Positions 1-64,000 of a stretch of DNA of 64,000 nt are shown here, one piece after another (the stretch's first letter is position 1; each line of letters starts with the position of its first letter). Below the pieces are notes generated by a model, which saw only the letters and a list, made by a program, of their open reading frames with translations, made no database searches and was not told where the DNA came from. Position numbers and translations under genes: made by a program. The stretch spans positions 248,001 through 312,000 of the forward strand of contig NZ_LT703007.1 in NCBI RefSeq assembly GCF_900149695.1. The letters are read 5' to 3'. This DNA is from Anderseniella sp. Alg231-50 (GTDB taxonomy: Bacteria > Pseudomonadota > Alphaproteobacteria > Rhizobiales > Aestuariivirgaceae).

Positions 1-1971
1 GCGGATGTCACCAACTCCATGGCAGCAGGCGCGCGCCAGGGTGGCGCGGAAATCTATCGCCGCACCATGGTTGAGAACATTGAACTGCTGCCCACCGGCG
101 AATGGAAAGTCATCACCGACAAGGGCAGTATTGTGTGCGAACACGTGGTCAATGCGGCCGGCTCCTATGCCGACGTGGTGGGCGCATGGACCGGACATAA
201 TGTGCCGATCTGCAACATGCTGCACCATTACCTCATCACCGAACCGGTTCAGGAGCTGATCGACCTGAAAGACGAACTGCCGGTGGTTCGCGATCCCTAC
301 TCCCATTCCTACCTGCGTGAAGAAACAAACGGTGTTCTGGTTGGTCCTTATGAAACCGAAGGCGCACATGTGTGCTGGGACGGCAAGCCACCGACATGGG
401 ACTTTGAGAACGAACTGATCACACCGGAACTGGACCGGTTGATGCCGTGGCTGGAAAAGGCCACCGAGCGCATGCCGATCTTTGCCAATGCCGGCATCAA
501 GTCGGTTATCTCCGGCGCCATCACCCACACCCCGGACGCCAACTTCCTGCTTGGTCCGGCACCCGGGCCGGCAAACTACTGGATGGCAACCGGCGCTTCC
601 ATCGGTGTCTGCCAGGGCGCAGGCGCGGGCAAGTACCTGGCACAATGGATGGTGCATGGCGCAACCGACATCAACATGGCTGAATTCGATCCACGCCGGT
701 TCGGCAACTGGGCCGACAAGGACTATGCGACCGAGCTGTCCATCGTTGACTATCAGCACATGTATTACTGCTATCGCCACGGCGAGCAGCACATGAACAA
801 ACGGCCATTGCGCACATCGTCCCTGTATGACCGCCTGAAGGACCGCGGTGCCCAGTTCCAGGCTGTGTTCGGCTGGGAGCGCGCACGCTGGTTCTCCACC
901 GACGGCAAGAGCGAAGACTATTCCTTCCGCCGCTCCAACTGGTTTGATGTGGTGGCTGAAGAGTGCAAGGCGGTGCGCGAAACCGCCGGTCTCATGGACC
1001 TCACGACATTTGCCAAGTTCGACGTGAAAGGCAAGGACGCAGAAAGCTTCCTGGAGCGCATATGCGCCAATCGCATCCCCAAGAAGGTCGGCGGCATCAT
1101 GCTGGGCCACCTGGTCAAGGAAGGCGGGCGTATCGAGAGCGAGATCACCGTCACCCGCCTCGGCGAAGAGCACTTTTATGTCCTGTCAGCCGCCGTTGCC
1201 CAGTTGCATGACATGGATGCGTTGCGCTGGCGCCGCAGCAAGGACGAAGTCGTTACAATTACGGACGTAACGGATGATTTTGGCGTCCTGGCGCTGGCCG
1301 GTCCGTTGTCGCGGGATATTCTGCAGCCGCATACGCCGCAGGACCTGTCCAATGACGGACTGCGCTGGCTGCGCGGTACTATCACCGAGGTTGCCGGTAT
1401 CAAGGATGTCCGTCTGATGCGGGTCAATTATGTGGGTGAACTGGGTTGGGAAATACATGCCCCGATGGATGGCCTGCCGGCAATCTTCGACGCCTTGATG
1501 GCAACCGGTGAACCATTGGGAATGCGACTCTTCGGCGCCTATGCCATGAACTCGCTTCGCATGGAGAAGGCCTATCGCGGTTGGGGAACCGAGCTGACCC
1601 AGGAAGTCACCCTGATCGAGGGCGACATGGAACGCTTCTGCCGTCTGGACAAGGAGTTCATCGGCAAAGCGGCTACACAGGCATCGAAACAGCGCGGCCC
1701 GCGTATCCAGCTTGTCTACATGGAGGTTGAAACAACCGATGCAGACTGTGCCGGCAATGAACCGATCTATCAGAACGGTGAGATTGTTGGCCTGACCACC
1801 GGCGGTGCCTATGGTCATGCGGTGAAAAAATCACTGACCTTTGCGTACCTGGATCCGAAAAAGGCCGACATGGCCAAGGACTTCGAGATCATGATGTTCG
1901 ATGAAATGCAGCCTGCCAGGATCATCGAGCAACCGGCCTGGGATCCGGAGAATGTCCGCCTGAGAGCGTAG
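1..1971 (+). CDS. Dimethylglycine/sarcosine dehydrogenase-like flavoprotein with GcvT domain (5' end missing)
   Basis: The frame is open from base 1, so the N-terminal FAD-binding part lies outside the window; 656 residues remain. The first ~225 residues are the C-terminal part of a DAO-type FAD oxidoreductase, with the NAAGSYADVVGAW stretch typical of FAD contact. From about residue 330 a GcvT-like aminomethyltransferase domain follows (GLMDLTTFAKFDV, NYVGELGWEIH, RMEKAYRGWGTEL), then a GcvT C-terminal barrel (TTGGAYGHAVKKSL). This layout is that of dimethylglycine or sarcosine dehydrogenases, which oxidatively demethylate the amine and pass the one-carbon unit to tetrahydrofolate. Substrate cannot be decided from sequence. 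A role in glycine-betaine or choline-derived one-carbon catabolism is inferred. Confidence 0.88.
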   Translation, partial: ADVTNSMAAGARQGGAEIYRRTMVENIELLPTGEWKVITDKGSIVCEHVVNAAGSYADVVGAWTGHNVPICNMLHHYLITEPVQELIDLKDELPVVRDPYSHSYLREETNGVLVGPYETEGAHVCWDGKPPTWDFENELITPELDRLMPWLEKATERMPIFANAGIKSVISGAITHTPDANFLLGPAPGPANYWMATGASIGVCQGAGAGKYLAQWMVHGATDINMAEFDPRRFGNWADKDYATELSIVDYQHMYYCYRHGEQHMNKRPLRTSSLYDRLKDRGAQFQAVFGWERARWFSTDGKSEDYSFRRSNWFDVVAEECKAVRETAGLMDLTTFAKFDVKGKDAESFLERICANRIPKKVGGIMLGHLVKEGGRIESEITVTRLGEEHFYVLSAAVAQLHDMDALRWRRSKDEVVTITDVTDDFGVLALAGPLSRDILQPHTPQDLSNDGLRWLRGTITEVAGIKDVRLMRVNYVGELGWEIHAPMDGLPAIFDALMATGEPLGMRLFGAYAMNSLRMEKAYRGWGTELTQEVTLIEGDMERFCRLDKEFIGKAATQASKQRGPRIQLVYMEVETTDADCAGNEPIYQNGEIVGLTTGGAYGHAVKKSLTFAYLDPKKADMAKDFEIMMFDEMQPARIIEQPAWDPENVRLRA

Positions 1972-2085
1972 TTCTCCTTCACCTCAACATGAACCGTGGG
2001 TGAACAAGGCATTCACTCACGGTTCTGTGATCATGTGGAACAGTGGCGCCAATAATAACAACTCCGACAAAAGGAGATTAGCGCC

Positions 2086-2166
2086 ATGACTTACGACATC
2101 AAAGTGATCCTGTTACTCGGCATGCTTGCCGGTTTGTCGTTCATTGCCAGCCTGGCCATAGTCTGA
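2086..2166 (+). CDS. 26-residue single-span membrane peptide
   Basis: This small gene has an excellent ribosome binding site (AAGGAG at 2071-2076, nine bases before ATG). The product is 26 residues: a short polar start (MTYDIK) followed by one uninterrupted hydrophobic helix (VILLLGMLAGLSFIASLAIV) that runs to the stop codon. It stands alone, 114 bp after the dehydrogenase gene and convergent with the next gene. I do not recognise a family. The strong start signal and clean membrane segment support translation, but a peptide this short could be chance. Confidence 0.5.
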   Translation: MTYDIKVILLLGMLAGLSFIASLAIV

Positions 2167-2209
2167 AACGCGCCATGCACGGCAGGCATCAATAGTGGAA
2201 ACCGCTGGA

Positions 2210-2524
2210 TCAGAGCCCGGAAAGCTTCGGTCTGCGGCTGTATTCAGCCCAGGAATTGCCGGCTGCAACAATGCAGGCCGTGCCATCAACCTGAGTAACC
2301 ACAATGGTCCAGGTACCGGTTTCCGATGTGAACAACTCCACCATGCCGGACGATCCGACAAGCCCCATCCCTGAGCGTTGTTCATTGTACTTTGCCGACA
2401 GCTTGTCGGTGATCTGGTTGTGTTCGGCGCAGTAACGGATGCCAGCATTGGCTCGCGCGGGCGCTGTGGCCCAGGCAAAAATGGCGAGCGCAGCAGCAAT
2501 CAAGGCGTAAACTCTTAAAGACAT
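2210..2524 (-). CDS. Small secreted hypothetical protein
   Basis: The 104-residue product starts at the ATG preceded by AAGGAGACGGTA; a longer frame upstream lacks such a site. It begins with a clear Sec signal peptide (MSLRVYALIAAALAIFAWA, likely cleaved after the ARANA region near residue 26). The mature part is about 78 residues with two cysteines (RYCAEH and TACIVAAG), which could form a periplasmic disulfide. The TGTWTIVVTQVDGTACIVAAG segment resembles small periplasmic proteins common in alphaproteobacteria. No function is assigned. Confidence 0.7.
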   Translation of the reverse strand: MSLRVYALIAAALAIFAWATAPARANAGIRYCAEHNQITDKLSAKYNEQRSGMGLVGSSGMVELFTSETGTWTIVVTQVDGTACIVAAGNSWAEYSRRPKLSGL

Positions 2525-2688
2525 TACCGTCTCCTTCCCCGCACCCCCTGCAGCAGTTTTTGCGCCACACGCGAGATGCAATAGAAATTGCCAAGCCGGT
2601 CCCTGTCAGTCTGATGACAAAGCCTGCGCCCTTATGGTTAATGAAAGATTAACAGCCGGCGAAACAGTCGCAGTGGAATGGCAGAATC

Positions 2689-3339
2689 TCAGGCAACCGA
2701 GGTCTTGCCGACCACTCGATCGAGACGGCGCCACAGCAGGCCATAAGGTGCCAGCAACACCAGCGCCATCGTTACCTTGACCATCAGATCGCCCAATGCC
2801 CAGGACACCCAGCGTGGCGCCTCAACGGCAAGCACACCAAGCAATGGCGCAGGCTGCACGGCAAAGTCGAGACCTGCTCCCAGAAAGGAAAAACTGGCTG
2901 CAAAAGCGAATGAGAAGAAGATGAAGGTGTCGACGACTGCGCCGACCATGGAAGAAATCAACGGCGCCCGCCACCATTGGCCCGACCGCAGCTTGTCAAA
3001 TATCGATACGTCCATCAGCTGGGAAATCAGGAACGCCGAGCCGGATGCGATGGCAATGCGCGGGCTGGCCAGAATGATCGAAACCAGTACTGCGATGGCA
3101 AAACCTGCAAATACCACCTTGCGGGCCGCCGCGGCGCCGAACAGCCGGTTGGTCAGGTCCGTCACCAGGAATGCCACCGGAAACGTAAACGCGGCATAGG
3201 TCAGAAGGTCGGCCAGTTGCACGGCACCAATGGTCGCGTGCACCGGAAACTGCACAAGATAGTTTGACCCGGCAATGATCACGGCCATCGCCACCACGGC
3301 AACAAAGAACTGATGTATTTTCATGTCAGCTGACTTCAT
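2689..3339 (-). CDS. Queuosine precursor transporter (YhhQ/VUT family)
   Basis: The 216-residue product has about six hydrophobic segments and the family hallmarks: an early hydrophobic stretch with NYLVQFPVH, LTYAAFTFPVAFLVTDLTNR, ASGSAFLISQLMDVSIFDKLR and the AVVDTFIFFSFAF helix. Family members import 7-cyano-7-deazaguanine or 7-aminomethyl-7-deazaguanine for queuosine modification of tRNA. The start is uncertain: ATG at 3339 (MKSADMKIHQ) or 3324 (MKIHQ); neither has a strong ribosome binding site. No preQ1 riboswitch was recognised in the 80 bp upstream. The gene lies between a small secreted protein gene and ndk, all on the same strand. Confidence 0.85.
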   Translation of the reverse strand: MKSADMKIHQFFVAVVAMAVIIAGSNYLVQFPVHATIGAVQLADLLTYAAFTFPVAFLVTDLTNRLFGAAAARKVVFAGFAIAVLVSIILASPRIAIASGSAFLISQLMDVSIFDKLRSGQWWRAPLISSMVGAVVDTFIFFSFAFAASFSFLGAGLDFAVQPAPLLGVLAVEAPRWVSWALGDLMVKVTMALVLLAPYGLLWRRLDRVVGKTSVA

Positions 3340-3421
3340 AGCCGATGTACCATTTCCGGTTAAAATGCCATGAGAGTGACTGCAACCGGCCACTCCCGCA
3401 TTTCAGTTCATGTTATCTGAC

Positions 3422-3844
3422 CTAGCCGACGATTTCAGCTTCCGAGAAATTCTGGCCGATTTCGATAGCGGCATTCTCAACACTGTCGGAACCGTGTACG
3501 GAATTTGCCTCGATCGACTCAGCGCACTCCTTGCGGATTGTACCGGCATCAGCGTCAGCCGGATTGGTCGCGCCCATGACGGTGCGATAAGCCGCAACAG
3601 CGTCTTCGCCCTCAAGAACCTGTACCACAACCGGGCCGGAGGTCATGAAGTTGACGAGGTCCATATAGAACGGGCGTTCCTTGTGAACGGCATAAAACTC
3701 CTTGGCCTGGTCTTCGGACCACTTCACGCGCTTTTGCGCGACGATGCGCAGGCCGGCAGCTTCAATCATGGAATTGATCTTGCCGGTCAGATTGCGGCGG
3801 GTAGCATCTGGCTTGATGATGGAGAATGTGCGCTGGACGGCCAT
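3422..3844 (-). CDS. ndk: Nucleoside diphosphate kinase
   Basis: The 140-residue protein is full length for this enzyme, which transfers the gamma-phosphate of ATP to nucleoside diphosphates through a phospho-histidine. Visible motifs are [13 protein letters not shown] at the N-terminus and the active-site NSVHGSD with His117. The start MAVQRTF matches the family; an in-frame ATG 15 bp upstream is less likely. It is separated from the upstream OmpA-repeat gene by about 140 bp that hold a terminator-like hairpin, so it is probably transcribed from its own promoter. Confidence 0.96.
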
Positions 3845-3943
3845 GGGTCGTTCTTTCATGAAAAATGGTTTTGAGGATTGCTTCAGATGGCGCGCTTATA
3901 GCCGCGCTGCAATCAGACTTCAAGCGGGCATAGATACAGCAAA

Positions 3944-3967
3944 GGGTGCCGCTTTGACGCGGCACCC
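3944..3967 (-). terminator. Hairpin terminator after the OmpA-repeat gene
   Basis: A perfect 9-bp stem GGGTGCCGC/GCGGCACCC with a 6-base loop lies just downstream of the stop codon of the minus-strand OmpA gene. On the minus strand it is followed by TTTGCTGT, a short T tract. It would separate that gene from ndk. Confidence 0.6.
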
Positions 3968-3986
3968 CTGCTCTTCGATAACGCTG

Positions 3987-6272
3987 TTACCGGCTGGCAA
4001 GAAGCGGCGTAATGCGCCGGATGGTAACACGGCGGTTTTCTGCCTCTTCTTCCTCGGTTTCAATTTTGAGGAACTCCTCGCCATAGCCCACCGTTTCGAT
4101 GTTGGTGCGCTCTATGTTGAAGAATTGCAGCATGGCATCGCGAACCGCATTTGCACGCTTGGATGACAAACCCTGATTGTAGGCGGCAGATCCAACCGCA
4201 TCGGTATGCCCTTCGATGAGGAAGACCTCATTGGGGTTGGCAGCGATGATGCGCTCAATGATCTCGCCAATTCGTTCAAGTTGAGGAATTTCCTCTTCGC
4301 GAACAAACGATTCATTGAAGCCAAAACGGATTGTGTCCACTTCAATGGCCGGCATGGAATCGCGTGCCGACGGACGGCCACTGCGGAACTCCTGACGTGA
4401 GAACTTGCGTTCAATACGCCGGCGCGGTGGCGCCACCAACTGCTGTTCAAGCAGTTCATCATCAGCCTCTGCAGCGGCGATATCATCCCGGTCGGGACCG
4501 ATGCGCACTGGCGGGATCTGGATGATGATCTGGTTGTTGTCGCGGTTGCGGCGCAGTCTTTCCCTGCGGTCCGCACGCCCGGCAATCAACCTGCGGCGTT
4601 TCTCACGGCGAGCTTCGCGCAGCAGATCACGCAGGCGTTCCTTCTGACCGGCACGCAATGTGTTGGAGGCCAGCAGATCACGGGCAGACTTGATGCGTCT
4701 CTGCAACTGCCGGTCGTTCAGGTCACGAACATCGCGACGGTCACGCAGCAGTTGACGGGCATCCAGCCTGTCTTCACGCCGTTCGGCCCGGTTCTGGTCA
4801 CGGCGGGCAACACGATCGCGCAATTCATCGCGATCGGTACGCGCCATGCGGCGTACCTGGCGGAACAACGGCCGATTGAGATCGCTGTCACCCATGATCC
4901 GGCGGGCCCGTTCGAGCCTGCGGCGCAATTGCGGGTCGCGCAGTGAAGCGGCAGACCTGTTGTCAGCCAGCAAATCGCGGGCTTCGCGGTTGACATTGGA
5001 AGCCGGTTGCTGGGTTACCTGTGAGCGGCGATCAACTTCCGACCGTGCCACACGCACCTGTTCGCGCACCTGGCGCTCAAGCCGGTTGCGCAGGCCATCA
5101 CGCTGCAACAGGTTGCGGCCATTGCGAATACGGGTCCGCAACTCACCATCACTCATCCTGCGCACGTTCTTGTCATTGAGCAGGTAGCGCCGGGCCTGGC
5201 GGTTCACATTGCCGGACTGATCCGGTTGCGGTGGTGTCACCACGGTAGAGCGACGATCCGCCTCCGCGCGCGCAGTCTGGACCTTGTCACGAACCTGGCG
5301 CTTCAGCCTGTTGCGCAGGCCATCGCGCTGCAACAGGTTGCGTCCGTTGCGGATGCGGGTCTGCAGTTCGGCATCACTCATCCGGCGCACATTCTTGTCA
5401 TTCTGCAGATAGCGCCGGGCCTGGCGGTTTACATTGCCAGCCTGATCCGGCTGTGGCTGGTTCGCAACTTTTGCGCGGCGAGCTTTCTCATCACGGGCTA
5501 ACAGAAGCTGTTTAAGCACCCTGCGCTCCGTGTTTTCGCCCAAACGCTTGTCCCGCTCCATGATGTAATTGCCATCACGGATGCGGGCCTGCAGTTCGGC
5601 ATCACTCATCCGACGCACTTTTTTCTTGTTGCGCAGATAGCGTCGTGCCCGTTGTTTTACATCACCGTTGTTGCCTTGCAGGGCAGGCTGGACCTGTTGT
5701 TGCGGGACCGGCTGAACCTTAGGCGTTTTGACGACGGCAGCCCGGCGCGCGGTTTCAGCGCGGGCGGCCTTGACCTGGTCACGAACCTGGCGTTTGAGCT
5801 TGCCGCTCAACCCGTCCTGCTGCAGCAAATTGCGACCATTGCGGATGCGGGTCTGCAACTGGTTGTCTTTCATGCTGCGCACATTGGCATTGTTGCGCAG
5901 ATAACGCCGTGCCAGGCGGTTTACGTTGGCAGACTGATCCTGCTGTTGTTGAACAGGTTGTGCCTTGGGTTGAGGCTGTGGCTGCGCTTCCTGCTGCTGC
6001 TGTACGGGCTGCGGCTGAGCCGGTTGTGGTTGGGCCGCCTGATTCTTGCGGCGCTTGAGCTCACGCTGAACCCGGCGAAGCTGGCGTTTCTGTTTCTTGC
6101 CACCTCCATTGTCGATTTCGCCGCGCAGGACCTGCTGGCGCTGCAGCAACTGCTCAACCGACATTTGCTTAACCTGGTCTTTGCTTTGCGCCATGCTGCC
6201 GACCGGCGCCAGCGCAAGGCCGGCGGCAACCACCAGCGCGCCCAGCATGGACGTTTGAAATACCCGTTTCAT
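3987..6272 (-). CDS. Arginine-rich tandem-repeat protein with C-terminal OmpA domain
   Basis: The 761-residue exported protein starts at the ATG preceded by AAGGAGGGAAATTA and carries a signal peptide (to about residue 29, VGSMAQ). Then come a Q/P-rich linker (residues ~79-114) and about six repeats of ~65-75 residues between ~117 and ~562. Each repeat has an ARRYLRN-type start, a central RMSDAELQTRIRNGRNLL and a basic end; repeats 3 and 4 are nearly identical. A hydrophobic stretch QIIIQIPPVRIGP precedes an OmpA-like peptidoglycan-binding domain (~643-755) with the motif EGHTDAVGS. The C-terminal domain suggests anchoring to peptidoglycan. The function of the very basic repeats is unknown. 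It could bind an acidic envelope polymer, but that is inference. Confidence 0.85.
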   Translation of the reverse strand: MKRVFQTSMLGALVVAAGLALAPVGSMAQSKDQVKQMSVEQLLQRQQVLRGEIDNGGGKKQKRQLRRVQRELKRRKNQAAQPQPAQPQPVQQQQEAQPQPQPKAQPVQQQQDQSANVNRLARRYLRNNANVRSMKDNQLQTRIRNGRNLLQQDGLSGKLKRQVRDQVKAARAETARRAAVVKTPKVQPVPQQQVQPALQGNNGDVKQRARRYLRNKKKVRRMSDAELQARIRDGNYIMERDKRLGENTERRVLKQLLLARDEKARRAKVANQPQPDQAGNVNRQARRYLQNDKNVRRMSDAELQTRIRNGRNLLQRDGLRNRLKRQVRDKVQTARAEADRRSTVVTPPQPDQSGNVNRQARRYLLNDKNVRRMSDGELRTRIRNGRNLLQRDGLRNRLERQVREQVRVARSEVDRRSQVTQQPASNVNREARDLLADNRSAASLRDPQLRRRLERARRIMGDSDLNRPLFRQVRRMARTDRDELRDRVARRDQNRAERREDRLDARQLLRDRRDVRDLNDRQLQRRIKSARDLLASNTLRAGQKERLRDLLREARREKRRRLIAGRADRRERLRRNRDNNQIIIQIPPVRIGPDRDDIAAAEADDELLEQQLVAPPRRRIERKFSRQEFRSGRPSARDSMPAIEVDTIRFGFNESFVREEEIPQLERIGEIIERIIAANPNEVFLIEGHTDAVGSAAYNQGLSSKRANAVRDAMLQFFNIERTNIETVGYGEEFLKIETEEEEAENRRVTIRRITPLLASR
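4587..5924 (-). repeat. In-gene tandem repeats encoding ~65-75-residue basic units
   Basis: About six degenerate units are visible in the translated minus strand, separated by short Q/P-rich spacers such as PQPDQ. The third (about 5432-5235) and fourth (about 5207-5019) share nearly all residues, and their DNA is also highly similar, which points to recent internal duplication. The fifth and sixth units are more divergent. Confidence 0.75.
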
Positions 6273-6361
6273 TAATTTCCCTCCTTGGCAAACCTCGCAC
6301 ATGCGCGCAAGTTTGCGGTCAATGATGTCCAACAATCTGGCAAAACGGAGATGAACGAGAC

Positions 6362-6748
6362 ATGAACCCGATTGAAATGGAAAATGCATCGCCTGCCGTG
6401 CGAGCTGTCTATGACGACATATGTACCACGCGCGGCGTTCCCGACGTCAACAATTTCTGGAAGTACCTGGCCAATGAACCCCGCATGCTGGCAAATGTCT
6501 GGAACAGCCTGAAAGACATAATGGGACCTGGTGCGCTTGATCCTCTGACCAAAGAACTGATCTACACGGCGATTTCCATGTCAAACAACTGCGACTACTG
6601 CATGGCAAGCCACGGTGCGTCGGCGCGCGCCAAGGGCGCGGATGAAGCAATGATGAATGAACTGATCGCAGTTGTGGGACTGGCCAATATGACCAACCGG
6701 CTTGCAACGGCTTACAAGGTGCCTGTAGACGAGGCTTTCAAAACCTGA
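6362..6748 (+). CDS. Carboxymuconolactone decarboxylase / AhpD-like protein
   Basis: The 128-residue protein has the AhpD-fold signature NCDYCMASHG, with Cys77 and Cys80 forming a CxxC redox pair and His84 nearby. Upstream is the conserved helix LTKELIYTAISMSN. Family members include alkylhydroperoxidase AhpD and decarboxylases; retention of the CxxC favours a thiol-based peroxidase or reductase role over decarboxylation. It is divergently transcribed from the OmpA-repeat gene across about 90 bp and followed by a cytochrome gene on the same strand. Confidence 0.85.
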   Translation: MNPIEMENASPAVRAVYDDICTTRGVPDVNNFWKYLANEPRMLANVWNSLKDIMGPGALDPLTKELIYTAISMSNNCDYCMASHGASARAKGADEAMMNELIAVVGLANMTNRLATAYKVPVDEAFKT

Positions 6749-6849
6749 TCCGCCGGGATTCAGGCCGCCGGCACGACTTGAACGGCGCAACCAAGTTGTG
6801 CCAAACCCTCACTGTGACCCAAACAACCACTCTCAAGGAACGCCGACCA

Positions 6850-7290
6850 GTGACCCGATGCACTAAATTAGCAGTTTTTGCCGCAATTTTCGCGATACCG
6901 ACGCTTGCGCTGGCTCATTCCGGCGCGACAGGTATCGTGAAGAAACGCATGGAAGTCATGAAGGACGTCGGTGCGGTGATGAAAGAACTTGGCGCCATGG
7001 TAAAGGGAGATGCGAATTTTGACGCATCGACGGTGGCGAGACGTGCCGGTGATCTGAAGGTGCATGCCGCCGGCATGCCTGCCCTGTTCCCGGAAGGCTC
7101 CATCCATGGCCCAAGCGAAGCGCTGCCGCAAATCTGGGCGGATTTTGAAGAGTTTAGCAGAATCGCTTCAGATCTTGAATCCGCTGCCGCGACCCTGTCC
7201 GGCGTGACCGAGGCAGCAGCCCTGCCCGCCGCACTCGGTGCTGCCGGCAAAACCTGCAAAGCCTGCCATTCGGATTATCGAAAACCGTGA
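6850..7290 (+). CDS. Cytochrome c' / c556-type periplasmic cytochrome
   Basis: The 146-residue protein starts most likely at GTG 6850, which has AAGGAA nine bases upstream and is followed directly by a signal peptide ending at ALAHSG. The C-terminal heme motif [11 protein letters not shown] (CxxCH) is where class II cytochromes carry it. The helical region [20 protein letters not shown] supplies the expected distal Met area. Cytochromes c' carry electrons or bind NO in the periplasm. Its stop overlaps the next gene's start as GTGA, so the two are co-translated. Confidence 0.88.
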
Positions 7291-8204
7291 AAAACCCGGA
7301 CAAGACAGTCGTTGCGGCCCTGTACAGGTTCGCGGTGTTTGACAGGCCGGAAGACCTGCAGGGCCCGCTGTCCAGCATTGCCGGCCATCACGGTGTCAAA
7401 GGCACGCTGTTGCTGGCGCGCGAAGGTATCAACGGCACCATTGCCGGCAGTCGTGAAGGTATTGATGCCGTTCTTGCCCACATCCGCACACTGCCCGGCT
7501 GCGCTGACATCGAGCACAAGGAATCCTGGGCTCCAGACATGCCGTTCAATCGGCTGAAAGTCAGGTTGAAACGCGAAATCGTGACGATGGGCATAGAAGA
7601 CATCGATCCCAACCAGATTGTCGGCACCTATGTTGAGCCACAGGACTGGAATGACCTGATCAGTGATCCTGATACAGTGGTTATCGATACCCGCAATGAC
7701 TACGAGGTTTCCATCGGCACTTTCGATGGCGCAATTGACCCAAATACCAGGTCTTTTCGCGAATTTCCCGACTGGCTGAACGCCCGTCACAACGAGCTTG
7801 CCAGCAAGAAAGTCGCCATGTTCTGCACCGGCGGCATACGATGCGAAAAGGCAACCGCCTTTGCCAAACAGGCCGGGATCGACGAGGTTTATCACCTCAA
7901 GGGCGGCATTCTGAAGTATCTCGAGCTGGTGCCGCCGGAAGAAAGCAAGTGGCGCGGCGACTGTTTTGTGTTTGATGAACGGGTGTCCGTCGGCCTCGGG
8001 CTGGAACCGGGTGAACATCAACTGTGCCGGGCGTGCCGCATGCCGTTGACGGCCGAGGACCTTCAATCTGAATTGTACGAAGAAGGCGTTTCATGCGTAC
8101 ATTGCCACGACACCCGCACGAACGAAGACCGGGCCCGCTTCCGGCAGCGCCAGCACCAGATCATGCTGGCAAAGGCGCGCGGCGAAAAACATCTCGGTAA
8201 TTAG
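7287..8204 (+). CDS. trhO: tRNA uridine-34 hydroxylase (rhodanese family)
   Basis: The 305-residue protein begins at GTG 7287, which overlaps the preceding TGA. It has the N-terminal UPF0176 domain ([14 protein letters not shown]), a rhodanese domain from about residue 125 ([11 protein letters not shown]) with the active-site loop [12 protein letters not shown], and a C-terminal cysteine cluster (LCRACR, CVHCH). TrhO hydroxylates uridine 34 of certain tRNAs in an oxygen-dependent reaction. Start codon, motifs and length all fit the family. Pairing with a periplasmic cytochrome is probably incidental. Confidence 0.93.
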
Positions 8205-8538
8205 ACGCAAATTGCAAAAAAGACGCGCCCCGGTCGCTTGAACGGCAGGGGGAACCGTTGTGCGAGGGAGCGCGATCTGATCAGCGGGGCTTTTCATGGT
8301 GTCCGGGAGGGGTATACCGGGGCCATGATGCCCATCTTCTAAGTCCGGCGTATGTTTGGTTCTTGTTGCATCACAATGCCCGGATACGTTTGCAGGGGAT
8401 CGGGGGGCTTGCCTTTGCTTCGTCTTCTTGTTGTTCAACGCCTTGTTGTTGATGAGTAACCTAGGCATATTTTGAAGACATGAATGTGCATTTCATCACA
8501 TTGCGAAACTGCCCTGCTTTTCCGCCCAAGGAACCTAC
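8205..8538. other. Intergenic region with repeat copy A
   Basis: The 334 bp between trhO and the HugZ-like gene are almost filled by the first copy of the structured repeat (8216-8508). The remaining 30 bp hold the AAGGAA ribosome binding site of the HugZ-like gene. I see no protein-coding frame that survives comparison of the three repeat copies. Confidence 0.8.
8216..8508 (-). ncRNA. Candidate small RNA, repeat copy A
   Basis: This is one of three ~295-bp copies (others at 9474-9769 and 10001-10299). Read on the minus strand, it begins with the conserved TTTCGCAATGTGATGAA, has a conserved hairpin (8295-8327; CATGG/CCATG outer, CCGG/CCGG inner, loop TATACCCCTC) and ends in a long GC stem (8224-8231 with 8267-8274) followed by TTTTTT. 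In this copy one stem pair is G-U on the minus strand but a C-A mismatch on the plus strand. That supports a minus-strand transcript. Divergent from the HugZ-like gene. Family unknown to me. Confidence 0.6.
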
Positions 8539-9276
8539 ATGCAAGCCATCACTCCCAGAGGCGTTGAAATCAACCTGGATGCGGCTCGCCCGATAGAAGC
8601 CATCCGCGTTGCCCGAACGCTGCTGCGCACAAGCCGGGTCACCACGCTGGCGACGCTTGATCCCAGTGGATATCCATACAGCACAGTTACCAACCTGATC
8701 GTCGAACCCGACGGCGTGCCGGCTGTGTTCATGTCGGGGCTTACGGTTCATGCCCGCAACATAACGGCTGACGCCCGTGTCTCGATGACGGTGGCAGACA
8801 CCGGGAGCGACGTCATGACCACCGCGCGCCTGACGCTCAGCGGACAGGCAGTGCGGGTGCCGGATGCTCAGGTACCTGCGCTAAAGGCACGGTATGTGGA
8901 ACGGTTTCCCAAGGCGAGACTCTATCTCGGCCTGCCTGATGCGCTTTGGTACCGGGTTCGTGGCGAAGCGGTGCAACTCAATGGCGGACCGGCGCAGAAC
9001 GCCAATTCCGTTACACCTGAGGATCTGCTGACCAATCTGGCTCCGGCTTCAGAACTCATGGACTCAGCCCCTGCCCTGATTGCTTCACTGAACGAAGGCG
9101 ACCGGGCGGCCCGGCTGGCTGCAACTGCGGGAGCCGAACCCGGGCGCTGGCGGGTCAGTGGTATCGATCCGGAAGGTATTGACTTGAGCACAACCTCAAA
9201 TCTGGCGCGGCTGTGGTTCACCGGTCCGGTTGCCTCGCGCGAAGACTTCGATACCGCGGTCGCGGATGTGCTCTAA
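8539..9276 (+). CDS. HugZ-like FMN-binding split-barrel protein
   Basis: The 245-residue protein starts at ATG 8539 with AAGGAA upstream. Residues ~20-150 form a pyridoxamine-5'-phosphate-oxidase-like split barrel (VTTLATLDPSGYPYSTVTNL, FMSGLTVHARNI). Residues ~165-245 match the C-terminal DUF2470-type domain (NEGDRAARLA, RWRVSGIDPEGIDL). This two-domain layout is that of HugZ-type heme-utilisation proteins. Heme-degrading activity is plausible but not shown, since many relatives are uncharacterised. No heme-uptake genes are nearby. It is flanked by repeat copies A and B. Confidence 0.82.
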   Translation: MQAITPRGVEINLDAARPIEAIRVARTLLRTSRVTTLATLDPSGYPYSTVTNLIVEPDGVPAVFMSGLTVHARNITADARVSMTVADTGSDVMTTARLTLSGQAVRVPDAQVPALKARYVERFPKARLYLGLPDALWYRVRGEAVQLNGGPAQNANSVTPEDLLTNLAPASELMDSAPALIASLNEGDRAARLAATAGAEPGRWRVSGIDPEGIDLSTTSNLARLWFTGPVASREDFDTAVADVL

Positions 9277-9473
9277 CTGGTCACGGCTTCCTGAGTCCGC
9301 CCGAAGAACAGAAACCTTCTCAGACCCTGCCCCGGCCTGGTCAGGCGCTCATAAAAGCCAACAATGAAGCGAAGTTCTACAAGGGAAAAATAGGACTTGG
9401 AGATATCAAGCGCCTGGTGACTGGAGCCGCGTATGTACCACCCGATCAGTCCCGATGATCCATATCCAAAAAC
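9277..9473. other. Short intergenic stretch, no convincing gene
   Basis: The 197 bp after the HugZ-like gene contain an open frame ending near 9458 (translation includes ANNEAKFYKGKIGLGDI), but it has no plausible start of its own and overlaps the upstream gene. I call nothing here. Confidence 0.5.
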
Positions 9474-9769
9474 AAAAAACCGCGCTCCTTATCGCATTTA
9501 CGGCAGGGGGAACCGTGTTGCGGGGAGCGCGGTCTTAATTCGCGGGGGCTGTGTCATGGTGTGCCGGGAGGGGTAACCGGAGGCCATGGTGCCCATCTTT
9601 TAAGTCCGGCGTCTGTCTGTTTCTTGTTGCATCACAATGCCCGGATAGTTTTGCAGGGGATCGGGGGGCTTGCCTTTGCTTCGTCTTCTTGGTGTCCAAC
9701 GCCTTGTTGTTGATGAGCAACCTAGGCGGGTTTTAAAGACTCAGATGTGCAATTCATCACATTGCGAAA
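9474..9769 (-). ncRNA. Candidate small RNA, repeat copy B
   Basis: Second copy of the structured repeat. On the minus strand it contains the conserved hairpin (9555-9588, loop TTACCCCTC) and ends with a perfect 10-bp stem, ACCGCGCTCC (9479-9488) paired with 9524-9533, enclosing an ACGG/CCGT inner stem and the loop TTCCCCCTG. The stem is followed by TTTTTTGTTTTT. It is closest in sequence to copy C. The only small frame inside it (start TTG) is not kept in the other copies. Confidence 0.62.
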
Positions 9770-9779
9770 ATCATCACTT

Positions 9780-9918
9780 TCCAGCCGGCTTGTCGGCGCT
9801 ACTGCCGGGTGTATCCGGGGATGTGGCCGGCATCCTGGCCGGGATCGCACTGATCGTGACAGCATTCGTTATACTGGACAGGATCATTTCGCGACCGGTG
9901 GCTGCAACTGCCGAATAA
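9780..9918 (+). other. Possible remnant or small membrane-spanning frame between repeats B and C
   Basis: The frame reads through about 45 codons to TAA at 9916-9918 and encodes one hydrophobic helix (VAGILAGIALIVTAFVILD) followed by RIISRPVAATAE. No ATG or ribosome binding site is present at its beginning; GTG or TTG codons would have to serve. It may be a small membrane protein gene, or the 3' end of a gene cut off by insertion of the repeat. Evidence is weak. Confidence 0.25.
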
Positions 9919-10000
9919 TTTGTGCTGACCCGAACCACACGCGCTAGCGGCATGAAGCGCCGGAATGGCACGGCAAAACTCAAGCAATACCAGCGCAAAC

Positions 10001-10299
10001 AAAAAAACCGCGCTCCTTATCGCGGTTACGGCAGGGGGAACCGTGTTGCGGGGGAGCGCGGTCTTGAACTCGCGGGGGCTTTGTCATGGTGTGCCGGGAG
10101 GGGTAACCGGGGGCCATGATGCCCATCTTTCTTAGTTCGGCGTCTGTCTGGTTCTTGTCGCTTCAGAATGCCCGGATACGTTTGCAGGGGATCGGGGGGT
10201 AAACTTTGCTTCGTCTTCTTGGTGTCCAACGCCTTGTTGTTGATGAGCAATCTAGGCGGGATTTAAAGACTCAGATGTGCAATTCATCACATTGCGAAA
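10001..10299 (-). ncRNA. Candidate small RNA, repeat copy C
   Basis: Third copy of the structured repeat, ending 120 bp before the divergent ABC-F gene. It keeps the internal hairpin (10085-10118, loop TTACCCCTC) and the 10-bp terminator stem (10007-10016 with 10053-10062) followed on the minus strand by TTTTTTT. Relative to copy B it carries a one-base deletion near 10200 and a compensating insertion near 10130. This changes any encoded peptide but leaves the hairpins intact, which argues for a structural RNA. Confidence 0.62.
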
Positions 10300-10419
10300 T
10301 CGGCGATGGGCAAAACAAGCCTGCCGATGGACCTGCGGACACAAGAAACTGATGCGACTGGGACAAAAACACCGCAATCGGCACATGACAACTCGGCCGA
10401 CAATCGCTAAATACCCCGC

Positions 10420-12324
10420 ATGCTTCATATCAATGCGCTGACATATCGCGTCGAGGGACGCCTGCTGATCGACAATGCCACCGTTGCCCTGCCCGCCGGC
10501 CATACGGTCGGCTTCGTCGGGCGCAACGGCACTGGCAAGTCGACGCTTTTGAAGTTGATACTCGGCCAGATACAGGCAGAGTCAGGCTCGTGCACCGTGC
10601 CGCGCAATGCCCGCATCGGAACGGTTGCCCAGGAAGCACCAAGCGGGTCTGAAACGCTGATCGAAGTGGTACTGGAAGCCGACAAGGAGCGCGCCAGCCT
10701 GCTGGCCGAGGCAGAAACCGCAACCGATCCAAACCGGATCGCCGACATCCAGATGCGTCTGGCGGATATTGATGCACACTCTGCACCGGCGCGCGCTGCG
10801 GCCATTCTGGCCGGCCTTGGCTTCAACGATGCGGCTCAAAACGAACCCTGCTCCGCGTTTTCCGGCGGCTGGCGGATGCGTGTCGCACTGGCGGCAGCCC
10901 TGTTTGCCGAACCGGACGTACTGTTGCTGGACGAACCGACCAACTATCTCGACCTTGAAGGCGTGATCTGGCTGAAGAACTATATCCGCACCTATCGCCA
11001 CACCGTCCTTATCGTCAGCCATGACCGCGACCTGCTCAACGACGCAGTCAGCGCCATCCTGCACCTGGAGCAATGCAAACTGACGCTCTACCAGGGCAAT
11101 TACGACACCTTCGACCGCATTCGCCGCGAAAAGCAGGCGCTGCAGATGAAGATGAAGCGCAAGCAGGATGACGCGCGCCAGCACATGCAGGCGTTCGTCG
11201 ACCGCTTCCGCTACAAGGCGTCGAAGGCCAAGCAGGCGCAATCACGCCTGAAAGCGCTGGAGAAGATGCAACCGATTGCAGACGTGATCTCCGATCGCGT
11301 TTCGCCGTTCCTGTTTCCAGAACCGGCCCGCCCGATAAATCCGCCGCTGGTGCGGTTTGAAAAGGCAGCGGTGGGGTATGAGGACGGTAAGCCGATCCTG
11401 CGCAATATCGATTTGCGCATCGATGGTGATGATCGCATTGCCCTACTGGGGGCAAACGGCAACGGCAAGTCCACATTTGCGAAGCTGCTGTGCGGCCGGC
11501 TTGGCGTGATGGATGGGCACATGCGTCATCACAAGAAGCTGAATGTGGCCTATTTCGCGCAACACCAACTTGATGAACTGAACCCTGGGCAAACGCCTTA
11601 TGATCATTTCGTGGAACTGATGCCAGATGCCACCGAAGCCCAGCGCCGCTCAAAACTCGGTGCATACGGCTTTGGCGCCCACCTGACCCACAACAAGGTC
11701 GAAACACTGTCGGGCGGCGAGAAAGCCCGGCTGCTGTTTGCGCTGGCAGCCTTTCACGGGCCGAATATCCTGGTGCTCGATGAACCGACCAACCACCTTG
11801 ACGTGGCGGCGCGCGAAGCGCTGGTGCATGCGCTTAACGAGTATGAAGGCGCGGTCATCCTGATCAGCCATGACAGGCATCTGATCGAGGCATCGGTTGA
11901 CCGGCTGTGGCTGGTCGATGAGAGCACAGTCAAGGCCTATGACGGTGATCTGGACGGCTATGCGCAACTGGTTCTGGAAAAGAGCCGGACCGCAAGGCGT
12001 GAGGCGAGGAAAAGCGCGCGCGCGTCAAATCCCGCCACCGAGCCTGTAAAATCCAAGCCGGCGCCTGCCAAGGTCAACCTGGTGCATCTTAAGAAGCAGA
12101 TTCAGCAAAGCGACAGCAAGATGCTGGAACTGCAGGAAAAAATAACCATTCTTGACCGTGCGCTGGCGGACCCGCAAATGTATGCGGCACAACCGAAAAA
12201 GGCGGCCGACTTTGCCAAACTGCGCGCCAAGCTGGCGGAAGACCTGGAGGCGACGGAGTTGAATTGGCTGCGAATGCAGGAGACCTTCGACTCCGCCTCA
12301 AAGGGCCCACGGAAATCGGCTTAG
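10420..12324 (+). CDS. ABC-F family ATPase (Uup/YheS type)
   Basis: The 634-residue soluble protein has two ABC domains and no membrane segments. The first has Walker A GRNGTGKST (~residues 34-42), signature FSGGWRMR and Walker B LLLDEPTNYLD. The second has GANGNGKST (~346), LSGGEKARL and LVLDEPTNHLD. A basic linker (RKQDDARQHMQAFVDRFRYK) sits between them and a charged, probably coiled-coil tail follows residue ~535. ABC-F proteins bind the ribosome and relieve translation stalls. Which subfamily this is cannot be fixed by eye. A short stretch of its 3' coding region recurs at 12917-12962. Confidence 0.92.
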   Translation: MLHINALTYRVEGRLLIDNATVALPAGHTVGFVGRNGTGKSTLLKLILGQIQAESGSCTVPRNARIGTVAQEAPSGSETLIEVVLEADKERASLLAEAETATDPNRIADIQMRLADIDAHSAPARAAAILAGLGFNDAAQNEPCSAFSGGWRMRVALAAALFAEPDVLLLDEPTNYLDLEGVIWLKNYIRTYRHTVLIVSHDRDLLNDAVSAILHLEQCKLTLYQGNYDTFDRIRREKQALQMKMKRKQDDARQHMQAFVDRFRYKASKAKQAQSRLKALEKMQPIADVISDRVSPFLFPEPARPINPPLVRFEKAAVGYEDGKPILRNIDLRIDGDDRIALLGANGNGKSTFAKLLCGRLGVMDGHMRHHKKLNVAYFAQHQLDELNPGQTPYDHFVELMPDATEAQRRSKLGAYGFGAHLTHNKVETLSGGEKARLLFALAAFHGPNILVLDEPTNHLDVAAREALVHALNEYEGAVILISHDRHLIEASVDRLWLVDESTVKAYDGDLDGYAQLVLEKSRTARREARKSARASNPATEPVKSKPAPAKVNLVHLKKQIQQSDSKMLELQEKITILDRALADPQMYAAQPKKAADFAKLRAKLAEDLEATELNWLRMQETFDSASKGPRKSA

Positions 12325-12425
12325 GCCTGGCCAAGGCGCCGTACGGGTTTCCAATTGATTCCAGATACCGGCTAGACTGGCTCTGAGCGATAGAACCTGT
12401 TTTTGACACATGGGATGATGATGCG

Positions 12426-12878
12426 ATGGTGTTTTCGGGCGGCTGCCAATGCGGCACAATTCGGTACGACATAAACAGCAAACCGGTTCTTGCCTATTGC
12501 TGTCATTGCACTGACTGCCAACGGCAGTCGAGCAGCGCCTTCGGCATGTCCGTCTGGTTCCCGGCGAGCGCATTCACGCTGACCTCCGGTGCATTGCTGA
12601 CCTGGACAACAAGGGGCGATAGCGGAAACGAAAAAACCTGCACCCTGTGCCCCGATTGCGGCACGCGCATTTATCATTCTTTCCCGGACCAGTCGGATAC
12701 CCTCAGTGTGAAAGGAGGATCACTGGACAAGATCCACGAAATAGATCCGGTCGCACATATCTGGACAAGAAGTGCGCAGCCATGGGTCTTGCGACTGATC
12801 GATGGTGAACTCTGTCATGAGACCGAGCCCGAAAATTTCGACCATCTGGTCGCCCGATTCCAACGAAAACCGGATTAA
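12426..12878 (+). CDS. GFA/CENP-V family zinc protein
   Basis: The 150-residue protein has the zinc-ligand pattern of the glutathione-dependent formaldehyde-activating enzyme family: GGCQCGTIRY, CCHCTDCQRQSSSAF and CTLCPDCGTRIYH. The family name comes from a proposed S-hydroxymethylglutathione synthase, but most members have no proven activity. It is 101 bp after the ABC-F gene on the same strand and convergent with the VWA gene. Function beyond zinc binding is not assigned. Confidence 0.88.
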   Translation: MVFSGGCQCGTIRYDINSKPVLAYCCHCTDCQRQSSSAFGMSVWFPASAFTLTSGALLTWTTRGDSGNEKTCTLCPDCGTRIYHSFPDQSDTLSVKGGSLDKIHEIDPVAHIWTRSAQPWVLRLIDGELCHETEPENFDHLVARFQRKPD

Positions 12879-12916
12879 GTGCTGGTGCGGGCTGACACCG
12901 GTCAACTGGCATGGCA

Positions 12917-12962
12917 AATCTGGCGCATCTCAAGAAGCAGATTCAGCAAAGCGACAGCAAGA
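12917..12962 (+). repeat. Duplicated fragment of the ABC-F 3' coding region
   Basis: About 46 bp closely match 12076-12121 inside the ABC-F gene, including 30 identical bases, and translate as NLAHLKKQIQQSDSK versus NLVHLKKQIQQSDSK. Similarity fades on both sides. It lies in the noncoding gap between the GFA gene and the convergent VWA gene, so it appears to be a relic of a duplication. Confidence 0.7.
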
Positions 12963-13015
12963 CGTCAGACACCGCCTCAAACGCGTCAGCCAGGGCCAGA
13001 TTGGAAACGCCAGAG

Positions 13016-13735
13016 TTAATCGCGGTTTGCCGCGAAACTATAGGTTGCCGGTGTCACACCCGATACCTCAAGCACCAGTTTGCGCCGTACCGTTTCTGCA
13101 AAACTTGCTCTGCCCTCCGCCGTCACCATGAAGGCACCGGGACCGCCGATGATACGGTCGGCGTATTCCTGTTCCAGGTTGGCCCCGGCCCGTCTGCCGT
13201 CTTCAGGGCGCAGAATTGGCAGTGCGTTGATAGTGATGCCCGCCGCGAGCACCTCTGCACGCGCGACAGCGATAGGAGGGCCTGAGAAATTGCGGATACT
13301 GTCGCCGGAAAAATCGATCACGGCGCGGGGTGCGCGAATGTCATTTGCCTCGATCAGTTTTTTGGCATCCAGCAGGGCACCGCCAATAGCGTTGCTGCCA
13401 TATGCCTGGCGCGGCGGGCCGGTCAGGGCTTTCGCGAAGGCTTGGGCGGTTTCCAGGCTTTCGATAATCATCCAGTCGGCCACCACGGCAGTATTGCTTG
13501 CCCATTCTACATAGGTCACCGCAATTGAACCGTAAATCGAACTTTCAATAGCGGCCACGACCTGCGGGTCGGTCATGGCCGACGCGTATCCCTGGCGCTG
13601 AAAGGCAAGTTCCTCAGCATCGATGGAGCCCGAGGCGTCGGCAAGCAGTACCAGTTCCAGCCCGGCTTCGCGGCGCTCCTGCGCAGCAGCGGTTCCGGTA
13701 AGCAGGAGAACGAGAAGAACCCTGAGAAACATCAT
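13016..13735 (-). CDS. DUF1194 / von Willebrand factor A domain secreted protein
   Basis: The 239-residue protein starts at an ATG pair (MMFLRVLLVLLL) that opens a signal peptide ending near TAAAQ. The mature part is a VWA fold with the MIDAS-type metal site LLADASGSID, the IDFSGDS strand and the GITINALPI strand, all typical of DUF1194 proteins. An upstream in-frame extension lacks a signal-peptide start and was rejected. These proteins are probably periplasmic binders of unknown ligand. It is convergent with the GFA gene. Confidence 0.85.
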   Translation of the reverse strand: MMFLRVLLVLLLTGTAAAQERREAGLELVLLADASGSIDAEELAFQRQGYASAMTDPQVVAAIESSIYGSIAVTYVEWASNTAVVADWMIIESLETAQAFAKALTGPPRQAYGSNAIGGALLDAKKLIEANDIRAPRAVIDFSGDSIRNFSGPPIAVARAEVLAAGITINALPILRPEDGRRAGANLEQEYADRIIGGPGAFMVTAEGRASFAETVRRKLVLEVSGVTPATYSFAANRD

Positions 13736-13885
13736 ATTGCTCAGGTTAAGCAGATTTTGCCTGATGGCAAGCTGTAGACCGGGTCCTGGTCCGGGCAATA
13801 AGCCGATATGCAGAAATAGGCAGCATCCGTAGAGAATGCGGACGCGACACTTATGGTCAACCGCGATGTTGATGTGCGCAACTTG

Positions 13886-14890
13886 TCATCTGGCGAACGT
13901 CAGGTCCTCAGCCATGTCCGCAAACTTGCGATCCAGGTCCGGGTCATCGAACACGCCGCTGCAGTTGCCGGGACACAGGGTGATCTCGCTTAACTTCAAA
14001 TCGCCGTTTTCCAGCAGGAACAGGTCGACCCGGGCATATTTGAACTGGCCGCCGATTGCCTCTGCTACCTTGCACATGGCGGCAAACTCTGCCGGGGCCG
14101 GTATGAATTCACCTTGCGCCGTGCTGTCGATGTTGAGTTTCAACGGCCGAAAGTTCCGGTCATACAAATTGCGCTGATAGCTCTCGAACCGATCCCGGAT
14201 GTGCTGGACAAAACCGATCCGGCCACCCAGTACCGTGAACTGAAACTCGTTTGGCGAACCGGCATCTGAAACCGACGGTTCCAGGAAGTACTCCTTTGGA
14301 TAGGTGTGGTACCACCACTCGCCCAACCCTTCCACGTCTCTCCTGCGCGGCCACCGCCGTGCCTGCGACAACGCTCTGCGCCGGGTATTTTCCGAGATTG
14401 GGAATGCAAGCCGCAATTGGTTGCCAGATCCGTAATTGGCCTTGAAAAAATAATTGACCGGCGGCACGTCTTCGTTGCGCGGCAGGGAAATTTCGTCAGA
14501 CAGCCAGACAGGTTTTACGGGCGATACCAGATGTGCAACCTGTGACGGGACAAAATTGCCGACAGCAAGCTTGTTGCCCGGTGACGGCTGCGGAATGTCG
14601 CAGAACACCTTCATCCAGAACAGCTTCTCATTGTAGGTTTTGGGATCGGAAAGGCTCGGCATTACGCCGTGCGCCTTGCGAAAAATGTCAGCCCCTCTGG
14701 CGATCGCATACCTCAGGTCGTCCGGGTCGTAATAGTCCACGCCGCGCAGGTGGTCAGGTTTGGGCGGCCGGTCAATCTGGTCTGCGTAGCGTTGGTAGAC
14801 TGTGTGCATTTCGATTGCCGCATGGGAAAGCGCGCTGCTGCTGACGCTTACCAGCGGAAAATACCGCTGCAGTTTCCCCATGAAACTCAT
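13886..14890 (-). CDS. TupA-like ATP-grasp protein (cell-surface polymer modification)
   Basis: The 334-residue protein shows the TupA-like ATP-grasp pattern: LSDPKTYNEKLFWMKVF near residue 85, NKLAVGNFV, FFKANYGSGNQLR, and the metal-binding end FKYARVDLFLLENGDLKLSEIT. Homologues sit in capsule, teichuronopeptide or lipopolysaccharide gene clusters and are thought to join amino acids to sugars. Here it stands alone downstream of the Mrp operon on the same strand, so its acceptor is unknown. Confidence 0.85.
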   Translation of the reverse strand: MSFMGKLQRYFPLVSVSSSALSHAAIEMHTVYQRYADQIDRPPKPDHLRGVDYYDPDDLRYAIARGADIFRKAHGVMPSLSDPKTYNEKLFWMKVFCDIPQPSPGNKLAVGNFVPSQVAHLVSPVKPVWLSDEISLPRNEDVPPVNYFFKANYGSGNQLRLAFPISENTRRRALSQARRWPRRRDVEGLGEWWYHTYPKEYFLEPSVSDAGSPNEFQFTVLGGRIGFVQHIRDRFESYQRNLYDRNFRPLKLNIDSTAQGEFIPAPAEFAAMCKVAEAIGGQFKYARVDLFLLENGDLKLSEITLCPGNCSGVFDDPDLDRKFADMAEDLTFAR

Positions 14891-15025
14891 GACCGTTACT
14901 CACACTTTCCCTGACAGCAGAAAGGCAAGGGTACGGAAATTCCTCTGATGGCTCAACAAGATGGCCGGAACAGGATTAATATTTACCTGCCCTCGCCCGG
15001 CCTCTTCCGGTTAGGCGGCGCTCGG

Positions 15026-16717
15026 CTAATCCAGATAATAGACCAGTATGTAGAGCGTCAGCAGGACCATGGCATACAGGGCTGCCAGACCGGTTGCAGA
15101 TGTGGCGCGCAGGATCAAGCCGTCACGTTCAGACAGCTCGTCCAGCCTTTCCTGTCCGGTTTTCAGGAACCCCAGAACGGTTTTCTCCACAGCGGATCTC
15201 GCTGCGGTGCAGGCGTCATAAACCAGGTCGCCTGCCCTGAAGACCGCGATACGCCAGATCCAGTCGAGGTCCAGCGTGATGGTCAGGGTCCGCTTCATGT
15301 AGTTGAGCAGCAGGAAGAACGCCAGACCGGAGAACAACAGCAATTGCAGGTAGAACACCACCTTCTCAGGCTTGTAGACCGGCACAATTGCCGCATTCGG
15401 CAACATGGCGTAAAGCGGGTCCGCATAAATACCCAGGGCCACACACAGGAAGGCAAAGAAGATCATCGCCGCCGCCATGTTCCAGGGCGCATCCTTGGGC
15501 CGCAGGCCGGAGTCTTTCTGGAAGAACACGAACCACGGGAACTTGATGCCTGCGTGCAGGAAAACACCGGCGGAGGCTGCCGCCAGCATATACCAGACAA
15601 ACACCAGATGCTGCTGTTCAGCCGCCACTGAAATCATGGTTTTGGTTGTGTAGCCTGACGTGAGCGGGAATGAAGAAATAGCCAGCGCGCCGATGATACC
15701 GCAAATGCAGGTCACCGGCATGGTGCGGAACAGGCCGCCAAGATCGGTACACTTGCGCATGCCGGTGCGATACAGGACGACACCGGCACTCATCAGCAGC
15801 AATGCCTTGTAGATGATGTGGGCAAATGCATGCAGTGCAGCACCGTTAAGTGCGAGTTCCGTCCCGATACCGACGGCGCAGACCATGAAGCCAACCTGGT
15901 TGATAATCGAATAGGCCAGGATACGCCGTGCATCGTTTTCCAGAAGTGCGTAGATGATACCGTAGAACACCATGTACAGCCCCACCCAGATCAGCACCTG
16001 TTCGCCGGGGAACAAGAGGATCAGCGCCAGCACGGCCGTCTTGGTCGTGAACGCCGACAGGAAGACGGCGCCGGTCGGACTGGTTTCGGGATAGGCATCC
16101 GGCAGCCAGGCCGAAAACGGCGGTGCCGCGGCATTGATCAGGATGCCGATCAGGATCAGCCAGCTGTCGAGATTCGTGGCCAGCATGGCCTCGATGTCCA
16201 GCGAACCGGTATGAACATATACGCCTTCAATGCCGATTTTCAGCAGGATTCCCGACAGCAGGTGCATCATTGCGTAGCGGATACCGGCCCGGCGCGAGGC
16301 TTCTGTACCGCCACACCACACCACAATGGTGGAGAAGATCGCCATGATCTCCCACCAGATGAACAAGGTGATCAGGTCGCCGGCAAACGACACCCCTACC
16401 GCGCCGGACGCATAGGCGAAAGCGGCGCCCAGTTCTGCCGTCTTGGCGGTCCGGAACGAAAACAACGCGCCGGTGAATGCCATGATGGTGAACACGGTGG
16501 CAAACATGCGCCTCAACGGCGAGACTTCGAGCGGTTCGATCGGGTAGCCCAGGAACCTGGTGGTGATCAAGACACCGTCCGGCAGCGACCAGATCGCCCA
16601 CAAAGTGATAAGCGGTGCTACCAGCAAAATGATGGCGCGTGCATTGGGCCGGGATATCACCGCCATGAAGGCGGCAAACAACAAGATCAATGCGGGCGGG
16701 AAGGTTTCAAAGATCAT
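15026..16717 (-). CDS. MrpD/NuoL-like antiporter subunit, third paralogue
   Basis: The 563-residue membrane protein starts at ATG 16717, which has GGAAGG nine bases upstream; the in-frame ATG at 16726 has that site directly against it. It belongs to the proton-translocating NuoL/M/N-MrpA/D family: LFIWWEIMAIFST keeps the TM5 glutamate, and AHIIYKALLLMSAG keeps the late lysine. At the TM7 position, where both other paralogues have lysine, it reads INAAAPPFSAWLPDAY. A C-terminal extension (about residue 470 on) ends in a further membrane helix. It is the last gene of the operon. Confidence 0.88.
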   Translation of the reverse strand: MIFETFPPALILLFAAFMAVISRPNARAIILLVAPLITLWAIWSLPDGVLITTRFLGYPIEPLEVSPLRRMFATVFTIMAFTGALFSFRTAKTAELGAAFAYASGAVGVSFAGDLITLFIWWEIMAIFSTIVVWCGGTEASRRAGIRYAMMHLLSGILLKIGIEGVYVHTGSLDIEAMLATNLDSWLILIGILINAAAPPFSAWLPDAYPETSPTGAVFLSAFTTKTAVLALILLFPGEQVLIWVGLYMVFYGIIYALLENDARRILAYSIINQVGFMVCAVGIGTELALNGAALHAFAHIIYKALLLMSAGVVLYRTGMRKCTDLGGLFRTMPVTCICGIIGALAISSFPLTSGYTTKTMISVAAEQQHLVFVWYMLAAASAGVFLHAGIKFPWFVFFQKDSGLRPKDAPWNMAAAMIFFAFLCVALGIYADPLYAMLPNAAIVPVYKPEKVVFYLQLLLFSGLAFFLLLNYMKRTLTITLDLDWIWRIAVFRAGDLVYDACTAARSAVEKTVLGFLKTGQERLDELSERDGLILRATSATGLAALYAMVLLTLYILVYYLD

Positions 16718-16985
16718 AATAATCATCCTTCCGCTTCACGATGTTACCCAATACCTTGGCGACGAATACCATCGCCACACAGGCCAGGAATCCGAACACG
16801 GCCGGGAAGGCAAACCATTCGTCGACACCATGAAAATGACCCGCCGTGCCGGTGAACAATTCCAGCACAACGGTGATCGCCAGCACGATGATGGAACCTA
16901 TCCAGATCTTGCGGATGTTTTCCGGCCGCACCAGCCAGTGATCGTGACCGGGAGCCGTTTCGGGTTTTTTCGGGGTGCGGGCCAT
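16707..16985 (-). CDS. Small two-span membrane protein of the Mrp operon
   Basis: The 92-residue protein has a charged N-terminus (MARTPKKPETAPGHDHW), a first hydrophobic helix (IWIGSIIVLAITVVLELF), a loop with GHFHGVDEWFAFP and a second helix (FGFLACVAMVFVAKVL), ending KRKDDYYDL. It begins 3 bp after the preceding MrpD-like gene and overlaps the next. It must therefore be co-expressed with the antiporter and is probably an accessory subunit. It does not match MrpC, E, F or G, and I do not recognise its family. Confidence 0.8.
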   Translation of the reverse strand: MARTPKKPETAPGHDHWLVRPENIRKIWIGSIIVLAITVVLELFTGTAGHFHGVDEWFAFPAVFGFLACVAMVFVAKVLGNIVKRKDDYYDL

Positions 16986-16988
16986 GAT

Positions 16989-18455
16989 CTATTTCACCAG
17001 TATCTGAGCTTCAAGGTCAGCAATCGGCTGATGGAAGAGGAAGAATGCGAATGTCAGCAAGGCTGTAAACGTCAGTGCCGCCACCATCGGCCAGGGCGCC
17101 TCGCCATGCTGTTTGACCGGCTTGACGTCTTCTTCATACAGGAAAGCGGCAAAGATGAACGGCAGGAAATAGGCTGCATTCAGCAAGGTAGACGCAACAA
17201 GTGTGGCAAGGGCCAGGTAGTTGTCGTCCTGAATGGCGCCGCCGAGAATGTACCATTTGGAGATGAAGCCGCCGGTGGGCGGCACGCCGATCATCGACAG
17301 GGCACCGACGGCGAAGGCCGCCATGGTCCATGGCATGCGCCTGCCGATGCCGCGCATGTCGGTGATCTCGGTTTTCTTCGATGCGACGTAAATGGCGCCT
17401 GCTGCGAAGAACAAGGTGATCTTGCCGAAGGCATGCGCCATCATGTGCATGGAAGCGCCGACTTCCGACAATGGCTTGAGCACCGATGCCGCCAGCACCA
17501 CATATGACAACTGGCCGATGGTCGAGTAGGCCAGCAGGCGTTTGAGATTGGTCTGGCGCAGCGCGATGAAACTGGACACCACAATGGTGAAACACGCCAT
17601 CCAGATAATCAGCCGGTGGCTTGGCTGGTTGAACAGGAAATCAATGCCGAAGATGTAGACGAACACCTTGGTGACGGTGAATACACCGGCCTTCACGACC
17701 GCGACGGCATGCAGAAGGGCCGAGACAGGTGTTGGCGCCACCATCGCAGCCGGCAGCCAGCGGTGGATCGGCATCAGTGCCGCCTTGCCGATGCCGAAGG
17801 CAAACATCAAGAGCAGCAGACCTACCAGCGGTTCAGCGATCTTGCCTTCAAGAATGCCCCCTGGCGTGAAATCCAGCGTGCCGGCAACCGAGTATGTCCA
17901 TATCATTGCCGGCAACAGCAGGCCGATGGAGGTTCCCAGCAGGATCCCCATATAGACGCGCGCCGACCTGACGGTCGCCTCATCGCCCTTGTGGGCCACG
18001 AGCGGGTACGTCGAGATGGTCAGGACTTCGTAGAAGATGAACAATGTCAGCAGGTTGGCAGAGAACGCCACACCGACGGCAGCGGCAAGCGCAATGGCAA
18101 AACAGACATAGAACCTGGTCTGGTTCTGCTCGTTGTTGCCGCGCATATAGCCGATCGAGTAGACAGAATTGACAATCCACAGGCCCGACGCCAGCGCCGC
18201 AAACAGCATGCCGAGCGGCTCAACCTTGAAGGCAATCCTCAGGCCGGGCAGCATTTCACCCAACACCAGTTCAGGGCGTCCGCCGGCCTGCAGGGTGGGG
18301 ACCAGGCTCCACACCACGACAGCAAGGCAGACCGCTGTTGTCAGGGTTACGGTTTCGCGCACATTGGGCCAGCGCCCCGTCAGTGCAATGGCGACAGCAC
18401 CCACAAGCGGGATGATCAGTGCATAAAGAATGGTGTCTGCTTCGCTGAATATCAT
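16989..18455 (-). CDS. MrpD/NuoM-like cation/proton antiporter subunit, second paralogue
   Basis: The 488-residue protein has about 14 hydrophobic segments. Key ion-path residues are visible: the TM5 glutamate in LFIFYEVLTISTYPLV, the TM7 lysine in GIGKAALMPIHRWLPAAM, and LLHAVAVVKAGVF with the next conserved lysine. These are hallmarks of the NuoL/M/N-MrpA/D family that moves protons through antiporter-like channels. Its start overlaps the end of the preceding gene by 4 bp. MPIHRWLP and the PTPVSALLHA stretch make it more MrpA- or NuoL-like than its neighbour. Confidence 0.9.
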   Translation of the reverse strand: MIFSEADTILYALIIPLVGAVAIALTGRWPNVRETVTLTTAVCLAVVVWSLVPTLQAGGRPELVLGEMLPGLRIAFKVEPLGMLFAALASGLWIVNSVYSIGYMRGNNEQNQTRFYVCFAIALAAAVGVAFSANLLTLFIFYEVLTISTYPLVAHKGDEATVRSARVYMGILLGTSIGLLLPAMIWTYSVAGTLDFTPGGILEGKIAEPLVGLLLLMFAFGIGKAALMPIHRWLPAAMVAPTPVSALLHAVAVVKAGVFTVTKVFVYIFGIDFLFNQPSHRLIIWMACFTIVVSSFIALRQTNLKRLLAYSTIGQLSYVVLAASVLKPLSEVGASMHMMAHAFGKITLFFAAGAIYVASKKTEITDMRGIGRRMPWTMAAFAVGALSMIGVPPTGGFISKWYILGGAIQDDNYLALATLVASTLLNAAYFLPFIFAAFLYEEDVKPVKQHGEAPWPMVAALTFTALLTFAFFLFHQPIADLEAQILVK

Positions 18456-19945
18456 AATGCAACACCCAGCAATGATTTGGCGGCAATGGATGCAAGCCCG
18501 ACGGTTACGCTGGTATCAAGCGCGATCCATATGCCGGTCAACACCACAATCCATGTCGGAATCAGCATGACCAGCGGCGCTTCTTCGGTTACCGGCACGG
18601 CATTCGAGCGCGGTTCACGGAAGTAGGCAACCTCGATCACCTTCCACACGTAAATCACCGCCAGCAGCGACGACACCAGGATCACGGCAACCAGCAATGC
18701 GCCGAGCCAGCCTTCAGCAAGCGCGGCCAGAACCAGGTACCATTTCGAAATGAAACCCGGCGTCAGCGGCACGCCGATGAGCCCCAGCCCACCGACGACA
18801 AAAGCCGCCATGGTCCATGGCATCGCCTTGCCCGCCCCGGCCAGGTTGGCCACGTTCACCGTGCGGTAGCGCAGCGCAAGGCACGCGACAGCCATAAACA
18901 TTCCACCCTTGATAAGGCCGTGGTTGAACATGTGGACGATGGCGCCGGTCAGCCCTGCAACCGAAGTCATTGAGATGCCCAGCGCAATGTATCCGATCTG
19001 CGCAACAGACGAATATGCCAAAAGCCGTTTCAGATTTTTCTCGTAGATGGCCAACAGGGAACCGGCGAACAACGCCAGGACGCCAAGTGGAACCAGGAAG
19101 AACGTCAGCTGGATTTCATGATTGGTAATGCTGTTCTGGAAGATCGCATAGTCCACCCGCATCAACACATACAGCGACACCTTTGTGGACGCGGCCGCGA
19201 TAAACACCGTTACCGCATTGGGCGCAAAGGTGTAGGCGTTCGGCATCCACGAGTGCAGCGGGAAAACCGCCGCCTTGACCGCCAGGCCGACAGACACGAA
19301 GCCTGCAGCCACCAGCACCAGACGGATGTCTTCAACCTGCCCGACCCGGGCAGCAAGGTCAGCGGTGTTGAGGGTTCCCGTCACCATGTACAGGAAACCG
19401 ACGCCGATCAGATAGAAGGTGGCGCCCACGGTACCCATGACAATGTAGCGATAGGTGGAAATCAAAGCGCGCCGGTCAGGCCCTGCCGAGATCAGCACAT
19501 ATGTCGACAGGGACGAGATTTCCATGAACACGAATATGTTGAACGCATCACCGGTTATCACCATGCCGACGAGGCCGGCGGTACACAAAAGCCAAGCTGC
19601 GAAAAACGCCGGCGCGGTTTCCTCACCGACTTCATCGGCCAGGCTCTTGTAACCGAAAATCAGCGCGGCAGAAGACGCACCGGTGATCAGCATGGTCATC
19701 AGCGCCGATAATGCATCAATGTGCAGCACAATGCCGTAAGGCGCCGGCCATCCGCCCATTTCATAGATAATGGTTTCACCGCCGATGACGCTTGCAGCCA
19801 GCGAACAGGCCACGAAAAATGAGGTGACGACAGCTGCCGTTGCCGCAAACCACGGAAATCCGTGCAGGCGCAGCATGTAGGTTATCGGCGCGGTAAACAG
19901 CAGCACCGCAACCACCAGTGCCGGAAGCTGGTCATAAAGTGTCAC
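18452..19945 (-). CDS. MrpD-like cation/proton antiporter subunit, first paralogue
   Basis: The 497-residue membrane protein carries the MrpD pattern: FNIFVFMEISSLSTYVL with the TM5 glutamate, GLAVKAAVFPLHSWMPNAY with the TM7 lysine, and AASTKVSLYVLMRV and HMFNHGLIKGGMFM in the second half. It overlaps the MrpC gene by 4 bp and the next MrpD-like gene by 4 bp. By position directly after MrpC and by motif it is the best candidate for the true MrpD. Confidence 0.92.
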   Translation of the reverse strand: MTLYDQLPALVVAVLLFTAPITYMLRLHGFPWFAATAAVVTSFFVACSLAASVIGGETIIYEMGGWPAPYGIVLHIDALSALMTMLITGASSAALIFGYKSLADEVGEETAPAFFAAWLLCTAGLVGMVITGDAFNIFVFMEISSLSTYVLISAGPDRRALISTYRYIVMGTVGATFYLIGVGFLYMVTGTLNTADLAARVGQVEDIRLVLVAAGFVSVGLAVKAAVFPLHSWMPNAYTFAPNAVTVFIAAASTKVSLYVLMRVDYAIFQNSITNHEIQLTFFLVPLGVLALFAGSLLAIYEKNLKRLLAYSSVAQIGYIALGISMTSVAGLTGAIVHMFNHGLIKGGMFMAVACLALRYRTVNVANLAGAGKAMPWTMAAFVVGGLGLIGVPLTPGFISKWYLVLAALAEGWLGALLVAVILVSSLLAVIYVWKVIEVAYFREPRSNAVPVTEEAPLVMLIPTWIVVLTGIWIALDTSVTVGLASIAAKSLLGVAL

Positions 19946-20301
19946 GGTTCGCGGTCCATTTCCTGAATCTTGTCTTCTTCAATCGTACCGTAGGCTTCCT
20001 TGATACGGACCGTGACGGCCAACGCCAGTGCCGTTGTCGATATGCCGACCACAATCGCCGTCAGGATCAGCACCTGCGGCAGTGGATTGGCGAACACCTG
20101 GTTTTCCACGCCCTCCTGGATAATGGGCGCGGTACCGCCATCGATCTTGTCCATCGAGATGTACAGCAGGAACACCGCTGACTGGAAAATCGTCAACCCA
20201 ATCAGAGACTTGATGATATTGGTTCGGGCAAGCACACAATACAGCCCGATCATCAGCAGGACGGCGAAGATGAAATAGTTATACAGCCCCAGCACTTCCA
20301 T
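19942..20301 (-). CDS. mrpC: MrpC (NuoK-like) antiporter subunit
   Basis: The 119-residue protein has three helices typical of MrpC/NuoK: YNYFIFAVLLMIGLYCVLA, NIIKSLIGLTIFQSAVFLL and PLPQVLILTAIVVGISTTALAL. The sequence NPLPQVLILTAIVVG is the usual MrpC signature. The ATG at 20301 was chosen because it follows the preceding gene's stop as TAATG and begins exactly at the family N-terminus; a longer upstream frame is spurious. Its C-terminal tail is short and acidic. Confidence 0.93.
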   Translation of the reverse strand: MEVLGLYNYFIFAVLLMIGLYCVLARTNIIKSLIGLTIFQSAVFLLYISMDKIDGGTAPIIQEGVENQVFANPLPQVLILTAIVVGISTTALALAVTVRIKEAYGTIEEDKIQEMDREP

Positions 20302-21293
20302 TACCTGATCCCCCGTCTGGAGAAGGCCTGGAAGATGGTGATCATGACACCGGCGACGGTCATCCCGACGCCTGCCTCGATAATCAGGATGCCCAGGTGC
20401 TGGCCGTGGACCGGGTCGTGGGACAGGACGGAATAGTCCAGGAAGCGCCCGCCCATTGCCATGCTGGCGACGCCAACAGAGGTATAGGTGAACGCGCCCA
20501 GTGCCACCAGCATGCTGGAAAACCACTCCGGCACCAGTTCGCGGCCACGCGCGCCGCCTTCGACCAGCGAATACAGTATGACGCCGGCAGCAATGAGCGC
20601 ACCGGCCTGGAAGCCGCCGCCTGGGCCGAAATCGCCATGGAACTGAACATACAGGCCGAACAGTACGATAAACGGCACCAGCATCTTGCCGACGACGCGC
20701 GGAATGAGATGGTGGCGCAGGTTGTCGCTGCGCTTGTCGAACTCACCTTCCTCGATTGAATCACGGCGCGGCCGCACCCGCCCGAGCAGTGACATCACGC
20801 CGATACAGGCAATGAACACCACGAACACCTCGCCGAGCGTGTCATAGCCGCGAAACGAGGCCAGCACCGCCGTTACCACATTGGGTACGTCGATCAGTTC
20901 CGGTGTCTTTTCCAGATACCAGGGCGCAACGTGCTTGTGCACAATGGCGTTGGGGTCGCCCAGCCTCGGAGCCTGGAAGGTTGCAAATATGATGACGCCA
21001 CCCAGCGCGGATGACGTCAGCAGCGGAACCCATGAGCCGACCGGCGGCGAGCGGTCATACTCCGCGGTCAGCGCCAGGGCACCGAGAAACAGCACCGTGG
21101 AAATCCCTGCCCCGATCACTGCCTCGGTCAGGGCCACGTCCGCTGCGTCCAGGATGAAAAAATTGGCCGCCATGATCAGCGAGAAGATACCGGACAGCAT
21201 GACCGCGGTGAACAGGTTGTCGGTGCGCAAAATGGCAACAGCCACGATCACCAGCATGGTCAGCAGAAACAGGGAGAACACGATAGTCATCAT
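20301..21293 (-). CDS. Fused DUF4040-MbhE-MrpB antiporter subunit
   Basis: The 330-residue protein joins parts usually split between the MrpA C-terminus and MrpB. Residues ~1-80 are the MbhD/DUF4040 helices (DVALTEAVIGAGISTVLFLGAL). Residues ~85-170 are an MbhE-like section (NVVTAVLASFRGYDTLGEVFVVFIA). Residues ~190-330 are MrpB/MnhB (FIVLFGLYVQFHGDFGPGGGFQAGALIA, LGILIIEAGVGMTVAGVMI). Its start overlaps the MrpG gene by 4 bp. The fusion supplies the missing MrpA tail domains to a complex whose antiporter-like domains are separate proteins. Confidence 0.9.
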   Translation of the reverse strand: MMTIVFSLFLLTMLVIVAVAILRTDNLFTAVMLSGIFSLIMAANFFILDAADVALTEAVIGAGISTVLFLGALALTAEYDRSPPVGSWVPLLTSSALGGVIIFATFQAPRLGDPNAIVHKHVAPWYLEKTPELIDVPNVVTAVLASFRGYDTLGEVFVVFIACIGVMSLLGRVRPRRDSIEEGEFDKRSDNLRHHLIPRVVGKMLVPFIVLFGLYVQFHGDFGPGGGFQAGALIAAGVILYSLVEGGARGRELVPEWFSSMLVALGAFTYTSVGVASMAMGGRFLDYSVLSHDPVHGQHLGILIIEAGVGMTVAGVMITIFQAFSRRGIR

Positions 21294-21793
21294 GACTTCT
21301 TCCTCGCTGTTTTCTTCGCCGGTTTCTTAGCTGGTTTTTTCGCCGCTTTCTTGGCCGGCTTCCGGGTGGCAGTCTTCTTTGCGGCCTTCTTCGCGACAGT
21401 CTTGCCCGCAGTATCCTTAGCTGCCGGCGCTGCCGTTTGCGTTACAGATGCAATCGCCGGGTCGTTCTCCGGAAGCGGTGTACCGGTTTCGTTGCGGCAG
21501 GCTGTCTTGACGCCCGACAGCAGGGCCGCGTTGGCAAGCGCGTAGGATGCCGTCGGAGAGGTCAGGAACAGGAACAGAAAAATCGCAGCCAGCTTGAGGG
21601 GCACCAGGGTGAAACCACCCTGCAGCATGAGACCTATGAGGATCAGTGCCGCACCGCCCGTGTCGGTCAGCGATGCTGCGTGCATGCGGGTAAAGAATTC
21701 CGGCATCCGCATGACGCCAAAACCGCCGACAAAAACGAAGAACCCGCCAGCGAGCAGCAGAACAGCAGATGCTATATCAAGCAACAGATCCAT
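21290..21793 (-). CDS. mrpG: MrpG antiporter subunit with lysine/alanine-rich C-terminal tail
   Basis: Residues 1-~95 are a standard MrpG: LLLAGGFFVFVGGFGVMRMPEFFTRMHAASLTDTGGAAL and LAAIFLFLFLTSPTASYALANAA (motif portions). A linker follows, then a ~45-residue tail made almost only of K, A, P, T and R (KKAAKKPAKK-type repeats), resembling histone H1 or the C-terminus of bacterial HU-like proteins. The whole protein is 167 residues, longer than the usual ~100-125. The tail is presumably cytoplasmic. Its start shares one base with the stop of mrpF. Confidence 0.9.
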   Translation of the reverse strand: MDLLLDIASAVLLLAGGFFVFVGGFGVMRMPEFFTRMHAASLTDTGGAALILIGLMLQGGFTLVPLKLAAIFLFLFLTSPTASYALANAALLSGVKTACRNETGTPLPENDPAIASVTQTAAPAAKDTAGKTVAKKAAKKTATRKPAKKAAKKPAKKPAKKTARKKS

Positions 21794-22089
21794 TACTTGC
21801 CTGCCTCCCTTTCGGCTTCTGCGTCACGGCGCACGGCACGGGACTGGAAGAACAGGAGAACGGCAAACACGCCAATGAAATTGATCAGCGCGTAAGCCAA
21901 TGCAAGATCAAGGAAATCCGGACGCCCCGACAGGAAGGAGATCACAGCGATGAACAGCACCGTCTTGGTGCCAAACATGTTGACTGCCAGCACCCGGTCG
22001 AAAATGGTCGGGCCGATGAGGCCGCGCACCACAGCCAGGACCATGGTGACCAGAATCGCTATGCAGGTGCCGAAATAAACCCACTCCAT
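21793..22089 (-). CDS. mrpF: MrpF antiporter subunit
   Basis: The 98-residue protein has three helices with the MrpF motif GPTIFDRVLAVNMFGTKTVL and the end helix LALAYALINFIGVFAVLLFF. The family is a small subunit of the Mrp multisubunit Na+(K+)/H+ antiporter. It starts 5 bp after mrpE and touches mrpG. Confidence 0.93.
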   Translation of the reverse strand: MEWVYFGTCIAILVTMVLAVVRGLIGPTIFDRVLAVNMFGTKTVLFIAVISFLSGRPDFLDLALAYALINFIGVFAVLLFFQSRAVRRDAEAEREAGK

Positions 22090-22094
22090 GCCAG

Positions 22095-22574
22095 CTATCG
22101 CTCCAACGCCGTTATGCGACGGTCCATCTCGCCTTCATGAAGACCATCCGCACCGGACTGGGCCAATGCATGCACCAGCAAATCGCCGTCCTCGATGTCG
22201 ACGGTAATGGTACCGGGTGTCAGCGTAATCGAGTTGCCGTAAATCACCTGCCCCATTTCCGTCGCCTGCCCGGCCTTGAGCCTGATCATGACCGGATCAA
22301 TATTCATCTTGCCGGACAGAATGATCTTCGCGACTTCGACATTTGACTTGGCAATCTCCAGCAGCAGCCAGGGCCAGTAAGTGGCCAGCTGATGCACATG
22401 CTGGAGGATTTTGAACTGGGAACCTTCTCCGTCTGCCTTGCGCATGCGCAGCGCCAGATAGGTGCACACCAGTGCAGACGCGAGGCCAAGCCCCAGCAGC
22501 AACGGCTTGAAATAGCCGGACCACAACATCCAGCCGACACACAGTGCTACGAACAACCCGAGCTTTTGAAGCAT
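22095..22574 (-). CDS. mrpE: MrpE antiporter subunit
   Basis: The 159-residue protein has N-terminal helices (LGLFVALCVGWMLWSGYF, LLLGLGLASALVCTYLAL), the WPWLLLEIAKSNVEVAKIIL segment and the soluble signature NSITLTPGTITVDIEDGDLLVHAL typical of MrpE/MnhE. It is the first gene of the nine-gene antiporter operon, whose promoter must lie in the 138-bp divergent gap shared with the Zn-metallopeptidase gene. Confidence 0.94.
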   Translation of the reverse strand: MLQKLGLFVALCVGWMLWSGYFKPLLLGLGLASALVCTYLALRMRKADGEGSQFKILQHVHQLATYWPWLLLEIAKSNVEVAKIILSGKMNIDPVMIRLKAGQATEMGQVIYGNSITLTPGTITVDIEDGDLLVHALAQSGADGLHEGEMDRRITALER

Positions 22575-22712
22575 CCACTACCCCTTGAACATAAACAGTT
22601 GTTCGCCATTTATGGCACTAGCGTCAATGGGTTTCCGCAAGTTTTAATCAACTGATCGTGCCAATTGTGCCGCATGGCAGAATGATTCCGGTCAGGATAT
22701 CAATGAGTAACC

Positions 22713-23402
22713 ATGATTTACGCCCTTATAGCCGTGATTTTCCTGGCCCTGATGTTCGGCCCGCAAATGTGGGTCCGCTATGTAATTGCCGAGCACGCGG
22801 ATGACAGGCCCGACTTTCCCGGAACCGGCGGCGAGCTTGCGCGGCATCTTCTAGACGAAGCCGGTCTCGACCATGTTCCAGTGGAAGCGCTGCCCGCCGA
22901 TGGCGGCGACCACTACGACCCGCAGGCAAAGGCAGTGCGCCTGAGCCCCTCACACCATGACGGCAGGTCGATAACCGCCGTGGCGATTGCGGCTCACGAA
23001 GTCGGGCATGCGATGCAGGACGCGGAAGGTTACAAACCCCTGGCATTGCGCACAAGAATGGCGATGGCAGCCCAGAAAATTCAGGGAATCGGCTCAATAC
23101 TGCTGATCGGCGCACCCATCGTCATGGCAATTACGCGCAAGCCTTCCATCCTGCTGATCGAAATTGGTGCCGGTCTCGCCATACTGGCCACCGGCGTGGT
23201 CGTGCACCTGATTACACTGCCGGTTGAATTCGATGCCAGTTTTTCACGTGCGCTGCCAATTCTGAAGCACGGGGAGTATCTGAAAGAAGATGACTTGCCG
23301 GGAGCAAAAAAGGTCTTGCGGGCTGCCGCGCTGACCTATGTGGCCGCGGCAATGGTCAGCCTGCTCGACGTCATGCGGTGGCTGCGTTTATTGCGGTTCT
23401 AG
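22713..23402 (+). CDS. Neutral zinc metallopeptidase (YugP-like)
   Basis: The 229-residue membrane protein has an N-terminal helix, the zinc-protease motif HEVGH (residues 95-99) in AIAAHEVGHAMQDAEGY, and two further hydrophobic segments (SILLIGAPIVMAI, IGAGLAILATGVVVHLITLP), ending in EFDASFSRA and the YVAAAMVSLLDVMRWL helix. This is the Zn_peptidase_2/YugP layout: a membrane-bound metalloprotease of unknown substrate. It is divergent from mrpE. Confidence 0.9.
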   Translation: MIYALIAVIFLALMFGPQMWVRYVIAEHADDRPDFPGTGGELARHLLDEAGLDHVPVEALPADGGDHYDPQAKAVRLSPSHHDGRSITAVAIAAHEVGHAMQDAEGYKPLALRTRMAMAAQKIQGIGSILLIGAPIVMAITRKPSILLIEIGAGLAILATGVVVHLITLPVEFDASFSRALPILKHGEYLKEDDLPGAKKVLRAAALTYVAAAMVSLLDVMRWLRLLRF

Positions 23403-23412
23403 AGCCTGACGG

Positions 23413-23434
23413 CCCGGATTCGCAGAAATCCGGG
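23413..23434 (+). terminator. Hairpin after the Zn-metallopeptidase gene
   Basis: An 8-bp perfect stem CCCGGATT/AATCCGGG with a 6-base loop begins 11 bp after the stop codon. No T tract follows directly, so an intrinsic terminator is possible but not certain. Confidence 0.4.
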
Positions 23435-23546
23435 ATGCTGTTTGCGGGATTATCATCAATTTTTAGCGACCCTTTTAAATCAACAGTAGCCTGAGCCTGA
23501 TAGCTTTCCAGTGTCGCGTGAAGCGATTGCGGCCAGGTGGAGGAGA

Positions 23547-23879
23547 ATGGAATTGGATATTCTGGGTGAATTCGAAGACAGGCGCAAAACAGCTAGGACA
23601 AAGGTGCTGCAAAGCGGAGTCGCACTCACGATAGACGGCGCGCAGCGTGAAGCCTGCGTTATCGACAATTTGTCGGAGACCGGCGCACTGCTGTTTGTTG
23701 AGCGGCCGGAGCAGTTGCCGGACGACCTTATTCTGGTGATTGACGGGGAAAGCAACAAGCGTCCGGCTCATGTTATCCGGCGCAAGGAAGATGCGGTCGC
23801 GGTAAGTTTTGTAACCAGAAACACCGCTGAAACCCAAGATAGCGGTTGGGTGTTTCCACCAGATCAGGACAAGGACTGA
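23547..23879 (+). CDS. PilZ domain protein, first of a tandem pair
   Basis: The 110-residue protein is almost entirely one PilZ domain: RRKTAR supplies the RxxxR element, DNLSETGA the (D/N)xSxxG element, and the barrel ends at AVSFV. PilZ domains with these motifs bind cyclic di-GMP. The ATG at 23547 was chosen, with AGGTGG 7 bases upstream; a GTG at 23511 would add 12 residues. It probably shares a transcript with the next PilZ gene, 24 bp downstream. Confidence 0.85.
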   Translation: MELDILGEFEDRRKTARTKVLQSGVALTIDGAQREACVIDNLSETGALLFVERPEQLPDDLILVIDGESNKRPAHVIRRKEDAVAVSFVTRNTAETQDSGWVFPPDQDKD

Positions 23880-23903
23880 AATTTTCAGGGGAGAGACAGG
23901 GCA

Positions 23904-24266
23904 ATGGCAATGTTTGGAACAAATGAAGATACCAAAACCAGCAAGCAGCAACGCGCCGAGCGCCATGACTGCAAGCAGTTTGGAACGTTAATCAGCCCAT
24001 GCGGCAACTTCACAGAACCATGCCTGGTACTGAACCAGTCAAGAACCGGCGCACTGGTCGAAGTGGAGTTCGCAGACGACGTCGGAGATGATCTGATGCT
24101 GGCTGTGGATGGTGACAAGTACCGCCGCCCGGCCCGGGTTGCATGGCGCGACAGCTTCCGTCTTGGTATCGAGTTTATCCTGCAGACAGACACTGCTGAA
24201 AACAGGGCCAACTGGATCCTGCCGCTGCCCGTGCAGGAATCACTTCCCGACGATTATTTCGATTAA
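23904..24266 (+). CDS. PilZ-like domain protein, second of a tandem pair
   Basis: The 120-residue protein has a PilZ-like barrel with the NQSRTGA element (NxSxxG) intact. The N-terminal arginine element reads RAERHDCK, with no strict RxxxR. Similar spacing (DDLMLAVDGDKYRRPARVAWRD) to its neighbour suggests descent from a tandem duplication. Binding of cyclic di-GMP is therefore less certain than for the first gene. It is convergent with the following SDR gene across 13 bp. Confidence 0.8.
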   Translation: MAMFGTNEDTKTSKQQRAERHDCKQFGTLISPCGNFTEPCLVLNQSRTGALVEVEFADDVGDDLMLAVDGDKYRRPARVAWRDSFRLGIEFILQTDTAENRANWILPLPVQESLPDDYFD

Positions 24267-24279
24267 GCACTGGGTGGCC

Positions 24280-25002
24280 TCAGAAGTTTTCCAGCCACGG
24301 TCTCAACTCGGTCTCCTGGGTCCAGGCTGATCGATGCTGGTTGGCCAGGTGCCAATAGGTATCCGCAATGGCGTCAGGGTCGAGCATGCTGTCCGGCTTG
24401 CCCGGCGCGTCATGGCGCTCCGGGCGGGCGTCGCTTCGAATACCACCATCGATATTAACATGAGTCACGTGCACGCCTTTCGGCTGCAGCTCACGCGCCA
24501 TGGATTGAGCCAGGCCGCGCAGGGCGAATTTTCCCATGGCAAACGGCGCAGACATGGCATAGCCCTTCATGGACGCCGAGGCACCGGTGAAGATAATCAC
24601 CCCCCTGCCCGCATTGGACATCCGTATTGCAGCCTGCCTCGCCACCAGGAAACCACCGTAACCGGTGACCATCAATGCACGACTGACATCTTCCGGGTCG
24701 AGTTCGGTAATCGAACCGCGCACCCTGAAGGACGGATTGTAGACCACTGCGTCAGGAGCTCCGGACTTTGACTTGTCCAGGTTTGCAAACAGCACCTCGA
24801 CCTGGTCGGGCTTCGATGCGTCGCACTTGTAAACCTCCGCCCCGGTTTCATTGACCAGTTCATCGAGCTTGTCGGTGTTGCGTGCCGCCAGGGAAATTGC
24901 AACGCCTTCGGCATGGAACCTGCGGGCAATGCTGGCGGACAACCCCGCGCCGGCGCCAACGATCAACACATGGTGTAACTTGCTTTCGGACCTGCTATTC
25001 AT
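24280..25002 (-). CDS. SDR-family protein lacking the catalytic tyrosine
   Basis: The 240-residue Rossmann protein has the cofactor loop VGAGAGLSASIA (residues ~15-26) and the usual SDR length. At the active site, TGASAS provides the serine, but the YxxxK motif reads F154-AMG-K158. The NNAG strand motif is also altered to YNPS. With the tyrosine replaced, classical proton relay is unlikely; it may bind NAD(P) for another purpose or use another residue. It is divergent from the AstE-like gene across 48 bp. Confidence 0.85.
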   Translation of the reverse strand: MNSRSESKLHHVLIVGAGAGLSASIARRFHAEGVAISLAARNTDKLDELVNETGAEVYKCDASKPDQVEVLFANLDKSKSGAPDAVVYNPSFRVRGSITELDPEDVSRALMVTGYGGFLVARQAAIRMSNAGRGVIIFTGASASMKGYAMSAPFAMGKFALRGLAQSMARELQPKGVHVTHVNIDGGIRSDARPERHDAPGKPDSMLDPDAIADTYWHLANQHRSAWTQETELRPWLENF

Positions 25003-25050
25003 CGGCTGAGTGTTTCCATTTTCGAGTTTTCCTGGGAGTGCAATTTATCT

Positions 25051-26181
25051 ATGGCAATCTGTAGCACAATTAACCTGCCACGCCATGCGGTCGGCACACA
25101 ACACAGCCTTAAAGTCTGGCAATTTGGCGAACCCGGTGCCTCGCCAAAAGTCTATATTCAAGCCTCCATGCATGCAGACGAACTGCCGGCCAGCCTTGCG
25201 GCGGCAAAACTGTTGCCCAGGCTGATGGCAGCCGATGAGGCCGGGAAAATTTCAGGCGAGATTATCCTGGTTCCCGTGGCAAACCCAATTGGCCTGAACA
25301 ATGTCAGCCTGCGCAGTCACAATGGCCGCCATCATCTTCCCACCGGGGAAAACTACAATCGCGGGTTTCATGATGTGTCGGATCAGGTGCTCGATGCCAT
25401 TGACGGCAAGATGGCAAATGGCCCGGAGGCGGACACGGCTCTGGTGAAAAGGGAAGTGGCCGCGGCCCTGGCGGCGGCGGCCCCGGCCAATGAAGCGCAG
25501 GCCCTGCGATTGGAACTGATGCGGCTGGCGTGTGACGCCGACATCGTGCTGGACCTGCACACTGATTCAGAGGCGCAGATGCATCTGTACCTGGACGAAG
25601 ACCACTGGCCCAAGGCGGCCGACCTGGCCGGCCTGCTGGACGCCAGAGTGGTCATGTTCGCTCGCGCATCAGGCGGTGGCCCGTTCGAGGAAACCATCGC
25701 CTGGCCCTATGTTCGCGCGCGTGAGACATACGGTGCGGATGCCGTGGAGCTGCCGCTGACCGTCGTGGTTGAGCTGCGGGGCGAGTATGACGCCAGCCAC
25801 GCACTTTCGGATTTTGATGCAGACGCCATGTACCGCTTCCTGTGTCATCGCGGTGCCATCACCGAAGGTGCCGGGCTGCTGCCCGAATTCACCGGTGTAG
25901 CCGCGCCGTTTTCCGCCACAGACACCTTGACGGCAAAAGCCGCCGGCATCGTGGTCTATACCGCCGACATCGGCCAGGCCGTCAAGAAAGGCGATGTGCT
26001 GGTTGAAATCATCGACCCGCTTGCGGACGGCAATATTGTGGTGGACCGTATCACTGCTGCGGCGGACGGTGTGTTTTTCGCCCGTTCCAATCAGCGTCTG
26101 GCCTGGCCCGGAGAAACCGTCGGCAAAGTGCAAGGCACAGAAGTTCTCGCACATCGCACAGGCAAGTTGCTTTATGATTAG
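25051..26181 (+). CDS. Succinylglutamate desuccinylase / aspartoacylase family hydrolase
   Basis: The 376-residue protein has the M14-like zinc-site elements: ASMHADELPA (HxxE) near residue 40, and DLHTDSEAQMH near residue 170 with the third ligand. VVVELRGEYD contains the probable catalytic glutamate. The C-terminal ~80 residues (VVYTADIGQAVKKGDVL) form the accessory barrel common to this family. It probably hydrolyses an N-acyl amino acid or a related amide; the substrate is unknown. Its stop overlaps the start of the next gene by 8 bp. Confidence 0.88.
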   Translation: MAICSTINLPRHAVGTQHSLKVWQFGEPGASPKVYIQASMHADELPASLAAAKLLPRLMAADEAGKISGEIILVPVANPIGLNNVSLRSHNGRHHLPTGENYNRGFHDVSDQVLDAIDGKMANGPEADTALVKREVAAALAAAAPANEAQALRLELMRLACDADIVLDLHTDSEAQMHLYLDEDHWPKAADLAGLLDARVVMFARASGGGPFEETIAWPYVRARETYGADAVELPLTVVVELRGEYDASHALSDFDADAMYRFLCHRGAITEGAGLLPEFTGVAAPFSATDTLTAKAAGIVVYTADIGQAVKKGDVLVEIIDPLADGNIVVDRITAAADGVFFARSNQRLAWPGETVGKVQGTEVLAHRTGKLLYD

Positions 26182-26521
26182 GATACTGTTTTTATTGTTG
26201 TCAGTTGCCTGCTGTCAGACAGTGCCGCCGGCTAACGCAACCAGCAGCCGTTTGTTCAACGCCGACATACTGTCGAAGTTCTGCAACTCGCCGCATGGCG
26301 CGCCGTATGATGATGGCATCTGTGCCGGTTACATTACCGCCATTGCCGACGTCTTGCTGCAGGACCAAGCCCTGGCAGAACGCCTGTGCGTGCCTCGAAA
26401 CCTGTCGACTTCCGACTTTTCCAAGCTGGTTACGCGTCACATAGCGCGTAATCCCGACGACAAGAGGCTGCCGGCCGCCCAGGTGGTCCGCGCAGCGCTG
26501 CTCAAGGCGTTTTCCTGCTAG
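26174..26521 (+). CDS. Rap1a/Tai-like small secreted protein
   Basis: The 115-residue protein begins at ATG 26174 inside the 3' end of the preceding gene and carries a signal peptide (MIRILFLLLSVACCQTV; the Cys pair might also fit a lipobox poorly). The mature part has the CNSPHG…CAGYITAIADV…LC…C cysteine pattern of the Rap1a/Tai domain, first described in immunity proteins of type VI effectors but widespread in other proteins. No effector gene is seen next to it, so immunity is not claimed. Confidence 0.72.
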   Translation: MIRILFLLLSVACCQTVPPANATSSRLFNADILSKFCNSPHGAPYDDGICAGYITAIADVLLQDQALAERLCVPRNLSTSDFSKLVTRHIARNPDDKRLPAAQVVRAALLKAFSC

Positions 26522-26610
26522 CGCGGCGGTTGCAGGTAAAACCAGATGTGACTTGGATTCGTAAAAGGACTCCGTTTATAAAATGGTCACATTGATGACT
26601 GGAAGCCGGA

Positions 26611-27555
26611 ATGATTGACGTAGATGCCGTGGTGACCTGGGTGGACGGTGCAGACCAAACCCACGCGAGGAAGCGTCAAAGCTTCATGGCGTTGTCGCAG
26701 TCCGAGCTTCATGAAAACGCGATCAACCCGCATCGGTGGGTGGACAATAACGAACTACATTACTGCCTTCGTTCAATTCAGGTGAATGCACCCTGGATCC
26801 GACGCATCTGGCTCGTCACAGACAATCAAACTCCTGATATTTCTGCATTTTCACAAAAATTTCGCGACAAGATCCAGATTGTGGATCATGTCGGTATCTT
26901 CGCTGGATTTACCGAGTTTCTGCCGACATTCAATTCTCTGGCCATTGAAAGCCTGCTGTGGCGTATTCCGGACCTGGCTGAACACTTTGTCTATTTCAAC
27001 GACGATGTGTTCGTGTCGTCCCCGGTTCGCAAAACTGACTTTTTCAAGGACGGCGAGCCGGTCTTGCGCGGCAAATGGGTGGACTATTCCGAGCTTGCTG
27101 GCTCAGCCGAGCGGCGCCGGGATCCGGCTTTGATGAACCACTACAATCAGATCGAGGCAGCCGAACTGGCGGGTTTTGATGCCGGTAACCTGTTCTGCAG
27201 CGCCCATGCAATCCACCCGATGAACAAATCGGTCATGGCGCGACTATTTGAAGATCATCAACCGGCATTTATGAACAATATCGCGCATCGGTTTCGCGTC
27301 ACTGACCAGTTTCTCCCCCAAGGCCTCTACAATCACGCCAGCATCAGGACAGGCAAAGCCAGGATACTGGACAAACGGGACCACATTCATCTTGCCTCCG
27401 GCGCCTTTGACAAATGGTCGACGCGGGAAGTCACCGATCACCTGCTCAAGGCGGCAACGCCGGACATAAAGTTTCTTTGCGTGAATGACCTGCCCGGCGT
27501 CGAGCAAAACATTCCCGACGCCCGCGATCTGATCGAAGAAATTATCGGCGCCTGA
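26611..27555 (+). CDS. Stealth-family polysaccharide phosphotransferase
   Basis: The 314-residue protein shows the four Stealth regions in order: DAVVTWVDGAD at the N-terminus, RWVDNNELHYCLRSI with PWIRRIWLVTDNQTP, LPTFNSLAIES with HFVYFNDDVFVSS, and a C-terminal region with DQFLPQGLYNH. Stealth enzymes transfer sugar-1-phosphates to build capsule or lipopolysaccharide phosphodiester chains. No capsule cluster surrounds it, so the polymer is unknown. It may act with the TupA-like ATP-grasp protein encoded 12 kb away, but that is only a guess. Confidence 0.9.
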   Translation: MIDVDAVVTWVDGADQTHARKRQSFMALSQSELHENAINPHRWVDNNELHYCLRSIQVNAPWIRRIWLVTDNQTPDISAFSQKFRDKIQIVDHVGIFAGFTEFLPTFNSLAIESLLWRIPDLAEHFVYFNDDVFVSSPVRKTDFFKDGEPVLRGKWVDYSELAGSAERRRDPALMNHYNQIEAAELAGFDAGNLFCSAHAIHPMNKSVMARLFEDHQPAFMNNIAHRFRVTDQFLPQGLYNHASIRTGKARILDKRDHIHLASGAFDKWSTREVTDHLLKAATPDIKFLCVNDLPGVEQNIPDARDLIEEIIGA

Positions 27556-27567
27556 CCGGCACATATA

Positions 27568-28251
27568 TCAGGCCGCCAGCAGCGCCTGTACCTCGGCCTC
27601 GTCCGTCATCAACTCCAGGCAGCGCCGGAACCAGTCCATTGCGGGACCTTCTTCCAGCACAGAGAATTCGGACACCACGTGGGGCCACATCAAGGTGCCG
27701 AACAGAATACAGTCCGCATAGTCAGGTTGTTCGCCGCCAAGCCATTGTGCTTTCGCCAATGCCCGCCGGACCGGCGCCAGCGTCATGGAGTTGAAACCGG
27801 CCACCCGGCCTTCGCGGCCGGCCTGGAATTCCTCGAGTGTCTTGCCGAAACGCCCCTCCCGGCTGGAACGAAAATAGTCCTGGTCCTCCGGCCGGAGTAC
27901 TGACCACACGTCCACGATAATCATGGATGCCAGTCCGGCAACGACTGCAGTGTCAGCCCAGCCCTGGATCAACCGGCAATGGGCTTCAGCCGCTTCGCCC
28001 CGGAACAGCGGCTTTGCGGGATGAACCTTGTCGAGGTGCCGGGCAATCTCGAAGCTGTCGACAATTGCCCCGCTGTCCGTTTCCAGTGTCGGCACCGTCT
28101 TTCCGGTGCCGCTGCAAATGCCGGGTATCTCGGTGAAGCCCACAGAGGCAGCTTCAACTTCAAGCCCCTTGATGGCCAAGGCCATTCGCGTGCGCCAGCA
28201 ATAGGGTGAAAAACGCCGCTCATCGTTTCCGCAAAGTTCATAGAGTTTCAT
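27568..28251 (-). CDS. Glutathione S-transferase family protein
   Basis: The 227-residue protein starts at ATG 28251, with AGGAG seven bases upstream. Residues 1-~78 form a thioredoxin-like GST N-domain (MKLYELCGND, FSPYCWRTRMAL, KTVPTLET, IVDSFEIARHLD). A helical C-domain follows, ending near YADCILFGTLMW. The SPYCWR segment suggests a beta-etherase/LigE-like or Omega-like GST, with Cys as a possible active residue. It lies 2 bp after a DUF1737 gene and is probably co-transcribed with it. Confidence 0.87.
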   Translation of the reverse strand: MKLYELCGNDERRFSPYCWRTRMALAIKGLEVEAASVGFTEIPGICSGTGKTVPTLETDSGAIVDSFEIARHLDKVHPAKPLFRGEAAEAHCRLIQGWADTAVVAGLASMIIVDVWSVLRPEDQDYFRSSREGRFGKTLEEFQAGREGRVAGFNSMTLAPVRRALAKAQWLGGEQPDYADCILFGTLMWPHVVSEFSVLEEGPAMDWFRRCLELMTDEAEVQALLAA

Positions 28252-28253
28252 GT

Positions 28254-28433
28254 TCAGTCTCCTGCACGAATTTTCAGGACAAGCGCCTGCGCGACTACGC
28301 AATGCTCGCCATTGTGGGTGATTGACGGCGAGCCGTACAACTCATACCCATCGTCCAGAGCAGTTGAAATCCGTTCACAAAAGCCGCGATCATCCTTCCC
28401 CGTCAGAATCCGGTAACGCAGTTTATCACTCAT
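28254..28433 (-). CDS. DUF1737 small protein
   Basis: The 59-residue protein MSDKLRYRILTGKDD… matches the DUF1737 pattern (RYRILTG, LDDGYELYGSPSIT, VVAQALV), a small alpha/beta domain of unknown function common in proteobacteria. ATG 28433 has GAGGG six bases upstream; a TTG two codons earlier is the alternative. It ends 2 bp before the GST start. Confidence 0.8.
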   Translation of the reverse strand: MSDKLRYRILTGKDDRGFCERISTALDDGYELYGSPSITHNGEHCVVAQALVLKIRAGD

Positions 28434-28468
28434 ATTCAACCCTCTGTTTTATCTCAACATTTTTCAGC

Positions 28469-29158
28469 TCAACCGGGTCGTTCAAACATAACCCTGGCAT
28501 GCGCAACACTGTGTTGGCCATCTGCCAGGCTGAAGCTCTGATAGGCCCGCGGTGTCAGTCCGAAATTTTCAAACTGCATGAACTCAGTCTTGGTGAGTGG
28601 CCAGGGAGGGCCCGCCACGTCAGTTCCCTCGTCCCGTACCCGACCGATAACCAGAAGCATTCCACCGGGGGCAATGAGACTTGCAATGGCCGGAAAGGCA
28701 TCAGCCCGTTCCGCCCCCCTGAGCGCCTGCAGTGTGTAGGTTTCGTGTACGAGATCAAACTTTCCCAGCCACTCGCGTGGCGGATCCAGAAGACTAGCAA
28801 CCACATATTCCACCTTGGAATGGGGAAACCTCTTGCCTGCCCATTCTATTGCGACTGGTGACACATCAAACGCGGTCACGTCGTAGCCTGTGGCCGACAA
28901 TGCCTCGGCGTTGTCACCCAGCCCGCAACCGACATCGAGTGCACGTCCTTCGTGGATCATGCCGGAACGGGCGATCCATTCGGCAAGACCGGGATGGGTT
29001 TCCTCATCCGCCCAGGGCACCATTGCCGTATCGCCGCCGGCCCTGCGGTAAACCTCGTCAAACCAGGCCAGTGGTTCGCCACGAGCCTCGGCCTCGGCGT
29101 GAATCGACCCGGTTGTTTCGCGCGCGCGCCTGCGTCTTGAGGCGAATTCCTCGTTCAT
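28469..29158 (-). CDS. Class I SAM-dependent methyltransferase (TPMT-like)
   Basis: The 229-residue protein has the SAM-binding motif I ALDVGCGLGDNAEALS near residue 75, the acidic post-I position in VTAFDVSP, and the VHETYTLQALRG region. The layout (PWADEETHPGLAEWIA before motif I) resembles thiopurine methyltransferase-like small-molecule methyltransferases. Its start codon touches the stop of holC (TGATG), indicating coupling. The methyl acceptor is unknown. Confidence 0.87.
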   Translation of the reverse strand: MNEEFASRRRRARETTGSIHAEAEARGEPLAWFDEVYRRAGGDTAMVPWADEETHPGLAEWIARSGMIHEGRALDVGCGLGDNAEALSATGYDVTAFDVSPVAIEWAGKRFPHSKVEYVVASLLDPPREWLGKFDLVHETYTLQALRGAERADAFPAIASLIAPGGMLLVIGRVRDEGTDVAGPPWPLTKTEFMQFENFGLTPRAYQSFSLADGQHSVAHARVMFERPG

Positions 29159-29649
29159 CAGCCCGGGTCACTTTTCTGTTGGGCCTGCCTGGAACCGGAT
29201 TCAGCCTTCTTGACCCATCCACCACGTTCGTCCTGCTGCCAGTATGTCGCCGTCAGTCCCTGCGAACTGACGCTCTTCCATCTTTCACGTGCCGCCGCCA
29301 ATGCGCCGTCATCGTTACCGTCGAACAAAATGATCAGGCGATCCAGTCCGGCAGGGTTGTCAAACTGAGCACCGTCCACCAGGAATCTGATATTGGAATC
29401 ATTTGGATTTTCATCACTCGTGGTCAACCAGACCGGTTGCAGCTGTGCATTGCCGTCGTCCTCGCTGCCGTGTGCAAGAAACTCATCATCACGCCATTGC
29501 CAGAACTGTTCAGACAAGAATTTCAGCCGCCCGGGATCAACGGTCTGCACGACCGCTTTCCATCCGCGTTGCAGGGTTTTCTGCACAAGTTGCGGCAGCA
29601 CGTCTTCAAGGCGCGCGCGCTCGAGATGATAGAACAACACTTCTGTCAT
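29158..29649 (-). CDS. holC: DNA polymerase III chi subunit
   Basis: The 163-residue protein starts MTEVLFYHLERARLEDVLPQLVQKTLQRGWK, of which the opening TEVLFYHL and the QRGWKAVVQT strand are typical of HolC. The later DEFLAHG and PVWLTTSDENPN segments and the LIILFDGND strand also fit. Chi links the clamp loader to single-stranded DNA-binding protein. It lies between pepA and a methyltransferase gene; pepA-holC adjacency is conserved in proteobacteria. An upstream in-frame extension overlapping pepA was rejected. Confidence 0.92.
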   Translation of the reverse strand: MTEVLFYHLERARLEDVLPQLVQKTLQRGWKAVVQTVDPGRLKFLSEQFWQWRDDEFLAHGSEDDGNAQLQPVWLTTSDENPNDSNIRFLVDGAQFDNPAGLDRLIILFDGNDDGALAAARERWKSVSSQGLTATYWQQDERGGWVKKAESGSRQAQQKSDPG

Positions 29650-29677
29650 GGTTGACGGTATCCGCGCCGATTGAGGC

Positions 29678-31162
29678 TCACTTCTCGTAGTGCCTGGCCA
29701 CCAGACGGTCGAGCAGGCGCACTCCCCACCCCGATCCCCACGACTGATTGATCGGCGACTTGACCGCATCCATGGCGGTCCCGGCCACATCCAGATGCGC
29801 CCACGGCACGTCGTTCACAAAGCGCTGCAGGAACTGTCCGGCCGTAATGGATCCGGCCATTCTGCCGCCGATGTTTTTCATATCCGCAATATCTGAATCG
29901 ATCAGTTTGTCGTATTCCGGCGCAAGCGGCAGGCGCCAGACGCGCTCGCGCGTCTCCTGCCCCACACCTGCCAGTTCATCGGACAGCTTGTCGTCATTGG
30001 AAAACAGCCCGGCGTGCTCCTTGCCAAGCGCAACAAGGATGGCGCCCGTCAAGGTGGCCAGATTGACCATGAATTTGGGTTTGAAACGGTCTTGCGTGTA
30101 CCAAAGCGCATCGGCCAGAACGAGACGTCCCTCGGCGTCGGTATTGAGCACAGCAATGGTTTGCTTGGACATGGACGTAACCACGTCACCGGGGCGCTGG
30201 GCATTACCGTCCGGCATGTTTTCGACCAGGCCCACAACACCTATGGCATTGACCTTCGCCTTGCGTCCTGCAAGCGCGGCCATCAGGCCTGTGACACATG
30301 CGGCGCCCCCCATGTCACCCTTCATGTCTTCCATGCCGGCAGATGGCTTGATCGAGATACCGCCGGTATCGAAGGTCACTCCCTTGCCGACAAAGGCAAC
30401 GGGCTGATCGCCCTTCTTGCCGCCTTCCCAGCGCATGACACACAACCGCGGTTTGCGCGGAGATCCGAGGGAGACACCCAGCAATGCGCCCATGCCCAGC
30501 TTGCCCATCTGCTTCTCGTCAAGCACCTCAATGACCAGCCCAAGTTTTGATAATTTCTTGATTTCGCCGGCAAAACTTTCCGGATGAAGGATGTTGGCCG
30601 GTTCGTTCACCAGGTCTCTTGCCAGGTGAACCCCCGTGGCAACCGCATCCAGGGCAGCATACCGGGTTTTTGCCGCAGCCGCCGATGCAGTCAGCATTTT
30701 GACACTGGCAAGCTGCTTGGTCTTTGACGGTTTCGATTTGTATTTCGTGAAACTGTAAGTGCGCAAGCGGATACCCGAGGCAATCCGGGAAGAAACCGCC
30801 GCCGGGTCGATACCGGGCTTGCCGGGAAGTGACGCCGACACCGTCAAACCGGTTGCCTGAACCGCGCCGGCCGCGGCAGCAATCGCACCCCCGACATATT
30901 CGGCGGCAACTTCATCCAAATCGTCGGTTTTGCCGACACCCATGACAATGATGCGGTCAGCCCCCGATCCCTTCGGCAGGATGATATCGAGGGACTTTTC
31001 ACGCTCTGCCTTGAAATCCGCCACCTTCATGGCATTGCTGATCGCACCGTTGACGGACTTGTCAAGCTCGGCACCATCGTCGGACAATTTACCGTCCTCA
31101 CCTGCCAAAACGACTGCGACACCCGATTTCGGGGCTGAAAACGTGGAAAAACTGATTTTCAT
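29678..31162 (-). CDS. pepA: Leucyl aminopeptidase (M17)
   Basis: The 494-residue enzyme starts at MKISFSTF, matching the family; an upstream extension was rejected. The C-terminal catalytic domain carries [17 protein letters not shown] (metal lysine and aspartate), [11 protein letters not shown] and the [14 protein letters not shown] signature of M17 peptidases, with the bicarbonate-site arginine. It removes N-terminal residues with two metal ions, and homologues can also bind DNA. It opens the pepA-holC transcript and is divergent from lptD. Confidence 0.96.
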
Positions 31163-31631
31163 TGGAGAATCCTGTAAAACGGAAGAAAGATGTGCGTACG
31201 TCCGGCAGAGCCACGGTGAACGCCAATTAGTAGCTGCCTGCTCGGGTGCTGGCAATGGTCTGCCAATCAGGCTTGGTGTGCCATACACGACAACGTGTTC
31301 ACCATGTGTTTACCAGACCGCCTTCAGCAACCGAATCGCGGCACTAAATTTACTAATAAACTGCTGTCAAGCCCTTCTCATTGCATGGCAAAACAGGTTA
31401 AAAGTTCAAGGGTGTATTGATTTTGAGTGTGTGGGCTTTTGCTTGCGCGTGTCTGGCATGAGTTACGCATCCGGTCTTTGGGAGGATCGGAACCGCCTGA
31501 TGCGGGGAAACAGCCAGAGGATGGCGCAGTGAACGGCAAGTGGGATACAGGGGAATAACGGAATAGCACAACGGCCCAGATATGGTTCTGCGGAACAGGG
31601 TAGTCACGCGCGTGCGCACGGGAGCGTACGT
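31163..31631. other. 469-bp divergent gap between pepA and lptD
   Basis: This region should hold promoters for pepA (minus) and the lptD operon (plus). No frame with a credible start and protein-like composition was found. lptF and lptG, which usually occupy this position in related genomes, are absent, and I see no remnant of them. The lptD GTG start has GGAG seven bases upstream. Confidence 0.6.
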
Positions 31632-33941
31632 GTGCCCGCGCTCGTGCGAACCGCTGCTGCGGTCGCGCTGTTCGGTGTGCTGGCGACCGGCAGTCTGGGC
31701 GCATCCACAAGCCCGGCGCAGGCGCAATCGGTTACCAGCGGCAAGTCGGATTTTTCAAACCTGCCGCGCACCTCCCGCAAGACCCCGCCGAAAGGCACAC
31801 GCGTCGATGTAGATGCGGATCAGATCGTTTTTGACGAGCGGACCGGAGAAGCAATTGCAACCGGCGATGTCGTCCTGACTTACGGCAACTACATACTCAT
31901 CGGCCGCAAGGTTACCTATAACCGGCATACCGACACGATGCGCGCCGAAGGCGAAATCAGAATGCGCGAGCCGGGCGGCAACATTCTCGAAGCTGATATC
32001 CTGCAGTTGCAGAACCGGTTCCGTGACGGCTTTGCCGAACACCTTCGCCTGCTGTTGACCAACGAAGCCGTGGTGACGGCGAACTATGCCAAACGGCGCG
32101 ATGGTTATCTGACCACCTATGAGCGCACGACCTATACCCGCTGCAGAAGTTGTGTGACCGATGACGGCACACCGGCTTGGCAGCTCGTGGCCAGCGAGTC
32201 CGTTCATGACGAACGTGAAGGCATTATCGAGCACACGAATGCGCGGCTGGAAGTTCTGGGCGTGCCGGTTTTCTACTGGCCGTATCTATCGCATCCTGAC
32301 CCCACGGTGAAACGCAAGTCGGGACTGCTGATACCGCGCTTCAGTCATTCCACCGTATTCGGCTATGGCTATGAACAACCCTATTTCTGGAACATCGCGC
32401 CCAATGCCGATCTGACGCTGTTGCCGAAGTTCACCTCCGAACAGGGTCCCTTGCTGGGAGCCGAGTTCCGGCACCGCCTTGCAAAGGGCGAATATTCCAT
32501 CAAGGGCGTAGGCGTTTACCAGTTCAATCCCGATGATCTGCCATCACCGGGCAATGAGCGCTGGCGCGGCTGGGTCCGGACCCAGGGCAAGTTCAACATC
32601 AACAGGCACTGGGCCTGGGGGTGGGACGGCACGATTGTGTCCGATGATACCTTTGGCCGCGAATACGACTTTGACGAACGCACCGAGATTGCCAACTTCA
32701 TTTATCTGGACGGGATTAATGATCGCAATTATGCGACCATACGGGCCTATAATTTCCAGGGACTGCTGCAAACGGACGGTCAGGACACCTTCCCGACAGC
32801 GGCCCCCTACTTCCGGCACGATTACACATTCGATTTCCCGGTGCTGGGCGGCGAACTGGGTCTGAACACAGACGTCTATGCCGTCTTCAGGGACAGTGGA
32901 TTTGTTGTTTACGACACAAACCCGCAGACCATTGACGTTGTACAGGGCACACGCCAGTTGCGGGCAACCACCCAACTTCACTGGCGCAATGAGATTGTGA
33001 CCGACGCAGGTGTGATCGTGACACCGTTTGGCCGCCTGCGCGGTGATCTGCTGTTGTCAAACGGCGTGCCTGAGCAACAGTTGGTCAATCCGGGTCCGGC
33101 GCCTGCTTTCGGTGAAGTCACAGACGGTCGTTTCCTGCCCTCGGGTGGTGTGGACATCCGCATGCCGCTGCTGAAGGTGGACGGCATGGGCACACATGTC
33201 CTTACACCGATCGCGCAGATTATCTCGTCGAAGAACGAGGGCGATACGTCGACATGGGGTAACGAGGATGCCATCTCGCTGAACTATGCAACAACGAATC
33301 TGTTTCTCGAGAACCGCTTCACGGGCAATGACCGTTATGAAGGCGGCACTCGGGTAAATGCCGGCTTCCTGTACACGCTCGGCCTGGACAATGGCGGTTC
33401 CTTCAATGCCAGCTTCGGCCAGTCGTACCATATTGCCGGACAAAACAGCTTCGTGCTCGGTTCCGGCCTCGAAGAGACGGTTTCGGACCTTGTTGCAGCA
33501 ATATGGCTGCAGCCTGACGAACACTACAAGTTGAGTTACCAGGCCCGTTTTGATCAGGAAGACCTGTCAATCCGCGAGCAGGATGTCGGCATAAGTGCCA
33601 CTTTCTCACGCCTTAAAACTGCCCTGAATTACGTGAAAGTGGACAAGGCGGTGGCTTACGGTCGTCCGGACGATCTCCAGCAAATCTGGGGATCAGCTGA
33701 GGTCAATGTCGGGCGAGGTGTAAGTGTCTTTGGCGGTGGACGATATGATATCGACAATGACAGGTTCATCGATCGCCATGTTGGTATCGGCTTCAATTGT
33801 GACTGCGCCAAAGTCAGGTTCCGCTACAAGGAAGAGTTCCTGACTGACCGCAATCTTGTGAGGGACCGTTCGTTCCTCCTCGATGTAGAGCTGGTTACAC
33901 TTGGCAGCACGTCCTTTGGGACAAGTCTGTCGGGTCAGTGA
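31632..33941 (+). CDS. lptD: LPS-assembly outer-membrane protein LptD
   Basis: The 769-residue protein starts at GTG 31632 and has a signal peptide ending at AQAQS. The N-terminal OstA/LptA-like jellyroll (DVDADQIVFDERTGEAIATGDVVL) is followed by a long beta-barrel (GLLIPRFSHSTVFGYGYEQPYFW, PNADLTLLPKF). Two cysteine pairs, in TRCRSCVTDDG and FNCDCAKV, sit where the interdomain disulfides of LptD occur. It inserts lipopolysaccharide into the outer leaflet with LptE. The SurA-like gene follows after 15 bp. Confidence 0.95.
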   Translation: MPALVRTAAAVALFGVLATGSLGASTSPAQAQSVTSGKSDFSNLPRTSRKTPPKGTRVDVDADQIVFDERTGEAIATGDVVLTYGNYILIGRKVTYNRHTDTMRAEGEIRMREPGGNILEADILQLQNRFRDGFAEHLRLLLTNEAVVTANYAKRRDGYLTTYERTTYTRCRSCVTDDGTPAWQLVASESVHDEREGIIEHTNARLEVLGVPVFYWPYLSHPDPTVKRKSGLLIPRFSHSTVFGYGYEQPYFWNIAPNADLTLLPKFTSEQGPLLGAEFRHRLAKGEYSIKGVGVYQFNPDDLPSPGNERWRGWVRTQGKFNINRHWAWGWDGTIVSDDTFGREYDFDERTEIANFIYLDGINDRNYATIRAYNFQGLLQTDGQDTFPTAAPYFRHDYTFDFPVLGGELGLNTDVYAVFRDSGFVVYDTNPQTIDVVQGTRQLRATTQLHWRNEIVTDAGVIVTPFGRLRGDLLLSNGVPEQQLVNPGPAPAFGEVTDGRFLPSGGVDIRMPLLKVDGMGTHVLTPIAQIISSKNEGDTSTWGNEDAISLNYATTNLFLENRFTGNDRYEGGTRVNAGFLYTLGLDNGGSFNASFGQSYHIAGQNSFVLGSGLEETVSDLVAAIWLQPDEHYKLSYQARFDQEDLSIREQDVGISATFSRLKTALNYVKVDKAVAYGRPDDLQQIWGSAEVNVGRGVSVFGGGRYDIDNDRFIDRHVGIGFNCDCAKVRFRYKEEFLTDRNLVRDRSFLLDVELVTLGSTSFGTSLSGQ

Positions 33942-33956
33942 AGAACAGGTGGAACT

Positions 33957-35114
33957 ATGAAAACGCTGCGGCCGTCCGGTCCTGCAAAATCAATCCTGAG
34001 AGTCAGCACTTTAACGGCTGCCGTTCTGTTGCTGGCCGGGTGCGGGCAGCAGATTGATCTGTACGATTATTTTGACGACGACAAGCCTGCTGCGAGCCCA
34101 TCGGTAAATGCCGGTGGAGCGCAACCGGCCAATGCGCTTGTCAGCAATTCAACACTTGGCGCCACCGACGCAGCACTGGCAAATGCACGCCCGTCGAGCG
34201 GCATAGAGAAAGTCAGCCTGAAAGATGCCCAGGGGGTTGCCGCCACCGTTGATGATCTTCCAGTCACCAATTTTGACATCTCCCAGAGGATCAACCTGGA
34301 AAATGCACTGGGTGCCCGGCTCTCTGCCGACTTGCCGACGCGAAAGCGCATTCTTGGAACGCTGGTCAACGAGAAAGTCGCCAAGTCAAAAGCGAGCAAG
34401 GTAAATTTCAAAATCCCCGAGAGAGATCTGAACAAGCGCCTGGACGGCATGGTCAAGCGCATGAAACTGACGCGCGAGGGCCTGAAACAGCGCCTCGGGG
34501 AAAAAGGCGTGAACGAATCCACGCTGAAGAACCAGATCGAAGGGTCACTGTATATTCGCTGGGTCATGTCTCAGCAAAACTCCGAGACCAAGGTCGAAAT
34601 CGATGAGGCTGCGGTGGACGCGAAATTCAACGAGATACTTGCAGACCCACGCATGAAGCCTGTAACGGTGATCTCGCTTCAACAGGTAGAGCTGCCTGTG
34701 GAAAAGACAACTGAAGCCATGCGTCAGCAACTGCTGTATGCGCGCAGTATTGAAGCGCGTCAGATCATGAAGCGGTACAAAGGCTGCAGGTCAATAAAAT
34801 CAGCGAGCAAGGATGTGTTCAACGTCAAGATGGGCAAACGCGTCGACGCGGACCTTGGGAAATTGCCGGCCGAGTTGCAAAAGGCACTGCGCAAGGCAGG
34901 CACACGCAAGATGATCGGCCCGATCCCCGGCCCGACCGGTGTTCGGCTGATTGCAAACTGTGGAACCCGAAAAATTTCACCGCCCCGGCCAAGCCGCGCG
35001 CAGGTCAAGGCGTCCCTTCGCAACGAGCGGTTCGAGGCTGTAGTTCAGCAGGCAATGGCAAAGGCGCGTGAAGACAGCTTCATTGACTACAAGGACCCGT
35101 CGTTCAGACCGTAG
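33957..35114 (+). CDS. SurA-like periplasmic chaperone with lipoprotein signal
   Basis: The 385-residue protein has an N-terminal hydrophobic segment with lipobox LLLAGC, so Cys29 or so is predicted to be lipidated. After a low-complexity linker (residues ~45-95), a SurA N-terminal domain is visible (ATVDDLPVTNFDISQRINLENAL, RKRILGTLVNEKVAKSKASK). The C-terminal half resembles a degenerate parvulin domain (VTVISLQQVELPV, IGPIPGPTGVRLI). It stands exactly where surA stands in relatives, between lptD and pdxA, which supports a role in outer-membrane protein and LptD folding. Prolyl isomerase activity is doubtful. Confidence 0.85.
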   Translation: MKTLRPSGPAKSILRVSTLTAAVLLLAGCGQQIDLYDYFDDDKPAASPSVNAGGAQPANALVSNSTLGATDAALANARPSSGIEKVSLKDAQGVAATVDDLPVTNFDISQRINLENALGARLSADLPTRKRILGTLVNEKVAKSKASKVNFKIPERDLNKRLDGMVKRMKLTREGLKQRLGEKGVNESTLKNQIEGSLYIRWVMSQQNSETKVEIDEAAVDAKFNEILADPRMKPVTVISLQQVELPVEKTTEAMRQQLLYARSIEARQIMKRYKGCRSIKSASKDVFNVKMGKRVDADLGKLPAELQKALRKAGTRKMIGPIPGPTGVRLIANCGTRKISPPRPSRAQVKASLRNERFEAVVQQAMAKAREDSFIDYKDPSFRP

Positions 35115-35155
35115 GGAATTGATCCCGACAAGCTGAACCGGGCCTGTGGACGGCA

Positions 35156-36211
35156 ATGGCGAACCAAATCTCACCCCTACCCCTGGTCGTAACGATGGGC
35201 GAGCCGGCAGGTGTCGGCGCAGACATCATACTGTCAAGCTACCGGCAGGCGGCGAAGCACCGGCTTCCGGTGTTCGGTGTCATCGGTTGCGCAAAGGCAC
35301 TGCACCATCGTGCGCAGCTGACAGGACACTCTACGGTTGAAGTAATCCCTGTTACCGGCGCCTCGCAAATCCCGGACGTGTTTGAACGCGGCCTACCCGT
35401 GCTTGACCTGCCGCTGGAACATGACCCGCAAGCAGGTGTGCCGTCTTCGCATTCTGCCAGCAAGGTTATCGAATGGGTGGACACGGCAGTGAGGCTGGCA
35501 CTTGCCAGCGACGTTTCGGGAATTGTAACCGGCCCTATCCACAAGGAAACGCTTTATCAGGCGGGGTTCAGACACGAGGGCCACACTGATTATCTGGCAC
35601 ATCTTGCTGTCAAGGCTGGTTATCCCGCCGAGCCGGTCATGATGCTGTCTGCGGGTGACTTCCGCACGATCCCTCTCAGCGTTCACATACCTCTTTCACA
35701 AGTCCCTTCTGCGGTGACACATGCCGCCATTGTTGCCCAGGCGCAGGTGATAGACCGCGATCTGAAACGTTATTTTGACATTGAGCAGCCGCGCATCGCG
35801 GTAGCGGGCCTGAACCCGCATGCAGGCGAAAACGGCACGATCGGTTCAGAAGACCGGGACATCATCTCACCGGCAATCCAGGAACTTGCGCAGGCAGGAA
35901 TAAATGCTTTCGGCCCGGTATCGGCAGATACGCTGTTCCACGAAGAAGCACGCCAAGACTATGACGCCGCCTTGTGCATGTACCATGATCAGGCATTGAT
36001 ACCCGTGAAGGCCATCGGATTTCATGAAGGCGTCAATACCACATTGGGCCTGCCTTTCATCCGGACCTCCCCAGATCACGGCACGGCACTGGAATTGGCA
36101 GGCACGGGCGGCGCCAACCCGTCCAGCTTCATTGCCGCGGTAATGCAGGCTGAGCGAATGGGCGGTGCCGAGCAGGTGCTGCGCGAGCTCGTGTCATCGC
36201 AAGTCTCATGA
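35156..36211 (+). CDS. pdxA: 4-hydroxythreonine-4-phosphate dehydrogenase
   Basis: The 351-residue enzyme carries the PdxA signatures [30 protein letters not shown] with HEGHTDYLA (metal His), [16 protein letters not shown] and [15 protein letters not shown], and the late [16 protein letters not shown]. It oxidises 4-phosphohydroxythreonine in pyridoxal-5'-phosphate synthesis. Length and motifs are complete. It overlaps rsmA as ATGA. Confidence 0.96.
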
Positions 36212-37056
36212 ACGAGACTGCAGACGACAATCTGCCCCGCCTCAGCGAAGTTATTGAGCGTCATGGATTGTCGGCCAGAAAAAGCCTCGGTCAGAACTTC
36301 CTGCTTGATCTCAGCCTGACACGGCGAATTGCCCGGACAGCCGGGACCCTGGAAGGTTTTACCGTGATCGAAGTGGGCCCCGGCCCCGGCGGGCTGACCA
36401 GAGCCTTGCTGCTGGAAGGAGCGGACAAGGTTGTGGCGGTTGAACGTGATGAGCGTGCCTTGCCGGCACTGGATGAAATATCCGCCGCCTGGCCGGGCAA
36501 ACTGACCGTGATGCACGGCGACGCCCTGGCGACCGACTGGCAAGCCATTGCCGGGCACCAACCGGTCAAGATTGTCGCCAACCTGCCTTACAATATTGCA
36601 ACGCCGTTGCTGACCGGATGGTTGACCGGACATTCCTGGCCGCCGTTCTGGTCTTCACTGACCCTGATGTTCCAGAAGGAAGTGGCGCAGCGAATTTGCG
36701 CCGGTGTGGGAGACAGTGCCTATGGCCGCCTGTCGATCATTTCACAGTGGCGCAGCGATGCCGTAAAAATGTTCGATGTGTCCCCGAAAGCCTTCACGCC
36801 GCCGCCCAAGGTGACGTCTTCCATAGTGCATATCACGCCACGCGCCGAACCGATGGTTGATTGTGATGTAACCGTGCTCGAAAAAGTCACGGCTGCCGCG
36901 TTTGGACAAAGGCGCAAGATGTTGCGATCCAGTCTCAAGACGTTGGGCGGTGACCCCGCCGCCCTTATTACACAAGCCGGGCTGAAACCGACCATGCGGG
37001 CCGAGGAAGTCGACGTCGCCGGGTTCTGCAGGCTGGCGAAAGCCGCGTCTGCCTGA
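36208..37056 (+). CDS. rsmA: 16S rRNA dimethyladenosine transferase
   Basis: The 282-residue methyltransferase has [19 protein letters not shown], the SAM motif [16 protein letters not shown] and the adenosine-binding [11 protein letters not shown] of RsmA/KsgA. It dimethylates two adjacent adenosines near the 3' end of 16S rRNA. The C-terminal RNA-binding domain is present ([13 protein letters not shown]). Its start codon overlaps the pdxA stop. It is convergent with gmk. Confidence 0.96.
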
Positions 37057-37105
37057 CGGTCCGAAGCAGGTACTTTCAGCCTCCAGCCGATGCACCCAGT
37101 ATGTG

Positions 37106-37756
37106 TCACAGGTGCTTTCTGAGCCGTTTCACAAACGTATCAAGGCCGACGCGGCGGTGACGGCGCAACCGCTCGGCATCGAGAATCTTGCTTATGGATC
37201 GATCGCACTGATCCAGGTCATCATTGATCAGCACATAATCGTACTCGGCCCAGTGACTGATCTCGTTGGAGGCTTCCGCCATGCGCTTTGCCACCACGGA
37301 TGCCGCATCCTGCGCGCGGCGAACCAGCCGGTCACGCAGTTCCTCCGCAGATGGCGGCAGGATAAACACCCGCACAAGATCGTCAGTCATGCGGGCATGT
37401 ATCTGCTGCGTGCCCTGCCAGTCTATATCGAACAGCACGTCCTTGCCTTCTGCCAGCCAGTCGTTGACAGGTTTGATCGGCGTGCCGTAGCCATTGCCGA
37501 ACACTTCGGCATATTCCAGCAACTCGCCGTCTTTCACCATTTGATCGAACTGCGCGCGCGAGATGAAATGATAGTCCTTGCCGTCGGTCTCACCCGGCCG
37601 CGGTTTGCGCGTTGTCACGGATACCGACATAACCATGTCTGACTCGCGCGCCAGTAACTGTCTTGACAATGTGGTCTTGCCGGCTCCCGACGGCGAGGAC
37701 AACACAAACAGGAGGCCGCGTCGCGCAATAGCTGATGATGTGCCTTGACTACTCAA
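37106..37756 (-). CDS. gmk: Guanylate kinase
   Basis: The 216-residue kinase has the P-loop SSPSGAGKTTLSRQL near residue 19, the GMP-binding VSVTTRKPRPGETDGKDY and FISRAQFDQMV, and the lid-side VRRAQDA region. It phosphorylates GMP to GDP. Its 5' end overlaps the 3' end of yicC by 8 bp. The pairing with yicC is common in proteobacteria. Confidence 0.96.
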   Translation of the reverse strand: MSSQGTSSAIARRGLLFVLSSPSGAGKTTLSRQLLARESDMVMSVSVTTRKPRPGETDGKDYHFISRAQFDQMVKDGELLEYAEVFGNGYGTPIKPVNDWLAEGKDVLFDIDWQGTQQIHARMTDDLVRVFILPPSAEELRDRLVRRAQDAASVVAKRMAEASNEISHWAEYDYVLINDDLDQCDRSISKILDAERLRRHRRVGLDTFVKRLRKHL

Positions 37757-38636
37757 TGTTTTGCACCTGCTCGCGAAGTTGATCGATCACGGTTTTCAGT
37801 TCCAGCCCGATGTGGGTCAGTGACGTGTCAGTGGATTTCGAACACAAGGTGTTGGCTTCGCGATTGAACTCCTGTGCCAGGAAGTCGAACTTGCGCCCAA
37901 CCGGTCCTTCTGCAGTCAACAGCTCCCGCGCTGCTGTAACATGGGCCACCAGCCGGTCCAGCTCCTCCTGAATGTCGGCTTTTGCGGCTGCCAGCATGGC
38001 TTCCTGATGCAGACGTTCCGGCTCCAGGGACGATGCCGTGCCGACAATCCGTTCAATACTCGCAGCCAGCCGGGCCTGGATGGCGTCGGGTGTACGGGAC
38101 GGGTTGGCAATTGCCTGGGCAGTGAGATCCGCGATCCGGTCCAGTTGACCTGATACAACTGTTGCCAACCGCTCGCCTTCGGCCAGGCGGTTTGCGGCCA
38201 GCGCCCTGATTGCCTGATCAGCTGCAACGATAAGAGCCTCGTCACGCGCAGCTACGGCCTCCTCGTCGGGCTCATCTGCGGCATGCTCGATTACGCCGCG
38301 CATAGCCAAAATGGCATCGGTAGAAGCCGGCTGTCCTCCATTTGCCTTTTCCACGGTTCGCACCGCCTCGATGGCTGCGGCAAGGGCATCCGTGTTCACC
38401 CTTATGCTGGAAACCGCCTCATCCTTTTCAAGATTAAGGAACACCTGGACATTGCTGCGCTTCAGGTGCTTGGCTGCACTGGCGCGAATAGCCTGTTCCA
38501 CGGCTTCGGTGCCGGTCGGCAGCCGCAGACGCACATCAAGCGACTTGCCGTTGACCGAACGCATCTCCCATTGAAACGTCCATGGCCCAGAACTTCCCTC
38601 GCCGCGGCCAAAGCCGGTCATGCTGGAAATGGTCAT
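37749..38636 (-). CDS. YicC-family endoribonuclease
   Basis: The 295-residue protein starts MTISSMTGFGRGE, the family hallmark, and ends with the DUF1732 region GRKFDFLAQEFNREANTLCSKS and LELKTVIDQLREQVQNIE. YicC proteins are stress-linked endoribonucleases. The acidic catalytic residues of the C-terminal domain appear present. It is transcribed with gmk and mltG. Confidence 0.94.
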   Translation of the reverse strand: MTISSMTGFGRGEGSSGPWTFQWEMRSVNGKSLDVRLRLPTGTEAVEQAIRASAAKHLKRSNVQVFLNLEKDEAVSSIRVNTDALAAAIEAVRTVEKANGGQPASTDAILAMRGVIEHAADEPDEEAVAARDEALIVAADQAIRALAANRLAEGERLATVVSGQLDRIADLTAQAIANPSRTPDAIQARLAASIERIVGTASSLEPERLHQEAMLAAAKADIQEELDRLVAHVTAARELLTAEGPVGRKFDFLAQEFNREANTLCSKSTDTSLTHIGLELKTVIDQLREQVQNIE

Positions 38637-38765
38637 GTCAATTTGCCCTTTACCCCGGTCCCGTTACCATCTGGTAGCTGGCGCAGAGCTACCAAGAATC
38701 ACTCCCCGGCACCACCTTACCGGCAGGCGGAGCGATATGCCATGCGAGGATGCAGGGCAATTGCC

Positions 38766-40013
38766 TCACTGGCGTTGCGGCTTGCTCTTGGGAATGGGAA
38801 CACTGCGACCTGCAACTTCGACGACGCGAAAGTTGCCTGACCGCTGCTGCGCGCCGTCCGATTGTGCCGGCACCGGGACGGACGCTGCAGAACTCTCAGA
38901 AGCCTGGCTTTCGGACGGTGCCGGAGGCTCTTCCTCAACCGCCGCCTGTTGTTCGGCTTCCCCGGTAGCGGTCTGTTGTTCGGCTTCCTGTTGCTCGCGT
39001 TTATCGCGCAGCCAGCTGCGCCATTTTTTCACGTTGGCGTTATGTTCAGGAAGTGTCTTTGCGAACACATGCCCGCCGGTACCATCTGCCACAAAATACA
39101 AATGCTTTGTCTCGACCGGATTGAGAACGGCTTCAATGGATGCCCGGCCCGGATTTGCGATCGGCGTCGGCGGCAGTCCGTCAATCTGGTAGGTGTTGTA
39201 GTCGGTCTTCTCGCGAATGTCGCTGCGCCTGATCGGCCGGTCGAGCTTACCCTGCCCCCTGGTGATACCGTATATAATGGTCGGGTCCGACTGCAGTCTC
39301 ATGCCCCTTCTCAGCCGGTTTACAAACACGGCAGCGACCTGGGCCCTCTCGTCCGCCTGACCCGTTTCCTTTTCTACGATGGAGGCCAGTATGAGTGCTT
39401 CTTCAGGTGTCTTGAAAGGAAGGCCTTCCGCGCGCGCCGGCCACTTTTTTTCAATAAACTTGTTTTGTGCCGTATTCATCTGGTCAATGATCGACTGGCG
39501 CGTACTGCCGCGGGTAAACAGGTAGGTATCAGGAAGCAGTTCACCTTCCGATGGCGGTTTTTCGATTTCACCGACAAGCACATCATTGGCCTTCAGGCGT
39601 TCCATCACCTGCCATGATGTGAAACCTTCGGGCATTGAAACCTTGTAGAACAGAGTCCGGCCGGTCTTGATCTTGCGAAGCACATCGATCAGCGAACTGC
39701 CGGCAGCGAACTCGTATTCACCTGCCTTGGGATCGACATCGAAAGTGTAGCGCACCGCGGTTATGCCGAGAATCGTCATGATGCTGCTGTCCACAACACC
39801 CTGCTCGTTCAACCGGTTCGCAATGTCGATGGTTGAGCTTCCCTTTGGAATGTTCACCACCTTGGCTTTTGCAAGCGGGCCTTCAATGTTTGCAAAGAAC
39901 CACAGCAGCCCAGCTGAGCAGGTGGCCACGAACGTCAGAGCAAACAGCCACCTGAACAAACGGCCAATCAGGCTTCTCGACGATTTGGGCCTGCGGTTGG
40001 GCAACACACTCAT
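38766..40013 (-). CDS. mltG: Endolytic murein transglycosylase
   Basis: The 415-residue protein has one N-terminal membrane helix after a basic cytoplasmic stretch. A LysM-like region follows (VVNIPKGSSTIDIANRLNEQGV), then the YceG domain with GELLPDTYLF and the catalytic glutamate in ASIVEKETGQADER. LQSDPTIIYG and DGLPPTPIANPG complete the active site. MltG cuts nascent glycan strands and sets their length. A C-terminal E/Q/A/P-rich tail of ~75 residues is low-complexity. Confidence 0.95.
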   Translation of the reverse strand: MSVLPNRRPKSSRSLIGRLFRWLFALTFVATCSAGLLWFFANIEGPLAKAKVVNIPKGSSTIDIANRLNEQGVVDSSIMTILGITAVRYTFDVDPKAGEYEFAAGSSLIDVLRKIKTGRTLFYKVSMPEGFTSWQVMERLKANDVLVGEIEKPPSEGELLPDTYLFTRGSTRQSIIDQMNTAQNKFIEKKWPARAEGLPFKTPEEALILASIVEKETGQADERAQVAAVFVNRLRRGMRLQSDPTIIYGITRGQGKLDRPIRRSDIREKTDYNTYQIDGLPPTPIANPGRASIEAVLNPVETKHLYFVADGTGGHVFAKTLPEHNANVKKWRSWLRDKREQQEAEQQTATGEAEQQAAVEEEPPAPSESQASESSAASVPVPAQSDGAQQRSGNFRVVEVAGRSVPIPKSKPQRQ

Positions 40014-40171
40014 TCAGGTTTGCATCCCTGTTATCTGCTTCAGGGCAATCCACGCGCAGATGACTCCGCCGGACGGCACCAACAATCTGGAATTGATCAG
40101 ACAGACAGTTTCCGGTTGTAACAACCAAAAGTCATCCCGATCCCGCACCCCGGTTATTCAGGCGCGGGACT

Positions 40172-41437
40172 TCAGATGTCCACGCGACGGAAAATCAGGG
40201 AAGCGTTAGTGCCACCAAAACCAAATGAATTCGACAGAACTGTGTTGATCTCCTTTTTTCGCGCCGTGTGCGGCACCAGGTCGATAGCAGTTTCAACAGA
40301 TGGATTGTCCAGATTGAGTGTTGGCGGCGCCGTGTTGTCGCGCATGGCGAGAATAGAGAAGATGGCTTCAATGGCACCGGCCGCTCCCAACAAGTGGCCG
40401 GTTGCGGACTTTGTCGACGACATGCACAACTTGTCTGCCTGATTGCCCAGGAGGCGTTCAACGGCTTTCAACTCGATCTCGTCACCCATCGGTGTCGATG
40501 TGCCGTGGGCATTTACATAATCGAGGTCCGAGGCGGAAATACCGGCTCTTTTCAGCGCCGCGGTCATACAGCGAAACGCACCGTCGCCATCTGCTGCTGG
40601 TGCCGTGATGTGAAAGGCATCACCCGACATGCCGTAGCCCACAACCTCGGCATAGATAGTCGCGCCGCGTGCTTTCGCATGTTCGTATTCTTCAAGTACC
40701 ACAACCCCCGAGCCTTCACCCATGACGAATCCGTCACGATCCTTGTCGTAGGGCCGCGACGCTTTTTCCGGCGTGTCGTTGAAATGGGTTGAAAGCGCCT
40801 TGCATGCCTGAAAGCCCGCGTAACCGATACGGCTTATAGCCGCCTCGGCGCCACCTGCGATCATCACATCGGCATCGTCAAGCGCAACGATTCGCGCGGC
40901 ATCACCGATGGCATGAGCGCCTGTCGAGCAGGCCGTCACAACCGAATGGTTCGGTCCCTTGAACCCGAATTCTATGGATACGAGACCGGACACCAGGTTG
41001 ATGAGCGAGCCTGGAATAAAGAACGGGCTGACCCGCCGCGGGCCTTTTTCGGCGAGCAGATGGGTCGTCGCTTCAATGGACGGCAGGCCGCCGATTCCGG
41101 AGCCTATCAGAACGCCGGTGCGCCAATGATCCTCGTCTGTCTCCGGTTTCCAGCCGGAATCGCGAACCGCCATTTTCGCGGCGGAGTAGCCATACTTGAT
41201 GAATGAGTCGTAGCGGCGCTGCTCTTTCGGCTCCATCCAGTCGTCACAGTTGAATGTGCCGTCGGCGCCGTCTCCGGTTTTCACTTCGCAGCCGACCTTA
41301 CAGGCCATGTCAGACACATCCATACGGGTCACACGGGTCGCGCCCGACTTCCCGGCCAGCAGATTGGCCCAACTGTCATCCACGTTGGCGCCGACCGGCG
41401 ACACCATGCCAATTCCCGTGACTACGACTCTGCGCAT
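40172..41437 (-). CDS. fabF: Beta-ketoacyl-ACP synthase II
   Basis: The 421-residue thiolase-fold enzyme has the nucleophile in VVTACSTGAHA (Cys170), the catalytic histidines in NAHGTSTPMGD and KSATGHLLGAAG, and the C-terminal NSFGFGGTNASL. FabF condenses malonyl-ACP with acyl-ACP and takes part in temperature control of unsaturated chains. ATG 41437 has AGGGAG upstream. It is separated from acpP by 264 bp with a hairpin. Confidence 0.97.
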   Translation of the reverse strand: MRRVVVTGIGMVSPVGANVDDSWANLLAGKSGATRVTRMDVSDMACKVGCEVKTGDGADGTFNCDDWMEPKEQRRYDSFIKYGYSAAKMAVRDSGWKPETDEDHWRTGVLIGSGIGGLPSIEATTHLLAEKGPRRVSPFFIPGSLINLVSGLVSIEFGFKGPNHSVVTACSTGAHAIGDAARIVALDDADVMIAGGAEAAISRIGYAGFQACKALSTHFNDTPEKASRPYDKDRDGFVMGEGSGVVVLEEYEHAKARGATIYAEVVGYGMSGDAFHITAPAADGDGAFRCMTAALKRAGISASDLDYVNAHGTSTPMGDEIELKAVERLLGNQADKLCMSSTKSATGHLLGAAGAIEAIFSILAMRDNTAPPTLNLDNPSVETAIDLVPHTARKKEINTVLSNSFGFGGTNASLIFRRVDI

Positions 41438-41701
41438 GAAAACACTCCCTGGATCAGGACGATCGCTTTTTCTCTGCCCTCGACCAGCATGGCTTTCAGT
41501 TGGTTCAACCGAAACCCGTCCTGATCGCTTTCGACGTGATAGAGGAACTTTACCGATTCAGGTGAATCCATATTGTTCCGGCAAAAAATGCCTGTGACCG
41601 GCATTCAACAAATACGGCGGCAGTGTTTTGCACTGCCACCGTACTCAACTCCGTAACTGATACCGTACGCCAGCAACAGGCGAACGGCAGGACCTGACAG
41701 A
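41438..41701. other. acpP-fabF gap with terminator hairpin
   Basis: The 264 bp between acpP and fabF contain a terminator-like hairpin (41614-41640). A minus-strand frame of 49 codons starts at 41571 (MDSPESVKFLYHVESDQ…) and runs 16 bp into fabF. The frame has protein-like composition but no good ribosome binding site, so it is not called as a gene. Confidence 0.4.
41614..41640 (-). terminator. Hairpin after acpP
   Basis: Seven-base-pair stem GGCAGTG/CACTGCC, extended by CGG/CCG across one mismatch, with a 5-base loop. On the minus strand it is followed by TATTTGTTG. It lies about 60 bp after the acpP stop codon and may produce a short abundant acpP transcript with read-through into fabF. 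Confidence 0.55.
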
Positions 41702-41938
41702 TCAGGCCGCATTCTTTTCAATGAAACCAACAGCATCACCAACAGTCTGGATGGTTTCAGCTGCGTCGTCCGGAATCTCAATTCCGAACTCTTCTTCGAA
41801 CGCCATAACCAACTCAACGGTATCCAGGCTGTCTGCGCCGAGATCGTCAATGAAGCTGGCCTCCTTTGCCACTTTGTCAGCGTCTACGCTGAGGTGCTCA
41901 ACGACAATCTTTTTGACCCGATCAGCAACATCACTCAT
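41702..41938 (-). CDS. acpP: Acyl carrier protein
   Basis: The 78-residue acidic protein has the phosphopantetheine site [10 protein letters not shown] with Ser37 and the helix-III sequence [20 protein letters not shown]. It carries growing acyl chains for FabD, FabG and FabF, whose genes surround it. Start and length are standard. Confidence 0.98.
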
Positions 41939-42172
41939 TTCAATATAACCCTCGTTAAGTTGATCCGGCGTTCAAGACTGCCCCCGCACCCTGCGGGAAC
42001 CGAATCCGGTTCAGAAAAATTTCCAGTGGGTAAGCCTCTGTTTATACCGAACTTTCAGCCAGCAAGGCTGAGCATTCCCACATCTACAACGCGCCTATTA
42101 TCACACATTTACCCGCTACTCCAAGCCCGAAAACCGAAACAATGCGAGGTTGTGGACGACGTGCGCAGCGGA

Positions 42173-42916
42173 TCACAACATGGCCATTCCACCATTGATG
42201 TGCAAGGTCTGGCCTGTGACATAGGCAGCTTCCTCGCTGGCAAGATAAGCCGCCCCTGCGGCAATTTCGTCCGTATGCCCCAAACGACCAGCAGGAACCG
42301 AAGCCAGAATCGCCTCTTTCTGCTTGTCATTCAACTCATCCGTCATAGCCGTCTCAATGAAACCCGGGGCAATGCAGTTGACCGTGATGTTGCGCGAGGC
42401 AAGTTCCTGGGCGAGAGATTTCGACATGCCGATCATGCCGGCCTTCGATGCGGCATAGTTGGCCTGGCCGGCATTGCCGGTCACACCCACGACCGACGTT
42501 ATGTTGATCACCCTGCCCCAGCGCTGTTTCATCATGGTGCGCATGCAGTTTTTGGTAAGTGTAAACGCAGCCGTCAGGTTCACGTCCATTACCGCCTGCC
42601 AGTCTTCCCGCTTCATGCGCATGGCCAGGTTGTCTCGCGTGATGCCGGCATTGTTGACCAGAATATCCAGGCCATCCATGGCTTCCTGAGCAGCCGGAAC
42701 AAGTTTTTCAACATCATCCGGGTCAGACAAATTGCATGTCAGCGCATGGGCGCGCTCCGCAAGACCTGCCTTTACCTCTTCCAGAACTGCGGCACGCGTT
42801 CCGGACAGGGCAACGGTCGCGCCATTGGCATGCAATGCCTTCGCAATGGCTGCACCAATACCCCCGGTAGCTCCGGTTATGAGGGCCTTCTTGCCGGTAA
42901 GGTCAAACATGTTCAT
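42173..42916 (-). CDS. fabG: 3-oxoacyl-ACP reductase
   Basis: The 247-residue SDR has the cofactor loop TGATGGIGAAIA, the NNAGITRDNL motif and an intact active site (NITSVVGVTGNAGQANYAASKAG), unlike the tyrosine-less SDR encoded at 24280-25002. It reduces 3-oxoacyl-ACP with NADPH. The gene lies between fabD and acpP; 234 bp with no visible coding frame separate it from acpP. Confidence 0.97.
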   Translation of the reverse strand: MNMFDLTGKKALITGATGGIGAAIAKALHANGATVALSGTRAAVLEEVKAGLAERAHALTCNLSDPDDVEKLVPAAQEAMDGLDILVNNAGITRDNLAMRMKREDWQAVMDVNLTAAFTLTKNCMRTMMKQRWGRVINITSVVGVTGNAGQANYAASKAGMIGMSKSLAQELASRNITVNCIAPGFIETAMTDELNDKQKEAILASVPAGRLGHTDEIAAGAAYLASEEAAYVTGQTLHINGGMAML

Positions 42917-42957
42917 CTCTCCTGATTGGTTCGGCAGACGGTTTTGGGGTCCTGACC

Positions 42958-43905
42958 CTAAGCGTTCAGGCTTTGCGCAACCGCCTCGATATCGGCAACA
43001 GATGTTGTGGCCATGCAGGCCGCATCTGGTGCCATACGCCTGGCCATTCCCGTCAACACCTTGCCGGCGCCAATTTCAATAAAACTGGTGACGCCGTTGT
43101 CAGTCATCCATGCAACCGATTCACGCCAGCGCACAGTGCCTGTTACCTGGGCAACAAGATTATCGCGAATCTGGTTTTGGTCACTGACGGCGCTGGCCGC
43201 AACGTTGGCCACCAGCGGCACGGACGGCGCAGCCATGTCGACTTGCGAAAGAGCACCGGCCATGACATCCGCAGCCGGTTGCATCAGTGCACAGTGAAAC
43301 GGTGCCGATACCGGCAGCAGCATGGCCCGCTTGGCGCCATGTTGTTTGGCAATATCAACAGCGCGCTCAACAGCGGCCTTTGACCCGGACACAACGACCT
43401 GGCCAGGAGCGTTATCGTTTGCCGCCTGGCATACGTCGCCCTGGGCAGCCTCCTCGGCCACTTTCATGGCTGCTTCAAAATCAAGCCCCAGCAAGGCCGC
43501 CATGGCACCCGTGCCGACCGGTGTTGCCGCCTGCATGGCTTCGCCGCGGGTGCGCAGCAACCGGGCGGTGTCTGCAAGGGAAAAGGTCCCCGCCGCTGCC
43601 AGCGCTGAATACTCGCCCAGCGAATGCCCGGCCACATAGCCCGCCTTGCCCGCAACAGAGATACCGAATTCCTGGTCAAGGACGGCTGCAACAGCCATTG
43701 AAACCGCCATCAGCGCCGGCTGTGCATTCTGGGTCAGTGTCAGTGTCTCTGCAGGACCGTCCCACATGACGGCTGACAGCTTTTCGCCGAGTGCCGCGTC
43801 AACTTCATCAAATACTGCACGGGCGGCGGGAAACGCGTCTGCAAGGTCCTTGCCCATGCCAACGGCCTGCGACCCCTGGCCCGGAAATGTAAATGCAACT
43901 GTCAC
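42958..43905 (-). CDS. fabD: Malonyl-CoA:ACP transacylase
   Basis: The 315-residue enzyme has FPGQGSQAVGMGKDL at the start, the nucleophile GHSLGEYSALAAAG, and the catalytic histidine in PVSAPFHCALM. It loads malonyl groups onto ACP. It is the first gene of the fatty-acid group, with its promoter probably in the gap toward the divergent dehydratase-like gene. Confidence 0.97.
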   Translation of the reverse strand: MTVAFTFPGQGSQAVGMGKDLADAFPAARAVFDEVDAALGEKLSAVMWDGPAETLTLTQNAQPALMAVSMAVAAVLDQEFGISVAGKAGYVAGHSLGEYSALAAAGTFSLADTARLLRTRGEAMQAATPVGTGAMAALLGLDFEAAMKVAEEAAQGDVCQAANDNAPGQVVVSGSKAAVERAVDIAKQHGAKRAMLLPVSAPFHCALMQPAADVMAGALSQVDMAAPSVPLVANVAASAVSDQNQIRDNLVAQVTGTVRWRESVAWMTDNGVTSFIEIGAGKVLTGMARRMAPDAACMATTSVADIEAVAQSLNA

Positions 43906-44026
43906 GTCTGCGGTCTCCAGTCAGATAACTAAGATGTAGCGGGCTTGCAGCATGGGCAGCTATGTATTGTCAAGCAGGCAGGCTTATGCAAGCGTCCCGG
44001 CTCACCTTTCACAACAGACGAGCCTT

Positions 44027-44992
44027 ATGTTTACAGCAGACGAAATTGCAGACGCGCGCGCCATCATCCATGAGGCGATGCCGCCTACACCACAATATGC
44101 CTGGCCGCTCCTGCAGGCCGAACTGGGCATCGAGACCTGGGTCAAGCATGAAAACCACACGCCGACCGGCGCCTTCAAGGTGCGCGGCGGACTGGTGCAC
44201 ATGCGAAAACGCGCCGAGCGCGGCGAAACCAATGGCGTGATTACCGCGACCAGGGGCAATCACGGCCAGTCAATTCCCTATGCAGCGTCCCGCAACGGCG
44301 TGAAAGCCACAATTGTGGTGCCGCACGGCAACTCTGTTGAAAAGAATGCCGCGATCAAGGCACTGGGTGCAGAGCTGGTTGAAACCGGACAGGATTTTGA
44401 TGAAGCCAGGGTTACCTGCATGCAGATGGCGGCAGACCGCGGACTGGACATGGTGCCTTCGTTTCATCGCGAACTGGTGCTGGGGGTCTCAACCTATGCA
44501 CATGAGCTGTTCGAGGCCGCCGGTGAACTGGATGCGGTCTATGTTCCCATTGGCATGGGATCAGGCTGTAGCGGCGTCATCTCGGCGCGCGACCATCTGG
44601 GCCTCAAGACCAGAGTGATCGCCGTGGTGTCCGAAAATGCCAATTGCTACAAGTTGTCGGTCGATGCAGGCCGGGCCATCGAGACCAATTCGGCGGAAAC
44701 CTTTGCAGACGGCATGGCCGTGCGGGTCCCCCACCCGGACGCGCTTGAGATCATTTCGCGCGGCGTGGATGAGATTGTGGAAGTGTCGGATGACCAGGTG
44801 GCTGATGCAATCAGGCTGTATTATCGCGCCACACACAATGTTGCAGAAGGTGCAGGTGCCGCGCCGCTTGCCGGGTTGATGGCTCAACGCGAGGCAATGC
44901 GCGGCAAGAGGGTTGGTCTCATATTGTGTGGCGGCAACATCGATACAGGTAAAATGGCGACAGTTCTTGAAGGCAAGACGCCTGCCCCATGA
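44027..44992 (+). CDS. Threonine/serine dehydratase-like PLP enzyme
   Basis: The 321-residue fold-type II PLP enzyme has the Schiff-base lysine region HENHTPTGAFKVRGGLV, the TRGNHGQSIPYAA phosphate-side motif, the glycine-rich PIGMGSGCSGVISA loop and a late VGLILCGGNIDTG. It has no C-terminal ACT domain. The family includes threonine and serine dehydratases and hydroxyaspartate dehydratases; the exact substrate is open. ATG 44027 aligns best with relatives. ATG 43952 would add 25 residues; neither has a clear ribosome binding site. Confidence 0.88.
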   Translation: MFTADEIADARAIIHEAMPPTPQYAWPLLQAELGIETWVKHENHTPTGAFKVRGGLVHMRKRAERGETNGVITATRGNHGQSIPYAASRNGVKATIVVPHGNSVEKNAAIKALGAELVETGQDFDEARVTCMQMAADRGLDMVPSFHRELVLGVSTYAHELFEAAGELDAVYVPIGMGSGCSGVISARDHLGLKTRVIAVVSENANCYKLSVDAGRAIETNSAETFADGMAVRVPHPDALEIISRGVDEIVEVSDDQVADAIRLYYRATHNVAEGAGAAPLAGLMAQREAMRGKRVGLILCGGNIDTGKMATVLEGKTPAP

Positions 44993-45187
44993 TCGGGCCG
45001 CACAGTTGTCAGGGTCGGGAGCCGCCAATCTTAAACCTTGCAAACCGGGCAGATTGCCGTATAAAGCGCGCGTTCTTGAGCGGTTTTCCGGTCGGGGGCT
45101 GAACGGAAGGTCATGTTCGTTTCCTGGGCATGACAGGGCTTGAAAGCCCGGCTTCCCGTGTCCCTGCTCTTTCGAGGAACCGGTGTC

Positions 45188-45213
45188 TCGAGCCTTTCTT
45201 TCCGATGGGCTCG
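45188..45213 (+). promoter_or_regulatory. Possible S6/S18 autoregulatory leader hairpin
   Basis: About 70 bp before rpsF a 6-bp stem, CGAGCC/GGCTCG, encloses a 14-base loop that contains CCGATG. Leaders of rpsF are known to be bound by the S6:S18 complex at a CCG element. The match here is only partial, so this is a weak suggestion. Confidence 0.25.
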
Positions 45214-45280
45214 GGGGAGGCTATGCGCCGGAAAGTTTGTTTAAGAACAAGACTTTGGATCAAACAGAAAGGCTGAATTC

Positions 45281-45703
45281 ATGCCATTGTATGAGCATGT
45301 ATTCATGGCGCGTCAGGATATTTCCACCGCGCAGATGGATGCACTTACAGACCAGTTCAAAGCCGTTATCACCGATAATGGCGGCTCGATCGGGCGCTCC
45401 GAATATTGGGGCCTGAAGCCACTTACCTATCGCATTCGCAAGAATCGCAAAGCCCATTACGCACTGATGAACCTCGATGCACCTGCACCTGCGGTTGCTG
45501 AAATGGAACGCCAGATGGGTCTCAATGAAGACGTCATCCGGTTCATGACGATCCGTGTCGAAGAACATGAAGAAGATCCTTCGGTTCAGATGCGCGCCGG
45601 CCGTGAGCGCAGTGACCGTCCCGGCGGAGACCGTGGCGACAGAGGTCCCCGCACCCCGCGTCCGCCGCGTGAAGATGCGCCCAAAGCAGAAGGAGCCAGC
45701 TGA
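45281..45703 (+). CDS. rpsF: 30S ribosomal protein S6
   Basis: The 140-residue protein has the S6 pattern [36 protein letters not shown] and [12 protein letters not shown]. The C-terminal ~35 residues are an R/D/G/P-rich extension common in alphaproteobacteria. It pairs with S18 on the small subunit. Its stop overlaps the rpsR start (TGATG). Confidence 0.97.
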
Positions 45704-45936
45704 TGTCAGGTGCACGCAGACCATTCTTCCGCCGCCGCAAGAGCTGCCCGTTCACGGGCGACAATGCGCCGAAGATAGACTACAAGGACTCACGCCTTCT
45801 GTCGCGCTACATCTCCGAGCGCGGCAAGATCGTGCCCAGCCGCATCACGGCTGTTTCTGCAAAGAAGCAGCGTGAACTGGCCAAGGCGATCAAGCGCGCA
45901 CGGTTCCTGGGCCTTCTGCCCTACGTCGTGAAGTAA
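45703..45936 (+). CDS. rpsR: 30S ribosomal protein S18
   Basis: The 77-residue protein has [34 protein letters not shown] and [21 protein letters not shown], all diagnostic of S18. It is translationally coupled to rpsF. Confidence 0.98.
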
Positions 45937-46055
45937 GACACAAGCATTCCCCCTGATCAGGCAATTCAGCCCGGTCAGGGACAGCTCGGTATTAACCGGT
46001 TGGGGCAGGCTTTTGGATTTGCCTCTAACCCATCGCAAGATGCGGGACAGCCCAG

Positions 46056-47021
46056 ATGATGAACAACTGGATTGTAATAGGCATTATCGCCGGCTTGGCA
46101 GCTGGCCTGCTCCAGGCAGGCGGCAGCTCGGGCAATGCGGTCGGCCTGATGATGATCTACCTGGCGTCTTTTCCACTTTTCATTGCCGGTCTGGGCTGGG
46201 GTGCCGTAACCGCGGCACTCGGCGCATTGGTGATGATCGTCGGCTACCTGATCGGGTTCGGCTGGAAGGCGGCTTTTTATGTGGCGCTGAGTGCCGGCAT
46301 TGCCCCGGTAGTGCTCAGTCACCTGGCGCTGCAGAACAGGCCAGCTTCAGTTGGCCCCGCCGATGAAGGCGAAGTTTCCGATACAGACAGAGCCTGGTAT
46401 CCAGAAGGCCGTCTCGTTGTGTGGACCGCCATCGCCAGCGCCATCTTGAGTGTGCTGGTCATTCTTGCGCTGGGACCCGATGTCGACAGTTTCCGCGCAG
46501 CGGTCGGCGAAGTCCTACAGCCGTTGTTCGATGAAATGGCCAAGCAGCCCAACGCCCCTGCTGCCGATCAGATTGAACAGATAAGGTCTTTTGTCGTGCT
46601 GGTGCTGCCGGCCGCACTCAGCATTGTCTGGTGCATTTCGACCATGGTGAACATGTATCTGGCCGGCAGCGTGCTGCGCAAGACCGGCGCCGGACTGCGG
46701 CCATGGGCGCCGTTCAGCCAACTGGCCTTTCCACGCTGGGCGATCTGGATATTGTCGGCGTCGGCCGTGGGCACCTTCCTGCCCGGCACGCTGGGGGCAT
46801 TTGCGTGGGTATTCACCGCAGCCCTGATGCTGGCTTACGCGATACTGGGCCTGGCTGTGATGCACGGACTGCTCGACAACCATCCCATGCGCGGTTTTCT
46901 GCTCGGCCTCTTCTACCTGTCCATGCTGTTTCTGTCGGCGATCGCGATTGTCCCGCTGATCATGCTCGGCATGTTCGACCAGAGCTTCAATATCCGCAAA
47001 CGAAACAAACCGCCCGACTGA
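46056..47021 (+). CDS. DUF2232 multi-spanning membrane protein
   Basis: The 321-residue protein has about eight hydrophobic segments, beginning with WIVIGIIAGLAAGLLQAGG and a ribosomal-locus context typical of the DUF2232 family, found between rpsR and rplI in alphaproteobacteria. The region LRKTGAGLRPWAPFSQLAFPRW and the end helices fit the family. Function is unknown; a link to ribosome or cell-wall processes is only inferred from position. Confidence 0.85.
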   Translation: MMNNWIVIGIIAGLAAGLLQAGGSSGNAVGLMMIYLASFPLFIAGLGWGAVTAALGALVMIVGYLIGFGWKAAFYVALSAGIAPVVLSHLALQNRPASVGPADEGEVSDTDRAWYPEGRLVVWTAIASAILSVLVILALGPDVDSFRAAVGEVLQPLFDEMAKQPNAPAADQIEQIRSFVVLVLPAALSIVWCISTMVNMYLAGSVLRKTGAGLRPWAPFSQLAFPRWAIWILSASAVGTFLPGTLGAFAWVFTAALMLAYAILGLAVMHGLLDNHPMRGFLLGLFYLSMLFLSAIAIVPLIMLGMFDQSFNIRKRNKPPD

Positions 47022-47080
47022 GGTGGTTGCCTTTCAATCCCAACATCCAAATTACTGAATCAATCAAGGAGTACTAAATC

Positions 47081-47719
47081 ATGCAAGTCATTCTGCTGGA
47101 AAGGGTCGAAAAACTCGGCGCCATGGGTGATACGGTCCGCGTCAAGGACGGTTATGCCCGCAACTTCCTGCTGCCACGCGGCAAGGCGCTTCGGGCATCG
47201 GCCAAAAACATGGAAAAATTCGAAGCCCAGCGCGCAGAGCTTGAAGTCAAGAACGCAGCCGCTGTTGAAGCTGCCAAGACCGATTCGGAAAAACTCGACG
47301 GTTCAAGCTTCATCCTGATCCGCCAGGCTGGTGAATCCGGTCAGCTTTACGGCTCGGTTTCAACTCGCGACATTGCGGCGGCAGCCAGCGAAACCGGCGT
47401 CAGCGTTACACGCAACCATGTGGTATTGCCTGATCCGATCAAGACCATCGGACTGTACGACGTACGTGTTGCGCTGCATGGCGAAGTCTCGTCAACCGTG
47501 CAGATCAATGTTGCCCGTACGCAGGATGAAGCCGAAGCACAGGCGCGCGGTGAAGACCTGACCGGCAACGCGGATGAGCGTGACGAAATCCGCCGCGCAG
47601 CCGAAGAACTGTTCGAACAGGCCGAAGCTGATGCAGCTGCAGAAGAAGACGCTGAAGACGCAGCAGCAGACGAAGCTGGTGAAGCAGACGATGCTGAAGC
47701 GGAAAAAACAGACGAATAA
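47081..47719 (+). CDS. rplI: 50S ribosomal protein L9 with acidic C-terminal extension
   Basis: The 212-residue protein has the L9 start [20 protein letters not shown] and [17 protein letters not shown], followed by the C-terminal domain ([27 protein letters not shown]). The last ~50 residues are a very acidic extension rich in E, A and D. Ordinary L9 is about 150 residues, so the extension is notable, though such tails occur in alphaproteobacteria. Confidence 0.96.
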
Positions 47720-47767
47720 CCAGCCGCCTTTCATGGGCGATAAATGCTGATCAAACAACTCAATACA

Positions 47768-47798
47768 GCCGTCTGCGTACAGCGCAGGCGGCTTTTTT
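47768..47798 (+). terminator. Intrinsic terminator after rplI
   Basis: Ten-base-pair stem GCCGTCTGCG/CGCAGGCGGC, one pair being T-G, with a 5-base loop, followed by TTTTTT. It lies about 50 bp after the rplI stop and ends the ribosomal-protein transcript. Confidence 0.85.
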
Positions 47799-47899
47799 GC
47801 GCCTGATACTACCCTTACGGAAATTGACCAAAAGCAAAGTGTTTGCCAAAATTGCCGGTATATTGAGACCGGGTGGCAATGGATCGAGGAATCGAACCG

Positions 47900-49219
47900 A
47901 TGCAGACTTTGCTCAAACAGATGTTGAGCCATGTGGTGCAGCACGGAGACCTGAGCGTCTCCATGCCGGATGGCAGTGAAACCCGATTTGGTGATGCCAC
48001 CGGCAAACCGGCGGGCTTCCGCATTCATGACCAGGCCACTGTCCTGCACCTGCTCGTGGACCCTGACCTTTATCTGGGTGAGGCTTACACAAGCGGTCAG
48101 CTGACGGTGACACACGGCAACATATACGACGTGCTGAAACTGCTGATGGCCAATCTGGAAACCGCAAAGACACCGGTTCCGGTGCGCCTGCCCTACGCTA
48201 TCCGCAAACGGCTGAAACGCCTGCAGCAGGACAACCGGATTGGCCGGGCCCGAAACAATGTGGCACATCATTACGACCTGTCGGGCGACCTGTACGATCT
48301 GTTCCTGGACAATGACCGGCAGTATTCGTGCGCATATTTTGAGAAGACCGGCCAAAGCCTGGAGCAGGCCCAACTTTCCAAAAAGCGCCATCTTGCTGCA
48401 AAACTTGTGATTGAACCGGGCATGAAGGTGCTCGACATCGGGTCCGGATGGGGTGGTCTGGGGCTTTATCTCGCTCAGGCTGCGGGCGCGGAGGTTACCG
48501 GTGTTACCCTGTCTGAAGAACAGCACAAGGTATCCAGCCGGCGTGCCCAGGATGCCGGACTGGACGGCCAGGTCGGTTTTCACCTGAAAGACTACCGGGA
48601 ACTGGACGGCAAGTTTGACCGGATTGTATCCGTCGGCATGTTCGAGCATGTCGGCGTCGCCCATTATGGCGAATTGTTCGGCAAGGTCCGCGACCTGCTG
48701 GCACCGGATGGCGTTTTCGTACTCCACTCCATTGGACGGGCAGATGGTCCCGGAGCAACAAGCGCCTGGATACAGAAATACATTTTTCCGGGCGGCTACT
48801 GCCCGGCCCTGTCGGAAGTCCTGCCGGAAGTCGAAAAAAGCGGCATGTACATGACCGATGTCGAAATACTGAGGCTTCACTACGCCCGCACGCTGGCTGA
48901 ATGGCGCAAACGCTTTGCGGCACACAGAAAACAGGCCATCGCCCTTTATGACGAGAAGTTTGCCCGGATGTGGGAGTTCTATCTCGCTTCGTCCGAATTG
49001 AGCTTCCGCTATCTGGGCCTGAACAATTTCCAGCTGCAGGCAGCAGGCAATCAGTATGCCCTGCCCCTGACCCGGGACTACATTGCCCGGGAAGAGACTC
49101 GTCTGCGCGCGATCGAAGGCAAGATTTACAACCGGCGCAAGCAGGCAGACCGGCGAAAACAGGTTGTGAAGGCGTCTTCGGTCGAATCACCGCATTATCC
49201 ACAGATTAGCAAGCAATAG
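47900..49219 (+). CDS. cfa: Cyclopropane-fatty-acyl-phospholipid synthase family methyltransferase
   Basis: The 439-residue enzyme has an N-terminal lipid-binding domain (residues ~1-110), ARNNVAHHYDLSGDLYDLFLD, YSCAYFEKTGQSLEQAQ and the SAM motif VLDIGSGWGGLGLYLAQ, followed by SVGMFEHVGVAHY. These are CFA synthase hallmarks: addition of a methylene group across cis double bonds of membrane lipids. The ATG at 47900 follows GAGGAA at a good distance; GTG 47873 and ATG 47879 are alternatives. dnaB follows after 67 bp. Confidence 0.93.
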   Translation: MQTLLKQMLSHVVQHGDLSVSMPDGSETRFGDATGKPAGFRIHDQATVLHLLVDPDLYLGEAYTSGQLTVTHGNIYDVLKLLMANLETAKTPVPVRLPYAIRKRLKRLQQDNRIGRARNNVAHHYDLSGDLYDLFLDNDRQYSCAYFEKTGQSLEQAQLSKKRHLAAKLVIEPGMKVLDIGSGWGGLGLYLAQAAGAEVTGVTLSEEQHKVSSRRAQDAGLDGQVGFHLKDYRELDGKFDRIVSVGMFEHVGVAHYGELFGKVRDLLAPDGVFVLHSIGRADGPGATSAWIQKYIFPGGYCPALSEVLPEVEKSGMYMTDVEILRLHYARTLAEWRKRFAAHRKQAIALYDEKFARMWEFYLASSELSFRYLGLNNFQLQAAGNQYALPLTRDYIAREETRLRAIEGKIYNRRKQADRRKQVVKASSVESPHYPQISKQ

Positions 49220-49286
49220 TGGAAAGGTCGGCGCCACGGCAGATTGGGCCTCGCGGCATAAGGCCGGGCGCGCTATCAACAAGGTC

Positions 49287-50792
49287 ATGGAATCAGTTCT
49301 CAAACTCAGTCAGGATGGCAGCGACCCGTCTGACGCGGAAGAATATCGCACCGCGCCGCATAATCTGGAGGCGGAGATGGCATTGTTGGGTGCCATTCTG
49401 GTCAACAACGAGGCTTGTGACCGGGTGTCCAACTTTTTGCTTCCGGAGCATTTCCATGAAGGCGTGCATGCCCGCATTTTTGAAGCTGCCTCAACACGTA
49501 TTCGCAGCGGCCAGCTGGCATCGCCGGTGACGCTGAAATCCTTCTTTGAGCAGGATGAAACCCTGCAGGACATCGGAGGTCCTGCCTATCTGGCCCGTCT
49601 GGCGGCATCTGCCACCACCATCATCAACGCCGAAGACTATGGCCGCACCATCTATGAACTCGCCCAGCGCCGCGCGCTGATCGGCATCGGGTCGGAGATC
49701 GTCAACAACAGCTTCGACACACCGGTCGACAAATCCTCTCGAAATCTGATTGAAGAGGCCGAACAGCAACTTTATGAAATTGCCGAGTCGGAAAAATACG
49801 GCCAGGGTTTCCAGCCATTCGGTACGGCGCTGACAGAAGCCATCGACATGGCGGCAGCCGCGTATCAGCGCGATGGCGGATTGTCGGGCATATCGACCGG
49901 CCTCAAAGACCTGGATGAAAAGCTTGGTGGACTGCAGGCATCCGACTTGCTGGTGCTTGCCGGACGCCCTGCCATGGGCAAGACATCGCTTGCCACCAAT
50001 CTCGCCTACAATGTTGCCGCAGCCTATCAGGCTGAACACAATGCCGACGGCACCATGAACGTGAAGAATGGCGGTATCGTCGCGTTCTTCTCGCTGGAAA
50101 TGTCCGGCGAACAGCTGGCCACCCGTATCGTGTCCGAGCAGGCTGAAATTTCGTCGGAACGCATCAGGCGCGGCAAAATCACGCCTGACGAGTTTGACCG
50201 CCTCGTCGAAGCAAGCCAGCGGCTGTCCGCGATGCCGCTGTATATCGATGCAACGGGTGGTCTGAATATCGCCCAGCTTGCCGCCCGTGCGCGCCGCCTG
50301 AAGCGCCAGCGCGGCACCCTGGGCCTGATCGTGGTCGACTATCTGCAGCTTCTGGCAGGTTCTGCCCGCAGGGCCTCGGAGAGCCGTGTTCAGGAAGTTA
50401 CCGAAATTACCACTGGTCTCAAGGCATTGGCCAAGGAACTTAATGTACCCATCCTGGCGCTGTCACAGCTGTCACGCCAGGTGGAAAACCGTGAAGACAA
50501 GCGGCCGCAACTGGCCGACCTGCGTGAATCCGGTTCAATTGAGCAGGACGCGGACGTGGTCATGTTCATTTATCGCGAGGAGTATTACCTGGGCCGTGAT
50601 GAACCCAAACCCAACACCGACGAACACCTGCAATGGCAGGAACGCATGGACGGGGTAGTCGGTGTGGCAGACGTGATCATCGGCAAGCAACGCCACGGTC
50701 CCACCGGTACAGTGTCGTTGCACTTTGACGCGAACCTGACCCGGTTTGAAAACCTGGTACGGCCTGGTTACGCACCAGATATCCGCGACTAA
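49287..50792 (+). CDS. dnaB: Replicative DNA helicase
   Basis: The 501-residue helicase has the DnaB N-domain (RTAPHNLEAEMALLGAILVNN), the DnaG-binding linker, the P-loop LAGRPAMGKTSLATN, the Walker B GLIVVDYLQLL and the DRESGSIEQDADVV-type DnaB motif (LRESGSIEQDADVVMFIYR). It unwinds duplex DNA at the fork as a hexamer. No intein is present. alr starts 8 bp after its stop. Confidence 0.97.
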   Translation: MESVLKLSQDGSDPSDAEEYRTAPHNLEAEMALLGAILVNNEACDRVSNFLLPEHFHEGVHARIFEAASTRIRSGQLASPVTLKSFFEQDETLQDIGGPAYLARLAASATTIINAEDYGRTIYELAQRRALIGIGSEIVNNSFDTPVDKSSRNLIEEAEQQLYEIAESEKYGQGFQPFGTALTEAIDMAAAAYQRDGGLSGISTGLKDLDEKLGGLQASDLLVLAGRPAMGKTSLATNLAYNVAAAYQAEHNADGTMNVKNGGIVAFFSLEMSGEQLATRIVSEQAEISSERIRRGKITPDEFDRLVEASQRLSAMPLYIDATGGLNIAQLAARARRLKRQRGTLGLIVVDYLQLLAGSARRASESRVQEVTEITTGLKALAKELNVPILALSQLSRQVENREDKRPQLADLRESGSIEQDADVVMFIYREEYYLGRDEPKPNTDEHLQWQERMDGVVGVADVIIGKQRHGPTGTVSLHFDANLTRFENLVRPGYAPDIRD

Positions 50793-50799
50793 CCGCTTC

Positions 50800-51909
50800 A
50801 TGGCTGTCCCACCCGAACTGGCCGCCGCCGAGCTGACGATCAACCTTGCCGAGCTGGTTGAGAACTGGCGCATGATCGCCCGGCAGGTAGCGCCCGCCGA
50901 ATGCGGCGCCACCATCAAGGCCAATGGCTATGGTTGCGGCGCAACTGAAGTCGCGCAAGCCTTGTGGACAGCTGGTTGCAGGACCTTTTTCGTGGCGTTG
51001 CCCGTGGAAGGCAAACAGGTACGCGACGCCCTGCCCGAGGCAGTCATTTATGTTCTCGATGGCCTGTTTGCAGGGCAATCGGACTTCTACATTGCCCATG
51101 GCTTGCGTCCCAGCCTGGTATGCCCGGAAGACCTGCACGAATGGGCCGACGCTGCCGGCGGCAGACACAAGGCCGCCGTCCACATAGATACCGGCATCAA
51201 CCGGCTGGGATTTGATCATGCGCAGGCAGAAGCTCTTTCAGCTGATGCGGACCTGATGAGACGTGCCGGGCTGTGCCTGCTGATGAGCCACCTGGCCAGC
51301 GGTGATGACGAGACCAGCCCATCCAACGCAAACCAGCGCGACCGGTTCGCCGGCCTGCGCACACTGTTTCCAGACCTGCCTGCCTCACTGGCAAATGCGC
51401 CCGGCACATTTCTCGGGCCTCAGTTTTCTCATGATCTGGTGCGCCCCGGTGTCGCCCTTTACGGCGGCAATCCGCTGACCGGCAAACCGAACCCGATGCG
51501 TTCCGTCATTTCCCTCAATGCTCCGGTATTGCAGGTCCGCGACGTGGCTGCCGGTGACGGTGTCGGGTATGGCGCGACATGGCGGGCGGACCGGCCCTCG
51601 CGCGTTGCCATCGTCGGTGTCGGATACGCTGACGGCCTGTTGCGCGCAATGTCATGGCCGGCGCAGCAGGACGGACCTGCCAAGGTATGCATTGCCGGAC
51701 AAATGGCACCTATTGTCGGCCGGGTATCGATGGACATGATTACCATAGATGTCACCGACCTGAACCCGGAACAGGTTCGCCGCGGCACCGCAGTCGAACT
51801 GCTGGGGAAAAACATCGGTGTAGATGACTGGGCGCGCTGGGCAGGCACCCTGTCTTACGAAATTCTAACATCTCTTGGCAGACGCTACGCAAAAGTGTAC
51901 TCGTCATGA
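50800..51909 (+). CDS. alr: Alanine racemase
   Basis: The 369-residue PLP enzyme has the catalytic lysine in TIKANGYGCGATEVA (Lys40), HIDTGINRLGF, the RPGVALYGGNP phosphate-side motif, the second catalytic tyrosine region VGYGATWRADRPSRVA, and GRVSMDMITIDVTD. It makes D-alanine for peptidoglycan. The usual YGHG after the lysine is YGCG here. The start at 50800 was chosen because the upstream extension overlaps dnaB. Confidence 0.95.
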   Translation: MAVPPELAAAELTINLAELVENWRMIARQVAPAECGATIKANGYGCGATEVAQALWTAGCRTFFVALPVEGKQVRDALPEAVIYVLDGLFAGQSDFYIAHGLRPSLVCPEDLHEWADAAGGRHKAAVHIDTGINRLGFDHAQAEALSADADLMRRAGLCLLMSHLASGDDETSPSNANQRDRFAGLRTLFPDLPASLANAPGTFLGPQFSHDLVRPGVALYGGNPLTGKPNPMRSVISLNAPVLQVRDVAAGDGVGYGATWRADRPSRVAIVGVGYADGLLRAMSWPAQQDGPAKVCIAGQMAPIVGRVSMDMITIDVTDLNPEQVRRGTAVELLGKNIGVDDWARWAGTLSYEILTSLGRRYAKVYSS

Positions 51910-51981
51910 GTGCATTTTGCGGGGGATGCAGAGCAAAATGACGGCAGGACGACCAACGGCATCAAGAGGCAGCGATTACCG

Positions 51982-52755
51982 GTGACTTTTCTGGCTACCA
52001 TCGGCAGTTTCATTTTTTCCATGTTTGCGGAGGTGGGACGGGTCACGATTTTTGCGCGTGATGCGGTTATCCGCGGACTGCTGCCGCCCTGGTATTTCCG
52101 CCAGTTGCTCGAACAGATTGTCCGCATTGGCTACAATTCCCTGCCGGTGGTCGGGCTGACGGCATTCTTCACCGGCGGTGCACTGGCGCTGCAGATCTAC
52201 ATTGGCGGCACGCGCTACAATGCAGAGAACCTGGTCTCGTCCATCGTGGCACTGGGTATCACCCGCGAGCTCGGCCCGGTCATGGCCGGCCTGATGGTGA
52301 CCGGCCGGGTTGCGGCGGCCATAGCCGCTGAACTGGGCACCATGCGCGTGACCGAGCAGATCGACGCATTGACCACCTTGTCGACAAATCCGTTCAAGTA
52401 TCTCGTGGGCCCGCGCATTCTGGCGGCGGTGATCACAATGCCCATACTGGTCGGCGTTGCCGACATTATCGGCATCTTCGGCGGCTTTGTGGTCGGCACC
52501 TCGTCACTCGGCTTCAACTATGCGGCCTATATCAAGAACACCACCGATTTCGTGCAGGTTGCCGACGTGACCTCAGGCCTGATCAAGGCTGCCGTATTCG
52601 GTTTCATCATCGCGCTGATGGGCTGTTATCACGGCTTCAACTCGAAGGGTGGTGCACAAGGTGTCGGCAGAGCGACGACCAACGCGGTCGTGTCCGGCTC
52701 CATTTTGATCCTGGCAGCAAACTACGCACTGACGTCGCTGCTGTTTAGCGAGTGA
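51982..52755 (+). CDS. mlaE: MlaE-family phospholipid ABC transporter permease
   Basis: With start GTG 51982 the protein is 257 residues, the family norm; GTG 51910 would add 24 polar residues. It shows the MlaE pattern: FLATIGSFIFSMFAEVGRV, an ITRELGPVMAGLMVTGRVAAAIAAELGTM core, and VTSGLIKAAVFGFIIALMGCYHG. The permease works with the downstream MlaF ATPase to move phospholipids between the two membranes. The companion MlaD/B/C genes are not in the window. Confidence 0.93.
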   Translation: MTFLATIGSFIFSMFAEVGRVTIFARDAVIRGLLPPWYFRQLLEQIVRIGYNSLPVVGLTAFFTGGALALQIYIGGTRYNAENLVSSIVALGITRELGPVMAGLMVTGRVAAAIAAELGTMRVTEQIDALTTLSTNPFKYLVGPRILAAVITMPILVGVADIIGIFGGFVVGTSSLGFNYAAYIKNTTDFVQVADVTSGLIKAAVFGFIIALMGCYHGFNSKGGAQGVGRATTNAVVSGSILILAANYALTSLLFSE

Positions 52756-52763
52756 GGCGAGTG

Positions 52764-53528
52764 ATGGCTGAGCCGCACATCGTACTTGAAAATGTCCACA
52801 AATCGTTCGGCAGCAAGCATGTGCTGAAGGGTGTCAATGTGGGGGTTGGCAAGGGACGATCACTGGTGGTGATCGGCGGCTCAGGCTCCGGCAAATCGGT
52901 TACGCTGAAATGCATTCTGGGACTTTTGCATCCTGAAAAGGGCTCGATCCGGGTGGACGGACAGGAAGTCATCGGGCTGGAAGGGCCGGCGCTGGACCAG
53001 ATGATGAGCCGGTTCGGCATGGTGTTCCAGGGAGCCGCCCTGTTCGACAGCCTCAGCGTCTGGCGCAATGTTGCGTTCGGCCTGATCCAGGGCCGGAAAA
53101 TGAAGGCGTCCGAGGCGCGCGCCATTGCAATCGACAAGCTGGCGGAAGTAGGCCTGGGTGCGGAACTGGCCGATATTTCGCCGGCGGAACTGTCCGGCGG
53201 CATGCGCAAGCGCGTCGGTCTGGCACGTGCCATAGCACCGGAGCCGGAAATCATCTTCTTCGATGAGCCGACCACGGGTCTTGACCCGATCATGGGCGAC
53301 GTCATCAACAACCTGATTGTCGACAGTGTGAAACGGCTGGGTGCGACGACCATCACCATCACCCATGACATGGCATCCGCCCGCAAGATCGGCGATGACA
53401 TAGCCATGATCTACAAGGGCAAGATCGTGTGGTGCGGCCCGGCGGATGAGATAGACCAGAGCAACAATGCTTACGTCGACCAGTTCATCCACGGCCGCGA
53501 AGAAGGCCCGATCGAGATTGAACTGTAG
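52764..53528 (+). CDS. mlaF: MlaF-family ABC transporter ATP-binding protein
   Basis: The 254-residue ATPase has Walker A GGSGSGKSV, the signature SGGMRKRVGLARA and Walker B IIFFDEPTTGLDP, and the MlaF-type GRFG-like VFQGAALFDSLSVW. ATG 52764 follows the permease by 8 bp; a GTG at 52752 is the alternative. The final residues (HGREEGPIEIEL) fit the family C-terminus. It powers lipid transport with MlaE. Confidence 0.94.
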   Translation: MAEPHIVLENVHKSFGSKHVLKGVNVGVGKGRSLVVIGGSGSGKSVTLKCILGLLHPEKGSIRVDGQEVIGLEGPALDQMMSRFGMVFQGAALFDSLSVWRNVAFGLIQGRKMKASEARAIAIDKLAEVGLGAELADISPAELSGGMRKRVGLARAIAPEPEIIFFDEPTTGLDPIMGDVINNLIVDSVKRLGATTITITHDMASARKIGDDIAMIYKGKIVWCGPADEIDQSNNAYVDQFIHGREEGPIEIEL

Positions 53529-53550
53529 CTCCCGGGTGTCACCACTGGCC

Positions 53551-54399
53551 TCAGTCAACCAGAGTATCTGCCCTCACGCCTGCGCGCTCCATATGGACAG
53601 GCAACACGCGTCCGTATAATTGCCGGGTTCGTTCCGGGCTGCCGACCATGGCAGGTTCTTCAACAAAAGAATAAATCGCAACATAGCGCCTGCGCGGGCC
53701 CGCTAACGGGCGAACGCGGTGCAGCGAATACCTGCCCTTGAAAATCTGCAGGTCTCCCGGTTGCAGCGCGAGTGTCTTCACCGTTGAGCTGTTCTCATCC
53801 AGCACCGCTTCAACGCCGGGATAGTTTTCGTCATCCGGGGTTCGCAAGTTGGGGCAATACTCGAACTCCCCTCCCTGCTCTGCATTCTGGATCGCCAGGG
53901 TGACCGTGAAATTGTTGGTATCAAAATGCCACGGGAAACCGGCGCCTTCCTCGGCGACATTCACTATGACATCAGCGAGCGGGTCGGCATACCGAAAGAA
54001 CCTGTCTTCACACAGTGCCTGCTGCACGAATGCTGAAAACAGCGGCCATTCATAAATGCTTCTGATGCTGCTTTCCGGCCCGAAATTATCAGCCGGGACA
54101 AACGAGTTGGAGCGGTCGAAAAACCGCCTCAGCGGATGGCTTTCACGATAAGCGGGGTTATCCTGCGTAAAATACACATTGGTCCGATTGAACGAGCGAT
54201 GTCCCCGGTCTGCAACCCGGTTCGCTTCCTGAACCAGGCCAGTGATCCGGTCGGCCCGCACAAATCCGCGCAGTACGGCGCACCCATCGTCGTTCAGTTG
54301 AGCCTGGGTTTGTGCAAGCAAGCTTCGAAAGTCGCCGGACGTCGGCAAATGAATGGGATATTTGTCCAGATCGACCAGGTCCAACACATCAATAGCCAT
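53551..54399 (-). CDS. Fe(II)/2-oxoglutarate-dependent oxygenase resembling the HalD/BesD family
   Basis: The 282-residue protein starts at ATG 54399 (AAGGTGGGG upstream). The double-stranded beta-helix core has His158-x-Asp160 in FPWHFDTNNFTVTLAIQ, EGGEFEYCPNLR-like EQGGEFEYCPNLR, the distal His227 in GRYSLHRVRP, and an Arg cluster 236-238 for 2-oxoglutarate. The general layout recalls HalD/BesD amino-acid halogenases, but those have Gly at the Asp position to make room for chloride. With Asp retained, hydroxylation is the more likely reaction. The substrate is unknown. Convergent with mlaF; the gene stands alone. Confidence 0.75.
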   Translation of the reverse strand: MAIDVLDLVDLDKYPIHLPTSGDFRSLLAQTQAQLNDDGCAVLRGFVRADRITGLVQEANRVADRGHRSFNRTNVYFTQDNPAYRESHPLRRFFDRSNSFVPADNFGPESSIRSIYEWPLFSAFVQQALCEDRFFRYADPLADVIVNVAEEGAGFPWHFDTNNFTVTLAIQNAEQGGEFEYCPNLRTPDDENYPGVEAVLDENSSTVKTLALQPGDLQIFKGRYSLHRVRPLAGPRRRYVAIYSFVEEPAMVGSPERTRQLYGRVLPVHMERAGVRADTLVD

Positions 54400-54606
54400 G
54401 ACCCCACCTTGTCCAATACTGCTCCAGATCACACCATGCGATAAATGATCACCGCCTGTGAGAGGAACATTTCATGGCTGTGCGGCGTGGGAAAGCAAAA
54501 AAGTGAAGCCTGATGTAACCGGCATCGCCACTGTCGGACCGGATTTGCGGCAAGATGGTTGCCGTCAGGCAAGGTTGTGAATACCGTCGAAAAGCCGCTC
54601 GACATT

Positions 54607-54621
54607 GTTCTCTTTTTGTTC
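54607..54621 (+). promoter_or_regulatory. LexA (SOS) box upstream of radA
   Basis: The sequence GTTCTCTTTTTGTTC is an exact GTTC-N7-GTTC match, the LexA operator of alphaproteobacteria, and lies 11 bp before the radA start. That close position would block the promoter or ribosome entry. The site lies in an intergenic region next to a DNA-repair gene, which makes chance less likely. Confidence 0.7.
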
Positions 54622-54632
54622 TATGACGCGAT

Positions 54633-56012
54633 ATGGGAAAGATCACACTGAGATTCGTCTGTCAGGGCTGTGGCGCTGCATATTCGAAATGGGCCGGGCG
54701 CTGCGAGAATTGCGGCGACTGGAACTCGCTGGCCGAGGAAACCTCGACACAGGTGCCGGTTTCAGGCGCCAAGGGTGCCGCCATGCCGAAGGGCCGGGCA
54801 ACACGGCTTGTCGGGCTTGAGGGTGAGACGCCAATGCCGGAACGCATCATGACCGGCATTGCCGAGCTTGACCGGGTGGCCGGTGGCGGGTTTGTACCGG
54901 GATCCGGCATCCTGATCGGTGGTGACCCGGGCATCGGCAAATCCACCCTGCTGACCCAGGCGCTGGCAACCGTCGCCAATGCGGGCCACAAGGCCGTTTA
55001 TATTTCCGGCGAGGAGGCGATTGACCAGGTGCGGCTGCGGGCGCGCAGGCTGGGGCTTGGCAAGTCCCCTGTCCTGCTGGCGGCGGAAACCAACGTGTCT
55101 GATATCCTGGCCACATTGAGCGAAGGCGAACCGCCGGCCGTGGTGGTGATCGATTCCATCCAGACCCTGTGGTCGCCGGTGATCGAAAGCGCACCGGGCA
55201 CGGTTTCGCAGCTTCGCGCCGGGGCTGAAGCGCTGATACGCTTTGCCAAGCAAAAAGGAGCGGCGGTCCTGCTGGTCGGGCACGTCACCAAGGACGGCCA
55301 GATCGCCGGACCAAAGGTTGTTGAACACATGGTGGATACGGTGCTGTATTTCGAAGGCGACCGGGGACATCAGTTCCGGATTCTGCGGGCGGTCAAGAAC
55401 CGCTTCGGTCCGACCGATGAAATCGGCGTATTTGAAATGTCGGACGCAGGCCTGCTTGAAGTGGACAATCCATCGAGGCTGTTCATGGGGTCCGGCGAAA
55501 CGCCGACACCCGGCTCTGCGATCTTTGCCGGCATGGAAGGTACCAGACCGCTGCTGATGGAGGTTCAGGCACTGGTTTCGCCATCAGCCCTCGGCACGCC
55601 GCGGCGCGCCGTGGTCGGCTGGGACCAGAATCGCCTGGCCATGGTGCTTGCGGTGCTGGAAGCCCATGGTGGCGTGAATGTCGGCCAGCAAGATGTCTAT
55701 CTCAATGTCGCAGGCGGCATACGCGTCAAGGAACCGGCTGCGGACATGGCAGTAGCGGCAGCGCTGGTATCGTCCCTGACCGGTGCGGTGATTCCCCCTT
55801 CCTGTGCGCTTTTTGGTGAAATCGCGCTGTCAGGCGCCCTGCGCCCGGTCGGTCAGAGTGATCAGCGCGCCAGGGAGGCAGCCAAGCTGGGACTGGAAAC
55901 CGCCATTGTTGCGCACGGTGGTGAGATGAAGCAGCGGACCGCGCCGGATCTTCGCCAAATGGCCTCCGTTGCGGACCTGGTGGCCTATATTGCGGGGCTT
56001 CCCAAAGGCTAG
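54633..56012 (+). CDS. radA: DNA repair protein RadA
   Basis: The 459-residue protein has the N-terminal zinc finger CQGCGAAYSKWAGRCENC, the Walker A GGDPGIGKSTL, the KNRFGPTDEIGVFEM signature of RadA and a Lon-like C-domain (YLNVAGGIRVKEPAADMAVAAALVSS). RadA promotes branch migration in recombination. It is preceded by a predicted LexA box and followed by cvpA after 281 bp. Confidence 0.97.
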   Translation: MGKITLRFVCQGCGAAYSKWAGRCENCGDWNSLAEETSTQVPVSGAKGAAMPKGRATRLVGLEGETPMPERIMTGIAELDRVAGGGFVPGSGILIGGDPGIGKSTLLTQALATVANAGHKAVYISGEEAIDQVRLRARRLGLGKSPVLLAAETNVSDILATLSEGEPPAVVVIDSIQTLWSPVIESAPGTVSQLRAGAEALIRFAKQKGAAVLLVGHVTKDGQIAGPKVVEHMVDTVLYFEGDRGHQFRILRAVKNRFGPTDEIGVFEMSDAGLLEVDNPSRLFMGSGETPTPGSAIFAGMEGTRPLLMEVQALVSPSALGTPRRAVVGWDQNRLAMVLAVLEAHGGVNVGQQDVYLNVAGGIRVKEPAADMAVAAALVSSLTGAVIPPSCALFGEIALSGALRPVGQSDQRAREAAKLGLETAIVAHGGEMKQRTAPDLRQMASVADLVAYIAGLPKG

Positions 56013-56068
56013 CATTCATCACTCGGCAAAGCGGTTCATGCGTGCGAGCAGTATTCCCTGACACAACT

Positions 56069-56088
56069 CGCCTGCTCTTCGGCAGGCG
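56069..56088 (+). terminator. Hairpin after radA
   Basis: Seven-base-pair stem CGCCTGC/GCAGGCG with a 6-base TCTTCG loop, about 55 bp after the radA stop, followed only by TTAA. It may end radA transcription before cvpA. Confidence 0.4.
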
Positions 56089-56293
56089 TTAAGGCACAAA
56101 CTTGAACTGCGCTGCGCCAGTTATCCAATTTACGATGTGTGTAACCACACTGTCACATTGATTTTGACATGCTTCCATGGCACACAGACCCGACTTGCTG
56201 ATCAATTGGCGAGCTTGTCTTGTAAGTATGAATTATGTGGACGTGCGTTTGCCGCTTTGACCGCGCCGGCTTGTGCCGGAGGAGTTTTTGAAC

Positions 56294-56968
56294 ATGTCTT
56301 TCACCTGGCTCGATGTCGTACTGGTCTCAATTATGTTGATTTCCGGTTTTCTGGCAGTCATGCGAGGATTTTTCCGCGAGATAATGTCACTTGTGGCCTG
56401 GGGCGGTGCGGCAGGTGCGGCTGCGCTGGTTCTGTCCGTTCCGGAATTGCGGCAGCAGGCAGCAGACGTCCTGAAGCCTTATCTGGACAACAATGACACA
56501 TTGATCATCATCGCAATTGCCGGAATCGTGTTCCTGGTGATGCTGATTGTCCTGTCAATCATCACGGTGAAGCTTTCCGATTCGCTGCTTGAGTCGGGCG
56601 CGGGCCCGATTGACCGTTCACTGGGGTTTCTGTACGGGCTGACACGCGGCCTTGCCCTGATGGTAATCATGTTTACACTTTTCGTCTGGTATATCCCGCG
56701 CGAAAAGGTGCCTAATGAATTGCGTGATGCGGCCATGTTGCCACTGGTGGAAAATTCGTCGTTTTTCCTCGTGGACACCATGTTGACAATTGGCTGGATG
56801 CAGCCCGCTTTGGCCGAAGACCTGAACGGCAAGATCAGGATTTCAGGCGGGTCGCGTTCAAACAGTGAAGCCACGCGCGGCACGAGCGGCGAAGGCAATA
56901 CCGGTTATCAGTCGAACCAGCGCAATACGCTCGACCAGATTATCGAAAGCACGCAAGGCCAGCAGTAG
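56294..56968 (+). CDS. CvpA family membrane protein
   Basis: The 224-residue protein starts at ATG 56294, with GGAGGAG 11 bases upstream; a GTG at 56273 is less likely. It has four hydrophobic segments and the CvpA pattern FTWLDVVLVSIMLISGFLAVMRGFFREIMSL and DRSLGFLYGLTRGLALMVIMF (motif portions). The C-terminal ~60 residues are polar. CvpA was named for colicin V production in E. coli and is linked to purF in many genomes, as here. Its biochemical role is unsettled. Confidence 0.9.
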   Translation: MSFTWLDVVLVSIMLISGFLAVMRGFFREIMSLVAWGGAAGAAALVLSVPELRQQAADVLKPYLDNNDTLIIIAIAGIVFLVMLIVLSIITVKLSDSLLESGAGPIDRSLGFLYGLTRGLALMVIMFTLFVWYIPREKVPNELRDAAMLPLVENSSFFLVDTMLTIGWMQPALAEDLNGKIRISGGSRSNSEATRGTSGEGNTGYQSNQRNTLDQIIESTQGQQ

Positions 56969-57020
56969 ATGATACAGTCTGCGGCCAAGGACCAGGATAA
57001 AGGCCACTAGAAGGCAGAGC

Positions 57021-58499
57021 ATGATGACGGACGCTCACGACAGACTGACTTTCGAACTGGATATGGATGGCGACAGCCTGCGCGAAGAATGCGGCGTGTT
57101 CGGCGTGTTCGGCCATGACGATGCCTCTGCCCTGACCGCACTCGGCCTGCATGCCCTGCAACACCGGGGTCAGGAAGCATGCGGTATTGTCTCTTTCGAC
57201 GGCAAACGCTTTCACTCTGAACGCCGGATCGGCCTGGTCGGCGATGCATTTTCCAAACCCTCCACCATGCAGCGCCTTCAGGGCCGCGCGTCGGTCGGCC
57301 ATACCCGTTATTCCACAACAGGCGAACAGGTGCTGCGCAATGTGCAGCCAATGTTCGCGGAGCTGAGCACCGGCGGTTTTGCGGTAGCGCACAACGGGAA
57401 TATCACCAATGGCCTGGCGCTGCGCCGCTCGCTGATTGCCGATGGTGCAATCTGCCAGTCCACGTCCGACACCGAGGCAGTCCTGCATCTGGTGGCCCGC
57501 TCCCGCCAGCGGCACCTGGTTGACCGTTTCATTGATGCCATCAAGGCGCTGGAAGGCGCCTATTCGCTGGTTTGCATGTCTTCAAAGAAAATGATCGGCG
57601 TGCGCGACCCACTCGGCATCCGGCCCCTGGTTCTGGGTGAGCTGAACGGTGCCTACATATTGTCGAGCGAGACCTGCGCGCTGGATATTATCGGGGCGCG
57701 CTTTGTGCGCGAAATCGAAAACGGCGAAGTGGTCGTCATTACCGAAGACGGTGTCCAGTCCCTCAAACCGTTCCCGCCGCAGCAGGCGCGTCCGTGTATT
57801 TTCGAATACATCTACTTCTCACGACCCGACAGTGTCATCGGCGGGCGCTCCGTCTACCAGGTGCGCAAGGAAATGGGCCGCGAGCTTGCGCGCGAAGCAG
57901 GCGCGGACATCGATGTTGTGATCCCGGTCCCCGATTCCGGTGTGCCGGCCGCACTCGGATATTCACAGGAAGCCGGCGTGCCCTTTGAACTCGGCATTAT
58001 CCGGAACCACTATGTCGGACGCACTTTCATTGAACCGACACAGCAAATCCGGGCACTTGGGGTGAAACTCAAGCACAATGCCAACCGGGCGGTTATTGAA
58101 GGCAAGCGCGTCATGCTGGTCGATGATTCCATCGTGCGCGGAACAACCTCGGTGAAAATCGTGCAGATGATGTTCGAGGCGGGTGCCAAGGAAGTCCACA
58201 TGGCGATTGCCTCTCCCCCCATCACGCACCCGGATTTCTATGGTATCGACACGCCTGAGCAGAAGGCCCTGCTCGCTGCAACTCACACGATCGAGGAGAT
58301 GAGCGAATATATCGGCGTGCAGTCGCTGACCTTCCTGTCGGTGGACGGCATTTACCGTGCAACCGGGTATGAAAAACGCGATCCCGTCCGTCCACAGTTC
58401 ACCGACCATTGTTTTACCGGTGACTACCCGACTGCCCTTACCGACTATAGCGACGGCGGCAATCCTCATCAGTTGTCCCTGCTGGCCGAAGCCGGCTGA
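57021..58499 (+). CDS. purF: Amidophosphoribosyltransferase
   Basis: The 492-residue enzyme begins with a ~23-residue propeptide region before the glutaminase nucleophile Cys24 in REECGVFGVFGHDDAS. It has HNGNITNGLALRR, SDTEAVLHL and the PRPP-binding MLVDDSIVRGTTS. It converts PRPP and glutamine to phosphoribosylamine, the first step of purine synthesis. Residues up to the nucleophile are expected to be cut off. It lies 52 bp after cvpA. Confidence 0.97.
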   Translation: MMTDAHDRLTFELDMDGDSLREECGVFGVFGHDDASALTALGLHALQHRGQEACGIVSFDGKRFHSERRIGLVGDAFSKPSTMQRLQGRASVGHTRYSTTGEQVLRNVQPMFAELSTGGFAVAHNGNITNGLALRRSLIADGAICQSTSDTEAVLHLVARSRQRHLVDRFIDAIKALEGAYSLVCMSSKKMIGVRDPLGIRPLVLGELNGAYILSSETCALDIIGARFVREIENGEVVVITEDGVQSLKPFPPQQARPCIFEYIYFSRPDSVIGGRSVYQVRKEMGRELAREAGADIDVVIPVPDSGVPAALGYSQEAGVPFELGIIRNHYVGRTFIEPTQQIRALGVKLKHNANRAVIEGKRVMLVDDSIVRGTTSVKIVQMMFEAGAKEVHMAIASPPITHPDFYGIDTPEQKALLAATHTIEEMSEYIGVQSLTFLSVDGIYRATGYEKRDPVRPQFTDHCFTGDYPTALTDYSDGGNPHQLSLLAEAG

Positions 58500-58551
58500 T
58501 CCGGGCGCACCACCGGGCCTCATGTCCCATTTGAACTTCAGGAATTGATCC

Positions 58552-59283
58552 ATGGCGAAATCACTGGCTGGACGCATTGCGCTTGTTACAGGCGCATCTC
58601 GCGGCATCGGCAAAGCCATAGCCTTGAGGCTTGCTCAGGAAGGCGCCCATGTGATTGCCACAGCCCGCACCGTCGGAGGGTTGGAAGAGCTTGATGACGA
58701 CATTCAGGCCAGTGGCGAGTCTGCCACGCTGGTGCCGCTGGATATCAAGGACTTTGCCGGAATCGACCGACTGGGCACTCCCATTGCGGAGCGTTGGGGC
58801 AAGCTCGACATCCTGGTCGGCAATGCCGGCATCCTGGGTTCACTGACCCCCCTGCAGCATCTGAAGCCGGAAACGTTTGATGACCTGATGGCGATCAATG
58901 TGATGGCCAACTACCGGCTGATCCGGTCCCTGGAACCGCTGATCAAGGCGTCGGACGCAGGCCGCGCGATCTTTGTAACCTCAGGAGCTGCTCACAAGGC
59001 GCGGGCGTACTGGGGCGGGTATGCTGTTTCAAAGGCAGCGCTTGATATGCTGGTGCGCACCTGGGCGGCGGAACTGGAGACAACCAACGCCACCGCCAAC
59101 CTCCTGAACCCCGGCCCCATAGCCACCCGCATGCGGCGCCAGGCCATGCCCGGTGAAGACCAGAAAACCCTGCCCACACCGGAGCAGTTGGCGGACGCGA
59201 TGATTTCGTTATGCTCGGCGGATGCAACCTCCAACGGCGCCGTTCACGATTTCAAGGACGGTGTCCTGATACAGCGGAACTGA
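58552..59283 (+). CDS. SDR family oxidoreductase
   Basis: The 243-residue protein has TGASRGIGKAIALRLAQEGA, VGNAGILGS in place of NNAG, and an intact catalytic site with SGAAHKARAYWGGYAVSKAALD (Tyr-x-x-x-Lys). This gene after purF is conserved in Hyphomicrobiales. The substrate is unknown. A FAH-family gene follows 3 bp later, so the two probably form one unit. Confidence 0.9.
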   Translation: MAKSLAGRIALVTGASRGIGKAIALRLAQEGAHVIATARTVGGLEELDDDIQASGESATLVPLDIKDFAGIDRLGTPIAERWGKLDILVGNAGILGSLTPLQHLKPETFDDLMAINVMANYRLIRSLEPLIKASDAGRAIFVTSGAAHKARAYWGGYAVSKAALDMLVRTWAAELETTNATANLLNPGPIATRMRRQAMPGEDQKTLPTPEQLADAMISLCSADATSNGAVHDFKDGVLIQRN

Positions 59284-59286
59284 TAA

Positions 59287-60048
59287 ATGAACATTGCACA
59301 AGCACTGGCGGATGCACGTACGCAAGGCCGCAAACTGAACGACTATCCCGGCCATGCCCCGGCAAGTGAGGCAGATGCATTTGCAGTTCAGTGTGACGCG
59401 GCCAGACTGACCGGCTGGAAACAAACCGGCTGGAAGATCGGCTGTACCAGCAAAATGGCGCAAGACATGCTGCGTGCAGACGGCCCCTTCCCGGGGCCGG
59501 TCTATGCTGAACGCACCTTCCCCGACGACGGCGATGTGCCGGTGAGCCCGTCAGCCATTCGCCTCGTTGAGCCGGAAATCGCCTTCACCATGGCGCGAGA
59601 CCTGCCGGCGGGTGCGACGGATCATTCCGTCGAAGACGTACTTGGCGCGGCGGCATCGGTGCACCTGTCGCTGGAACTGGTCAACCGGCGGCTGCCGGGA
59701 GGCCTTGAAGACGGCAATATGTGGAACATTGCCGATGGCGGATGCAATGACGCCTTCGTGCTTGGCCCGGCAAACGATGTGTTGCCGGCAAGTAAGTACG
59801 CGGCACTGGAGCTGAACGTCACCAGGAACGACCAGCCGGCAACAACCGGTGTCGGCGCCAACGCGCTCGGCGGACCGGACATTGCGCTCACCTGGCTTGC
59901 AAACTATCTCAACGCCGGCGGCCTGATGCTGAAAGCAGGCGACGTGATCACAACCGGTGTGGTGACCGGGCTGGTCTATGTCGACCCCGGTGACGAGATC
60001 ATCAGCACCTGTGCCGAACTGGGTGAAGTCAGCGCGCGCTATAAATAG
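59287..60048 (+). CDS. 2-keto-4-pentenoate hydratase / fumarylacetoacetate hydrolase family protein
   Basis: The 253-residue protein has GWKIGCTSKMAQ, the metal-binding VEPEIAFTMARDL and the glycine-rich end (GGLMLKAGDVITTGVVTGLVYVDPGDE), the pattern of 2-oxopent-4-enoate hydratases (MhpD/HpcG type). The enzyme may hydrate an aromatic-catabolism intermediate, but no aromatic pathway genes are present. It starts 3 bp after the SDR gene and is convergent with der. Confidence 0.88.
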   Translation: MNIAQALADARTQGRKLNDYPGHAPASEADAFAVQCDAARLTGWKQTGWKIGCTSKMAQDMLRADGPFPGPVYAERTFPDDGDVPVSPSAIRLVEPEIAFTMARDLPAGATDHSVEDVLGAAASVHLSLELVNRRLPGGLEDGNMWNIADGGCNDAFVLGPANDVLPASKYAALELNVTRNDQPATTGVGANALGGPDIALTWLANYLNAGGLMLKAGDVITTGVVTGLVYVDPGDEIISTCAELGEVSARYK

Positions 60049-60063
60049 AGTCAATACAACGGA

Positions 60064-61521
60064 TTATCGTTGTTTCTTCGCCTTGTGGGCATAAGGGTTC
60101 TTACCCTCGCGCAGGTTGATGCGCACGGGCACGCCCCACAGGCCAAAGTCTTCCCGCAGGCCGTTGATCAGGTAGCGGTTATAGCTTTCCGGCATGTTTG
60201 ACGCGTTTGAGCAGAACGCCACGAACGTCGGCGGACGGGCGTTCACCTGGGTCATGTAACGCAACCGGATGCGCCGGCCACCGGGTGCCGGCGGCGGATG
60301 ACGCTGTATCTGCTCTTCCAGCCAGCCATTGAGCCGGTTCGTCGGTATCCGCATGTTCCACAGCTTGTAGGTCTCCATCACGGCGGGCATCAGCTTGTGA
60401 ACACCGCGGCCGCTAAGGCCGGAAAATGTCACGACAGCAATGCCGGAGACCTGTGGCAGAAGCCGGGTAACCTCAAGCTCGATTTCACGGCGCAAAGCGT
60501 CCTTTTCCTCGATCATGTCCCATTTGTTGATCGCCAGCACCATTGCCCTGCCCTCGCGCGCCATAAGCGAGGCCAGCTGCAAATCCTGCTTTTCCAGCGG
60601 CTGTGTCGCGTCTATCAGCAACACGACGACTTCGGCGAACTTGATGGCACGCAAACCATCGGACACCGACATCTTTTCCAGCTTGTCGTTCACACGCGCC
60701 TTCTTGCGCATGCCGGCGGTATCCCACAGTTTGATGCGCTGACCGTTCCATTCCCAATCGATGCCGATCGCATCCCGGGTAATGCCCGCCTCCGGGCCGG
60801 TGAGCATACGTTCTTCACCCACCAGCCGGTTGATCAGCGTGGATTTGCCGGCATTGGGCCTGCCGACGATGGCGAGCCTCAAAGGCCTGTCGGGTGCCAG
60901 ACCGTCACCGGCGTCTTCATCGTCAGGATCAAAGGCAATGACATCGTCGAAACCGTCTGCCTCATCATCGAAATCTGTTTCCTCGGCAGCCGGGCCGTGC
61001 AGTCTGAAGGCTTCTTCCAGCGCGTCGTGCAGGTCTCCAAGACCCTCGCCATGCTCAGCCGAAATCGCAACCGGATCCCCCAAGCCCAGTGAATAACTTT
61101 CCAGACGGCCGGACTCGCCCTTGCCGCCTTCCGCCTTGTTGGCAGCCACGATGACCGGTTTTCCGGTCTTGCGGACCAGTTCGGCAAAATGTTCATCCGA
61201 CGGCGTGACACCGGCCCTGCCATCGATCATGAACAGGCAGACATCAGCCTGTTGAATGGCCTCGCGGCTCTGCTCGGTCATGCGCCGCGCCAGCGTCTCA
61301 GGACCGGCGTCTTCCAGACCAGCCGTATCAACTATACGAAACTTCAGGCCGCCGATTCTGGCATCGCCCTCGCGACGGTCACGGGTCACGCCGGGGCGAT
61401 CATCAACAAGCGCCAGACGCTTGCCGGTCAGTCTGTTGAACAGGGTTGATTTGCCAACATTCGGCCTGCCAACGATCGCAAGAGTTGGAAGCCGTCTGGC
61501 CTGTGCCGTCTCGGAGGCCAT
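60064..61521 (-). CDS. der: Ribosome-assembly GTPase Der (EngA)
   Basis: The 485-residue protein has two G domains: [14 protein letters not shown] with DTAGLED and NKAEG, then [14 protein letters not shown] (about residue 212) with DTAGMRKK and NKWDM. A KH-like C-domain ends in [15 protein letters not shown]. An acidic linker (~residues 180-205) separates the G domains. Der acts in 50S subunit assembly. It lies 14 bp after the YfgM-like gene. Confidence 0.97.
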
Positions 61522-61535
61522 GGAATCAAGACTTT

Positions 61536-62207
61536 CTAATTGGTGGCTTGCGGCAGCATCGACTGTATCTGTGCGGACACGAGCACGGTGCGGGCCCGCA
61601 GTGCGGCGGGTGTCGCCGGGTCTGCAAGGATCAGCTTGAGTTGTTCATCGGCAGCCTTGAAGTCAGACGCGCGAACATGGGCCAGCGCCAGAATTTCACG
61701 CACCGCATGACGCCAGGAAGAATCGCTGCCATCAAGGCCCGACAGGCGTGAGGTAAGATCGGAGACCCCGTCCGTATCCACCAGGAGATAAGCGGCGCGT
61801 ATCCGCGCCAGGTTGCGCAAGGGCTTGTCGACGGAGGTGTCGGCTGCCACGGCATCGTATATTTTCACCGCTTGAGCATTGTTGCCGTCCTGGCCGAGGC
61901 GGGCCGCCTGCGACAGCTTGGCCAGCACCGAATAACCCTTGTGGCCGGACTTGGTGATCTCGTCAAATGCCGCATCTGCTTCGGCGCTCTTGCCTGCGGC
62001 ACTGAGGGTGATGGCATTATACCATTCCATGCCGGCTTTTTCCGCCAGCTGGGCCTGCCAATACTGCCAGCCCTTGAAGCCGCCAACCACGACAACGATG
62101 CCAATGCAACCGGCAAGGATCAAGTTGCCGAAGCGATCCCAAATCTGGGTTAGCTTGTCGCGGCGGACTTCTTCATCCACCTCACGAAACAGTCCATCGT
62201 CACTCAT
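61536..62207 (-). CDS. YfgM-like tetratricopeptide membrane protein
   Basis: The 223-residue protein has a cytoplasmic N-terminus ([21 protein letters not shown]), one membrane helix ([16 protein letters not shown]) and a helical periplasmic repeat region ([29 protein letters not shown]) ending with [21 protein letters not shown]. This is the layout of YfgM/ancillary SecYEG subunits (DUF2133). Alphaproteobacteria keep it next to der, as here. It probably assists periplasmic protein folding. Confidence 0.9.
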
Positions 62208-62342
62208 CGGTCAATCCACGTGTTGAAAAAAGGCGGCTCTTTTCGCTTTCACCGCGCTTCGTTGCGCCTTGGGTAAAGCAGGCGTTCAAACCGATCAAGG
62301 CAAATTGAGTTGATCAGGATATATGCAGTGCCGCACCCACAT

Positions 62343-63749
62343 TCAAATTTCGACATTAATCCACGTCATCATGCCGGCAGCCTGATGCTCCAGCATGTGA
62401 CAATGCAGCATCCATTTACCGGGGTTGTCGGCGACAAACGCCACCCGCATCCGGCTATTTGCAGCCATGACGACTGTGTCACGCCAGTCCAGGCTGGTCA
62501 CTGGCTTGTCGTCAACCGTCAGCGGCAGCACGTGATGACCGTGCAAATGCATGGCATGGGGCCAGGCGGTTTTGTTAACGAAGTCAAAAACTGCCGTATC
62601 GCCTTTCTTCAGGCTGGCAAACGGTTCTTCTGTCATGCCGGCCACACCATTGAAGGCCCAGGCCATGCCATTTTGCACAAGCTCGCGCATGTCTACGTCG
62701 CGGCCACGCAGTTTCGCCCCCGCAAGCCCGCCCATGGCACCGCCTTCCATGACCAGTTCAATCGGGGCAACGCCGGAAATGTCCAGGGTTTTCGCCAAGC
62801 CGTTGCCCGGCAAGGATGCAATGTCACCTGTATCTGCGGCTCCCTGATCACCAGTGCGATCGATATAGGCAACCTCCAGCGGTTCGTTGGCCCGGTTCAG
62901 GTTGGCCAGGATGATTTCATCCGCCCCGCGCCGGATCATCAGGTCGGTTCGTCCGCCAGGGCCAAGCTGCAGCGGATCCGTCCCCAATGCACGGGCTGCC
63001 CCAAGGGGCTGACCATCCAGCGCGACGATGTATGGTTCCGCGCCTTTTAGCTGAAGGTTCATGACGCGGGCGTTGGCGCAACTTATCAGGCGCAGGCGCA
63101 GGCGCCTGCCGGCCGGAGCAGCAAGGCGCGGGCGGGACTTGCCGTTGACGGTAAACCAGTTGCCCAGCCTGCCGCCGTGCGCTGCCATGCGAATGTCGCC
63201 AAAGGCCTGCTGATTGATGGTGCCGTCGTCGTTGATGAGCCAGTCATCCAGCACCAGGGTCAGTTCTTCGGTTTCGGCGGGCGGCGTTTTTTCTTCAACG
63301 ATCAGTGCACCATAAAGCCCGTGTTCCACCTGCCTCGATGATCCAATGTGCGGGTGATACCAGTAGGTGCCGGCATCCGGAGCGGAAAACACATATTCGA
63401 ATGTTTCTCCCGGTTCGACGGGGTTCTGCGTCAACGGCGAACCATCCATGGCATTGTCGATGCGGATGCCGTGCCAGTGCAGCATGGTCGGTTCATCCAA
63501 ACCGTTGACCAGGCGGACCTTGACCTGGCCGTGTCTTTTGACGCGAATTTCGGGGCCGGGATTGATGCCATTGTAGGTCCACAACCGGGTTTCTCTACCC
63601 CCTTCCAGAATGACACGCGGCACCTTCTGTATTTTCAGTTCAACGAAACCGTCGCTCGCCGTTTCCGCCTGCATCATCTCGGGGTTACCACCGATCACCG
63701 CAAAGGATGCAGCGGTTCCGGCAAGTATCTGGCGACGGTTGAAGCGCAT
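62343..63749 (-). CDS. Tat-exported multicopper oxidase
   Basis: The 468-residue protein begins with a twin-arginine signal (MRFNRRQILAGTAASFAVIG). All four copper motifs are seen: MLHWHGIRI, YWYHPHIGSS, HAMHLHGHHVLPL and WMLHCHMLEHQAAGMM, with the Type 1 axial Met. It is a three-domain laccase/CueO-like oxidase that passes electrons from a substrate to oxygen. No methionine-rich copper-sensing insert is obvious, so the substrate is unclear. It lies 9 bp after panB on the same strand. Confidence 0.93.
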   Translation of the reverse strand: MRFNRRQILAGTAASFAVIGGNPEMMQAETASDGFVELKIQKVPRVILEGGRETRLWTYNGINPGPEIRVKRHGQVKVRLVNGLDEPTMLHWHGIRIDNAMDGSPLTQNPVEPGETFEYVFSAPDAGTYWYHPHIGSSRQVEHGLYGALIVEEKTPPAETEELTLVLDDWLINDDGTINQQAFGDIRMAAHGGRLGNWFTVNGKSRPRLAAPAGRRLRLRLISCANARVMNLQLKGAEPYIVALDGQPLGAARALGTDPLQLGPGGRTDLMIRRGADEIILANLNRANEPLEVAYIDRTGDQGAADTGDIASLPGNGLAKTLDISGVAPIELVMEGGAMGGLAGAKLRGRDVDMRELVQNGMAWAFNGVAGMTEEPFASLKKGDTAVFDFVNKTAWPHAMHLHGHHVLPLTVDDKPVTSLDWRDTVVMAANSRMRVAFVADNPGKWMLHCHMLEHQAAGMMTWINVEI

Positions 63750-63758
63750 CGGCGTTAT

Positions 63759-64000
63759 TCAGTCCTTCACATCATAAGTGTTTTCAGGTGCCGGGAAGGC
63801 ACGGGTGCGCACATCTTGCGAATATAGTTTGATGGCGCGTTCAATGGCGCGACCGACCTTGCCGAACTCCTTGACGAACTTCGGCACGCGGGGGCTCAGG
63901 CCAAGCATGTCCTCCATGACAAGAATCTGCCCGTCGCAGGCAGCAGATGCACCAATGCCGATGGTCGGGATGGCTATGGACCTGGTGATACGCGAAGCCA
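63759..64000 (-). CDS. panB: 3-methyl-2-oxobutanoate hydroxymethyltransferase (3' end)
   Basis: The frame is open to the window edge; the last 80 codons read [39 protein letters not shown] (motif portions), typical of the PanB C-terminus, ending NTYDVKD. PanB adds the hydroxymethyl group in pantothenate synthesis. The N-terminal part lies beyond base 64000. The multicopper oxidase gene follows 9 bp downstream. Confidence 0.9.

Follow-up and report, generated by a model that had tools for sequence, protein, structure and literature searches.

Three repeats in Anderseniella sp. Alg231-50 as probable genes of a CRP-controlled small RNA family

What do three closely similar sequences encode that lie within 2 kb of one another in the genome of Anderseniella sp. 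Alg231-50? A preliminary description of the window (the whole 64,000-nt stretch of DNA analysed here) had reported three ~295-bp copies, A, B and C, at 8216–8508, 9474–9769 and 10001–10299, and both repeat and genome comparison agree with these positions. Relative to copy B, identity over ~300 nt is 92% for copy C and 86% for copy A. The 4.6-Mb genome contains no further full-length match to the copies; one partial match elsewhere is another sRNA-like gene with the same promoter and leader. We propose, with a probability of about 0.7, that the copies are paralogous minus-strand genes of trans-acting small RNAs (sRNAs), each with a CRP class II promoter, and that C-rich segments of the RNAs block Shine–Dalgarno sequences. 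From the sequence we infer both that the copies would be transcribed and how their RNAs would act.

Promoter-like features occupy the initial 57 bp of the conserved 5′ end: a TGTGA-N6-GCACA palindrome followed, after exactly 20 nt, by C and a TANNNT hexamer. Because of this 20-nt spacing, the palindrome centre falls at predicted −41.5, the class II geometry, and in each of the copies the predicted +1 coincides with the initial base of CAACAACAAGG. The pattern TGTGA-N7-CACA-N20-NTANNNT matched 58 times in six genomes of the genus versus once when reversed (13 versus 0 in the genome studied here), and its stricter CTANNNT form matched 47 times in the six genomes and 19 times in 54 others, with no reversed match. 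It fits every one of the 11 type I copies (the three copies and their relatives) whose sequence includes the promoter; a sigma-70 consensus scan found no promoter. Each copy is probably activated by a CRP-type regulator: a protein of the CRP family that is specific for TGTGA would bind at −41.5 and recruit RNA polymerase (class II activation). Assuming that R-E-x-x-x-R in the recognition helix identifies CRP-like regulators, this may be one of two proteins of the same genome, G000:C1:794932 and C1:464536, which carry these residues among 9 examined of 16 matches and of which C1:794932 only was aligned to CRP. The exact promoter geometry would thus tie the sRNA candidates to a CRP-type regulon. 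The same CRP-type site precedes a small protein gene in G004 (L022), which by eye resembled the DUF1127 kind; it had no Pfam match, and this assignment was rejected.

A CRP site can serve both directions, and the sequence might mainly regulate the divergent plus-strand genes, with any minus-strand RNA being incidental. The CRP site of copy A lies 38 bp before the start codon of a divergent PNPOx-domain gene (8539), and in relatives, too, the start of a PNPOx-domain gene is found near a copy. Copy C is divergent to an ABC-F ATPase gene (10420), so the earlier statement that every copy faces a plus-strand frame holds for A and C; copy B has only a small frame as its plus-strand neighbour. We regard such a mainly regulatory role as improbable, since all three copies, like the unrelated loci of other sRNA types, have the −10 at class II distance on their minus side, and in the copies this side also carries, over ~240 nt, the conserved stems, the C-rich segments and the terminator.

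Minus-strand transcription would yield RNAs of a predicted 236–241 nt, containing a long-range stem, three C-rich (anti-Shine–Dalgarno-like) segments and an intrinsic terminator (Table 1). A transcript of ~280 nt had been suggested; we expect ~240 nt instead, because ~57 bp of the conserved 5′ end are probably promoter DNA. The RNA would begin with an A-rich leader, CAACAACAA, which we take to be a plausible Hfq ARN site; an Hfq gene is present in the genome, and Hfq may be involved. A long-range stem of GGCGU with ACGCC would then enclose a C-rich segment and be followed by a hairpin with a ACCCCUCC loop and a terminator hairpin with a UUCCCCCUG loop. In the alignment of the copies, conservation peaks in the promoter and the C-rich segments.

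Table 1 Positions in the window of the elements assigned to copies A, B and C
Feature	Positions	Strand	Basis
Copy A CRP-type palindrome TGTGATGAAATGCACA, predicted centre −41.5	8485–8500	−	pattern search
Copy A −10 hexamer TAGGTT	8458–8463	−	pattern search
Copy A predicted sRNA transcript, 236 nt, +1 at 8451, T-run 8216–8221	8216–8451	−	inferred
Copy A C-rich segment 1, CCCCCCGATCCCCTGCAAAC	8388–8407	−	alignment of copies
Copy A middle hairpin, loop ACCCCTCC at 8306–8313	8286–8335	−	fold
Copy A intrinsic terminator, nested hairpin loop TTCCCCCTG at 8246–8254	8216–8278	−	fold
Copy B CRP-type palindrome TGTGATGAATTGCACA	9746–9761	−	pattern search
Copy B −10 hexamer TAGGTT	9719–9724	−	pattern search
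Copy B predicted sRNA transcript, 239 nt, +1 at 9712	9474–9712	−	inferred
Copy B C-rich segment 1, CCCCCCGATCCCCTGCAAAAC; last 12 nt complement a secreted-protein gene ribosome-binding site	9648–9668	−	
Copy B middle hairpin, loop ACCCCTCC at 9567–9574	9545–9595	−	fold
Copy B intrinsic terminator, nested loop TTCCCCCTG at 9504–9512	9474–9536	−	fold
Copy C CRP-type palindrome	10276–10291	−	pattern search
Copy C −10 hexamer TAGATT	10249–10254	−	pattern search
Copy C predicted sRNA transcript, 241 nt, +1 at 10242	10002–10242	−	inferred
Copy C C-rich segment 1	10180–10199	−	alignment of copies
Copy C middle hairpin, loop ACCCCTCC at 10097–10104	10075–10125	−	fold
Copy C intrinsic terminator, nested loop TTCCCCCTG at 10032–10040	10002–10065	−	fold; shorter form in scan

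The minus-strand terminator stem and T-run noted earlier recur in the folds of all three copies as a GC-rich hairpin followed by a U-run. Folded alone, the terminator hairpin of copy B had a z of −6.6, with 0 of 200 shuffles as stable, and its middle hairpin a z of −1.18 (20 of 200 shuffles as stable); the 300-nt stretch of copy B gave z values of −2.17 (minus strand) and −1.53 (plus strand). Of the three terminators, the consensus scan reports that of copy C alone, as a shorter stem, since it accepts loops of up to 8 and so misses the long form. G–U pairing had been offered as an argument for a minus-strand RNA, and the related copies bear this out: one terminator pair is U–G in 7 of 15 copies (copy A included), U–A in 6, C–G in 1 and unpaired in 1, and across the copies the named stem cells hold 27 G–U versus 12 A–C. 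Single copies have stop-free stretches of up to 83 codons, as would be expected if the copies encoded a small protein, but in 6 of 15, among them B and C, neither strand has a frame that stays open over the whole length, and of the 71 indels relative to one reference copy, 67 span 1–2 nt (57 single-base, as anticipated from the frame-shifting indels described before, and 10 two-base). A coding function is therefore barely credible.

The sequence family is conserved across the genus. A covariance model (R1) found it in 5 of 6 genus genomes and in 0 of 63 others of the family, so that of 69 family genomes the 5 with a hit are all members of the genus; over 397 genomes of the order it matched the genome studied here and gave two matches of ~30 bits, and one further 29-bit match was found in G003. 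Four further genomes of the genus and two additional named records contain type I relatives, giving 15 aligned copies, and the three copies seem to be part of a larger sRNA set in one bacterial genus. The covariance-model test suggested at the outset thus succeeded in finding relatives, but not in showing covariation within type I, which was not above shuffles in the 15 copies; RNAalifold on the 11 promoter-containing copies found no compensatory pair, with promoter DNA mixed into the fold.

The clustering of three copies in 2 kb, together with a partial match at another place in the genome, could also suggest remnants of a small mobile element, whose ends would resemble a promoter and a terminator. 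We consider this very improbable, with the search for element ends covering the repeat list. The partial match is another sRNA-like gene with the common promoter and leader, the promoter and C-rich segments are the most conserved parts, and a stem covaries between sRNA types (below). Moreover, copies also adjoin TrhO, PNPOx-domain or ABC-F genes in G001, G003, G004, G005 and L025, although not in L034, where the available 4.2 kb contains no such neighbour.

The same promoter and leader precede sRNA candidates of unrelated sequence, types II and III, which have CCUCCUCCC or CCCCUCCC loops and whose hairpins had z values of −5.55 and −6.02; type II, located elsewhere in the genome studied here, has one CCUCCUCCC loop. 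A type IV candidate has the promoter in common only, with four C-rich-loop hairpins by inspection, two of them folded. Between types, the long-range stem shows covariation when its arms are chosen by eye at the homologous position: in 18 rows, comprising 5 of the 15 type I copies and every one of the 13 other sequences found, 102 of 108 cells are paired. None of 20,000 permutations was as good, and when only the 12 distinct arm pairs were used, 1 of 20,000 was. A first, cruder test, which took the best complement anywhere downstream in 26 rows, gave no clear separation from shuffles (means of 5.7 pairs for own, 5.5 for other and 5.1 for shuffled arms). The preliminary description had included neither the CRP-type promoter nor the C-rich segments nor the further sRNA types. 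Together, the fixed promoter spacing, the terminators, the lack of a common frame, the relatives and the stem covariation between types support its reading of the copies as a minus-strand sRNA family.

Ribosome-binding sites of the AGGGG and GGAGG kinds are complementary to the C-rich segments, which would pair with G-rich Shine–Dalgarno sequences and thereby block translation. The probable targets would be a subset of a family of paralogous secreted proteins whose genes have AGGGG ribosome-binding sites, an assignment to which we give somewhat less than even odds; the candidate targets include the gene that starts at G000:C1:2096057 on the minus strand. The pattern TTTGCAGGGG-N0-14-ATG occurs at 16 places in six genomes versus 2 for its reverse, and of 5 matches before frames of at least 290 codons, 3 belong to this one family. 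AGGGG precedes the start in 6 of 11 family members of the genome studied here versus 13 of 359 background genes. Copy B complements one member over 12 nt, where the 359 background genes reach at most 9, and the best member is matched over 10 nt by copies A and C; the target evidence is partly circular, as the search pattern was itself the 10-nt match and the family consists of paralogues. A match longer than 9 nt to copy B occurs in only 1 of the 11 members, and only 4 of 11, one with a misplaced start, score for copy B within the top tenth of the background. Segment 1 favoured the family in type I (p = 0.0037) and type II (p = 0.026; eight segments tested, uncorrected), and the other segments had no preference for it (I_P3, 0.21; I_P4, 0.11; II_P3, 0.75; III_loop1, 0.08; III_P3, 0.26; IV, 0.13).

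If made as proposed, the RNAs could instead act mainly as a sponge or decoy for a protein or another RNA rather than at mRNA sites. Three C-rich segments in each type I RNA, the presence of several copies and the four hairpins of type IV would suit sequestration. A Caulobacter sponge RNA binds the UUUCCUCCCU siblings SisA–D (PMC12559287) and a small RNA-binding protein of Rhodobacter acts in CcsR maturation (PMC10253847). We nevertheless consider this unlikely, given the complementarity to ribosome-binding sites and the report of RNAs with such loops as translation blockers (PMC3927594, PMC4132741). For the preferred reading, translation block by paralogous sRNAs, the AGGGG leaders of a large paralogous protein family would provide a concrete target. 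As a more tentative idea, which we hold to be rather doubtful, one genus may have evolved modular CRP-activated sRNAs that have promoter, leader and long-range stem in common, swap anti-Shine–Dalgarno hairpins and govern the AGGGG-dialect secreted-protein family, both families having diversified together. Because one 5′ module is common to sequence-unrelated anti-Shine–Dalgarno hairpins, the set may offer a tractable case of sibling sRNA diversification.

Last, we compared the copies with known systems. No Rfam family reached its gathering score in the window, and searches at E up to 1 with the copies and eight relatives gave nothing credible for the genus (for the copies, only SNORD10, E 0.41). 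A literature search, with most subscription journals outside its coverage, found nothing joining Anderseniella and sRNA. The present work thus adds sRNA candidates that no Rfam model finds in the genus at threshold in the stretches searched. The suhB (mmgR) covariance model had no match in type I copies up to E 1; candidate L144 of a sister genus (G008), behind the same promoter pattern, reached 29.1 bits against a threshold of 41, on the strand of the predicted RNA and inside it.

Cuckoo, ar14 and NfeR1 are names for the SmelA075/CcsR-type group of sRNAs. The Rfam model RF02344 (ar14) matched in 0 of 6 genomes and in none of 14 control genomes, so that there is no positive control for this result. 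SmelA075 and SmelA099 of Sinorhizobium and CcsR of Rhodobacter occur in several copies with anti-Shine–Dalgarno-mimic loops and variable stems, and have been proposed to block ribosome-binding sites (PMC3927594). The putative sRNA genes of the window are likewise multicopy with anti-Shine–Dalgarno-like segments. That group, however, has CCUCCUCCC loops in at least two hairpins, whereas neither strand of the window contains CCTCCTCCC, and three different C-rich segments stand in place of CCUCCUCCC. The promoters differ as well, being CRP-type in the copies and RpoHI/RpoHII in the CcsR cluster (PMC10253847). SisA–D, the aR8 siblings of Caulobacter, repress through a C-rich core a large regulon that includes TonB-dependent receptors and is tied to carbon supply (PMC12559287). 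The copies resemble them as sibling sRNAs with C-rich parts and differ from them in that the SisA–D core, UUUCCUCCCU, is single-stranded and antagonized by the sponge CrfA. In layout, type I closely resembles LhrC1–5 of Listeria monocytogenes, a multicopy family whose three redundant CU-rich target sites lie in a stem-loop, a single-stranded part and the terminator; LhrC requires the LisRK two-component system and belongs to another phylum, and we do not claim homology. In enterobacteria, CyaR and Spot 42 are sRNAs under a CRP site, each single copy and not known to be related in sequence to the copies. CyaR has a partial anti-Shine–Dalgarno loop motif (PMC3927594). Lacking the loops that define cuckoo, the three copies would, by analogy, work like the cuckoo/CcsR, LhrC and SisA sRNAs.

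Three copies that a preliminary description had singled out as a candidate minus-strand small-RNA (sRNA) family are present in the window, and copy B has no further full-length match in the 4.6-Mb genome; its 5′ quarter has one partial match on another contig. The family claim stands as the best reading: the type I genes, as we call these copies and their relatives, are best interpreted as minus-strand, multicopy sRNA genes with a CRP-type promoter and an anti-Shine-Dalgarno-like product. This reading draws on a fixed promoter geometry, paired 3′ hairpins with a terminator and a stem kept across sRNA types; production of the RNA, the protein that drives it and the target that it represses are predictions.

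Features and loci (window = C5:248001-312000 of the own genome, G000; other G numbers, relatives; L numbers, extracted loci)
Feature	Location	Remark
Copy A	8216-8508	repeat of about 295 bp
Copy B	9474-9769	repeat of about 295 bp
Copy C	10001-10299	repeat of about 295 bp
44-residue stretch	9784-9915, + strand	between copies B and C
Type II	own genome C4:205574; L018, L021, L026, L037	hairpin loop contains CCUCCUCCC
Type III	own genome C1:884423; L023, three in L035, L070 (deviant leader)	loop CCCCUCCC
Type IV	own genome C1:1218403; L024, L063, L116, L120	same promoter, different leader
Further variants	L009, L047 (G002)	
C-rich sequence, hairpin	L142 (G015) 1501-1680	sister genus
suhB/mmgR match	L144 (G008) 1368-1494, minus strand	sister genus
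Small-protein loci	L073, L060, L074, L112, L119, L122, L113, L118, L123	behind class II CRP-type promoter
Small protein genes	L022 (G004:C65), L014 (G002:C186)	downstream of same CRP-type site
Secreted-looking family	G000:C1:2095167-2096057 and 11 further places	12 members
Leader before remnant	G004:C52:8440-8460 (L176)	19-codon remnant

Copies A–C share TGTGATGAA(A/T)TGCACA, followed after exactly 20 nt by CTAG(G/A)TT. Placing the −10 hexamer at −12 to −7 centres the palindrome at −41.5, the class II position of CRP-type activator sites, and puts the predicted +1 on the opening base of CAACAACAAGG in each copy. The pattern fits every type I copy whose promoter stretch was included (11/11). 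Its counts are 13 for the own genome and 58 for six genus genomes taken together, where the reversed pattern gives 0 and 1; a stricter form gave 47 places in the six and 19 in 54 other genomes, and none when reversed. By inspection, sRNA candidates and small proteins with signal-peptide-like starts lie downstream, several of the protein families recurring across the genus. The 50-residue protein of L022 looked DUF1127-like by eye; Pfam returned no match. Among nine own-genome CRP-type HTH proteins inspected (those above the cut-off among 16 matches), two carry R-E-x-x-x-R in the recognition helix and two E-x-x-S-R; both motifs are read by general rules, E-x-x-S-R being the FNR recognition-helix residues. 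Both R-E-x-x-x-R proteins match CRP-family chains in the PDB.

In the predicted type I RNA the A-rich leader leads into GGCGU, the 5′ arm of a long-range stem, and then into an A-rich linker. C-rich segment 1 (CCCCCCGAUCCCCUGCAAAC) follows, which hardly varies over 15 copies, and after it the 3′ arm, ACGCC or ACGCU. Two hairpins complete the RNA: one has the loop ACCCCUCC, the other is the terminator, with UUCCCCCUG as its nested loop. In the two 3′ hairpins of these copies 89.3% of cells pair, versus 35–46% with partners slid. Within the 15 close copies covariation in the stems did not exceed shuffles, although one terminator pair varies between U-G, U-A and C-G.

The promoter and leader of type I also precede types II and III, and the long-range stem is kept between types through compensatory changes (GGCGU/ACGCC, GGUGAUG/CAUCACC, GGUGAC/GUCACC, GAUGAC/GUCAUC, GGCGAUG/CAUCGCC). 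Tested over 18 rows (five type I, five type II, six type III and two from G002), the stem is paired in 102 of 108 cells. None of 20,000 permutations matched the observed counts; on the 12 distinct arm pairs, 1 of 20,000 did. The own-genome hairpins alone reach z −5.55 (type II), −6.02 (type III) and −6.16 (type IV terminator); by inspection type IV has four hairpins, with CCUCC in the terminator loop. The own genome thus holds six such sRNA candidates, and G002 two further variants.

Matches to the copies by blastn occurred in all five other genus genomes, those in G002 covering promoter or first part of the transcript only, and in none of 54 further relatives. A covariance-model search of the kind that had been proposed, run with R1 (3′ half, 15 copies), recovered relatives within the genus and none elsewhere in the family (5/69 genomes); G002 alone among genus genomes gave no match. 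Over 397 genomes of the order, R1 found the own genome and two weak matches; NCBI places Anderseniella in Hyphomicrobiales. A pattern scan over a collection of named genomes turned up 20 stretches. Sixteen are from MAGs, labelled Anderseniella (10), Alphaproteobacteria bacterium (4), Ahrensia (1) and Rhizobiaceae group (1); the other four, 3 from Erwinia and 1 from an archaeon, are of a different kind, the Erwinia stretches having a coding gene directly downstream. Copies adjoin relatives of the window's neighbour genes, encoding TrhO (NCBIfam equivalog), a PNPOx-domain protein and an ABC-F ATPase, in G001, G003, G004, G005 and L025; L034 showed none of these over the 4.2 kb covered. The 44-residue stretch, 66–68% identical in three relatives, is perhaps a small membrane protein.

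As a candidate target we considered a secreted-looking protein family. Segment CCCCUGCAAA, common to the copies, is complementary to TTTGCAGGGG, which lies at most 14 nt before an ATG at 16 places in six genomes; the reversed pattern does so at 2. Of these 16 places at least one falls inside an sRNA gene. Five of them precede frames of at least 290 codons, three of them in this family (one in G000, two in G004). G004 also has such a leader ahead of a 19-codon remnant, where the sequence past the stop is similar to that on the 3′ side of the intact G000 gene. Of 36 genomes searched, 7 gave members of the family: six from the genus, plus G012. One member was scanned against Pfam and NCBIfam and matched none of their models. 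In the own genome, AGGGG stands ahead of the start codon, as a ribosome-binding site, in 6 of the 11 members recovered, which are paralogues and not independent, versus 13 of 359 sampled genes. Copy B could pair with the G000 member over 12 nt (best among 359 background genes, 9), and the preference of segment 1 for the family exceeds 199 of 200 shuffles of that segment. Against the target reading, the remaining 10 own-genome members match copy B over only 4–7 nt, and the duplex energies of 7 of the 11 do not reach the best tenth of the background.

In two sister genera (G015 and G008) C-rich sequence lies behind the promoter pattern, together with a hairpin and its T-run; in L142 the hairpin is terminator-like and the T-run long. 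In L144 a suhB/mmgR (aR8-like) match of 29.1 bits, below the threshold of 41, lies on the same strand as the upstream promoter pattern; the model consensus contains UUUCCUCCCU, the aR8 core according to PMC12559287. Compared with Rfam at E up to 1, the type I copies themselves gave no suhB match and were not placed in that family. Nor was the type I RNA assigned to the SmelA075/CcsR kind, since the window contains no CCUCCUCCC. By published accounts (PMC3927594, PMC4132741, PMC10253847, PMC12559287), it resembles SmelA075/CcsR and the SisA siblings in kind, and in overall plan LhrC, a multicopy sRNA with three redundant CU-rich motifs.
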